Shown piece after piece: positions 1 through 36,143 of a DNA stretch of 36,143 nucleotides (position 1 is the stretch's first letter; each line of letters opens with the position of its first letter). This stretch comes from Candidatus Bipolaricaulota bacterium (lineage in GTDB: Bacteria; Bipolaricaulota; Bipolaricaulia; Bipolaricaulales; Bipolaricaulaceae). The position numbers and the translations under genes were made by a program. Below the pieces are notes generated by a model. It searched no databases. It was not told the DNA's origin and saw only the letters and a program-made list of their open reading frames with translations. The stretch is taken from the NCBI GenBank assembly GCA_026418075.1, contig JAOACA010000009.1, forward strand, positions 1-36,143, written 5' to 3'.

Positions 1-875
1 GAATAGATGTTTGTTTCCCCACTTAGATACGAAGACTGGCGGGCGCGGTAGGTGAACGTTACTTGCCCTGTGTAGCCTGCAGGAGGCGTATAGGTAAAGG
101 AACCGTTTGAGTTGAGGGTCAAGGTCCCGACAGTGGGGCCAGACACAAGCTCGGCCACGAGGGCCTCGCCGTCGGGGTCAGAATCGTTCCCGAGGACACC
201 AGGGGCGGACACCGTGAGCGTTTGGTTTTTGTACATCGTGTAGCTATCGTTCTGGGCCACGGGCGCACGGTTGTGGTAAACTTCCATTCGGTATCCAATA
301 CCCATAGCGGAGTTTCCACAACCGTTCACGTTCTGGATATTAAACATTACTGAGTTCCACCCTGTTGTGAACCAAGATACTGGGACTGTCCTTGTCGAAT
401 CGGGTGCCGCGGCCGACCAGCAGGCATCGTTGGGGGCTTCTGCACATTGGGTGGGACATCCGCTCGCGCTAGTAAAAGTGTGAAGGGTGTAGCCGTTCAA
501 GTATGCCGTGCCAAAGTTATCCACGTACCATTTGAACTTGGCGGAGATAACCACCGCATTCTGTGGTATTTCGAATTGCCGCACAATCTGCAAGTTCAGC
601 CCGGGTGGTATATCATCCATATAATCGATGTTGCAGGCTGGATCGCCAAGTTTATGTACGTAGACCCAGTTTGTGGTGGTACCAAGATCCAAGGTAATCG
701 AGGCATGGCCTGATATGGGCCCGCAGATAAACGTGCCATAACCTGTGGTGTAGGTGGGGTGGCTCCCTGACGCCGAGTCCACAATCAGCCATGTCCCGGC
801 GTGTCCGGCGGTGGATGAAAGGACAACCAGGACGCTTGCCAACACCACCAGCCTCGCGCGCCAGTTCATTATCAT
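1..875 (-). CDS. Secreted protein with signal peptide and C-terminal cadherin/Ig-like (tandem-95/VCBS-type) domain; truncated by left window edge
   Basis: Own reverse-strand translation: MIMNWRARLVVLASVLVVLSSTAGHAGTWLIVDSASGSHPTYTTGYG... through ...APVAQNDSYTMYKNQTLTVSAPGVLGNDSDPDGEALVAELVSGPTVGTLTLNSNGSFTYTPPAGYTGQVTFTYRA..., no stop to base 1. GAGGAGG Shine-Dalgarno just upstream of ATG at 875. Not in the supplied ORF track because it is open at the edge. Confidence 0.85.
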   Translation of the reverse strand, partial: MIMNWRARLVVLASVLVVLSSTAGHAGTWLIVDSASGSHPTYTTGYGTFICGPISGHASITLDLGTTTNWVYVHKLGDPACNIDYMDDIPPGLNLQIVRQFEIPQNAVVISAKFKWYVDNFGTAYLNGYTLHTFTSASGCPTQCAEAPNDACWSAAAPDSTRTVPVSWFTTGWNSVMFNIQNVNGCGNSAMGIGYRMEVYHNRAPVAQNDSYTMYKNQTLTVSAPGVLGNDSDPDGEALVAELVSGPTVGTLTLNSNGSFTYTPPAGYTGQVTFTYRARQSSYLSGETNIY

Positions 876-1157
876 TATCGACCTCCTCGTCCCACTGCGG
901 GTACCCACGGTATCTTCGGTCTCAGTCCTTGCCTCCCATGGCCAGCACCACCATCCAGGGTTCCTAGTCGCCCCAGCAGTGCAGCTGCCTGGCTACTTTT
1001 TGGCATCCACAATTTAACCAAACGGCTCCAGGCATGTCAAGGGGGGGCGGTAACCTGTCTCAAGTCAGACTAGAGCTTCACCCCGAACCGTTCGAGAGGT
1101 TTTTGAGGAGCTGCGGCATCCTTCCCTTCTGGCCTTGTTCTTGTCCAAGTGGAGAAT

Positions 1158-1176
1158 CCCCCCAGAGGCAGGGGGG
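1158..1176. other. GC hairpin CCCCCC-agaggca-GGGGGG in a non-coding stretch
   Basis: Perfect 6-bp inverted repeat with 7-nt loop in the ~950-bp gap between the left-edge gene and rimI. Confidence 0.4.
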
Positions 1177-1857
1177 CATGTGACGACGCAGGCTACAGCG
1201 AAAGAAACAACAAAGCATGTACGGGGAGCATTCGCGCACACCGCGCGAGAAGCCCCTGGAAGTCCTCCATCCAGGCAAACGTTCAATCAAGGTGCCACCG
1301 TTCCTCGTACTCCTTGTCCCAGATCTTGATCTTGCGTCGCCCCACGGGATTCTTTCTCGCGGCAGAACGCAGCCGACCCCCCTGGAGACAAAAGCTGGGC
1401 CCAGAAATCGTTTCCGTTAGCCTCCGTGCAGGCGACCAATCGCGAGCGCGAGGATAATTTCGAGGCGTTCTCGCAACCGGGGTCACGCACTGCCTCTCTC
1501 GTCTCCTAACCCGTCCAGATCGCGGCAAGCTTCGCTCGGGAGAAGAGAAGACCCGGGAGGGGCTGCCCGATCCTAGCCCACGCACCCTTTTCCTTTCCCC
1601 TTCGTAGCCCGAACCCCGTAGGCACGTGCACCCTGAACCGACGGAGCATGGCCGGGCACCGTCAGCCGGTCCACAGGCCCTCTTCGACGGCCTCCCGCGC
1701 GCCCAACGACAGCGACCGACATGGGGGTGGCGGGTAAGGAGGGTCTCACCTGCTTCGGCTGTCTATCCGTCAGTGTCCCCCCAGTTCCTCGAAGCTGTAA
1801 GCCGGCTCCTGCGATCATGGAGTGCGGGGCTGCCCGTCGGAGGCTAGGCTTGGCCCC

Positions 1858-2328
1858 GTGGTTATTGTTCGCCATGCCCGGGGTGCGGACCTTCCGGCCC
1901 TGGCGCTCATCGAAGCCCAGAGCTTCCCTGACCCTTGGCCGGAGGAAGCCCTCGCTGGCTACCTCGCCGATCCAGGGGCGATCGTCCTCATCGCTGAAGG
2001 GCCCCCAGCCCTGGGGTTCCTCATCGCCCGGCTGGAACGAACGATCGGTCGCTCTCCCGCGCTTCACATCCACGACCTCGCTGTGGATCCCGCCCACCGC
2101 CGGAAGGGGGTAGGTCGGGCCCTCGTTCGGGAACTCTGCCGATGGGGCCTCCGCACGCGGGTGTCCCGTGTCATCCTCGAGGTCCGCGCGCGCAACGAGG
2201 TCGCGCAGCGGTTCTACCAGAGCCTGGGGTTCAAGGTGACCGCCGCGGTCCCCGGGTACTACGAGGACGGAGAGGGGGCACTCCGGATGGAACTCGATCT
2301 TTCCCCACCAAGCTCGCTAGACTCCTGA
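1858..2328 (+). CDS. rimI: Ribosomal-protein-alanine N-acetyltransferase (RimI-like GNAT)
   Basis: VVIVRHARGADLPALALIEAQSFPDPWPEEAL...LHIHDLAVDPAHRRKGVGRALVRELCRWG...VILEVRARNEVAQRFYQSLGFKVTAAVPGYYEDGEGALRMELDL; GTG 1858 preferred, GTG 1822 also possible. Confidence 0.85.
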   Translation: MVIVRHARGADLPALALIEAQSFPDPWPEEALAGYLADPGAIVLIAEGPPALGFLIARLERTIGRSPALHIHDLAVDPAHRRKGVGRALVRELCRWGLRTRVSRVILEVRARNEVAQRFYQSLGFKVTAAVPGYYEDGEGALRMELDLSPPSSLDS

Positions 2329-3309
2329 GGAAGGAGCAAGGGCAAGGACGAGGAACATCGTCCCTGCCCACCCGCCCAGCACAACCAAAGCCACGGCTCG
2401 GGAAAGCCGGAGCCGTTTCCCACGCCGGAGCCGAAGGAAAACGAGGCCTAAGGTCATGAGGGTCACGGCCCCGAGCCCCGCCGCGACGTGGGACCGGTCC
2501 AAGGCGCTGTAGAGCGGACGCTCATAAACGAGGTCCGCGAGGCCAAGGATCGCCACATTGAACGCGCAGCTTCCGTACACGTTCCCGATGGCCATCTCCT
2601 CCGACCCCAGGCGCAACGCCCCCCAGGTCACGCTCGTCTCGGGCATCGTCGTCACCAGGGCCACCGCCAGGGCCCCCACGAAGCTCCCCGAAAGCCCGAG
2701 GAGCTCGGACAGGCGGTCGGCACTCGCAGCAAGGAGCGGTGCCCCCACGAGGACCCCAGCGGCAGCGAGGGCGAACGCCCCCCAGGCCCGCCACCGGGCC
2801 GGGGGATCCTCCGTCGACCCTGGGGGCCTGGACTCCTGGGGCCGCAATCGGTACACAGCCCACATTCCTAGGAGGTACCCCCCGAGGATCACAAGGGACC
2901 CCGCGCTGATCGGACCAAGGTTCCCCCACCTACCGAGAACCACGAGAGCGGGAACCAACGCCGTCAGGGCAAGGGCGGTAACCACAAGGGTCCGCTGGTC
3001 GGCCGTCACCGGCCGGATCGCCACCTTGGGGAAGAGGCTCACCAGAGAGGCAAGCACAACGACGTTGACCATGTTGGCCCCGAGGATGTTCCCGCCAGCC
3101 AGGGCAGGGGCGTCGAGGCGGACGGCGGAGAGGTTCGTCACAAATTCGGGAAGAGAGGTGGCAATGGCGAGGAAGATCGTTCCCACCCACAGCCGCCCGA
3201 GGCCCGTGGCCTCCGCGATCTGGTCCCCGGCCCGGGAGAGGGCAAGGCCGCTGCGGATGACAATGGCAGCGCTCGCCGCAAACAGCAAAAACCAGCCCAG
3301 GAGGGTCAT
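2317..3309 (-). CDS. Sodium/calcium (CaCA family) antiporter
   Basis: Two repeats with GxxxxATSLPE / TTMPETSVTWGA-type motifs (FLAIATSLPEFVTNLSAVRLDAPALAGGNILGANMVNV; LVTTMPETSVTWGALRLGSEEMAIGNVYGSCAFNV). Confidence 0.9.
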   Translation of the reverse strand: MTLLGWFLLFAASAAIVIRSGLALSRAGDQIAEATGLGRLWVGTIFLAIATSLPEFVTNLSAVRLDAPALAGGNILGANMVNVVVLASLVSLFPKVAIRPVTADQRTLVVTALALTALVPALVVLGRWGNLGPISAGSLVILGGYLLGMWAVYRLRPQESRPPGSTEDPPARWRAWGAFALAAAGVLVGAPLLAASADRLSELLGLSGSFVGALAVALVTTMPETSVTWGALRLGSEEMAIGNVYGSCAFNVAILGLADLVYERPLYSALDRSHVAAGLGAVTLMTLGLVFLRLRRGKRLRLSRAVALVVLGGWAGTMFLVLALAPSSGV

Positions 3310-3396
3310 CGGCGGGGAGAGAGAACTGAGCTCATCAAAAGGATCTTCGCCGCCGGCCCTGCCGCTTGCAAGGGCTCCGGGGGCAGCGCCGTCCTT

Positions 3397-4925
3397 TCAC
3401 CAAAGCCCGCGCCAGCCCAAGGTAAGGTTCCAAGTCTTGGTCGCAGGCGGGGGCTCCACCTCCCCCGCCTTGAGGCCCAGCTGGACCACGAGTTCCCTGG
3501 ACAGAGGGAAGTAGACCACGATGCTGGCCATCCCGAAACCGAACATGCCCCCAGCCCCCCGCTTGAAGTAGAGGGACACCTGAAACCGCCCGAGGCTTCC
3601 GCAGCAGGGGGCGATTGGCCCCTCCAGCTGCCAAAGCTCAAAACCGAGCCTCCCCCGTCACCGCCCCGTCCCGAAGGGGATCCAAGGAGGTGGCCAGCCG
3701 AAGGAGGTATCCTGCCAACTCGCACCGGACCTCCGCCCCGTAAACGGAGAGCCCCTCGAACCCAACCCCGGAGCCCGGGGTAACAAGCGAGACCAGGGGG
3801 CGGACGCACACCGTGGCCACCGACTCCAAACGCAACGTGGGTTCCACCCGCTTCTCGGTCGTGGTAAAGGTCACCCGGGTCTCCAAGAGAACCCTGAACC
3901 CCGCGCAAGCCGGACAGGGAAGCTCAATCCCCTTGACCGTCCCAACCAGCTGTGCAAAGCCCGACTTGCGGTGGAGGAGCTGAACCTCCCACCGGATGGG
4001 ACAGGCCTGGCAGAGCCAAGGCCCACGGAGGGTAAGCCGGAGGCTTTCGAACGTGGGGGTCAGGGTCTCGCAGCGTAGCTGAAGGTCGAACTCTAGGGGG
4101 TCCACCTTGCCCAGAACCTGGAAAGTGGTGTGGGAGCCTGTCTGGGGATTGGTGCCGGAGAAGTAGGTAGAGGTTGTAAACCCAGGTCGCCCCAAGGGCG
4201 GTGGTCCGGGCGTCCACAGTCCATGAGCTCAACCCTGGGAGGGTGGGATCAAAGCTCAGGGTGGACGTGATGGGAAGCCTCCAAGGGGTGGGGATCGAGC
4301 CCTCAAGCTCCGCCCGCGTGGTGGCCACCAAGGAGGTGAAGCCCGCCTCCGTCCAGGTCCCCCGGACCGCCTGCTCGAAGTAGCGGAACCGCTGCTGAAG
4401 CCCGGCCACGAACCGATAGCGGTCCACTCCCCCCGGCGGCCCCGCCAGGCGCAGCTCCCCCTCGGCAAGGAGGCTGGGCATGGACATCATCCCCTCCCCA
4501 GGGCTCAACACGACCAGCTTCACCGTCCCCACCACCATACCTCCCGTGGACGAAGAGGAGGCGAAGGTCACCCAGTCCACCCCCACGAACCCCGCACGGG
4601 GGAGGTAGACGAGGTGAGGGGGGGCACCGAGGAGGGTGCCGGAGGATGGGCCGTCGAGAATGGCGAGTCCCTCGCCCTCAGGGAGGGCAAAGAGGGCCGC
4701 CCCCCCGCTCCGGACGGTGACCACCTGGTGCCACAAGGGTTCCGCCCCCGCCTGAACCACTCCCCCAAGGAAAGCCACCGCTCCCAGCAACCCCCTCGCC
4801 AGACGCCAGCCTCCCCCAAAGCCTCGGCGCCCTGGGGCACCGGTTTGTGCCCGGCGTGCCCAGGGGAGCAGGAGCCCGACCACCGTCTTCCGGACCAAGC
4901 CTGCGCCGCGCACCCATGCCTCCAT
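3397..4925 (-). pseudogene. Secreted beta-rich protein of unknown family, coding sequence broken by two apparent +1 frameshifts
   Basis: Three successive frames make one continuous protein: MEAWVRG...ALGATWVYNLY / YFSGTNPQTGSHTTFQVLGKVDPLEFDLQLRCE...GEARF / ELWQLEGPIAPCCGSLGRFQVSLYFKRGAGGMFGFGMAS...WNLTLGWRGLW*. Shifts near 4161-4172 and at 3638-3643. Signal-peptide-like N-terminus. Confidence 0.65.
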
Positions 4926-4935
4926 ACCGTGGAAA

Positions 4936-5035
4936 CTGTAGCGGGGGCCAGCAGCCGCCCTGCGGGCGCCGGGCCGTGGCCCAAGTCGGCGCCGCCCCTT
5001 CCCTTAGGGAGAGGAGTCCGTAGCCCCCGCTACAG
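4936..5035. repeat. 13-bp perfect inverted repeat (CTGTAGCGGGGGC ... GCCCCCGCTACAG) flanking a hairpin-rich ~74-bp interior
   Basis: 4936-4948 and 5023-5035 are exact reverse complements; the interior contains GGGCC-gt-GGCCC between two GGCGCC copies. Confidence 0.7.
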
Positions 5036-5078
5036 AGCGAGGAGGGAGGGGGGCGCGGGAGAGGGCTCTGCGTCTAGC

Positions 5079-5429
5079 TTACCCCCCGTGTCCCGCGCCG
5101 GGCCCCGACTGCCGCCCCGAGCAGCGGCCCTGAACGACCAGAGCCCGCCGCACTTGCTCGTCCTGAACCCGACCCTTCGCGACGAGGATCTCCCCCAGTC
5201 GGCGCGCCACCCCGCTGGACTTCTGCTCCCTGAGGGCCTCCTCCACATCCTGGGGGCTCACAGCCTTCATGTCCACCAGGATCTCGCCCAGCCGCTTCCC
5301 CCGCTCGAAATGCTCCTCGAGGATGGACATGATGACGGCAGAGCGCGACTTCCGTTCCCGCTCCGCCAGGCAATCCACAAGCTCCAAGAGATACCGGTCC
5401 TCTTCGTTGTAGTACAACGTGACCTGCAT
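5079..5429 (-). CDS. Small protein: N-terminal DNA-binding-like (RHH-type) segment plus two MshEN/T2SSE_N-like repeats
   Basis: MQVTLYYNEEDRYLLELVDCLAERERKSRSAVIMSILEEHFERGKRLGEILVDMKAVSPQDVEEALREQKSSGVARRLGEILVAKGRVQDEQVRRALVVQ...; AAGGAGGCAAG-ATG ribosome-binding site. The track's longer start (5708) runs through a tRNA. Confidence 0.75.
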   Translation of the reverse strand: MQVTLYYNEEDRYLLELVDCLAERERKSRSAVIMSILEEHFERGKRLGEILVDMKAVSPQDVEEALREQKSSGVARRLGEILVAKGRVQDEQVRRALVVQGRCSGRQSGPGAGHGG

Positions 5430-5671
5430 CTTGCCTCCTTCTCCCCTGCGCCCCGAGCCTCGCCGGCCGTCGGGGCCCCCACGAGTCTCTCCGGGGATTA
5501 CCCCGCTTCGGGTAGGTTCTAGCAGTTTGCAGTCTAAGAGAGTGGAAGGCAAGAAGTCAAGACCGCCTGCCGACCAACCTCGGGCAGGAGTCAACACGGA
5601 GGACGAGGCGATCCCGGAGGCGAGGGGATCCCGCAGGGCCAGACCGCGGGCCTGGGGAACCCGGAGGGGGG

Positions 5672-5744
5672 TGGAGCCGACGGGACTTGAACCCGTGGCC
5701 TCTAGCATGCCATGCTAGCGCTCTCCCAACTGAGCTACGGCCCC
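5672..5744 (-). tRNA. tRNA-Ala (GGC anticodon)
   Basis: GGGGCCGTAGCTCAGTTGGGAGAGCGCTAGCATGGCATGCTAGAGGCCACGGGTTCAAGTCCCGTCGGCTCCA; anticodon arm CTAGC-ATGGCAT-GCTAG. Confidence 0.95.
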
Positions 5745-5779
5745 ACAAGGATTTTCCCCGGCCCGGCCGGGGATGCAAC

Positions 5780-7687
5780 CTAGATGTCCAAGGCCGCTAC
5801 CCGATGGGCGTTTTCCCGGATGAAGTCCCGCCTCCGGGCGACGTCGGTTCCCATGAGGGTGGTGAACACCTCGTCCGCCTCGAGGGCGTCGCGGATCGTC
5901 ACCTGGCGGAGGATCCGCGTCGCGGGGTTCATCGTCGTCTCCCACAGCTCCTCGGGGTTCATCTCCCCGAGGCCCTTGAACCGGCGCACGGTGTACTTCC
6001 CGTCCTCCGCGGCCTGGAGGGCCCGAAGCTCCTCCTCGGAGTAGAGGTAGACCCGGGTGGTTCCCTTCTGGGCGAGGTACAGGGGGGCCTTGGCGATGTA
6101 CACGTGCCCCCGCTCGATCAGGGGGCGGAGGTTCCGGAAGAAGAAGGTGAGGAGGAGGGTCCGGATGTGGGAGCCGTCCACATCAGCGTCGGCCATGATG
6201 ATCACCTTGTGGTAGCGGAGCCCGTCGAGGTTGAGCTCCTCCCGGATCCCAGTTCCCAACGCGGTGATGATCGCCCGGAGCTCCTGGTTATCGAGGAGCT
6301 TTCCCAGGCGGGCCTTCTCCACGTTGAGGACCTTTCCCCGCAGGGGGAGGATCGCCTGGAACGTCCGATCCCGGCCCTGTTTGGCCGAGCCTCCAGCGGA
6401 GTCCCCCTCGACGATGAACAGTTCGCACTCCTCGGGGTTGCTGCTCGTGCAGTCGGCGAGCTTCCCGGGAAGGCCGCCGCCGAAGAGGGCGCCTTTGCGG
6501 CGGACGAGCCTGCGGGCCTTGGCCGCCGCCTCCCGCGCCCGGTGGGCCGAGAGGGCGTTCTCGAGGATCGCCCGGGCCACGCCGGGGTTCTTGGCCAAGT
6601 ACTGCCCGAGCTGCTCCCGGACCACCTCCTCCACGAACGGCCGCACCCCCGGGCTCCCGAGCTTCGTCTTCGTCTGCCCCTCGAACTCCGGCCCCTGGAG
6701 CTTCACCGAGACGATGGCCACCAGGCCCTCCCGGACCGCCTCCCCGGGGAGGGCCTCGTCCTCCTGGCGGAGGATCCGCTTCTCCCGCGCGTAGTCGTTG
6801 AGGACCTTCGTGAGGGCCGTCCGGAACCCGGTGAGGTGGGTCCCCCCCTCCCGGGTGTTGATGTTGTTGGCGAAGGAAAACACTTCCTCCTCCATCGCGT
6901 CGGTGAACAGCATCGCGATCTCCACGGACTGGGTCCCTCGGTCCTCGGCAAGGTAGATCGGCTCGGGATGGAGGGGTTCCTTCCCCGTGGCGAGCTCCTT
7001 CACGAACGCCGCGATCCCCCCTTGGGCGTGGAACGTCCGCTTGACCCCGGCCAGGCGGTTGTCGAGGTGGATCGTGAGCCCGGCGTTGAGGTAGGCGAGC
7101 TCCTGGAGGCGATGGGCGAGCTTGGAGAAGTTGTAGTGGATCTCCCCGAAGATCTCCCGGTCGGGGAGGAAGGTCACCGTGGTCCCCGTCCCCGTAGTCT
7201 CCCCCACAACCTCAAGCTCGGTCACCTTTCGGCCGCGGCGGAACTTCTGGCGGTAGATCTTGCCGTCCCGCCAGCGGACCTCGACCTCGAGCTCCTCGGA
7301 CAGGGCGTTGACCGCGGACACGCCGACCCCGTGGAGGCCACCCGAGACCTTGTACCCCCCCTCCCCGAACTTCCCCCCGGCGTGGAGGGTGGTGAGGACG
7401 AGCTCCACCGTGGGGATCCCCGCCTCGGGGTGGATCCCCACCGGGATCCCCCGGCCATCGTCCCGGACCGTGATCCGCTTGTCCTCGTGGACCGTGATGT
7501 CGATCGTCGTGCAGTAGCCGGCCAGGGCCTCGTCCACCGAGTTGTCGACGACCTCGTAGATCATCTGGAGGAGGCCGTCGGGGCCGGTGGAACCGATGTA
7601 CATCCCGGGGCGCTTGCGGACCGCCTCGATGTCCTCGAGGACTTGGATCTTGTCGACGTCGTACGTCGGGTCGTGGGTGACCGCCAT
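5780..7687 (-). CDS. gyrB: DNA gyrase subunit B
   Basis: YDVDKIQVLEDIEAVRKRPGMYIGSTGPDGLLQMIYEVVDNSVDEALAG...GKFGEGGYKVSGGLHGVGVSAVNALS...ELFIVEGDSAGGSAKQGRDRTFQAILPLRGKVLNVEKA...DADVDGSHIRTLLLTFFFR. Confidence 0.98.
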   Translation of the reverse strand: MAVTHDPTYDVDKIQVLEDIEAVRKRPGMYIGSTGPDGLLQMIYEVVDNSVDEALAGYCTTIDITVHEDKRITVRDDGRGIPVGIHPEAGIPTVELVLTTLHAGGKFGEGGYKVSGGLHGVGVSAVNALSEELEVEVRWRDGKIYRQKFRRGRKVTELEVVGETTGTGTTVTFLPDREIFGEIHYNFSKLAHRLQELAYLNAGLTIHLDNRLAGVKRTFHAQGGIAAFVKELATGKEPLHPEPIYLAEDRGTQSVEIAMLFTDAMEEEVFSFANNINTREGGTHLTGFRTALTKVLNDYAREKRILRQEDEALPGEAVREGLVAIVSVKLQGPEFEGQTKTKLGSPGVRPFVEEVVREQLGQYLAKNPGVARAILENALSAHRAREAAAKARRLVRRKGALFGGGLPGKLADCTSSNPEECELFIVEGDSAGGSAKQGRDRTFQAILPLRGKVLNVEKARLGKLLDNQELRAIITALGTGIREELNLDGLRYHKVIIMADADVDGSHIRTLLLTFFFRNLRPLIERGHVYIAKAPLYLAQKGTTRVYLYSEEELRALQAAEDGKYTVRRFKGLGEMNPEELWETTMNPATRILRQVTIRDALEADEVFTTLMGTDVARRRDFIRENAHRVAALDI

Positions 7688-7695
7688 CGGGGCCC

Positions 7696-7724
7696 AGTTT
7701 AGCCTAGAGGCGGAAAACCTTCAA
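7696..7724 (-). promoter_or_regulatory. Sigma70-like promoter of gyrB, leaderless geometry
   Basis: Reverse strand TTGAAG-17 nt-TAAACT, then 8 nt (GGGCCCCG) to the gyrB ATG. Confidence 0.6.
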
Positions 7725-7809
7725 GCCTTCGCGATTTCCTTGCGAGGTCCCGCCGGCGGGCTGGTCCGGGCGTGACGAGGGAGGTAACCTTCGGGCAAAG
7801 GAGGCGCGG

Positions 7810-8928
7810 GTGCGGCTTCTGGAGTGGCAAGGTCGAGAGATCCTGGCGAAGGCGGGGATCCCGGTTCCCCGGGGCGGGGTGGCGCGGACTCCAGCCGAGG
7901 CCCGGGTGGCCGCGGAGGGGGCGGGGGGACCGGTGGTCCTCAAGGCCCAGGTCCCCGTGGGGGGACGGGGGAAGGCCGGGGGGATCCGCCCCGCCCGGGA
8001 CCCCCACGAGGCCGAGGTGGTCGCAAAGGAGATGCTCGGCACGGAGCTCAAGGGCCTCCCGATCGAGGCCCTCCTCGTTGTGGAGAGGGTGGAGGCCCAA
8101 GAGGAGCACTACCTCTCCGTGACCCTCGACCGCCGGACCCGGTCGCCGGTGATGATCTACTCCCCGAAAGGGGGCGTGGACATCGAGGAGGTGGCCCGGA
8201 CGGACCCCGGGGCGATCCGCCAGGTGCACATCCCCCCGCTGGAGGGCCCACTCCCGTTCCGGCTGCGGGCCCTGGTGTCCCTCGCCCGGCCCGAGCTCCG
8301 CAAGCCCCTCGCCGAGATCGCCGGCAAGCTCTACGACGTCTTCGTCCGCTACGAGGCGAACCTCGCCGAGATCAACCCCCTTGCCCTCACCGCGGGCGGG
8401 CTCGTGGCCCTGGATGCGAAGCTGATCCTCGACGACGACCACCGCCCCGGGGAGCAGTTCGCCGGCCTTGCTGAAGCCGTGGTCGATCCCCTGGAGGCGG
8501 AGGCCAAGGCGGCGGGGATGAGCTACGTGCGCCTGGAGGGCGACATCGGGATCCTTGGAAACGGGGCGGGCCTTGTGATGGCCACCCTCGACCTTGTGGC
8601 CCAGGCCGGGGGCCGGCCCGCTAACTTCCTCGACATCGGGGGCGGGGCCCGGGCGGAGCGGGTCCGCAAAGGGGTCGAGCTCATCCTCAAGGACGGAAGA
8701 GCCAAGGTCCTGTTCGTCAACGTGTTCGGGGGGATCACCCGCTGCGACGAGGTCGCCCACGGGGTCGTGGAGGCAACGAAGGGACTGGGGCTTCCCACGG
8801 TCATCCGCCTGGCGGGGACGAACGAGGCCGAGGGCCGGGCGGTCCTCGCCCGGGCCGGGCTTGTCCCGGTGCGGACGATGGAGGAAGGGGCGGCCCGGGC
8901 CGTGGCCCTGGCCAAGGAGGCCCGATGA
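7810..8928 (+). CDS. sucC: Succinyl-CoA ligase (ADP-forming) beta-subunit-like ATP-grasp protein
   Basis: MRLLEWQGREILAKAGIPVPRGGVARTPAEA...VVLKAQVPVGGRGKAGGI...YEANLAEINPLALT...LVALDAKLILDDDH...GNGAGLVMATLDLVAQAGGRPANFLDIGGGA...FVNVFGGITRCDEVAHGVV; GTG start with AAAGGAGG ribosome-binding site. Confidence 0.92.
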   Translation: MRLLEWQGREILAKAGIPVPRGGVARTPAEARVAAEGAGGPVVLKAQVPVGGRGKAGGIRPARDPHEAEVVAKEMLGTELKGLPIEALLVVERVEAQEEHYLSVTLDRRTRSPVMIYSPKGGVDIEEVARTDPGAIRQVHIPPLEGPLPFRLRALVSLARPELRKPLAEIAGKLYDVFVRYEANLAEINPLALTAGGLVALDAKLILDDDHRPGEQFAGLAEAVVDPLEAEAKAAGMSYVRLEGDIGILGNGAGLVMATLDLVAQAGGRPANFLDIGGGARAERVRKGVELILKDGRAKVLFVNVFGGITRCDEVAHGVVEATKGLGLPTVIRLAGTNEAEGRAVLARAGLVPVRTMEEGAARAVALAKEAR

Positions 8929-10637
8929 GGTGCGCGCTGGCGTTGGCCATCGTGGGAATGGGGGTCGCCGCCCTGGCGACGGACGTCCTCCCCCTGGCCG
9001 AGGTCCGGCCGGGGATGCGGGGCCACGGGCTGACCGTGGTCGCGGGGACGGAGATCGAACGGTTCGAGGTTGAGGTGGTGGCGGTCCTCGACGAGCCGGG
9101 GGAGAGGGGGGACTTCATCGTGGTCCGGGTCTCCGGCCCGGCGATCACCCGCTCAGGGGGAGTGGCCCAGGGGATGTCGGGGAGCCCGATCTACCTCGAC
9201 GGGAAGCTTGCGGGGGCCCTGTCGCGGGCCGCGCCGTGGTCCGCGGATCGGGACCGGCCCCTTGCCCTCGTGACCCCGATCGAGGCCATGCTCCAGGTCC
9301 TGGCCGAGGTCGCTCCCCCTCCGGGGGAGCCGCGCCCTGGGGACGGCCCCCGGGCTGAGGAGCCCATCCTTCCCGAACTTTTCCTCTCTAGTCCGATCAT
9401 GGCGAGCGGCCTTTCGGCCCGGGCTCTCGCCGTCCTCGAGCGGGGCTTCGACCTCCGCCGGACCGGGCACCCGCTTTCGGACCTCCTCCCCCCCTGGCGG
9501 ACGGGGATCCCGGGGCTTCTCGACCTTGGGGTCCCGCGGGTGGCCGCCGCGCCGTCCGGGGGAGGGGGGCCGGCCCTGGACCTCGTCCCCGGCGCCCCGG
9601 TGGGGGTGGGGCTCGCGGTGGGGGACGTGACCATCGGGGCCCTGGGCACGGTGACCCTTGTCCGGGACAACGCCGTCCTCGCCTTCGGGCACCCGTTCCT
9701 GTTCACCGGGGCGAGCCGGTACTTCCTCACCGGGGCCCACGTCCTGGACACGGTGGCGGCCTACGACTTCTCGTACAAGTTCGGGACGATGGGGGAGGTG
9801 CGGGGCGGGGTGTTCGCCGACCGCTGGGCCGCGGTGGCAGGAATCGTCGGCAGGACGCCGGCTGGGATCGCGACACGCCTCACTGTCCGTGACCTCTCGC
9901 GGGGGGCGGAGCGGGTCCTCCAGGCCCGGCTCGTCGAGGAGCCGCGGCTCGCCGCGCTCCTCCTCTACGTCGCCGCCCTGGAGGCGGTGGACCAGGCCCT
10001 GGACCGGATCGGCCCTGGGACGGCCACGGTGAGGTACACCCTCACGGGGCGGGGGCTCCCTCGCCCCCTCACCCGGGAGAACGTCTTCCTCTCCACCGAG
10101 GACATCGCCCTCCTGGTGCCGTGGGAGCTCGCCCTCATCGCCGACGTTCTCGCGTACAACGAGTTCGCCGATCCCGGGTTCCTTTCGGTGGCCCTCGAGG
10201 CCGCTGTAACCCCGGGGTTCTCCGCCGCCGAGGTCGTCTCCCTCAAAACGGAGCGGGAGAGCTACGCCCCGGGGGACCGGGTCCGGTTCGAGGTCGCCCT
10301 GCGCCGGTGGCGGGGGGGAACCGAAGTGTGGGGAGGGTGGCTGCGGATCCCCTCCGACCTCGCCTCCCCCTACGTTGAACTCCGGGCCTACGGGGGGCCC
10401 CGCCCCCGGGAGAAGGGGGAGGAGCCCCCAACCTTGAACTCCATCGGGGACCTCGTCCGCTACATCGAGGGGATCCCCACCTACGACACCCTGACCGTGG
10501 AGCTCTTTGCCCTCGATCCCCTGTCCGAGGTTGTGAGGGAGAGGTGGCTCTACGGGGTGGACGGGGCGGCGGACCGGATCCCCGGGGTTCGGGTGTACGG
10601 GGAGGTCCGGGTGGTCCTTCCGCTGAAGGGAAAGTAG
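8925..10637 (+). CDS. SpoIVB-like peptidase S55 domain protein, exported
   Basis: Signal peptide MRCALALAIVGMGVAALA; S55 motif SGGVAQGMSGSPIYLDGKLAGAL; ATGA overlap with the upstream gene. Confidence 0.8.
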   Translation: MRCALALAIVGMGVAALATDVLPLAEVRPGMRGHGLTVVAGTEIERFEVEVVAVLDEPGERGDFIVVRVSGPAITRSGGVAQGMSGSPIYLDGKLAGALSRAAPWSADRDRPLALVTPIEAMLQVLAEVAPPPGEPRPGDGPRAEEPILPELFLSSPIMASGLSARALAVLERGFDLRRTGHPLSDLLPPWRTGIPGLLDLGVPRVAAAPSGGGGPALDLVPGAPVGVGLAVGDVTIGALGTVTLVRDNAVLAFGHPFLFTGASRYFLTGAHVLDTVAAYDFSYKFGTMGEVRGGVFADRWAAVAGIVGRTPAGIATRLTVRDLSRGAERVLQARLVEEPRLAALLLYVAALEAVDQALDRIGPGTATVRYTLTGRGLPRPLTRENVFLSTEDIALLVPWELALIADVLAYNEFADPGFLSVALEAAVTPGFSAAEVVSLKTERESYAPGDRVRFEVALRRWRGGTEVWGGWLRIPSDLASPYVELRAYGGPRPREKGEEPPTLNSIGDLVRYIEGIPTYDTLTVELFALDPLSEVVRERWLYGVDGAADRIPGVRVYGEVRVVLPLKGK

Positions 10638-12017
10638 ATGTGGGACCTGCGGGAGGCGGCGGAGGCCCTGGAGGCGCGGCTCCTGCGCCCGGCCGCCCCG
10701 TTTGCCGTCTCGGGCGCGGCCTGTGACTCCCGCCGGGTCCGGCCGGGGGACCTGTTCGTCGCCCTCCCGGGGACCCGGGCCAACGGGCACGACTACCTCG
10801 GGGACGCGTTTGCCCGGGGAGCGGTGGGGGCCCTCGTCGCCCGCGACCCGGGGGTCGGGAGCAACCTCCTCCTCGTGTCCGACGTCCAGGCCGCGCTGTG
10901 GGAACTGGCGGCTTGGCGGAGGGCCGCGGTCGAGGCCACGATCGTCGGGGTCACAGGCTCGTTTGGGAAGACAACAACGAAGGAGCTCGTGGCCGCCGCC
11001 CTCTCCGCCCGGTACCGGACCTACCGCGCTCCGGAGAACTACAACACCGAAATCGGGGTCCCCCTTGCCCTCCTCTCGATCCCCAACGACGCCGAGGCGG
11101 CGGTGTTCGAGATGGGGATGACGGCCCGAGGCGAGATCCGGAGGCTGGCGGACCTCCTCCAGCCGTGGGCGGGGATCATCACCACCGTGGGTCCGGCCCA
11201 CCTCGGGCAGCTGGGGTCACTCGAGGCCATCGCAGACGCCAAGTGGGAGCTGGCGGAGGCGATCCCCGAGGAGGGGATCCTCGCCGTGGGCTGGGACTCC
11301 CCCGAGCTCCGGGCCCGGGCGGAGCGCTGCTCGGGCCTGTGCCTCCGGTTCGGGAAGTCCCCCGAAGCGGACTTCCACCCCCGGGACGTGGCCGCCGACC
11401 GGCCGGAGGGGGTCGCGTTCCGGGCGGTAACCCCGGCGGGGGAGGTTCCGGTCCAGCTCAAGCTCCTTGGGGATCACATCCCGGTCCTCGCCTGTGGGGC
11501 GATGGCCCTGGCCTGGGGGATGGGGGTTCCCGAGCGGAGCGCGGCCCAGGCCCTGGCCCATGTCGAGCCGGTCCCCCACCGCCTCCACCTCCGTCAGGCC
11601 CCATTCGGCTGGCTCCTCGACGACTGCTACAACGCCAACCCCCTCTCCATGGGGGCTGCCCTGCGGACCCTCACCTCCCTCAAGCTCCCCGTGGCCCAGC
11701 GGATCGCCCTCCTCGGGGACATGCTGGATCTCGGGCCTGACGAGGACCGCTATCACGCCCACGCCGTCCGGGAGGCGAAGGAGTACGGGGTGGACGCCCT
11801 GTTCTGCTACGGACCTCGGTTCGCAAAGGCGTTCCGCCACTGGAAGGGGCCGGGGGCGGCGGAGCCCGAGGACCTCGCGTCCCTCCTTCCCGCCGTGCGG
11901 CGGGAGGTGTGGACGGCCCCCACCCTCCTCCTCGTCAAGGGCTCCCGGGGGATGGCCCTCGAGCGGGCGGTGGACGCCCTCCTCCTCACCCCCGCCGGGG
12001 GCGAGCCCACCGACTGA
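10638..12017 (+). CDS. murF: UDP-N-acetylmuramoyl-tripeptide--D-alanyl-D-alanine ligase
   Basis: DSRRVRPGDLFVALPGTRANGHDYLGDAFARGA...VGVTGSFGKTTTKELVAAAL...NYNTEIGVPLALL...DDCYNANPLSMGAALRTL...LLGDMLDLG. Confidence 0.96.
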   Translation: MWDLREAAEALEARLLRPAAPFAVSGAACDSRRVRPGDLFVALPGTRANGHDYLGDAFARGAVGALVARDPGVGSNLLLVSDVQAALWELAAWRRAAVEATIVGVTGSFGKTTTKELVAAALSARYRTYRAPENYNTEIGVPLALLSIPNDAEAAVFEMGMTARGEIRRLADLLQPWAGIITTVGPAHLGQLGSLEAIADAKWELAEAIPEEGILAVGWDSPELRARAERCSGLCLRFGKSPEADFHPRDVAADRPEGVAFRAVTPAGEVPVQLKLLGDHIPVLACGAMALAWGMGVPERSAAQALAHVEPVPHRLHLRQAPFGWLLDDCYNANPLSMGAALRTLTSLKLPVAQRIALLGDMLDLGPDEDRYHAHAVREAKEYGVDALFCYGPRFAKAFRHWKGPGAAEPEDLASLLPAVRREVWTAPTLLLVKGSRGMALERAVDALLLTPAGGEPTD

Positions 12018-13197
12018 ACCCCAAGGCCGCCAGCCCGCCCACCGCGGCCACCGTCCCCCACGTCCCGAGGGGCTGCGTGGGAAACAGGTCAAGAAGCACC
12101 CCGCCCAAGAACCCACCAACGGACCAGCCCAGGGTCTCCGCAAGCCCATACACCCCCAGGTACCGCCCCCGCCTCCCCTCCCCCGCGAGCTCCGCCGCCA
12201 CCGCCAGCGCGCTCGGGGCAAAGAGCATCTCCCCAAGCGTCACCACCCCGATCGCGAGGAGGAGCCCGGGGTAGGCCCGAACGAGCCCGACGAGGAGGTA
12301 CCCCAGGGCGTAGAGGACGCTTCCCCCCACGAGGAGCCCGCGCCGGGGCCAGGCCGCCGTCGCCCGGGCCAGGGGGTACTGGAAGGCCACCACCAGGAGG
12401 CCGTTCAGGGTAAGCAGCCCGCCGAAGTGGGCCGGCGAGTACCCCAGCCGGTCCACCGTGAACACGGAGAGCGTGGACACAAGCTGCCCCGCCACCACGA
12501 ACACGAGGAACGAGAACCCCACGAAGAGGAGGAACGGGCGGTCGGCAAGAAGCCCTCGGATCTCCGCAGGGGCGCCTTCCTCTCCACGCCCGGGGCCGAT
12601 CTCCCGGGCGTAGCGAAGGAGGAGCCCGAAGGCGGCCGCGGTGAGGCCGGCCGTGGCGGCAAAGAGGGTCCAGTAGGGGTAGAACGAGGCCAGAAGCCCC
12701 CCGAGGGCCGGTCCCGCCGCCCAGCCCACGTTCGCCCCCACCCGGAGGAACCCGTACGCCTCCATCCTCCGTCCGCCCTCCGCCGCGTCGGCCACCAGGG
12801 CGGTGATCGCCGTCATCGCCAGCGCCCCGGTGATCCGGACCGCGAGGTACACCCCCACGATCGCCCCCACCGGCCCGTCCCTGGCCACCAGGACCGCAAG
12901 ACCTCCGAACAGGGCCACCCGCCCGCCCACCGCGCCGAGGACCGTTGCCCGCCGCCCCACCCGGTCCCCCAGCTCCCCGCCCACCACCCGGCCCACGGCG
13001 CTCACGATCCCGTTGGCCAGCGCCACCGCCCCCACCACGGTCATCGGGAGCCCCCGCTCCCGGTGGAGGTAGAGGGAGAGGAACGGGAGCGCCAGGGAGA
13101 ACCCGGCCGAGGTGATCAGCTGGCCCGCCACGAGGGCCCACAGGCCCCGGTCAAACCGCCCGAGCTCCTCCCGGAGCCGCCCGCCCAGGGTCCTCAC
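11986..13197 (-). CDS. Major facilitator superfamily transporter
   Basis: VRTLGGRLREELGRFDRGLWALVAGQLITSAGFSLALPFLSLYLHRERGLPMTVVGAVALANGIVSAVGRVVGGELGDRVGRR...; GTG start overlaps the TGA of the upstream DUF554 gene; about 12 TM segments. Confidence 0.88.
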   Translation of the reverse strand: MRTLGGRLREELGRFDRGLWALVAGQLITSAGFSLALPFLSLYLHRERGLPMTVVGAVALANGIVSAVGRVVGGELGDRVGRRATVLGAVGGRVALFGGLAVLVARDGPVGAIVGVYLAVRITGALAMTAITALVADAAEGGRRMEAYGFLRVGANVGWAAGPALGGLLASFYPYWTLFAATAGLTAAAFGLLLRYAREIGPGRGEEGAPAEIRGLLADRPFLLFVGFSFLVFVVAGQLVSTLSVFTVDRLGYSPAHFGGLLTLNGLLVVAFQYPLARATAAWPRRGLLVGGSVLYALGYLLVGLVRAYPGLLLAIGVVTLGEMLFAPSALAVAAELAGEGRRGRYLGVYGLAETLGWSVGGFLGGVLLDLFPTQPLGTWGTVAAVGGLAALGFSRWARPRRG

Positions 13198-13886
13198 AGG
13201 AACCCAACCAGCCACGCGAGAACCGGGGCGAGGACGAGGGCCGGAAGGAAGTCCGCCGCCCGGAGCTCCCGGAGGCGCAGGAGGGAGATCCCCAGGGCGA
13301 GGACCACCGCCCCCCCCGCCGCGGAGAGCTCGACGACCGCCGGGGCCTCGGCGGAGAAGCCCACGAGCTGTACCGAAAGGAGCTTCGCCCCCCAGGTGAT
13401 CCCGCCCTGGTAGACGAGGATCACCCCCAACGAGAGGAGGACGCCCGGCCCGAGGGCGGCGGCGAGGGTCAGCGCCGAGATCCCATCCAGGATCGCCTTC
13501 GCGGCGAGGAGGGACCAGTCCCCGTAGAGGCCGTCCTGGATCGCCCCAAGAAGCGTCATCGGCCCCAGGCAGAAGAGGAGGCTCGCCGCGAGGAACCCCT
13601 CCCCGAGGGGCCTCCCCCGGGATAGAGCCTCCACCCGGCGGGTGAGGCCCTCCAACCGCTCCCCCAACCGGAGACTCGCCCCCACGGCCCCCCCGACGAT
13701 CACGGACACGAGGAGCACGAGCACGTTCCCCGTCCCCAGGGCGAGCCGCAGCCCGAGGACGACGGTGGCCAGGCCAACCCCGATCGTCGCCCCGTCCCGC
13801 ACCCGGCCCGGAACCCGGGCCCCAAGCGCCCACCCCAGGAGGCCCCCGACAAGCACGGTTCCCATGTTGACCCAGGTCCCGATCAC
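13194..13886 (-). CDS. DUF554 family membrane protein
   Basis: VIGTWVNMGTVLVGGLLGWALGARVPGRVRDGATIGVGLATVVLGLRLAL...LGPMTLLGAIQDGLYGDWSLLAAKAILDGISALTLAAALGPGVLLS. Confidence 0.85.
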   Translation of the reverse strand: MIGTWVNMGTVLVGGLLGWALGARVPGRVRDGATIGVGLATVVLGLRLALGTGNVLVLLVSVIVGGAVGASLRLGERLEGLTRRVEALSRGRPLGEGFLAASLLFCLGPMTLLGAIQDGLYGDWSLLAAKAILDGISALTLAAALGPGVLLSLGVILVYQGGITWGAKLLSVQLVGFSAEAPAVVELSAAGGAVVLALGISLLRLRELRAADFLPALVLAPVLAWLVGFL

Positions 13887-13930
13887 GGGGCGAATGGTAG
13901 CCCCTCGTGTCGCGGCCGACAGCGGCGGAC

Positions 13931-13960
13931 TTGACCGCGGGGCCCGGGCCCCGCTATAGT
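13931..13960 (+). promoter_or_regulatory. Promoter of mscL
   Basis: TTGACC (13931-13936), 18-nt spacer, TATAGT (13955-13960); AAAAGGAGG SD before ATG 13989. Confidence 0.65.
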
Positions 13961-13988
13961 GCGGCAGCCCGAAAAGGAGGGGATCGCC

Positions 13989-14429
13989 ATGTGGAAGGAG
14001 TTCAAGGCGTTCATCGCGAAGGGGAACCTGGTTCAGATCGCGGTGGCGTTCATCATGGGGGTGGCGTTCGGCGCGGTCGTGAGCTCGTTCGTGAATGACA
14101 TCGTGATGCCGATCGTGGGGAAGCTCATCGGCAACGTGGACTTCGCGAACCTGTACCTTAACCTCTCGGGAGAGAGCTACCCCTCGGCGAAGGCCGCCCG
14201 GGACGCCGGTGCGGCGGCGATCTACTACGGGGCGTTCATCAACGCCCTCGTGAACTTCCTCATCGTCGCCCTGGTCATGTTCCTCCTCGTCAAGGCGTAC
14301 GGGAAGCTGGAAAGACCGAAAGCCGCCCCGGCCCCAACGACGAAGGAGTGCCCGTTTTGCAAGACCCAGATCCCCCTCGGGGCCGTCCGGTGCCCGAACT
14401 GCACCTCTGAACTTAGGGAGAAGGGATAG
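13989..14429 (+). CDS. mscL: Large-conductance mechanosensitive channel with C-terminal zinc ribbon
   Basis: MWKEFKAFIAKGNLVQIAVAFIMGVAFGAVVSSFVNDIVMPIVGKLIG...; C-term CPFCKTQIPLGAVRCPNC. Confidence 0.96.
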   Translation: MWKEFKAFIAKGNLVQIAVAFIMGVAFGAVVSSFVNDIVMPIVGKLIGNVDFANLYLNLSGESYPSAKAARDAGAAAIYYGAFINALVNFLIVALVMFLLVKAYGKLERPKAAPAPTTKECPFCKTQIPLGAVRCPNCTSELREKG

Positions 14430-14442
14430 GCCAACGCAAAGG

Positions 14443-14475
14443 GCAGCCCGCGGCCGGGTCACCCCGGCCGCGCTG
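14443..14475. terminator. Strong GC hairpin downstream of mscL
   Basis: CGCGGCCGGG-tcac-CCCGGCCGCG flanked by GCAG/CTGC; no T-tract. Confidence 0.55.
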
Positions 14476-14477
14476 CG

Positions 14478-14573
14478 CTAGGGCACCCGGGCCACAAGGG
14501 GGACGGCGACCATTGCCGCCAGGGCCAGAAGCCCGGCGGCGGCCACAAGCATCCGCTCCCGTCGGGGCATCAT
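14478..14573 (-). CDS. Putative 31-aa single-TM small protein
   Basis: MMPRRERMLVAAAGLLALAAMVAVPLVARVP*, preceded by GGGAGGTTCG-ATG; below the ORF-track length cutoff. Confidence 0.4.
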   Translation of the reverse strand: MMPRRERMLVAAAGLLALAAMVAVPLVARVP

Positions 14574-14684
14574 CGAACCTCCCACACGTCGGATCCCCCT
14601 TTCCTGCTCGCCCATGGAGGGGGTAATTCTGCCCGGTCGGAACACGCCCGCGGGGACAGGGGTCCCCGAAGGACGGGAAAGGGG

Positions 14685-15089
14685 CTACTTCTCGCGGAGG
14701 AGCTGGACGGCTTTCCCGTTGTTGGAGCAGGAGAAGACAACGAGGGTGCTTTGGCCCTCCTCGAACGCGCTGGCGTACAGGTACCGGATGTCCAACCCCT
14801 GCCGGGCCAGGGCCTCGGCAATCCGCCGCAGGAACCCCGCCCGGTGGGGGAGCTCCACCAAAACGACGTCCCGCTCTTCCACCTCGTACTCCGCCCTGCG
14901 GAGGGCGTCCAGGGCGTAGCTCGGGGCGTCGGGGACGAGGTGGAGGACGGCCTGGTCCTCCTGGACCATCACCGCCAGAGCGAGGATGTTGATCCCCTGC
15001 TCGGCGAGGAGCCGGGCGATGGCCGCCAGGACCCCCACCCGGTTCTCCGTCTTGACCACAAGCTCTCTTCCGATCGTCGCCTCGCGCAT
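14685..15089 (-). CDS. Tandem ACT-domain protein
   Basis: MREATIGRELVVKTENRVGVLAAIARLLAEQGINILALAVM...VVLVELPHRAGFLRRIAEALARQGLDIRYLYASAFE. Confidence 0.85.
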   Translation of the reverse strand: MREATIGRELVVKTENRVGVLAAIARLLAEQGINILALAVMVQEDQAVLHLVPDAPSYALDALRRAEYEVEERDVVLVELPHRAGFLRRIAEALARQGLDIRYLYASAFEEGQSTLVVFSCSNNGKAVQLLREK

Positions 15090-15151
15090 CCGGCCTCGCG
15101 AGGGGTAGTGTACACCCAACCCCCATTCCCTGCCCAGCGCGGGAGGTCCGG

Positions 15152-15157
15152 TATAAT
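15152..15157 (+). promoter_or_regulatory. -10 box of metG (TATAAT)
   Basis: Consensus TATAAT 20 nt upstream of metG ATG; weak -35. Confidence 0.5.
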
Positions 15158-15177
15158 CGGCCCTTCGGCGAGGACCG

Positions 15178-17142
15178 ATGAACCCCACCGTCAAGCGGAT
15201 CTTGGTGTGCAGCGCCTGGCCCTACGGCTCCGGCGTCCCGCACCTGGGAAACCTCATCGGCTGCCTCCTGTCCGGGGACGCGTTCACCCGGTTCTGGCGC
15301 CTCCGGGGCTACGAGGTGCTCCACGTCTCGGGAACCGACGCCCACGGAACGAAGGTCGAGTACGAGGCCGCGCGGCAGGGGACCACCCCCCGGGAGCTCG
15401 CGGGACGGGTCCACGGGGAGATCGTCGACATCCTCCGCCGCTTTGAGATTGCAATCGACAACTACACGACCACGGAGTCCCCCGTCCACTACGCGTTCGT
15501 GACCGACATCTACCGGGAGATGCTGGCCCGGGGGTACATCCTCGTCCAGGAGGAGGAGCGGGCGTTCTGCCAAGGCTGCTCCCGGTTCCTCGCCGATCGG
15601 TTCATCGTGGGGACCTGCCCCCGCTGCGGGTTCCTCCATGCCCAGGGGAACCAGTGCGACGCCTGCGGGGCGCTTCTTGAGCCGGAGGCCCTCCGGGAGC
15701 CCCACTGCGCGTTCTGCGGCTCGCGGGAGGTCACCCTCCGCCCCACCCGCCACTGGTACCTCGATCTAGGAAAGTTGACCCCCGACCTCCTCCGGTACGT
15801 CCAGAGCCGAAACTTCCGGGGGAACGTGAAGCTGTTCACCGAGCGGATGATCGAGGAGGGGCTCCGGCCGCGGGCGGTGACGCGGGACATCACGTGGGGA
15901 ATCCCCGCCCCGTTCCCCGGCGCCGAGGGAAAGGTGATCTACGTCTGGGCCGAGGCGGCCCTGGGGTACGTGTCCGCCACAATCGAACACTTCCAGCGGA
16001 AGGGCGAACCGGAGCGCTGGCGGGAGTTCTGGTTTGGGGACGAGGTGTGGCAGGTCTACACCCAAGCCAAGGACAACATCCCGTTCCACACGATCATCTT
16101 CCCCGCCCAGCTCCTCGCCTCGGGCCAGGGGTACCACCTCCCGGATCAGATCGCGGCCACCGAGTACCTGAACTGGATCGGCGGGGAGCAGTTCTCAAAA
16201 ACCCGCCGGGTGGGGATCTTCGCCGACGAGGCCCTGGAGCTCCTTCCCCCCGTGTACTGGCGGTTCTACCTCTTCTACAACCGGCCGGAGACGAAGGACG
16301 TGGAGTTTTCCTGGGAGGAGTTCGACAAGGCGGTGAACCGGGTCCTTGTCGACAACATCGCCAACTTCGTCCACCGGGTCCTCTCCTACATCTGGAACCG
16401 CCACGGCGGCGTTGTGCCGGACCAACCCACGGATCCCGAGGTGGCCCAGGCCATCGCGGAGACGGCGGCGGAGGTCGAGCGGACGATCGAGGGGGGGGCG
16501 CTGGCCCCGGCCCTCCGGGCCGTGGCCCTTCTTGCGGGGAAGGGAAACGCGTACGTCCAGCGGAAGGCCCCGTGGAGGACGGGGGACGGGGGGGCGGTGG
16601 CCGCGGCGGCCCACCTCGTGAAGGCCCTCGCGATCCTTCTTGAGCCGTTCGTCCCCATGCTCTCCCGGGAGGTGTACGCCCTGTTGGGGCTCGACCGCCC
16701 GTCCTGGGACGACCTCACCGAGGGAGTAGGGGGAAAACGGCTCGCCCAGGAGCCGCGGCCGCTTCTCTCCCACGTGGACGTGGAGGAGCTCAAGAGGAGG
16801 TACCACGCGATGAAGGAAGAGGGGCTTGTATCCATCGAGGAGTTCGGAAAGCTCGACCTCCGGGTGGGGCGGATCTTGGCTGCAGAGGAGATCCCAGGCG
16901 CCGATAAGCTCCTCAAGCTCACGATCGACCTCGGGGACCGCCAGGCCCAGGCCGTGGCCGGAATCCGCCTCCATTACCCGGCGGCCACGCTCCCAGGCAA
17001 GCTCGTGGCGGTGGTCGCGAACCTCAAGCCGGCGGTGATCCGGGGGATCCGCTCCGAGTGCATGATCCTCGCCGCCGGGGACGGAACGCTCTCCCTCCTC
17101 ACCCCCGACCGCGGGGTGGAACCCGGGGCCCGGATCCGCTAG
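15178..17142 (+). CDS. metG: Methionyl-tRNA synthetase with C-terminal tRNA-binding (EMAP-like) domain
   Basis: ILVCSAWPYGSGVPHLGNLIGCLLSGDAFTRFWRLRGYEVLHVSGTDAHGTKVE...CPRCGFLHAQGNQCDACG...FSKTRRVGIF...LDLRVGRILAAEEIPGADKLLKLTIDLG. Confidence 0.97.
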   Translation: MNPTVKRILVCSAWPYGSGVPHLGNLIGCLLSGDAFTRFWRLRGYEVLHVSGTDAHGTKVEYEAARQGTTPRELAGRVHGEIVDILRRFEIAIDNYTTTESPVHYAFVTDIYREMLARGYILVQEEERAFCQGCSRFLADRFIVGTCPRCGFLHAQGNQCDACGALLEPEALREPHCAFCGSREVTLRPTRHWYLDLGKLTPDLLRYVQSRNFRGNVKLFTERMIEEGLRPRAVTRDITWGIPAPFPGAEGKVIYVWAEAALGYVSATIEHFQRKGEPERWREFWFGDEVWQVYTQAKDNIPFHTIIFPAQLLASGQGYHLPDQIAATEYLNWIGGEQFSKTRRVGIFADEALELLPPVYWRFYLFYNRPETKDVEFSWEEFDKAVNRVLVDNIANFVHRVLSYIWNRHGGVVPDQPTDPEVAQAIAETAAEVERTIEGGALAPALRAVALLAGKGNAYVQRKAPWRTGDGGAVAAAAHLVKALAILLEPFVPMLSREVYALLGLDRPSWDDLTEGVGGKRLAQEPRPLLSHVDVEELKRRYHAMKEEGLVSIEEFGKLDLRVGRILAAEEIPGADKLLKLTIDLGDRQAQAVAGIRLHYPAATLPGKLVAVVANLKPAVIRGIRSECMILAAGDGTLSLLTPDRGVEPGARIR

Positions 17143-17185
17143 GATTGCGTTGCCCCGTGGGCCCATCCCGATGAGCGAGGTGTCT

Positions 17186-17503
17186 ATGTACGCTGTAGTG
17201 GAGATCGGAGGAAAGCAGTACCGTGTGGAGGAGAATGCGGAAATCGTGCACGAACTCCTCCCGGCGGTCGCGGTGGGAAGCCAGGTCACCTTCGACCGGG
17301 TGCTTCTCGTCCGCAATGGCCGCGGGGTCGAGGTGGGCCGACCCTATGTCCCGGGGGTCCGGGTGGTGGGGGAGGTGGTGGAGGCGGGGCGGGGCCCCAA
17401 GGTGATCATCCAGCGGTTCCTCCCCAAGAAGGGGTACCGCCGGAAGAAGGGCCACCGCCAGCCGTACATGCGAACGCGGATCCTCACCATCACAAGGGGG
17501 TAG
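17186..17503 (+). CDS. rplU: 50S ribosomal protein L21
   Basis: MYAVVEIGGKQYRVEENAEIVHELL...GPKVIIQRFLPKKGYRRKKGHRQPYMRTRILTI. Confidence 0.97.
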   Translation: MYAVVEIGGKQYRVEENAEIVHELLPAVAVGSQVTFDRVLLVRNGRGVEVGRPYVPGVRVVGEVVEAGRGPKVIIQRFLPKKGYRRKKGHRQPYMRTRILTITRG

Positions 17504-17509
17504 GGGGGG

Positions 17510-17824
17510 ATGGTCGAAGTGGTCGTGGAGCGGGACGAGGACGGGCGGGTCCTCGCCGTGACCCTCCGCGGGGACGGCTCCCCCGAGGCGCGGGTCGCCT
17601 CCGCCCTGGTGGAGGCCCCGGCCTTGGGGCTGCGGGAGTACCTCCACCTCCAGCCCGTCGTCCACCGCGAGGGGGGAACGCTCCGGCTCCAGGTGGACCG
17701 CTCCGATTTCTTCCTCGACCGGGAAGTGGACGCGGTGATGGAGACGATGGTTCTGGGTCTACGGTCCCTTGCGCGGGAGGGGGCGATCCTCCTCCGCGAG
17801 GTGGGAGAACGCATTCGGGTGTGA
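17510..17824 (+). CDS. Prp (ribosomal-processing cysteine protease)-family-like protein, apparently lacking catalytic His/Cys
   Basis: [45 protein letters not shown]...[35 protein letters not shown]; Prp locus between L21 and L27 and Prp-like C-terminus. Confidence 0.65.
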
Positions 17825-17834
17825 AGAAGGCACC

Positions 17835-18095
17835 ATGGCACACAAGACCAGCGGCGGTTCGACCCAAAACGTCCACGACTCCCCCGGCCAGCGGCTGGGG
17901 GTCAAGCGCTTCGGCGGCGAGCTCGTCCGGCCGGGGCAAATCATCGTCCGCCAGCGGGGGACGAAGTTCTACCCCGGCGATGGGGTGGGGATGGGCCGGG
18001 ATTTCACGCTGTTTGCCATCCGGGAGGGGCGGGTGCGGTTCGCCGGGCACAAGCGCGTGTACGTGAACGTCGACCCAATCCAGCCCCAGGCCTAG
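17835..18095 (+). CDS. rpmA: 50S ribosomal protein L27
   Basis: [61 protein letters not shown]. Confidence 0.97.
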
Positions 18096-18101
18096 CCCCG
18101 G

Positions 18102-19373
18102 ATGTGGGTCGATGAGGCCAAGATCCACGTCGCCTCGGGGCGGGGCGGGGACGGCCTCATCTACTTCCACAGGACCCGGCACAACCCCCGCGGTTCCCCC
18201 GAGGGCGGAAGTGGGGGCCGCGGGGGGGACGTGATCCTCCGCGCCAGCCGCTCTGTGGCCACGCTCGTTCAGTTTCAAAAGCAGGTCCATTTTCGGGCCG
18301 AGGATGGGGAACCCGGGGGGCCCCAGGACCGGCGCGGTCGCGATGGAGAAGACCTCGTGATCCACGTCCCCGTGGGCACGATCGTCCGCGATGCCCAGAC
18401 CGGGGAGGTCCTCGCCGACCTTGCCGCGGACGGGGCCGAGGTCGTGGTAGCCCGGGGGGGCCGGGGCGGCCGGGGGAACCGGGCGTTCACCACGTCCTAC
18501 CGCCAGGCCCCGCGGATCCGCGAGCTTGGCGAGGAGGGGGAAGCCCGCTGGCTCAAGCTTGAGCTCCGCGTCCTGGCCGATGTGGGGATCGTGGGGTTCC
18601 CCAACGCGGGGAAGTCCTCGTTGCTTTCTCGCCTCGCGCGGAAGCGGGTCAAGGTTGCCCCGTACCCGTTCACCACCCTTTCCCCCAACCTGGGGATCGT
18701 CGAGGTGGAGCCGGGGCACGCGGTGGTCTTCGCCGACCTCCCCGGCCTGGTGGAGGGAGCCCACGAAGGGAAGGGCCTAGGGGACCGCTTCCTCCGCCAC
18801 GCGACCCGGGCCCGGGTCCTCCTCCACCTCCTCGACCTCGCGGGGGTGGACGGGCGGGACCCCTTGGCCGACTACCGCGCCCTCCGGCGCGAGCTCGAGG
18901 GGTGGGAGGACCTGGGGGCCAAGCCGGAGATCGTGGCCGGAAACAAGATCGACCTCCTCCCTCCCGACCGGGTCGCCGCAGAGGCTGAGCGGTTTCGAAA
19001 AGAGGGGATTGCGCTGCACCTGATTTCTGCCGTCAGCGGGGCGGGGATCCCCGCCCTTCTCCGGGCCGTGGCCAGGGCGCTGCGGGAAGCCGCTGCCCCG
19101 CTTCCCCCGCCCGCTCCCCCCGCCCGGCGGGTGTGGCAGCTGACCCCCGCGGGCCCACCGTTTGAGGTGGTCGAAGAAGGGGGGAGGGTGGTGGTCCGGG
19201 GGAGGGCTGTGGACCGCCTCGCCCGGCGGCTCGACCTGTCCACCCCCGATGCCCAAGCCTACTTCCTCCAGCGCCTGGAGCGGCTGGGGGTGCTCGCCAC
19301 CCTCCGTCGCCGCGGGGTCCCGCCGGGAACGGCCGTCCACGTGGGAGGCTACAGGTTTGACTTTGAAGGGTAA
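18102..19373 (+). CDS. obgE: GTPase Obg/CgtA
   Basis: MWVDEAKIHVASGRGGDGLIYFHRT...GGSGGRGGDVIL...ADVGIVGFPNAGKSSLLSRLARKRVKVAPYPFTTLSPNLGIVE; C-terminal OCT-like domain. Confidence 0.97.
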   Translation: MWVDEAKIHVASGRGGDGLIYFHRTRHNPRGSPEGGSGGRGGDVILRASRSVATLVQFQKQVHFRAEDGEPGGPQDRRGRDGEDLVIHVPVGTIVRDAQTGEVLADLAADGAEVVVARGGRGGRGNRAFTTSYRQAPRIRELGEEGEARWLKLELRVLADVGIVGFPNAGKSSLLSRLARKRVKVAPYPFTTLSPNLGIVEVEPGHAVVFADLPGLVEGAHEGKGLGDRFLRHATRARVLLHLLDLAGVDGRDPLADYRALRRELEGWEDLGAKPEIVAGNKIDLLPPDRVAAEAERFRKEGIALHLISAVSGAGIPALLRAVARALREAAAPLPPPAPPARRVWQLTPAGPPFEVVEEGGRVVVRGRAVDRLARRLDLSTPDAQAYFLQRLERLGVLATLRRRGVPPGTAVHVGGYRFDFEG

Positions 19374-19965
19374 AACCGGGCTCTTTGGGGGAACGTTCAA
19401 CCCGATCCACGTCGGGCACCTCCGCGTGGCCGAGGAGGCCCTGCGGCAGCTTGCCCTCCGGGAGGTGGTGTTCCTTCCCACCGGAGTCCCCCCCCACCGG
19501 GCCGTGGACGACGGCGTCCCCGCCGAGGCCCGCTACGAGATGGTCCGCCTCGCCGTGGCCGGCCACCCCCGCTTCTCCGTGTCCCGGCTGGAGGTGGACC
19601 ACCCCGGTCCCTGCTACACCGTGGACACGATCGCGGCGATGAAGGAGCTCCACCCCGAGGGGGTCGCCTACATCGTGGGGGCGGACATCTTCGCCCGAAT
19701 CGAGACCTGGCACGATTGGCCTCGGCTTCTTTCGAGCTGCCCGTTCATCGTCGCCCCGCGCCCGGGGATCCCCCCCGAGGTGTTCGGGAAGCCCCCGTTC
19801 GACCGGGCCGAGGTCCACCTCCTCCGGATGCCCCTCATCGCCGTCTCCTCCTCGGAGGTCCGGCGCAGGTACCGGGAGGGGCTCCCGGTGGAGGGCCTCG
19901 TCCCCCCGGAGGTGGATGCCTGGATCCGCAACCACGGCCTGTACGGTGTCAGCAGGAGAAGGTAG
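19357..19965 (+). CDS. nadD: Nicotinate-nucleotide adenylyltransferase
   Basis: GKTGLFGGTFNPIHVGHLRVAEEALRQL...VVFLPTGVPPHR...YIVGADIFARIETWHDWPRLL...ISSSEVR-type motif (AVSSSEVRRRYREGLPVEGLVPPEVDAWI); TTG start overlapping the obgE end. Confidence 0.94.
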   Translation: MTLKGKTGLFGGTFNPIHVGHLRVAEEALRQLALREVVFLPTGVPPHRAVDDGVPAEARYEMVRLAVAGHPRFSVSRLEVDHPGPCYTVDTIAAMKELHPEGVAYIVGADIFARIETWHDWPRLLSSCPFIVAPRPGIPPEVFGKPPFDRAEVHLLRMPLIAVSSSEVRRRYREGLPVEGLVPPEVDAWIRNHGLYGVSRRR

Positions 19966-19968
19966 AAT
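19963..19968 (+). promoter_or_regulatory. Putative -10 (TAGAAT) of the infC-rpmI-rplT operon
   Basis: TAGAAT overlapping the nadD stop, 20 nt before the infC ATT start; no strong -35. Confidence 0.4.
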
Positions 19969-19988
19969 AGGGCCATGAGGAGGAACCC

Positions 19989-20543
19989 ATTCCGCGGGAG
20001 TTTCGGGTAAACGAGCAGATCCGCGCTCGCGAAGTTCTCCTGATCGATCCCAACGGCCGCAGCCTGGGGGTCCAGCCGTTGGACAAGGCGCTGGGGATGG
20101 CTCGGGAACAGGGCCTGGACCTCGTGGAGGTGGCCCCTGAGGCCAACCCCGTGGTGTGCAAGATCGTCAACTACGGGAAGTACCGATACCAGCAGGGGAA
20201 GCGCGAGAAAAAGCAGCAGAAGGCGGCCCGGCTCAAAGAGGTGAAGTTCACGATTCAGACCGGAGAGCACGATTTCCAGACCAAGCTCGGCCGGATCCGG
20301 GAGTTCCTGGAGGACGGCCACAAGGTCCGGGTGTCCGTGTTCTTCAAGGGCCGCCAGATCATCCACGTGGGGAAGGGGGAGGAGATCCTGGCCCGGGTGG
20401 CGGCGGCCACCGCCGACCTGGCCAAGGTGGATCAGGACACGGTGAACAAAGGGCGGACGCTCCAGATGCTCCTCGTCCCTCTTCCCCGCAAAGGAGGAAA
20501 AGGTGAAGGCAAAGACGCACAAGGCGACAGCCAAGCGGGTTAA
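19989..20543 (+). CDS. infC: Translation initiation factor IF-3 (ATT start)
   Basis: IPREFRVNEQIRAREVLLIDPNGRSLGVQPLDKALGMAREQGLDLVEVAPEANPVVCKIVNYGKYRYQ...; AGGAGG 5 nt before ATT at 19989; no ATG/GTG/TTG that would include the conserved N-terminus. Confidence 0.93.
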   Translation: MPREFRVNEQIRAREVLLIDPNGRSLGVQPLDKALGMAREQGLDLVEVAPEANPVVCKIVNYGKYRYQQGKREKKQQKAARLKEVKFTIQTGEHDFQTKLGRIREFLEDGHKVRVSVFFKGRQIIHVGKGEEILARVAAATADLAKVDQDTVNKGRTLQMLLVPLPRKGGKGEGKDAQGDSQAG

Positions 20544-20694
20544 GGTCACGGCGGCAGGGCGGATCTTCCACCGCCGGGCCAACCGCCAGCACAAGCTGAC
20601 CAAGGTCCGGCCGAGCTACCGCCGGGAGGCGGAGCGGCTGGTGGAGGCGCGGGGGGCGGAGCGGAAGCGCCTGCGCCGGCTGCTCAACATCTAG
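20503..20694 (+). CDS. rpmI: 50S ribosomal protein L35
   Basis: MKAKTHKATAKRVKVTAAGRIFHRRANRQHKLTKVRPSYRREAERLV; GTG start overlapping infC. Confidence 0.95.
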   Translation: MKAKTHKATAKRVKVTAAGRIFHRRANRQHKLTKVRPSYRREAERLVEARGAERKRLRRLLNI

Positions 20695-20704
20695 GGGGTG
20701 GGGG

Positions 20705-21061
20705 ATGCGCGTTCCCGGAGGGGTGAAGCACGGACGGCGACGGCGCAAGATCCTGAAGCTCGCCAAGGGGTTCCAGGGGAAGCGCCGCTCCTGCTACCGG
20801 ATTGCGAAACAATCGGTGTTCAAGGCCCTGCGGCACATGTACGTGTCGCGGAAGCTGGAGAAGCGGCGGATGCGGCAGCTGTGGATGATCCGGATTGGGG
20901 CCGCCACACGCCGCCACGGGCTGTCCTACTCGGCGTTCATGGGCGCGCTGCGGAAGGCCGGGGTGGCCCTCAACCGGAAGATGCTTGCCGATCTCGCGTT
21001 CCGCGACCCGGAGGCGTTTGCCGCGGTGGTGGCCGTGGCCGAGGAGGCCCGGAACGGCTAA
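20705..21061 (+). CDS. rplT: 50S ribosomal protein L20
   Basis: MRVPGGVKHGRRRRKILKLAKGFQGKRRSCYRIAKQSVFKALRHMYVSRKLEKRRMRQLWMIRIGAATRRHGLSYSAFMGAL. Confidence 0.98.
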   Translation: MRVPGGVKHGRRRRKILKLAKGFQGKRRSCYRIAKQSVFKALRHMYVSRKLEKRRMRQLWMIRIGAATRRHGLSYSAFMGALRKAGVALNRKMLADLAFRDPEAFAAVVAVAEEARNG

Positions 21062-21136
21062 GTCCGCTCGTCCCCCACGGGCCTGTCCAAGCCGCGGGTG
21101 GAGGGGCCCCCGCGGCTTGACGTCTAGGGAGGCGCC

Positions 21137-22378
21137 ACGCTCAAGGGCAACCACATCCTGATCACGGCCGAGCGGGGGGAAGCCGGGGCCACCCGCCGGG
21201 TGGCGATCATCGAGGACGGGGAGCTCGTGGAGGTCCACTTCGAGCACCCCGCCCGGGGGCCAGGGGTGGGGGCGATCTACCGCGGGCGCGTCCAGACCGT
21301 GCTGCCCGGGATGGGGGCCGCCTTCGTGGACGTGGGGGGGGACAAGGCCCTGTTCCTCTCGGAGCAGGAGCTTTCGGAGGCCCTCCTCCGGGCCCGGGGG
21401 GTGGAACCGGGCAAGGACCCCATTCCCATCGGGAAGGTCCTCCGCGCCGGGGACGCCCTCACGATCCAAGTCCGCCGGGAAGGGATTGGGAAAAAGAACC
21501 CCCAAGGCACCACCAAGATCAGCCTCCCCGGCCGGTACTGGGTGTACCTCCCGACCCAGGGGAGGCTCGGGGTGTCCCGGCGGGTGGAGGACCCCGCGGA
21601 GGCGCAGCGGCTGCGGGGGATTGCCCGGGAACTCCGCCGGGAGGGGGAGGGGCTCATCGCCCGCACCGCCGCCAGCGGGGCATCCCGGGACGACCTGGCC
21701 CGCGACCTGGAGTACCTCCGGGCGCAGTGGAAGGAGATCGAGCACCAGGCCCAGCGGGCGGATCCCCCCGCCCTCCTCCACCGCCCCCCCGACCTCGTAC
21801 GGTCCATCATCCGAGATCGTTTTCTGGACGGTGTAAGTTCCGTCCTCGTCGACGACGAGGCCGTGAAAGAGGAAATCCTGGGCTACCTCGACGAGCTCCG
21901 CCTCCCCCATCTCCGCCGGCGGGTCCGGCTGTACCGGGGGACCGTCCCCCTCTTCCTCCGGTTCGACATCGAGCGGGAGCTCCGGGAGGTGTTGGGACGG
22001 AAGATCCCCCTCCGGGGCGGGGGGTTCCTTGTGGTGGACGAAACGGAGGCCCTCACCGCGATCGACGTGAACACGGGCTCCGACGTCCGCCACCGCCGCC
22101 AAAGCTCGGCGATCCTGAACACGAACCTCGAGGCCGCCCGGGCCATCCCCCGGATCCTCCGCCTGCGCAAGATCTCCGGGATCATCCTCGTCGACCTCGT
22201 GGACATGGACAACGCCGCCGACCTCCAGAGGGTCCTGGAGGCCCTTCAGGTCGAGCTTCGAAAAGACCGGGTGCCCGCGGATCTCATCGGAGTGACGAAG
22301 CTGGGCCTGGTCGAGATCACCCGCAGGCGGGAGGGGGAGTCCCTGCTGGCGGCCCTGGAGGAGCCCGACGAGGTCTAG
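21137..22378 (+). CDS. rng: Ribonuclease E/G family protein, probable non-canonical ACG start
   Basis: (T/M)LKGNHILITAERGEAGATRRVAIIEDGELVEVHFEHP...GAIYRGRVQTVLPGMGAAFVDVGGDKALFL...GGGFLVVDETEALTAIDVNTGSDV...NTNLEAARAIPRILRLRKISGIILVDLVDM; GGGAGG SD precedes ACG 21137; the track start (GTG 21200) cuts the first beta strand. Confidence 0.88.
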   Translation, partial: TLKGNHILITAERGEAGATRRVAIIEDGELVEVHFEHPARGPGVGAIYRGRVQTVLPGMGAAFVDVGGDKALFLSEQELSEALLRARGVEPGKDPIPIGKVLRAGDALTIQVRREGIGKKNPQGTTKISLPGRYWVYLPTQGRLGVSRRVEDPAEAQRLRGIARELRREGEGLIARTAASGASRDDLARDLEYLRAQWKEIEHQAQRADPPALLHRPPDLVRSIIRDRFLDGVSSVLVDDEAVKEEILGYLDELRLPHLRRRVRLYRGTVPLFLRFDIERELREVLGRKIPLRGGGFLVVDETEALTAIDVNTGSDVRHRRQSSAILNTNLEAARAIPRILRLRKISGIILVDLVDMDNAADLQRVLEALQVELRKDRVPADLIGVTKLGLVEITRRREGESLLAALEEPDEV

Positions 22379-22379
22379 G

Positions 22380-22408
22380 TTGAACGCCGCACGGCCGAAA
22401 GCTACCAT
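22380..22408 (+). promoter_or_regulatory. Promoter of tRNA-Val
   Basis: TTGAAC-17 nt-TACCAT, 9 nt before the tRNA 5' end. Confidence 0.65.
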
Positions 22409-22417
22409 CCTCGGCAC

Positions 22418-22490
22418 GGGCGGATAGCTCAGTTGGTAGAGCGCTCCCTTCACGGGGGAGATGCCGGGGGTTCAAGTCCTCCTCCGCCCA
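22418..22490 (+). tRNA. tRNA-Val (CAC anticodon)
   Basis: GGGCGGATAGCTCAGTTGGTAGAGCGCTCCCTTCACGGGGGAGATGCCGGGGGTTCAAGTCCTCCTCCGCCCA; loop TTCACGG; no encoded CCA. Confidence 0.94.
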
Positions 22491-22498
22491 CCCGCCCG

Positions 22499-23779
22499 AT
22501 GCACATCTCCGTCGAGGGCCTCCCCGCCGTGGGCAAGTCCGAGGTCCTCGCCCTCCTCCGCCTCTACTACCCCGACCAGGTCCTCGTCCTCCCCGAGCTC
22601 GTGAAGGAGGTCGCCGAGCGGGAGGGCCTCGACCTCTTCCGCGATCGGGCTCGGCTCGGGGCGGCGCTTTGGGAGGCGCTTCCGGGCCGAGAGGAGGCGA
22701 TCCGCGCGGCCCGCGCGGCGGGCAAGTTGGTCCTCGAAGAATCCCACCTCGGGGTCCACGCCGCCTACGCCGCGGCCCTGGGGGACGAGAGGTTCCTCGC
22801 CCAGTTCCGGGAGCGGGAAGGGGAACTCCCCTGGCCGGACCGGTTCATCCGCCTGGGGGCCTCGATCCCAGTGTCCACCGCCCGCCAGAGGGCGCGGGGG
22901 GATCCCCGGTACACCGTGCCCGCGGACGTCCTTGCGCGCATGCTCTCCGTCCTCGACCACTGGCACGCCCGCCGCCGAAGCGACCTCCGCGTCCTCGACG
23001 CCGATCGCCCCCCGGCCGCGGTGGTGGCCGACCTCGCCGCGGAGGCAGGCCTCACCTACCGGACACCCTCCCCGGGCCCGGTCCTCCCCTACCTCCTCCT
23101 CCTGGGGCGCCCGGCCTCCGGGAAATCCGAGCTCATCCAGTTCCTCCGCGGGCTTCCCCCGGAGGAGCGGGCCCAGGCGTACCACCTCGGGGCGCTGCGG
23201 ATCGCGGACGACTTCCCCATCCTGTGGCAGCTGTTTCGGGAGGACGACCTGTGGGAGCGGGTGGGCCGGGGGCGGCTCCACTCCCGCCGCGCCGGGGAAA
23301 ACTACGCCGTGGCCGGCGACCACGTGTGGCCGTTCCTCACCCTCCGCCTGGTGGAGGGGCTCGCCCAACGCCCGGCCGGAGAGGGGGAAACGGTGATCGT
23401 CGAGTTCGCCCGCGGTGGCCCGACCGCGTACCGCGACGCTCTCTCGCTCTTCTCATCCGAGATCTTGGAACAGGCGGCGATCCTCTACCTCGACGTCCCG
23501 TTTGCGGAATCCTGGCGGCGGAACCTCGCCCGGTACGACCGGGCCCGCCGAGACGGAATCCTCACCCACTCCGTCCCCCGGGAGGAGATGGAGCGGACGT
23601 ACGCGGCCGACGACTGGCCCACCCTGGCCCCCAACCCAGAAGGCCACCTGGCGATCGCAGGGGTCCGCGTCCCCTACGTGACCGTCCCCAACGTCCCCGA
23701 GCCGATCGCCCCCGCGGACTTCGCCCGCCGCTTCCAGCCCGCCTTCGCGGCCCTGTGGGGCCTCCACCAGGCCCGCTAG
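22499..23779 (+). CDS. Tandem P-loop nucleotide kinase-like protein (two Walker A motifs)
   Basis: MHISVEGLPAVGKSEVLALLRLYYPDQVLVLPELVKEV... and PVLPYLLLLGRPASGKSELIQFLRGLPPEERAQAYHLG...; starts 8 nt after the tRNA-Val 3' end. Confidence 0.8.
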   Translation: MHISVEGLPAVGKSEVLALLRLYYPDQVLVLPELVKEVAEREGLDLFRDRARLGAALWEALPGREEAIRAARAAGKLVLEESHLGVHAAYAAALGDERFLAQFREREGELPWPDRFIRLGASIPVSTARQRARGDPRYTVPADVLARMLSVLDHWHARRRSDLRVLDADRPPAAVVADLAAEAGLTYRTPSPGPVLPYLLLLGRPASGKSELIQFLRGLPPEERAQAYHLGALRIADDFPILWQLFREDDLWERVGRGRLHSRRAGENYAVAGDHVWPFLTLRLVEGLAQRPAGEGETVIVEFARGGPTAYRDALSLFSSEILEQAAILYLDVPFAESWRRNLARYDRARRDGILTHSVPREEMERTYAADDWPTLAPNPEGHLAIAGVRVPYVTVPNVPEPIAPADFARRFQPAFAALWGLHQAR

Positions 23780-25254
23780 AGGTACCCCAGCCGCACCCCC
23801 ACGATCATCCCAACCCCGATCACGACCATCACCAGCCCGGTCGTGAAGTGGAGGGTCCCAAGCTTGGCCTGCCGCCACCGCTCCGCCCGGGCCGTGGTCG
23901 TGAGCCCAAAGTGGACAAGGAGCGTGATCCCGATCATCGGGAGGATGAAGATGAAGTTGTAGAGGAGGAGCCACAGCGCCCCTTGGACCCGGGTCGTGGT
24001 CTGGGAAAGGAGGGTCAGGATCACAATGTAGGGGCCGGAGGTGCACGGGGCAAGGAACAGGGAGTCGACAAGGCCAATCACAAACGCGCCTGGGATCGAG
24101 ACGACGGACGCGGTGATCCTCTTCACCGACGGCTTCCACCGCTCGGGAACCTCGATCGAGAACCACTTCCCGTGCCAGAGGAGGTCCTTCATCTCCCACA
24201 GCCCGACGAGGATCGCCAGCGACGACACGGCGTAGATGAAGGGTTCCCGGAACGAGCGGGTCCCCACGGTGACCCCGAGGAGCGAGTAGAGGAGGAAGCC
24301 CATCGCGAAGTAGGCGAGGAAGATCCCGGCGGCGAAGGCGAGCCCGGCCCAGATCACCTTGACCCGCTTTCCCACCACGAGGAGGGTCCCGAGGAGCAGG
24401 ACGAGGACCGCGAAGTCGCAGGGGTTGATCGAGTCGAGGGCGGCCCCGAGGACCACCGCACCGAAGGTGAGCTGTTCCCGCAGGCGAAGCCGCTCCAGGG
24501 GCGGGGTGGCCTTCGTCTCCACTGCCCGCGCGATGGCGCCCTCCAGGGCAGCGGTTCCCTCCGGGGTAGCCAGGGGCCGGGGCGGCTGGCGGGGGAGGAA
24601 GACCGTCCCCCCCACGAGCGCGGCGTCCCCCACAAACAGGGCGGGAAGCTCCCCCCGGGCCCCATAGAGGCGCCGGAGCTTCTCCAGGGTGGCGGCTCCC
24701 TCCGGGGTCGCGGGGTCCAGGCGGCGGATCCCGAGGGCGGGGAACCGCTCGACCCACCGGACCAGGAGCGCCTCGAGGACCGGACAGTCGGGGCAATCGG
24801 CCTCCGGCATGAACAGGACCGCCTCGGTCGCCGTGGGAGGAAGCCTCACGAGGGGCGAAGGGGCGCGGGCGGCCACAGCCTGGCGGATCGCGTCCTCCAA
24901 GGTGAGCTCCTGGGCCAGGCCGCTCCGGACCACGGGAGCCGGTCCCAGCCCGTAGAACGTGTCCCCAACCATCGCCACGTCCCCCACGAACACCATCGGG
25001 ACCGGCCCCAGCCGGGCCCCGTAGGCCGAAAGGAGGCGCTGGAGGAGGCTCCAGGCCTCCGCGGCGTGGATCTCGTAGCGCTGAACCCGAAACTCCAGGC
25101 CTGTCCGCTGAAGGTCCCCGAGGAACGCCTCGACCTGCTTGCAGTGGAGGCAGCCGGCGTCGTAGAAAAAGAGGACCTCGACACCCTGCCCTGCCGCGGC
25201 CCCGCCAAGGACAAGCCCCCCGATCAGCCCAATCGCCCAACGTCGGATCGTCAT
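23776..25254 (-). CDS. Exported double thioredoxin-like domains fused to CcdA/DsbD-like transmembrane domain
   Basis: Signal peptide MTIRRWAIGLIGGLVLGGAAAG; FFYDAGCLHCKQVEAFL and FMPEADCPDCPVLEALL; TM region with DSINPCDFAVLVLLLGTLL and DSLFLAPCTSGPYIVIL. Confidence 0.85.
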   Translation of the reverse strand: MTIRRWAIGLIGGLVLGGAAAGQGVEVLFFYDAGCLHCKQVEAFLGDLQRTGLEFRVQRYEIHAAEAWSLLQRLLSAYGARLGPVPMVFVGDVAMVGDTFYGLGPAPVVRSGLAQELTLEDAIRQAVAARAPSPLVRLPPTATEAVLFMPEADCPDCPVLEALLVRWVERFPALGIRRLDPATPEGAATLEKLRRLYGARGELPALFVGDAALVGGTVFLPRQPPRPLATPEGTAALEGAIARAVETKATPPLERLRLREQLTFGAVVLGAALDSINPCDFAVLVLLLGTLLVVGKRVKVIWAGLAFAAGIFLAYFAMGFLLYSLLGVTVGTRSFREPFIYAVSSLAILVGLWEMKDLLWHGKWFSIEVPERWKPSVKRITASVVSIPGAFVIGLVDSLFLAPCTSGPYIVILTLLSQTTTRVQGALWLLLYNFIFILPMIGITLLVHFGLTTTARAERWRQAKLGTLHFTTGLVMVVIGVGMIVGVRLGYL

Positions 25255-25661
25255 CTTCCTCCCTCCACGAACCGGCTGATGATCCACCCCCACAGCTCAT
25301 CCCTCACCCTGCGGAACGCCTCCACGGTCCCCTCGGCGGCGGGATCGGCGAACGGGACGTGCTCCTGGACACCCGCCCCGGGGAAGAAGGGACAGCTCTC
25401 CGCCTCGTCCCCGCACAGGGTCACGACAAGGTCGAACTTCTGCCCAAGGAGCTCCCGCACGTCCTTCGCCCGGTGGCCCGAGATGTCCACCCCCCGCTCG
25501 GCGAGGACGGCCACGGCCAGGGGGTGGACCGCCGTGGGCCGGCTCCCGGCGCTCGCCACCTCGTACCGGTCCCCGGCGAGGTGGCGGAGGATCCCCTCCG
25601 CCATTTGGGATCGGGCGGAGTTGTGGACGCACAGGAACAGAACACGCGTCTTGGCCGTCAC
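25251..25661 (-). CDS. arsC: Arsenate reductase, thioredoxin-coupled LMW-PTP fold
   Basis: VTAKTRVLFLCVHNSARSQMAEGILRHLAGDRYEVASAGSRPTAVHPLAVAVLAERGVDISGHRAKDV...VVTLCGDEAESCPFFPGAG; CX5R plus the resolving Cys pair. Confidence 0.93.
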   Translation of the reverse strand: MTAKTRVLFLCVHNSARSQMAEGILRHLAGDRYEVASAGSRPTAVHPLAVAVLAERGVDISGHRAKDVRELLGQKFDLVVTLCGDEAESCPFFPGAGVQEHVPFADPAAEGTVEAFRRVRDELWGWIISRFVEGGR

Positions 25662-26116
25662 TTCCCAAGGAGGAGGAACACCACGGCCCCCACGACGAGG
25701 ATGAGGACGATCTCCAGCGGGCTCAGGACCCGGCGGAGCTTCCCCGGGAGGCGCTCCAAGGGGGAGGGGCACCCCGCAGTCCGGCAGCGGACAACCTCCT
25801 CCTCAATCTGAAGCTCCACCGCGAGCCCAACCCCGGTCACGGCGAGGTTCCCCACAAACACGGTGGGGGTCACCTCCTTCGTGAGCCCGTAGGCCTTCCC
25901 CAACGTGACCATAAGCCGCCAGTTGTCCGGGTTGAACGTGACCTCGTGGGCCACGACCTTGAGCTCGGGGTAGGTCTTCTGGAGCTCGGCCAGGTAGGCC
26001 TTCATCACGAGGCAGTCCGGGCAGGTCGCGGACCAGAAGTAGTGGAGCTCGACCTCCGCCCCCGCCACCCCCACCGCGGCGAGACCAAGGAACAGCATAA
26101 GCAACCGCCAACGCAT
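25658..26116 (-). CDS. Exported thioredoxin-like protein with C-terminal membrane anchor
   Basis: [62 protein letters not shown]...VTPTVFVGNLAVTG...LSPLEIVLILVVGAVVFLLLGK. Confidence 0.85.
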   Translation of the reverse strand: MRWRLLMLFLGLAAVGVAGAEVELHYFWSATCPDCLVMKAYLAELQKTYPELKVVAHEVTFNPDNWRLMVTLGKAYGLTKEVTPTVFVGNLAVTGVGLAVELQIEEEVVRCRTAGCPSPLERLPGKLRRVLSPLEIVLILVVGAVVFLLLGK

Positions 26117-27243
26117 CACGCCACCTCCTGGACCGGGCGCGCCGGGAACCAGTCCCGCGTCCGCAGGCACACCCGGACGAGCATGAGCATCACCGGGACC
26201 TCGATGAGGACCCCCACCACCGTGGCCAGGGCCGCCCCCGAGGAGAGCCCGTAGAGCATCGTCGCCGTGGCGATCGCCACCTCGAAGTGGTTCGAGGCCC
26301 CGATCATCGCCGACGGCGCCGCGTCCTCGTACCGGAACCGAAGCGCCCGGGCCAGGGCGTAGGTGAGGCCGAAGATGAGCCAGGTCTGCAGGAAGAGCGG
26401 GATCGCAATCCACAGGATGGTGAGCGGGTTCTGAACGATCGTCTCCCCCTTGAACGTGAACAGGAGCACCAGGGTGAGAAGAAGGGCGATCACCGCCACC
26501 GGGGTGAGCCAGGGGACAAACCGCCGCTGAAACCCCTCCTCCCCCATCCGCCCCACCACGAGGCGCCGGGTGGCGTACCCGGCCACAAGGGGAAGCGCGA
26601 CGTAGATCGCGATCGAGAGGAGGAGCGCCTGCCAGGGCACCGGCATCCGGTTGATCCCGAGGAGGAACTTGCCCAGGGGCCCGTAGAGGACGAGCATGGT
26701 GAGGGAGTTGATCGCCACCATGACCAGGGTGTGGCCCTGGTTTCCCCGGGCGAGGAACCCCCACACGAGGACCATCGCCGTGCACGGGGCAATCCCAAGG
26801 AGGATCGCCCCCGAGATGTAGGATCGGAAGAGCTCGACCTGCGTTCCATCCTTGACGACCTCAACCCCTGGGAGGAGGGGGCGGAACAGGACCCCCAGGA
26901 ACAGGGTGGCGATCCCCAGCATCGTGAACGGCTTGATCCCCCAGTTCACGATCAGGGTGAGGAGGACGGGTTTGAGGTTCTTTCCCGCCCGGAGGACCTC
27001 CGCAAAGTCGATCTTGACCATGATCGGGTACATCATGAAGAACAGGGCGACGGCGATGGGGATGGAGACGACCGGTGCCCCCCCCACGTAGATCGCAAGC
27101 CCATCGAGGAACCGTGCCGCCCCCGGGGCCACCCGCCCGAGGAGGATCCCCGCCCCGATGCAGAGGAGGACCCACAGGGGGAGGTACCGCTCAAAGGCTC
27201 CCAGGCCCGGGGCAGACCGGGCCTGGGATCGGTGCGCTCTCAT
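26116..27243 (-). CDS. arsB: ACR3-family arsenite efflux transporter
   Basis: [33 protein letters not shown]...[45 protein letters not shown]...[20 protein letters not shown]...[17 protein letters not shown]. Confidence 0.93.
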
Positions 27244-27246
27244 CGT

Positions 27247-28317
27247 CTACCGGGCCGGGTAGAGCAGGGTATCCCCGTACGAGGCCCGCCAGCCGGCGAT
27301 CCCGCCGAGGAGCGCCCGGGCCTTGGGGAACCCCAGGCCCTGGAGGTACTGGGCGATCGCGGGGGCGCGGGAGCCGTCCTCATCCACGATCCACAGGGCA
27401 AGCTGGGTTCCGGAGATGGGGCGGGGAAGGGTCGCCGCCCAGGCGGCGATCTCCTCCTGGGTCGCGAGCCGAACGTTCACCGCGCCGGGGAACCGCCCCT
27501 GGGCGTAGGCCTCCGGGGAGCGGATGTCCACGATATAGAGGAAGTTCTGGGCGACCCGGGTGACGTCAATCGTGGCAAACGTCCCGTAGTAGGGGGAACC
27601 AACGGGAGGGGTCCGCGGAGCCCCGGGGGCCCACTCAAAGAACAGGTCCCCGTAGAGCTGCCACCACCGGGCAAGCCCGCCGCTGAACGCCCGCATCAGG
27701 CTGAACCCCTGCTGCTGGAGCAGCTGTGCGGCCTGGACTGCCTGGATCCCCGTCTCATCGTAGAGGTAGATCACCCGATCCCGCGGCAGTTCCCCCAACC
27801 GAGCCGCCAGGTCGGCGAACGGGATGCTCAAGGCCCCCAGGAGGTGGCCCTGGGCGTAGGCCGCAGCCGGACGGAGGTCCACGAGAACGTAGAACTCATC
27901 GTGGAGCGTCTTGGCCGTCCCCTCGTAGGGGTAGATCGCGCGCACCGTGCCCCGGATCCACACCGTGATCCGCGGCCGCTGGGGGTCGCCCGACTCCACC
28001 GTCACCGAGGTCCCGGTGGGCTGGGAATAGCGGCTGTAGTTGGTGGTATCGAACCGAATTGCCACCGCCACGCTCTCCCCCGGGAGAAGCCGGTTGCGGG
28101 GGAGGGGGGCAGTCGTGCACCCACAGCTCGGCGTGACCTTGAGGTTCTCCAACGGGGCATCCCCCGCGTTTTGGATGACCAGGTTGAACTGGACCACGTA
28201 GCCGTCGATCACGGTCCCGAAGTCGTACGTCTCCGGGGTGACGACTATCCGCGGGGCTCCCAGCCCCACGATGCCCAAGACCATCAGCCCGATCAGAACG
28301 CCCACACTGGACTTCAT
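27247..28317 (-). CDS. Exported DUF1573 domain plus two rhodanese-like domains
   Basis: MKSSVGVLIGLMVLGIVGLGAPRIVVTPETYDFGTVIDGYVVQFNLVIQNAGDAPLENLKVTPSCGCTTAPL...; rhodanese segments VLVDLRPAAAYAQGHLLGALSIPF and IVDIRSPEAYAQGRFPGAVNVRL; ATG 28317 preceded by GAGGACGAG. Confidence 0.85.
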   Translation of the reverse strand: MKSSVGVLIGLMVLGIVGLGAPRIVVTPETYDFGTVIDGYVVQFNLVIQNAGDAPLENLKVTPSCGCTTAPLPRNRLLPGESVAVAIRFDTTNYSRYSQPTGTSVTVESGDPQRPRITVWIRGTVRAIYPYEGTAKTLHDEFYVLVDLRPAAAYAQGHLLGALSIPFADLAARLGELPRDRVIYLYDETGIQAVQAAQLLQQQGFSLMRAFSGGLARWWQLYGDLFFEWAPGAPRTPPVGSPYYGTFATIDVTRVAQNFLYIVDIRSPEAYAQGRFPGAVNVRLATQEEIAAWAATLPRPISGTQLALWIVDEDGSRAPAIAQYLQGLGFPKARALLGGIAGWRASYGDTLLYPAR

Positions 28318-28603
28318 CTCGTCCTCCTTCACCCGCGGCCCACGCCGCGCGTCACTGTCGGAACGTGCTTCTTGATCTCCGGAGCCGTGGACACGGGGCG
28401 GAGACCACTTCCTTCCCGTCGATCGCCGCCCCCGTGGCCAACAGGCCCCGGGAGGCAATCGCCGAAAAATCGTCCATCCTCTGGTGCTCCTCCTCAACCC
28501 CTCCCTTGTCGGAGAGTTCGGACGCTCCAGGGGAGAATCCCTGACCTGTCCCGTCCAAGCCGATGTACACCTCTCTCTCCGCACGGGTTTCCGAGACGGC
28601 ACC

Positions 28604-29479
28604 CTAGGCCACCACCCGCAGGGCCTGGGGCCGGAGCGCGACCTCGATCCCCTGGACGGGCTCGGGGAGGAGCTCCCCGTCCATGTGGACCGGAAGCGGC
28701 CGGTCGGTCCGAATCCTCACCCGCTGGGATCGCCTGCCGTGAACCCGCTTGAGCTGGAGGTAGCTTCCGTCCCGGGTCTTGGGGAGGACGGCAAACCGGA
28801 CGAGCCGGGGGTAGTTCCCGATGAGCCCCACATCGAGGGCGCCGTCGTCCACCCGGGCGTGGGGAGCGAGGCGGTACCCTCCCCCGGCGTAGGGGCCGTT
28901 CATCACCGAGACGGACAGGAGCTTCCCCGCAAACGACCACCCGTCACCAGCCACCTCGGCCCGGAAGGCCCGGAACCGGACGACCTCAAGGATCGTCGCG
29001 TAGAGGTACCCGAGCTCGCCCTTGAGGAACCGCATCCGCTTGTAGTCGGCGGCGATTTGGCCCTCGACCCCCATCCCAAACGAGTTGAGGGCGAACTCCC
29101 CCGCGACCTCGGCCACGTCCACCGTCCGGACCTCGCCCCGGGCGAGGATCGCCACCGCGCCCGCAAGGTCCTTGGGGATCCCCAGGGCCCGGATGTAGTC
29201 GTTCCCCGACCCCATGGGGAGGATGCCGAGGCAAGCATCGGTTCCGACGAGGGCTTGGGCCACCTCGTGGACTGTCCCATCGCCTCCCGCGGCAGCTATG
29301 GCCTTCACTCCCTCCCGGACGGCGCGCCGGGCGAGCTCCGTCCCGTGCCCGGGCCGCTCGGTCCGAAGGATCTGCGCCGAGAGGCCCGCCGCCCGGAGGG
29401 CCTGCCGGAGCTCCCCCTCGCGGGCTCCCGCCCGGCCCCGGTCCGCCGCCGGGTTGAGGATCACATAAACCGGTTCCAT
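28604..29479 (-). CDS. Diacylglycerol kinase-family lipid kinase (YegS/DagK-like)
   Basis: MEPVYVILNPAADRGRAG...IAAAGGDGTVHEVAQALVGTDACLGILPMGSGNDYIRALGIP...PVHMDGELL. Confidence 0.93.
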   Translation of the reverse strand: MEPVYVILNPAADRGRAGAREGELRQALRAAGLSAQILRTERPGHGTELARRAVREGVKAIAAAGGDGTVHEVAQALVGTDACLGILPMGSGNDYIRALGIPKDLAGAVAILARGEVRTVDVAEVAGEFALNSFGMGVEGQIAADYKRMRFLKGELGYLYATILEVVRFRAFRAEVAGDGWSFAGKLLSVSVMNGPYAGGGYRLAPHARVDDGALDVGLIGNYPRLVRFAVLPKTRDGSYLQLKRVHGRRSQRVRIRTDRPLPVHMDGELLPEPVQGIEVALRPQALRVVA

Positions 29480-29485
29480 ACCCTC

Positions 29486-29491
29486 ATTCTA
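29486..29491 (-). promoter_or_regulatory. -10 box (TAGAAT) of the lipid kinase gene, leaderless geometry
   Basis: Reverse strand TAGAAT followed by 6 nt and then ATG; no good -35. Confidence 0.45.
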
Positions 29492-29613
29492 CCTCCAAAC
29501 AAACGGAGAGGGAGAAGGCCGTGGTGGGAGGGACGCTGCACGTCTTAGCCAAACCTTTCGGAGACAAGCGGCTGGCGGGAAGGCGTGGGCCTGGGAACGT
29601 CCGCGCGTCCGGG

Positions 29614-29687
<74 letters not shown>

Positions 29688-29696
29688 GCAAAAGGG

Positions 29697-29725
29697 ATCA
29701 TAGCCCCCGGCCGCGCGGCCCTCAA
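29697..29725 (-). promoter_or_regulatory. Promoter of tRNA-Ile
   Basis: Reverse strand TTGAGG-17 nt-TATGAT, 9 nt before the tRNA. Confidence 0.65.
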
Positions 29726-29743
29726 CGGCGACCAGGGACGTGG

Positions 29744-29817
29744 TGGAGGCGAGCGGGTTCGAACCGCCGACCCCCGGCTTGCAAAGCCGGTGCTCTCCCA
29801 AGCTGAGCTACGCCCCC
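29744..29817 (-). tRNA. tRNA-Ala (TGC anticodon)
   Basis: GGGGGCGTAGCTCAGCTTGGGAGAGCACCGGCTTTGCAAGCCGGGGGTCGGCGGTTCGAACCCGCTCGCCTCCA; loop TTTGCAA. Confidence 0.96.
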
Positions 29818-29835
29818 AAGCGAGGCTCAAAACGG

Positions 29836-29864
29836 GTTATACAAAACCGACTCCCCGGGGTCAA
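29836..29864 (-). promoter_or_regulatory. Promoter of tRNA-Ala(TGC)
   Basis: Reverse strand TTGACC-17 nt-TATAAC upstream of the tRNA. Confidence 0.7.
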
Positions 29865-29910
29865 GCGGCCCCCAGGCGGGGAGTTCCCCTACCGAGGATA
29901 ATCCCCCCTC

Positions 29911-31074
29911 ATGGCCGCGCTCACGATCGAGGAGATCCCCCTCGGGGACCGGCGGCTGCGGGACTTCGTCGCCGTCCCGTGGCGGATCCACCGCGGGGAC
30001 CCCCACTGGACCCCGCCCCTCCGGGGCGACCTCCTCGGAAGCCGGATCCTCGGGCTCACCGGGCTCCTCACCCCCGCCCACCCCTACCACGAAACAGCCG
30101 AGGTGACCCACTTCGTGGCCCGGAAGGGCCGGAAGCTCCTCGGGCGGGTCTCGGCCGCCGTCAACCACCGGTTCAACGCCCACCACCGGACGAACCTCGG
30201 GTTCTTTGGGCTGTTCGAAGCCGTCCCCGACTACGGGGTAGCCGAGGGCCTTCTCGACAGCGCCCGGGCGTGGCTGGCCCGGCGGGGGGCCGAGGCGATG
30301 CGCGGCCCGGGCGGCTACTCCACCGCCACCCACGAGTCCCACCAGGGGATCCTCGTCCACGGGTTCGACACCCCCCCCACCGTGGAGCTCACCCACAACC
30401 CCCCCTACTACGGGGAGTTCCTCGAACGGTACGGCCTGCGGAAGGCCAAGGACTACCACGCGTACTGGTTCACCCCCTCCGGAGCTCCCGACCCGCGGTT
30501 GATCCGCCTGGTGGAGGGGGCGCGCACCCGCCGGGGGATCACCACCCGGCCTCTGGACATGGGGCGCCTGGAGGAGGAGGTGGGGCTCATGGTGGCGATC
30601 TACAACGAGGCGTGGGCGGAGAACTGGGGGTTCCTCCCCATCACGGAAGGGGAGGCCCACGCCCTCGCCCGAAGCTTGAGGGTCATCGCCGACCCTGACC
30701 TCATCCGGTTCGCCTACGTGGAAGGGGAGGTCGCGGCCATGATCGGGGCGATCCCCGACCCCAACGTCCTCCTCCGCCCGCGGTGGAACCCCCTCCTCGA
30801 CCTCGACCTCGTCCGGGCCGGGCGCCTCCTCCTCTTCCGCCGGCGGATCCGCACCGGGCGGATCATGTTCTTCGGGATCCGCCCCCCCTACCGCCGGCTT
30901 GGCGTGGACGCGGTCCTCTTCCACGAGGTCCTCACCCTGGGCTGGGCCAAGGGGTACCGAGGGGGCGAGGGGTCCATGCTTCTTGAGGACAACGAGCTCA
31001 TCCTCCGGGCGTGCGAGGCGATGGGGGGGAAGCGGTACAAGACGTGGCGGATCTACGAGATGCCCATCGGCTAG
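29911..31074 (+). CDS. GNAT-superfamily-like acyltransferase (about 387 aa)
   Basis: MAALTIEEIPLGDRRLRDFVAVPWRIHRGDPHWTPPLRGD...YNEAWAENWGFLPITEGEAHALARSLRVIADPDLIRFAYVEGEVAAMIGAIPDPN...FFGIRPPYRRLGVDAVLFHEVLTLGWAKGYRGGEGSMLLEDNELI. Confidence 0.7.
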   Translation: MAALTIEEIPLGDRRLRDFVAVPWRIHRGDPHWTPPLRGDLLGSRILGLTGLLTPAHPYHETAEVTHFVARKGRKLLGRVSAAVNHRFNAHHRTNLGFFGLFEAVPDYGVAEGLLDSARAWLARRGAEAMRGPGGYSTATHESHQGILVHGFDTPPTVELTHNPPYYGEFLERYGLRKAKDYHAYWFTPSGAPDPRLIRLVEGARTRRGITTRPLDMGRLEEEVGLMVAIYNEAWAENWGFLPITEGEAHALARSLRVIADPDLIRFAYVEGEVAAMIGAIPDPNVLLRPRWNPLLDLDLVRAGRLLLFRRRIRTGRIMFFGIRPPYRRLGVDAVLFHEVLTLGWAKGYRGGEGSMLLEDNELILRACEAMGGKRYKTWRIYEMPIG

Positions 31075-31075
31075 C

Positions 31076-31081
31076 TATAAT
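31076..31081 (+). promoter_or_regulatory. TATAAT -10 box of the ATP-cone kinase gene, leaderless geometry
   Basis: TATAAT followed by 6 nt and GTG start at 31088; located 1 nt after the upstream stop codon. Confidence 0.55.
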
Positions 31082-31087
31082 CCGCCC

Positions 31088-32536
31088 GTGGCCGTCCAAA
31101 ACCGAATTCGAAAGGTTCGGAAACGGGACCGGTCCCTGGTCCCGTTCGATCAGGGGCGGATCGTCCACGCCATCCTCCGCGCCGCCCGCTCGGTGGGCGG
31201 GTTTGCCCCCGACCACCTCCCCGGGGTGAACGACCGGATCTTCTCCTGCGGGGACGACGAACACATCGCGGAGTTCCTGTCCGACGTCGTCGTCGCCACC
31301 CTCAACCGCGACCCCCGGCACTGGATCGCCAACTTCCCCCCGGAGATCGAGGAGATCCAGGACACGGTGATCCACGTGCTCCGGAGCTTCGGGTTCGTGA
31401 CTGTGGCCGACGCCTACGAATGCTGGCGGTGGGGGCGGCACTGGGTCCGGGCGGGAGCCCTCACCCCCGAGCAGTTCGTGGGAAACGGCTACCCCACCCC
31501 CCTCCACGAGGAAACCCTGGCCTGGAACCGGGCCCACGGCTGCGACACCGTGGAGGGGCTGAACGCCCTCGTCCGCGCCGGCAAGCTCCCCGAGCTCGTG
31601 GCCGCGGCCACGGACCGCTACGAGCGGGCAATCGACGAGGCAGCGCGGAAGGTCCTCGCGCGGGCCGAGACGGGCCTGCGGATGATCTGGGTCACGGGCC
31701 CCTCTTCCTCAGGGAAAACGACGACCACGGTCAAGCTCCTCCAGCGCCTGGAGCGGGAGGGGATGGAGTTCCTCATGCTCAACCTCGACGACTACTTCTG
31801 GCCCCTGGTGGAGCACCCCACGGACTGGCTCAACGACCGGAACTTCGAGACCCCGGAGGCCCTGGACATCCAGGGGATCAACCGCCACCTCCGGGCCCTC
31901 CTGGAGGGCCAGACGATCGCCAAGCCCATCTACAGCTTCAAGGAGGGCCGCCACGTGGGGTCAAAGCCCGTCCGCCTGCGGAAGGGCCAGTACCTCCTCC
32001 TCGACTGCCTCCACGGCCTCTATCCCCCCCTCACCGCCGGGATTGACCGGGAGGCGATGTTCTTCCTCTACATCGAGGCGGCGAACATGCTCTACGAGGG
32101 GGACGGGACGAGCGAGCGGCTGACCCAGTTCACCGACGTGCGGCTCCTGAGGCGGATGCTCCGGGACGCCAAGCACCGGAACCACCCCCCCCTCCAGACC
32201 CTCCTCCACTGGCACTACGTCCGGTCCGGGGAGCTTTTCTCCATCATCCCCCTCCTCGGCCGGGCCGACCACGTGGTCAACGGGGGGATGCCGTTTGACC
32301 TCCCCCTCCTCAAGCCGTTCTTCGTCCCCGACGGGATCTGGCCCAAACCCGACGAGGTCGCCCCCTACGACCCGTTCCTCGATGCCCGGATCCGCTACCG
32401 GAGGATCACCGCCCTTCTCGGGGCGATCGCCGGCCTCACCCTGTGGGAGGCCGAGGACCACGCCCTCATCCCCGGGGACCACCTCGTGCGGGAGTTCATC
32501 GGGGGGAGCACGCTCCGGATCCCCCACAACGAATAG
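31088..32536 (+). CDS. ATP-cone domain fused to uridine kinase/phosphoribulokinase-like P-loop kinase
   Basis: VAVQNRIRKVRKRDRSLVPFDQGRIVHAILRAARSVGG (ATP-cone-like); MIWVTGPSSSGKTTTTVKLLQRLEREGMEFLMLNLDDYFWPLVEHPTDWLNDRNFETPEALDIQGINRHLRALLEG...YLLLDCLHGLYP. Confidence 0.85.
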   Translation: MAVQNRIRKVRKRDRSLVPFDQGRIVHAILRAARSVGGFAPDHLPGVNDRIFSCGDDEHIAEFLSDVVVATLNRDPRHWIANFPPEIEEIQDTVIHVLRSFGFVTVADAYECWRWGRHWVRAGALTPEQFVGNGYPTPLHEETLAWNRAHGCDTVEGLNALVRAGKLPELVAAATDRYERAIDEAARKVLARAETGLRMIWVTGPSSSGKTTTTVKLLQRLEREGMEFLMLNLDDYFWPLVEHPTDWLNDRNFETPEALDIQGINRHLRALLEGQTIAKPIYSFKEGRHVGSKPVRLRKGQYLLLDCLHGLYPPLTAGIDREAMFFLYIEAANMLYEGDGTSERLTQFTDVRLLRRMLRDAKHRNHPPLQTLLHWHYVRSGELFSIIPLLGRADHVVNGGMPFDLPLLKPFFVPDGIWPKPDEVAPYDPFLDARIRYRRITALLGAIAGLTLWEAEDHALIPGDHLVREFIGGSTLRIPHNE

Positions 32537-32537
32537 G

Positions 32538-32567
32538 GCGCCTCCCCGGATCGGGCCGGGGAGGCGC
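32538..32567. terminator. Bidirectional terminator-like hairpin between convergent genes
   Basis: Perfect 12-bp stem GCGCCTCCCCGG-atcggg-CCGGGGAGGCGC. Confidence 0.65.
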
Positions 32568-32596
32568 GGAGGGGGGTGAGTGCGGAAGCGGGCTCT

Positions 32597-33226
32597 CTAG
32601 CGTCTCCCGCAGCCTCCCGAGCTACAGTCGTCCACCTTGACGAGCCGCGTCGCCCGGGCCTCGGCCCCGGCCCGGTCGGTCACCGTGAGGAGGACGAGGA
32701 ACTCCCCTGGGCGGCCGTAGGCGTGGCTGGCGATCTTCCCTTCCGCAGTGGCGCCATCGCCGAAGTCCCACGCGTAGCGGGCGATGTCCCCGTCGGGGTC
32801 GGAGGAAAGGGAGGCGTCGAAGACAACCGACTCCCCTTCGAACGGGTCGGCGGGGGCGAAGCTGAACGCGGCGGTGGGCGGGTTGTTCAGGGCCCGGATG
32901 AACGCCGTGGCCCGGCCCGTTCCCGACGGCCCAACCACGACGAGGGTCACGAGGTACTCCCCGGCCCGGGCGTAGGTGTGGTTCACTTCCTGGCCGGAGG
33001 CCACCGGGCTCCCATCGCCGAAATCCCACAGGTGGTCGGCGAGGGGGCCGGCGGGGTCGATCGACGCCGAGGCGTCGAACCGAACGGCGAGGGGGGCTTT
33101 CCCCTCCGTGGGCTGGGCGATGATCGTTGCCTGAACCCTGGGTCCCGTCCCCGGTTCCGGGGTGCAGCCTGCGAGGAGGAGCCCCGCCCCAACCAGGACC
33201 GCAGCAAGACCGATGTAGCGTGTCAT
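32597..33226 (-). CDS. Lipoprotein with two PKD domains
   Basis: Lipobox MTRYIGLAAVLVGAGLLLAGC; LWDFGDGSPVASGQEVNHTYARAGEYLVTL and YAWDFGDGATAEGKIASHAYGRPGEFLVLLTV; C-term DDCSSGGCGRR. Confidence 0.9.
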   Translation of the reverse strand: MTRYIGLAAVLVGAGLLLAGCTPEPGTGPRVQATIIAQPTEGKAPLAVRFDASASIDPAGPLADHLWDFGDGSPVASGQEVNHTYARAGEYLVTLVVVGPSGTGRATAFIRALNNPPTAAFSFAPADPFEGESVVFDASLSSDPDGDIARYAWDFGDGATAEGKIASHAYGRPGEFLVLLTVTDRAGAEARATRLVKVDDCSSGGCGRR

Positions 33227-33230
33227 CCCG

Positions 33231-33851
33231 TCACCTCCCGCACCCCGGCCCACCCTGAACCTCGATCACCTGGGTCACCTGGGCCGTGGCCCCGGCCTCG
33301 TCGGTCACGCTCAGGGTCACCGGGTACGCCCCCCCGTACCAGTACACGTGCTCCGCCTTCGGCCCCTTGGCCCAGGCCCCGTTTCCGAACGACCAGGAGT
33401 AGTCCACGATCGCCCCGTTTGGGGAGGTCGAGGCCGAGGCGTCGAACGTGATCGTCTCCCCGGTCCCCGGGCGCCACGGGGCGTAGGTGAAGCTCGCCGT
33501 GGGGGGCGGGAACTGGACCTCCACCTGCCCCACCCGCCGGCTGGAAAGCCCCTGGTCGTCGTACACCTCGAGGACCACCCGGTACGTTCCCCCCCGGCGG
33601 TAGGTGTGGGACACGATGGGTCCCAGGCCCCGGGCGCCGTCCCCGAAGTCCCACAGGTACTCCACGATCCGGCCCCGTGCGGAAAACGAAAGGGACCCGT
33701 CGCAGACCACGGTGAGGGGAGCCACGCCGGCACTTGGGCGGATCGCGAACAGGGCCTCCGGAGGAACGGCCTCGTACTTGGGCGTGCACCCGCCGAGGGC
33801 GAGGGCGAGGGCGGCCCCGCCAAGCCCCACCAGTTTCTTCTTCACGCTCAT
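33231..33851 (-). CDS. Lipoprotein with two PKD domains (paralog of the downstream gene)
   Basis: Lipobox MSVKKKLVGLGGAALALALGGC; YLWDFGDGARGLGPIVSHTYRRGGTYRVVLEV and YSWSFGNGAWAKGPKAEHVYWYGGAYPVTLSV; C-term GGPGCGR. Confidence 0.9.
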   Translation of the reverse strand: MSVKKKLVGLGGAALALALGGCTPKYEAVPPEALFAIRPSAGVAPLTVVCDGSLSFSARGRIVEYLWDFGDGARGLGPIVSHTYRRGGTYRVVLEVYDDQGLSSRRVGQVEVQFPPPTASFTYAPWRPGTGETITFDASASTSPNGAIVDYSWSFGNGAWAKGPKAEHVYWYGGAYPVTLSVTDEAGATAQVTQVIEVQGGPGCGR

Positions 33852-33862
33852 CGCACACCCCC

Positions 33863-34603
33863 TCACAGACCAAGCTCCACGCGCAGGGCCACCCCCAGCC
33901 AGATCCCCGTGAACACCACGGGATCCCCTAGCCCATCGGCGTTGAGGTCGAGAACCGTCTCCCCCGCCCGGGGAACCCCCAACGGGGCAAGGCGGAACCC
34001 CACCTCGACCCCAACCCGAGCACCTCCCCCCACGGGGAGGGAAAGCCCCGCGGCCACTGCCCCGACGAAGCCACCCGCGGTGTACGTCCGGTCCTCGTTC
34101 TTGGGGAGAAAGGGGAGTGTCCAGTCCGTGGGCAGGGTCCGGGGGAAGGCGCAGCGGTGGCTGACCCGGACCTGCCCCCACCCGGCGGCAAGGGTCACCG
34201 TAAGGACGTCGGCCAAGGTCACCCCAAGCTCCAACCCCAGGGAGACAAACCCGACGTCGAGGGCGACCTCCACGGGGTGGGAACTTCCCCCGTGACTCCA
34301 GGCCCCCCGAACCGCGGTCCCGCCTCCGGCCACGGCCATGCTCATCCCCACCCGGAAGAGCTCCCCGAGATCTTGCCCAATCCGGAGCCCCACCCCGTGG
34401 CGCAGCCCGGCAAGAGGGGGAACGGGCTCCCCCGGAACCCTCTCGTTGACAAAGGCCACGGTCTCGTTCACAAGCCGGACAAACGAGTTCAGGGCCGGGA
34501 GGTCCAGGGGAACCCAGTGGGCGGAAGACCCCACCCCCAGGGTGAGGGCTGTCCCCGAGATTCCCCACGCCAGGGCAAGCGCAAGCGAACACCGTAGCGT
34601 CAC
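33863..34603 (-). CDS. Exported beta-rich (outer-membrane barrel-like) protein of unknown family
   Basis: VTLRCSLALALAWGISGTALTLGVGSSAHWVPL...; amphipathic strands (GTAVRGAWSHGGSSHPVEVALDVGFVSLGLELGVTLADVLTVTLAAGWGQVRVS), C-term FTGIWLGVALRVELGL. Confidence 0.6.
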   Translation of the reverse strand: MTLRCSLALALAWGISGTALTLGVGSSAHWVPLDLPALNSFVRLVNETVAFVNERVPGEPVPPLAGLRHGVGLRIGQDLGELFRVGMSMAVAGGGTAVRGAWSHGGSSHPVEVALDVGFVSLGLELGVTLADVLTVTLAAGWGQVRVSHRCAFPRTLPTDWTLPFLPKNEDRTYTAGGFVGAVAAGLSLPVGGGARVGVEVGFRLAPLGVPRAGETVLDLNADGLGDPVVFTGIWLGVALRVELGL

Positions 34604-34670
34604 GTGACGGAGGCTACGGCCCCGGGGGAGACGACCTCGGGACAGGGCCGCCCCCGGAGGGGCGGGTTCG

Positions 34671-35711
34671 TCACGCCCCCGCGGCGCGGAGTTCCTCCGC
34701 CACGAGGTCAACCGTCCGCGCGACGTCCCGGCGGGAGATCCCGAGGTGGGTCACCATCCGGACCTCCCGGGGGGAGGTCCCGGCTCCGGCCGGGGAGGCG
34801 AGGACCCCCCGCGCCCGGAGCCGGGCGCACAGCGTCGCGGCGTCCGGCCCCCGTTCGATCCGGATGAGGACGATGTTCGTCTCCGGGGGGACCACAGAGA
34901 GCCCCGGGATCTGGGCAAGGCCCTCAGCCAGGAGCCGGGCATGTTCGTGGTCCTCGGCCAGGCGGTCCACGTGGTGCTCGAGGGCGTAGAGCCCGGCCGC
35001 GGCGAGGATCCCGGCCTGGCGCATCCCGCCCCCGAGGGCCTTCCGCACCCGCCGGGCCTCGGCGATGAACGCCCCCGATCCGCAGAGGAGGGACCCCACC
35101 GGGCAGCCCAAGCCCTTGGAGAGGCAGAACATCACGGAATCGAAACCGTGGGCCAGTTCGCGGGCAGGGAGCCCGAGGGCCACCGCGGCGTTGAAGATCC
35201 GGGCCCCGTCGAGGTGAACCGGGATCCCCCGGCGGTGGGCAAGCGCAAGGATCTCCCGGGCGCCCCCAACGGGCCAGATCCGTCCTCCGGCGGCGTTGTG
35301 GGTGTTCTCCAGGCACACGAGGCCGGTGGGCGCAAGGTAGTAAAGGTCGGGCCGGATCGCCGCCTCCACCTGGGCCGGGGTGAACACGCCCCGCTCGCCG
35401 GGGATCACCCGGGGCTGGACCCCGGAGAAGCGGGCCATGGTCCCCAGTTCCACGTTGTAGATGTGGGACGAGGCCTCGACGATCACCTCCTGGCCGGGGC
35501 GGGTGTGGCAGGCGATCGCGACCTGGTTCCCCATCGTCCCCGACGGGACGAAGAGCGCCGCCTCGGTCCCGAGGAGCTCCGCCGCCCGCTCCTCGAGGGC
35601 CCGCACCGTGGGGTCCTCGCCGTACACGTCGTCCCCGACCTCGGCCGCGGCCATCGCCGCCCGCATCGCCGCCGTGGGCAGGGTCACCGTATCCGAACGA
35701 AGGTCGATCAC
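34671..35711 (-). CDS. ltaE: Low-specificity L-threonine aldolase
   Basis: [65 protein letters not shown]...[14 protein letters not shown]...[17 protein letters not shown]...[17 protein letters not shown]. Confidence 0.95.
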
Positions 35712-36143
35712 GTCCAACCCTCCTCCCCGATCAGGGGGACGAACGTACACGGGCAGAGGACCTCGTGCACGTACCGGTCCCCCTCCCTCCGGACGAGGGT
35801 CAGGTTCTGGCTCCACCGGCCCCCGACCGGGATCACGAGCCGTCCCCCGGGGGCGAGCTGGGCGAGGAGGGCCTCCGGGACCCGGGGGGCGCCGGCGGTG
35901 ACGAGGATCGCCCCGAACGGCGCCTCCTCCGGCCAGCCCAGGGTCCCGTCCCCCACCCGAAACCGGACGTTCCGGTACCCGAGCTCCGCAAGCCGCCTCT
36001 CCGCCTCCCGGGAGAGCTCGGGGATCCGCTCGATCGTGAGGACCTCGCCGGCGAGCTCGGCGAGGATCGCCGTCTGGTAGCCCGATCCGGTCCCCACCTC
36101 GAGGACCCGGTCGTCGGGCCGGAGGGCCAGGGCCTCGGTGGAC
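35708..36143 (-). CDS. pcm: Protein-L-isoaspartate O-methyltransferase, 5' end beyond window
   Basis: ...[107 protein letters not shown]. Confidence 0.93.

What the first reader, a model, noticed from the sequence alone, without database searches (positions are those of the whole stretch)
27247..28317. Exported DUF1573 protein carrying two rhodanese domains that both lack the catalytic Cys
Where active rhodaneses have C-x-x-G-x-R, the two domains read LYDETGIQA and IVDEDGSRA: Asp-containing loops and no Cys. The DUF1573 SCGCT motif is intact. The rhodaneses probably bind rather than transfer sulfur, perhaps acting as a scaffold for the adjacent thioredoxins.
Basis: partly seen in the sequence, partly recalled or inferred. 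Interest (0 to 1): 0.6.

Follow-up and report, generated by a model that had tools for sequence, protein, structure and literature searches.

The report
Secreted redox protein with two pseudo-rhodaneses
An exported bacterial protein joins a cysteine-pair (CGC) redox domain to two sulfur-transferase-fold domains whose catalytic cysteine is replaced by a strictly conserved aspartate, and it is encoded next to membrane thiol-reductant genes; dead rhodaneses of this kind are already known, but this fusion and its partners seem to be undescribed.

Summary
Window 27247-28317(-) encodes 356 aa: a signal-like N-terminus, a DUF1573 domain with an intact CGC, and two genuine rhodanese folds (Pfam; AlphaFold2 pLDDT 94). 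Both catalytic positions are Asp (D187, D312). This is neither sequencing error nor decay: none of the 11 same-genus orthologs has a Cys there, D187 is Asp in all 71 aligned full-length homologs with a residue, and D312 in 67 of 74. The only Cys-bearing homologs (four domains) also keep the G-x-R signature. Asp at this position is a published alternative ((C/D)x4/5(R/T)), found in E. coli SseA's N-domain, P. aeruginosa 1yt8 and plant TROL; inactive rhodaneses are regarded as protein-interaction modules. The gene leads a packed operon: ACR3 arsenite efflux, thioredoxin-TM protein, ArsC, and a double-thioredoxin/CcdA-like membrane reductase. Half of 106 homologs (many on short contigs) have the reductase just downstream; arsenic genes are found at fewer. 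Best reading: an extracytoplasmic thiol-redox protein whose only redox site is CGC, reduced by the neighbouring reductase, with the rhodaneses non-catalytic. The thioredoxin link rests on gene order; physical binding is untested. Arsenic is a lineage-specific add-on.

The parts
27247..28317 (-). DUF1573-rhodanese-rhodanese protein, 356 aa, exported (ATG 28317, GGAGG RBS)
28255..28317 (-). signal-peptide-like N-terminus (residues 1-21), no lipobox Cys
   Evidence: hydropathy and low-confidence N-terminal helix in the model; cleavage inferred
27943..28242 (-). DUF1573 / HYDIN-type Ig-like (ASH/PapD-like) domain
   Evidence: also NCBIfam OS_HP2 (seleno)protein 66 bits, below its cut-off of 100
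28117..28125 (-). CGC motif (C65, C67), the only cysteines of the protein; C65 invariant 74/74, C67 73/74
27661..27912 (-). rhodanese domain 1, catalytic Cys replaced by D187
27739..27759 (-). loop DETGIQA (D187-A193)
27283..27540 (-). rhodanese domain 2, catalytic Cys replaced by D312
27364..27384 (-). loop DEDGSRA (D312-A318)
26116..27243 (-). ACR3 arsenite efflux permease (accessory; starts 3 bp after the stop of the DUF1573-rhodanese gene)
   Evidence: TIGR00832 367 bits, cut-off 283
25658..26116 (-). exported thioredoxin-like protein, CPDC, with C-terminal transmembrane helix
   Evidence: neighbour in many relatives
25251..25661 (-). ArsC-like low-molecular-weight-phosphatase-fold arsenate reductase (CVHNSARS ... 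CGDEAESC); GTG start overlapping the previous stop is inferred
   Evidence: TIGR02691 101 bits (cut-off 174)
23776..25254 (-). two thioredoxin-like domains (CLHC, CPDC) fused to a CcdA/DsbD-type membrane domain with invariant NPC (C279) and PC (C404)

Best explanation
An exported, non-sulfurtransferase redox protein. The DUF1573 CGC pair is the only redox or thiol site; it is kept reduced by, or exchanges disulfides with, the thioredoxin domains of the neighbouring CcdA/DsbD-like membrane reductase, either directly or through the thioredoxin-TM protein. The two rhodanese domains are catalytically dead, with Asp taking the place of the thiolate in the anion-binding loop, and serve as structural or docking modules. 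In this lineage the module has been joined to arsenic detoxification genes (ACR3, ArsC). Shown here: anatomy, Cys loss, Asp conservation, operon and gene linkage. Inferred: export, redox function of CGC, electron flow, docking.
For: Pfam, fold and model. D187 is Asp in all 71 full-length homologs with a residue there (71 of 74; 3 gaps), and D312 in 67/74, with GAT/GAC synonymous variation. C65 invariant. All four Cys-bearing domains keep G-x-R, while Arg is at C+5 in only 5/99 (domain 1) and 13/69 (domain 2) of the Asp forms, so loss of Cys and loss of the active-site signature go together. 53 of 106 homologs have the DsbD-like gene within 4.5 kb downstream on the same strand, and its CxxC and NPC/PC cysteines are invariant. 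C319/C335 are present or absent together (30 of 31), as expected for a disulfide in an oxidising compartment. DUF1573 is listed among selenoprotein families with motif UGC (PMC9312934, PMC13188914), which points to a redox Cys.
Against: No biochemical data on DUF1573. Conserved rhodanese positions are generic to the fold. 43 of 106 homologs have none of these neighbours, some because contigs end. No model of the complex. Signal peptide judged by hydropathy only.
Confidence: 0.55

Rival explanations
1. The Asp loops are not just dead: they form an acidic ligand or metal/metalloid binding site, and the CGC binds As(III) or another thiophilic metal, making the protein an extracytoplasmic metalloid chaperone for the ACR3/ArsC cassette.
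For: ACR3 and/or ArsC lie beside the gene in the genus and in some other genera; CxC can bind soft metals (general knowledge); Asp retained for more than fold reasons would explain its invariance.
Against: Many homologs with a reductase neighbour have no arsenic genes nearby (18 reductase only, 14 reductase + thioredoxin, against 21 with ACR3 and/or ArsC), so arsenic cannot be the core function; no other conserved acidic or Cys/His cluster was seen.
Confidence: 0.15
2. The protein handles sulfane sulfur: the DUF1573 Cys carries a persulfide, and the Asp-rhodaneses bind the donor without transferring, like the inactive N-domain of tandem sulfurtransferases.
For: Inactive rhodanese domains line the active site of tandem sulfurtransferases (PMC10135228); some class relatives keep a Cys rhodanese in the same architecture (L061, L099, L113, L129).
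Against: No active partner rhodanese: these are the only rhodanese domains found in the ~86% complete genome. Foldseek superposes whole tandem sulfurtransferases poorly (rmsd ~19, TM 0.22), suggesting a different domain arrangement.
Confidence: 0.13
3. Purely structural: the rhodanese domains are spacers or stabilisers with no partner; linkage to the reductase reflects the DUF1573 domain alone.
For: Only generic fold positions are conserved; members with a single rhodanese domain also sit beside the reductase (e.g. L054, L110, L111).
Against: Asp187 is kept without exception over 28-80% identity; at least one rhodanese domain is retained in every homolog collected (partly a selection effect of the query).
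Confidence: 0.15
4. A rhodanese-fold (Acr2/Cdc25-type) arsenate reductase or phosphatase linked to ACR3.
For: Arsenate reduction by rhodanese-fold enzymes is known (PMC10135228), and the gene is next to ACR3.
Against: Those enzymes need Cx5R; Cys is absent from both domains and the protein appears exported, while the operon has its own ArsC-like protein.
Confidence: 0.02

Closest known systems
Catalytically inactive rhodanese domains fused to other domains (class 4 of PMC10135228), e.g. plant TROL
   Same: Asp in place of the catalytic Cys; exported or lumenal; linked to redox partners (TROL: Asp replaces Cys207, FNR docking; PMC12295754)
   Different: Two such domains on a DUF1573 CGC domain; the partner genes are thioredoxin/CcdA-type, not ferredoxin-NADP reductase
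N-terminal non-catalytic domain of tandem sulfurtransferases (E. coli SseA, LIVYDEGN)
   Same: YD at the catalytic position in an inactive rhodanese repeat
   Different: No active C-terminal domain with Cys; whole-chain superposition on tandem enzymes is poor
P. aeruginosa multi-rhodanese protein 1yt8
   Same: Loop LVLVDDDGVRA, nearly the same as IVDEDGSRA
   Different: Matched over its rhodanese region only; cellular location and partners not examined
DUF1573 / OS_HP2 (seleno)proteins
   Same: Ig-like domain with (C/U)GC
   Different: OS_HP2 score is below its cut-off; no rhodanese repeat in that 98-position model
DsbD / CcdA / ScsB periplasmic reductant pathways
   Same: Membrane domain with the NPC/PC cysteine pair plus thioredoxin domains, encoded next to their presumed client
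   Different: Presumed client is a DUF1573-pseudo-rhodanese; reductase carries two N-terminal thioredoxin domains in this genus

Membership tests
Rhodanese fold (PF00581) | Score above the curated cut-off and fold match | tested here: met
   101.8 bits vs 22.2 for the whole protein; both domains above cut-off singly; Foldseek hits to rhodaneses
Active sulfurtransferase / TST / MST | Cys in the Cx4R/T or Cx5R loop after the beta strand | tested here: not met
   D187 and D312 in the window; Asp in nearly all homologs
Inactive rhodanese, class 4 of PMC10135228 | No Cys in the loop; fused to an unrelated domain | tested here: met
Inactive rhodanese acting as protein-interaction module | Demonstrated partner binding | not testable with these tools
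   Only single-chain prediction available; gene linkage only
DUF1573 (PF07610) | Score above cut-off; C-x-C motif | tested here: met
   54.3 vs 26.1 bits; C65 and C67 near-invariant
OS_HP2 (seleno)protein NF041425 | Score above 100 bits | tested here: not met
   66.3 bits; 72 of 74 members match at E<=1e-10, so related only
ACR3 (neighbour) | TIGR00832 equivalog cut-off | tested here: met
   367.2 vs 282.8 bits
ArsC thioredoxin type (neighbour) | TIGR02691 cut-off and three catalytic Cys | tested here: inconclusive
   101 bits vs 174 cut-off, but CVHNSARS and C-x6-C cysteines are present
DsbD/CcdA-type reductase (neighbour) | Membrane domain with two conserved Cys, plus thioredoxin domains | tested here: met
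   C279, C404, C35, C38 invariant in 45 homologs; DsbD_TM 25.9 bits, just below the 27.1 cut-off in the window protein, above it in L060
Acr2/Cdc25 arsenate reductase | HCx5R | tested here: not met

The most novel reading that the evidence does not exclude
A clade-wide extracytoplasmic redox system in which a DUF1573 CGC protein is the client or output of a CcdA/thioredoxin reductant relay, using tandem Asp-rhodaneses as dedicated docking modules. This would give DUF1573 a first defined biochemical role and an example of a rhodanese repurposed as a thioredoxin adaptor.
Probability: 0.3. Interest if true: 0.55.

Novelty: new variant of a known kind. Interest (0 to 1): 0.34.

Why it matters
DUF1573 has no assigned function, and only three papers in the open-access library searched mention it. 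Frequent linkage of its CGC motif with a membrane reductant relay, plus a listed UGC selenoprotein form, makes a concrete redox hypothesis testable. The natural contrast between Asp-rhodanese and a few Cys-rhodanese members in one class could show how a sulfurtransferase fold is turned into a non-catalytic module. The Cys-to-Asp change itself is ordinary.

Tried and rejected
Sequencing error or recent decay: rejected, because Asp is universal in the genus and nearly so in the class. Rhodanese-fold arsenate reductase: rejected, no Cys. Arsenic as the core function: rejected as general, since many homologs have the reductase without ACR3 or ArsC. Plasmids: only rhodanese-like hits, none covering 80% of the query. 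Distances in the AlphaFold model could not be measured because coordinates were not provided. No test of whether Cys-bearing members differ in gene context: only four, some on truncated contigs.

Full report
What is there. The gene at 27247-28317(-) starts with ATG at 28317 behind GGAGG and encodes 356 aa. Pfam gives DUF1573 (54.3 bits) and two Rhodanese stretches (101.8 bits together). AlphaFold2 on 74 homologs gives pLDDT 94.1 and pTM 0.83. Foldseek matches the rhodanese part to rhodaneses (6mxv, 1yt8, 1e0c) and the DUF1573 part to ASH/PapD-like domains and to the P. gingivalis protein 2qsv. The N-terminus looks like a Sec signal peptide (K, then a hydrophobic run to GLGA); this is an inference from hydropathy, and no lipobox Cys is present.

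The missing cysteine. D187 (LYDETGIQA) and D312 (IVDEDGSRA) sit at the catalytic position. The protein's only cysteines are C65 and C67 of SCGCT. In the full-length alignment of 74 proteins (28-80% identical to the window protein), D187 is Asp in 71 with 3 gaps, and D312 is Asp in 67, Ser in 4, Gly in 2 and Cys in 1 (L061). With single-rhodanese members added (107 rows, one probably a near-duplicate), domain 1 has D 99, C 3, gap 5. D187 ranks with the DxR and GG..W fold residues as having zero entropy, and its codons vary synonymously (GAT 21, GAC 50), so the Asp is maintained by selection. The four Cys-bearing domains (L061 domain 2; L099, L113 and L129 domain 1) all keep G-x-R and look catalytically competent; Arg at C+5 occurs in only 5 of 99 (domain 1) and 13 of 69 (domain 2) Asp forms. 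The window's own second domain is one of those that keep the Arg. The three domain-1 Cys forms make one clade (support 1.0) beside an Asp form; direction of change was not resolved. A caveat: six homologs have Cys at 186, one residue before the Asp (e.g. YVCDEAGE), and 26 have Cys at 310, two before; neither lies in the loop position in the alignment used.

How unusual is Asp? Not very. A review defines the loop motif as (C/D)x4/5(R/T), calls Cys-less domains inactive, and treats them as protein-interaction mediators (PMC10135228). The inactive N-domain of E. coli SseA reads LIVYDEGN; P. aeruginosa 1yt8 has LVLVDDDGVRA; TROL has Asp for Cys207 and is tied to FNR docking (PMC12295754). In M. 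tuberculosis SseA the non-catalytic N-domain is reported to bind SufE (PMC12375888).

The redox site. C65 is invariant and C67 is 73/74. The DUF1573 part is related to NCBIfam OS_HP2 (seleno)protein (66 bits, below the 100-bit cut-off), and two reviews list a DUF1573 selenoprotein with motif UGC. By the usual Sec/Cys argument this points to a redox-active pair; that CXC disulfides can act as oxidoreductase sites is general knowledge, not tested here. Other cysteines come in pairs: C319/C335 (30 of 31 together) and C43/C88 (3 of 3), which fits structural disulfides in an oxidising compartment. The window protein and five close relatives lack C319/C335.

Gene context. Downstream and almost overlapping are ACR3 (TIGR00832 above cut-off), a thioredoxin-like protein with CPDC and a C-terminal transmembrane helix, an ArsC-like protein, and a protein with two thioredoxin-like domains (CLHC, CPDC) and a CcdA/DsbD-type membrane domain. 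The last has C35, C38, C279 (NPC) and C404 (PC) invariant in 45 homologs; its profile hits glutaredoxin, thioredoxin and a copper-sensitivity-suppression protein in the PDB, and its model resembles PDI/PDO-type tandem thioredoxins at weak E-values. Of 106 distinct homologs, 53 have this reductase on the same strand within 4.5 kb downstream: 18 with the reductase alone, 14 with the reductase plus the thioredoxin-TM gene, and 21 that also have ACR3 and/or ArsC. The core partnership is therefore with the thiol-reductant relay and the arsenic genes are an addition. In the ~86% complete genome these are the only rhodanese domains found.

Mechanism. Most likely the protein is an extracytoplasmic thiol-redox client or adaptor: electrons from cytoplasmic thioredoxin cross the membrane through the CcdA-like domain, pass to its thioredoxin domains, and reach the DUF1573 CGC; the Asp-rhodaneses are non-catalytic. 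I think Asp acts as a fixed anion in the loop where a thiolate or persulfide would sit (inference). Whether the rhodaneses dock the thioredoxins is open: their conserved residues are fold-generic, and single-rhodanese members also sit beside the reductase. The final substrate is unknown; arsenic is plausible only for the lineages with ACR3/ArsC.

Novelty. The Cys-to-Asp rhodanese is known. The fusion with DUF1573 and the operon with a CcdA/thioredoxin relay were not found in the literature searched. Spread outside this phylum was not measured.

Noticed in passing
window 29612-29817(-): tRNA-Ile(GAT) and tRNA-Ala(TGC) lie side by side without any rRNA in the window; this pair normally sits in the 16S-23S spacer.
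   Followed up: no
window 23776-25254(-): Membrane reductase with two N-terminal thioredoxin-like domains; in many relatives the second domain's CxxC or the whole second domain is missing.
   Followed up: partly
L061:1148-2245, L099:1021-1719, L113:7805-8296, L129:3492-4190: DUF1573-rhodanese relatives that keep an apparently active Cys/Arg rhodanese loop; three of them form one clade among the Asp forms.
   Followed up: partly
L044, L048, L049, L050, L051: A paralogous DUF1573-rhodanese group with Cys one residue before the Asp (YVCDEAGE) and none of the window's partner genes nearby.
   Followed up: partly
window 30899-32536(+): Fusion of an ATP-cone domain with a uridine kinase/phosphoribulokinase-like domain.
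   Followed up: no
window 8925-10637(+): 570-aa protein with a partial match to SpoIVB peptidase S55 (45 bits) just before a Mur ligase gene.
   Followed up: no
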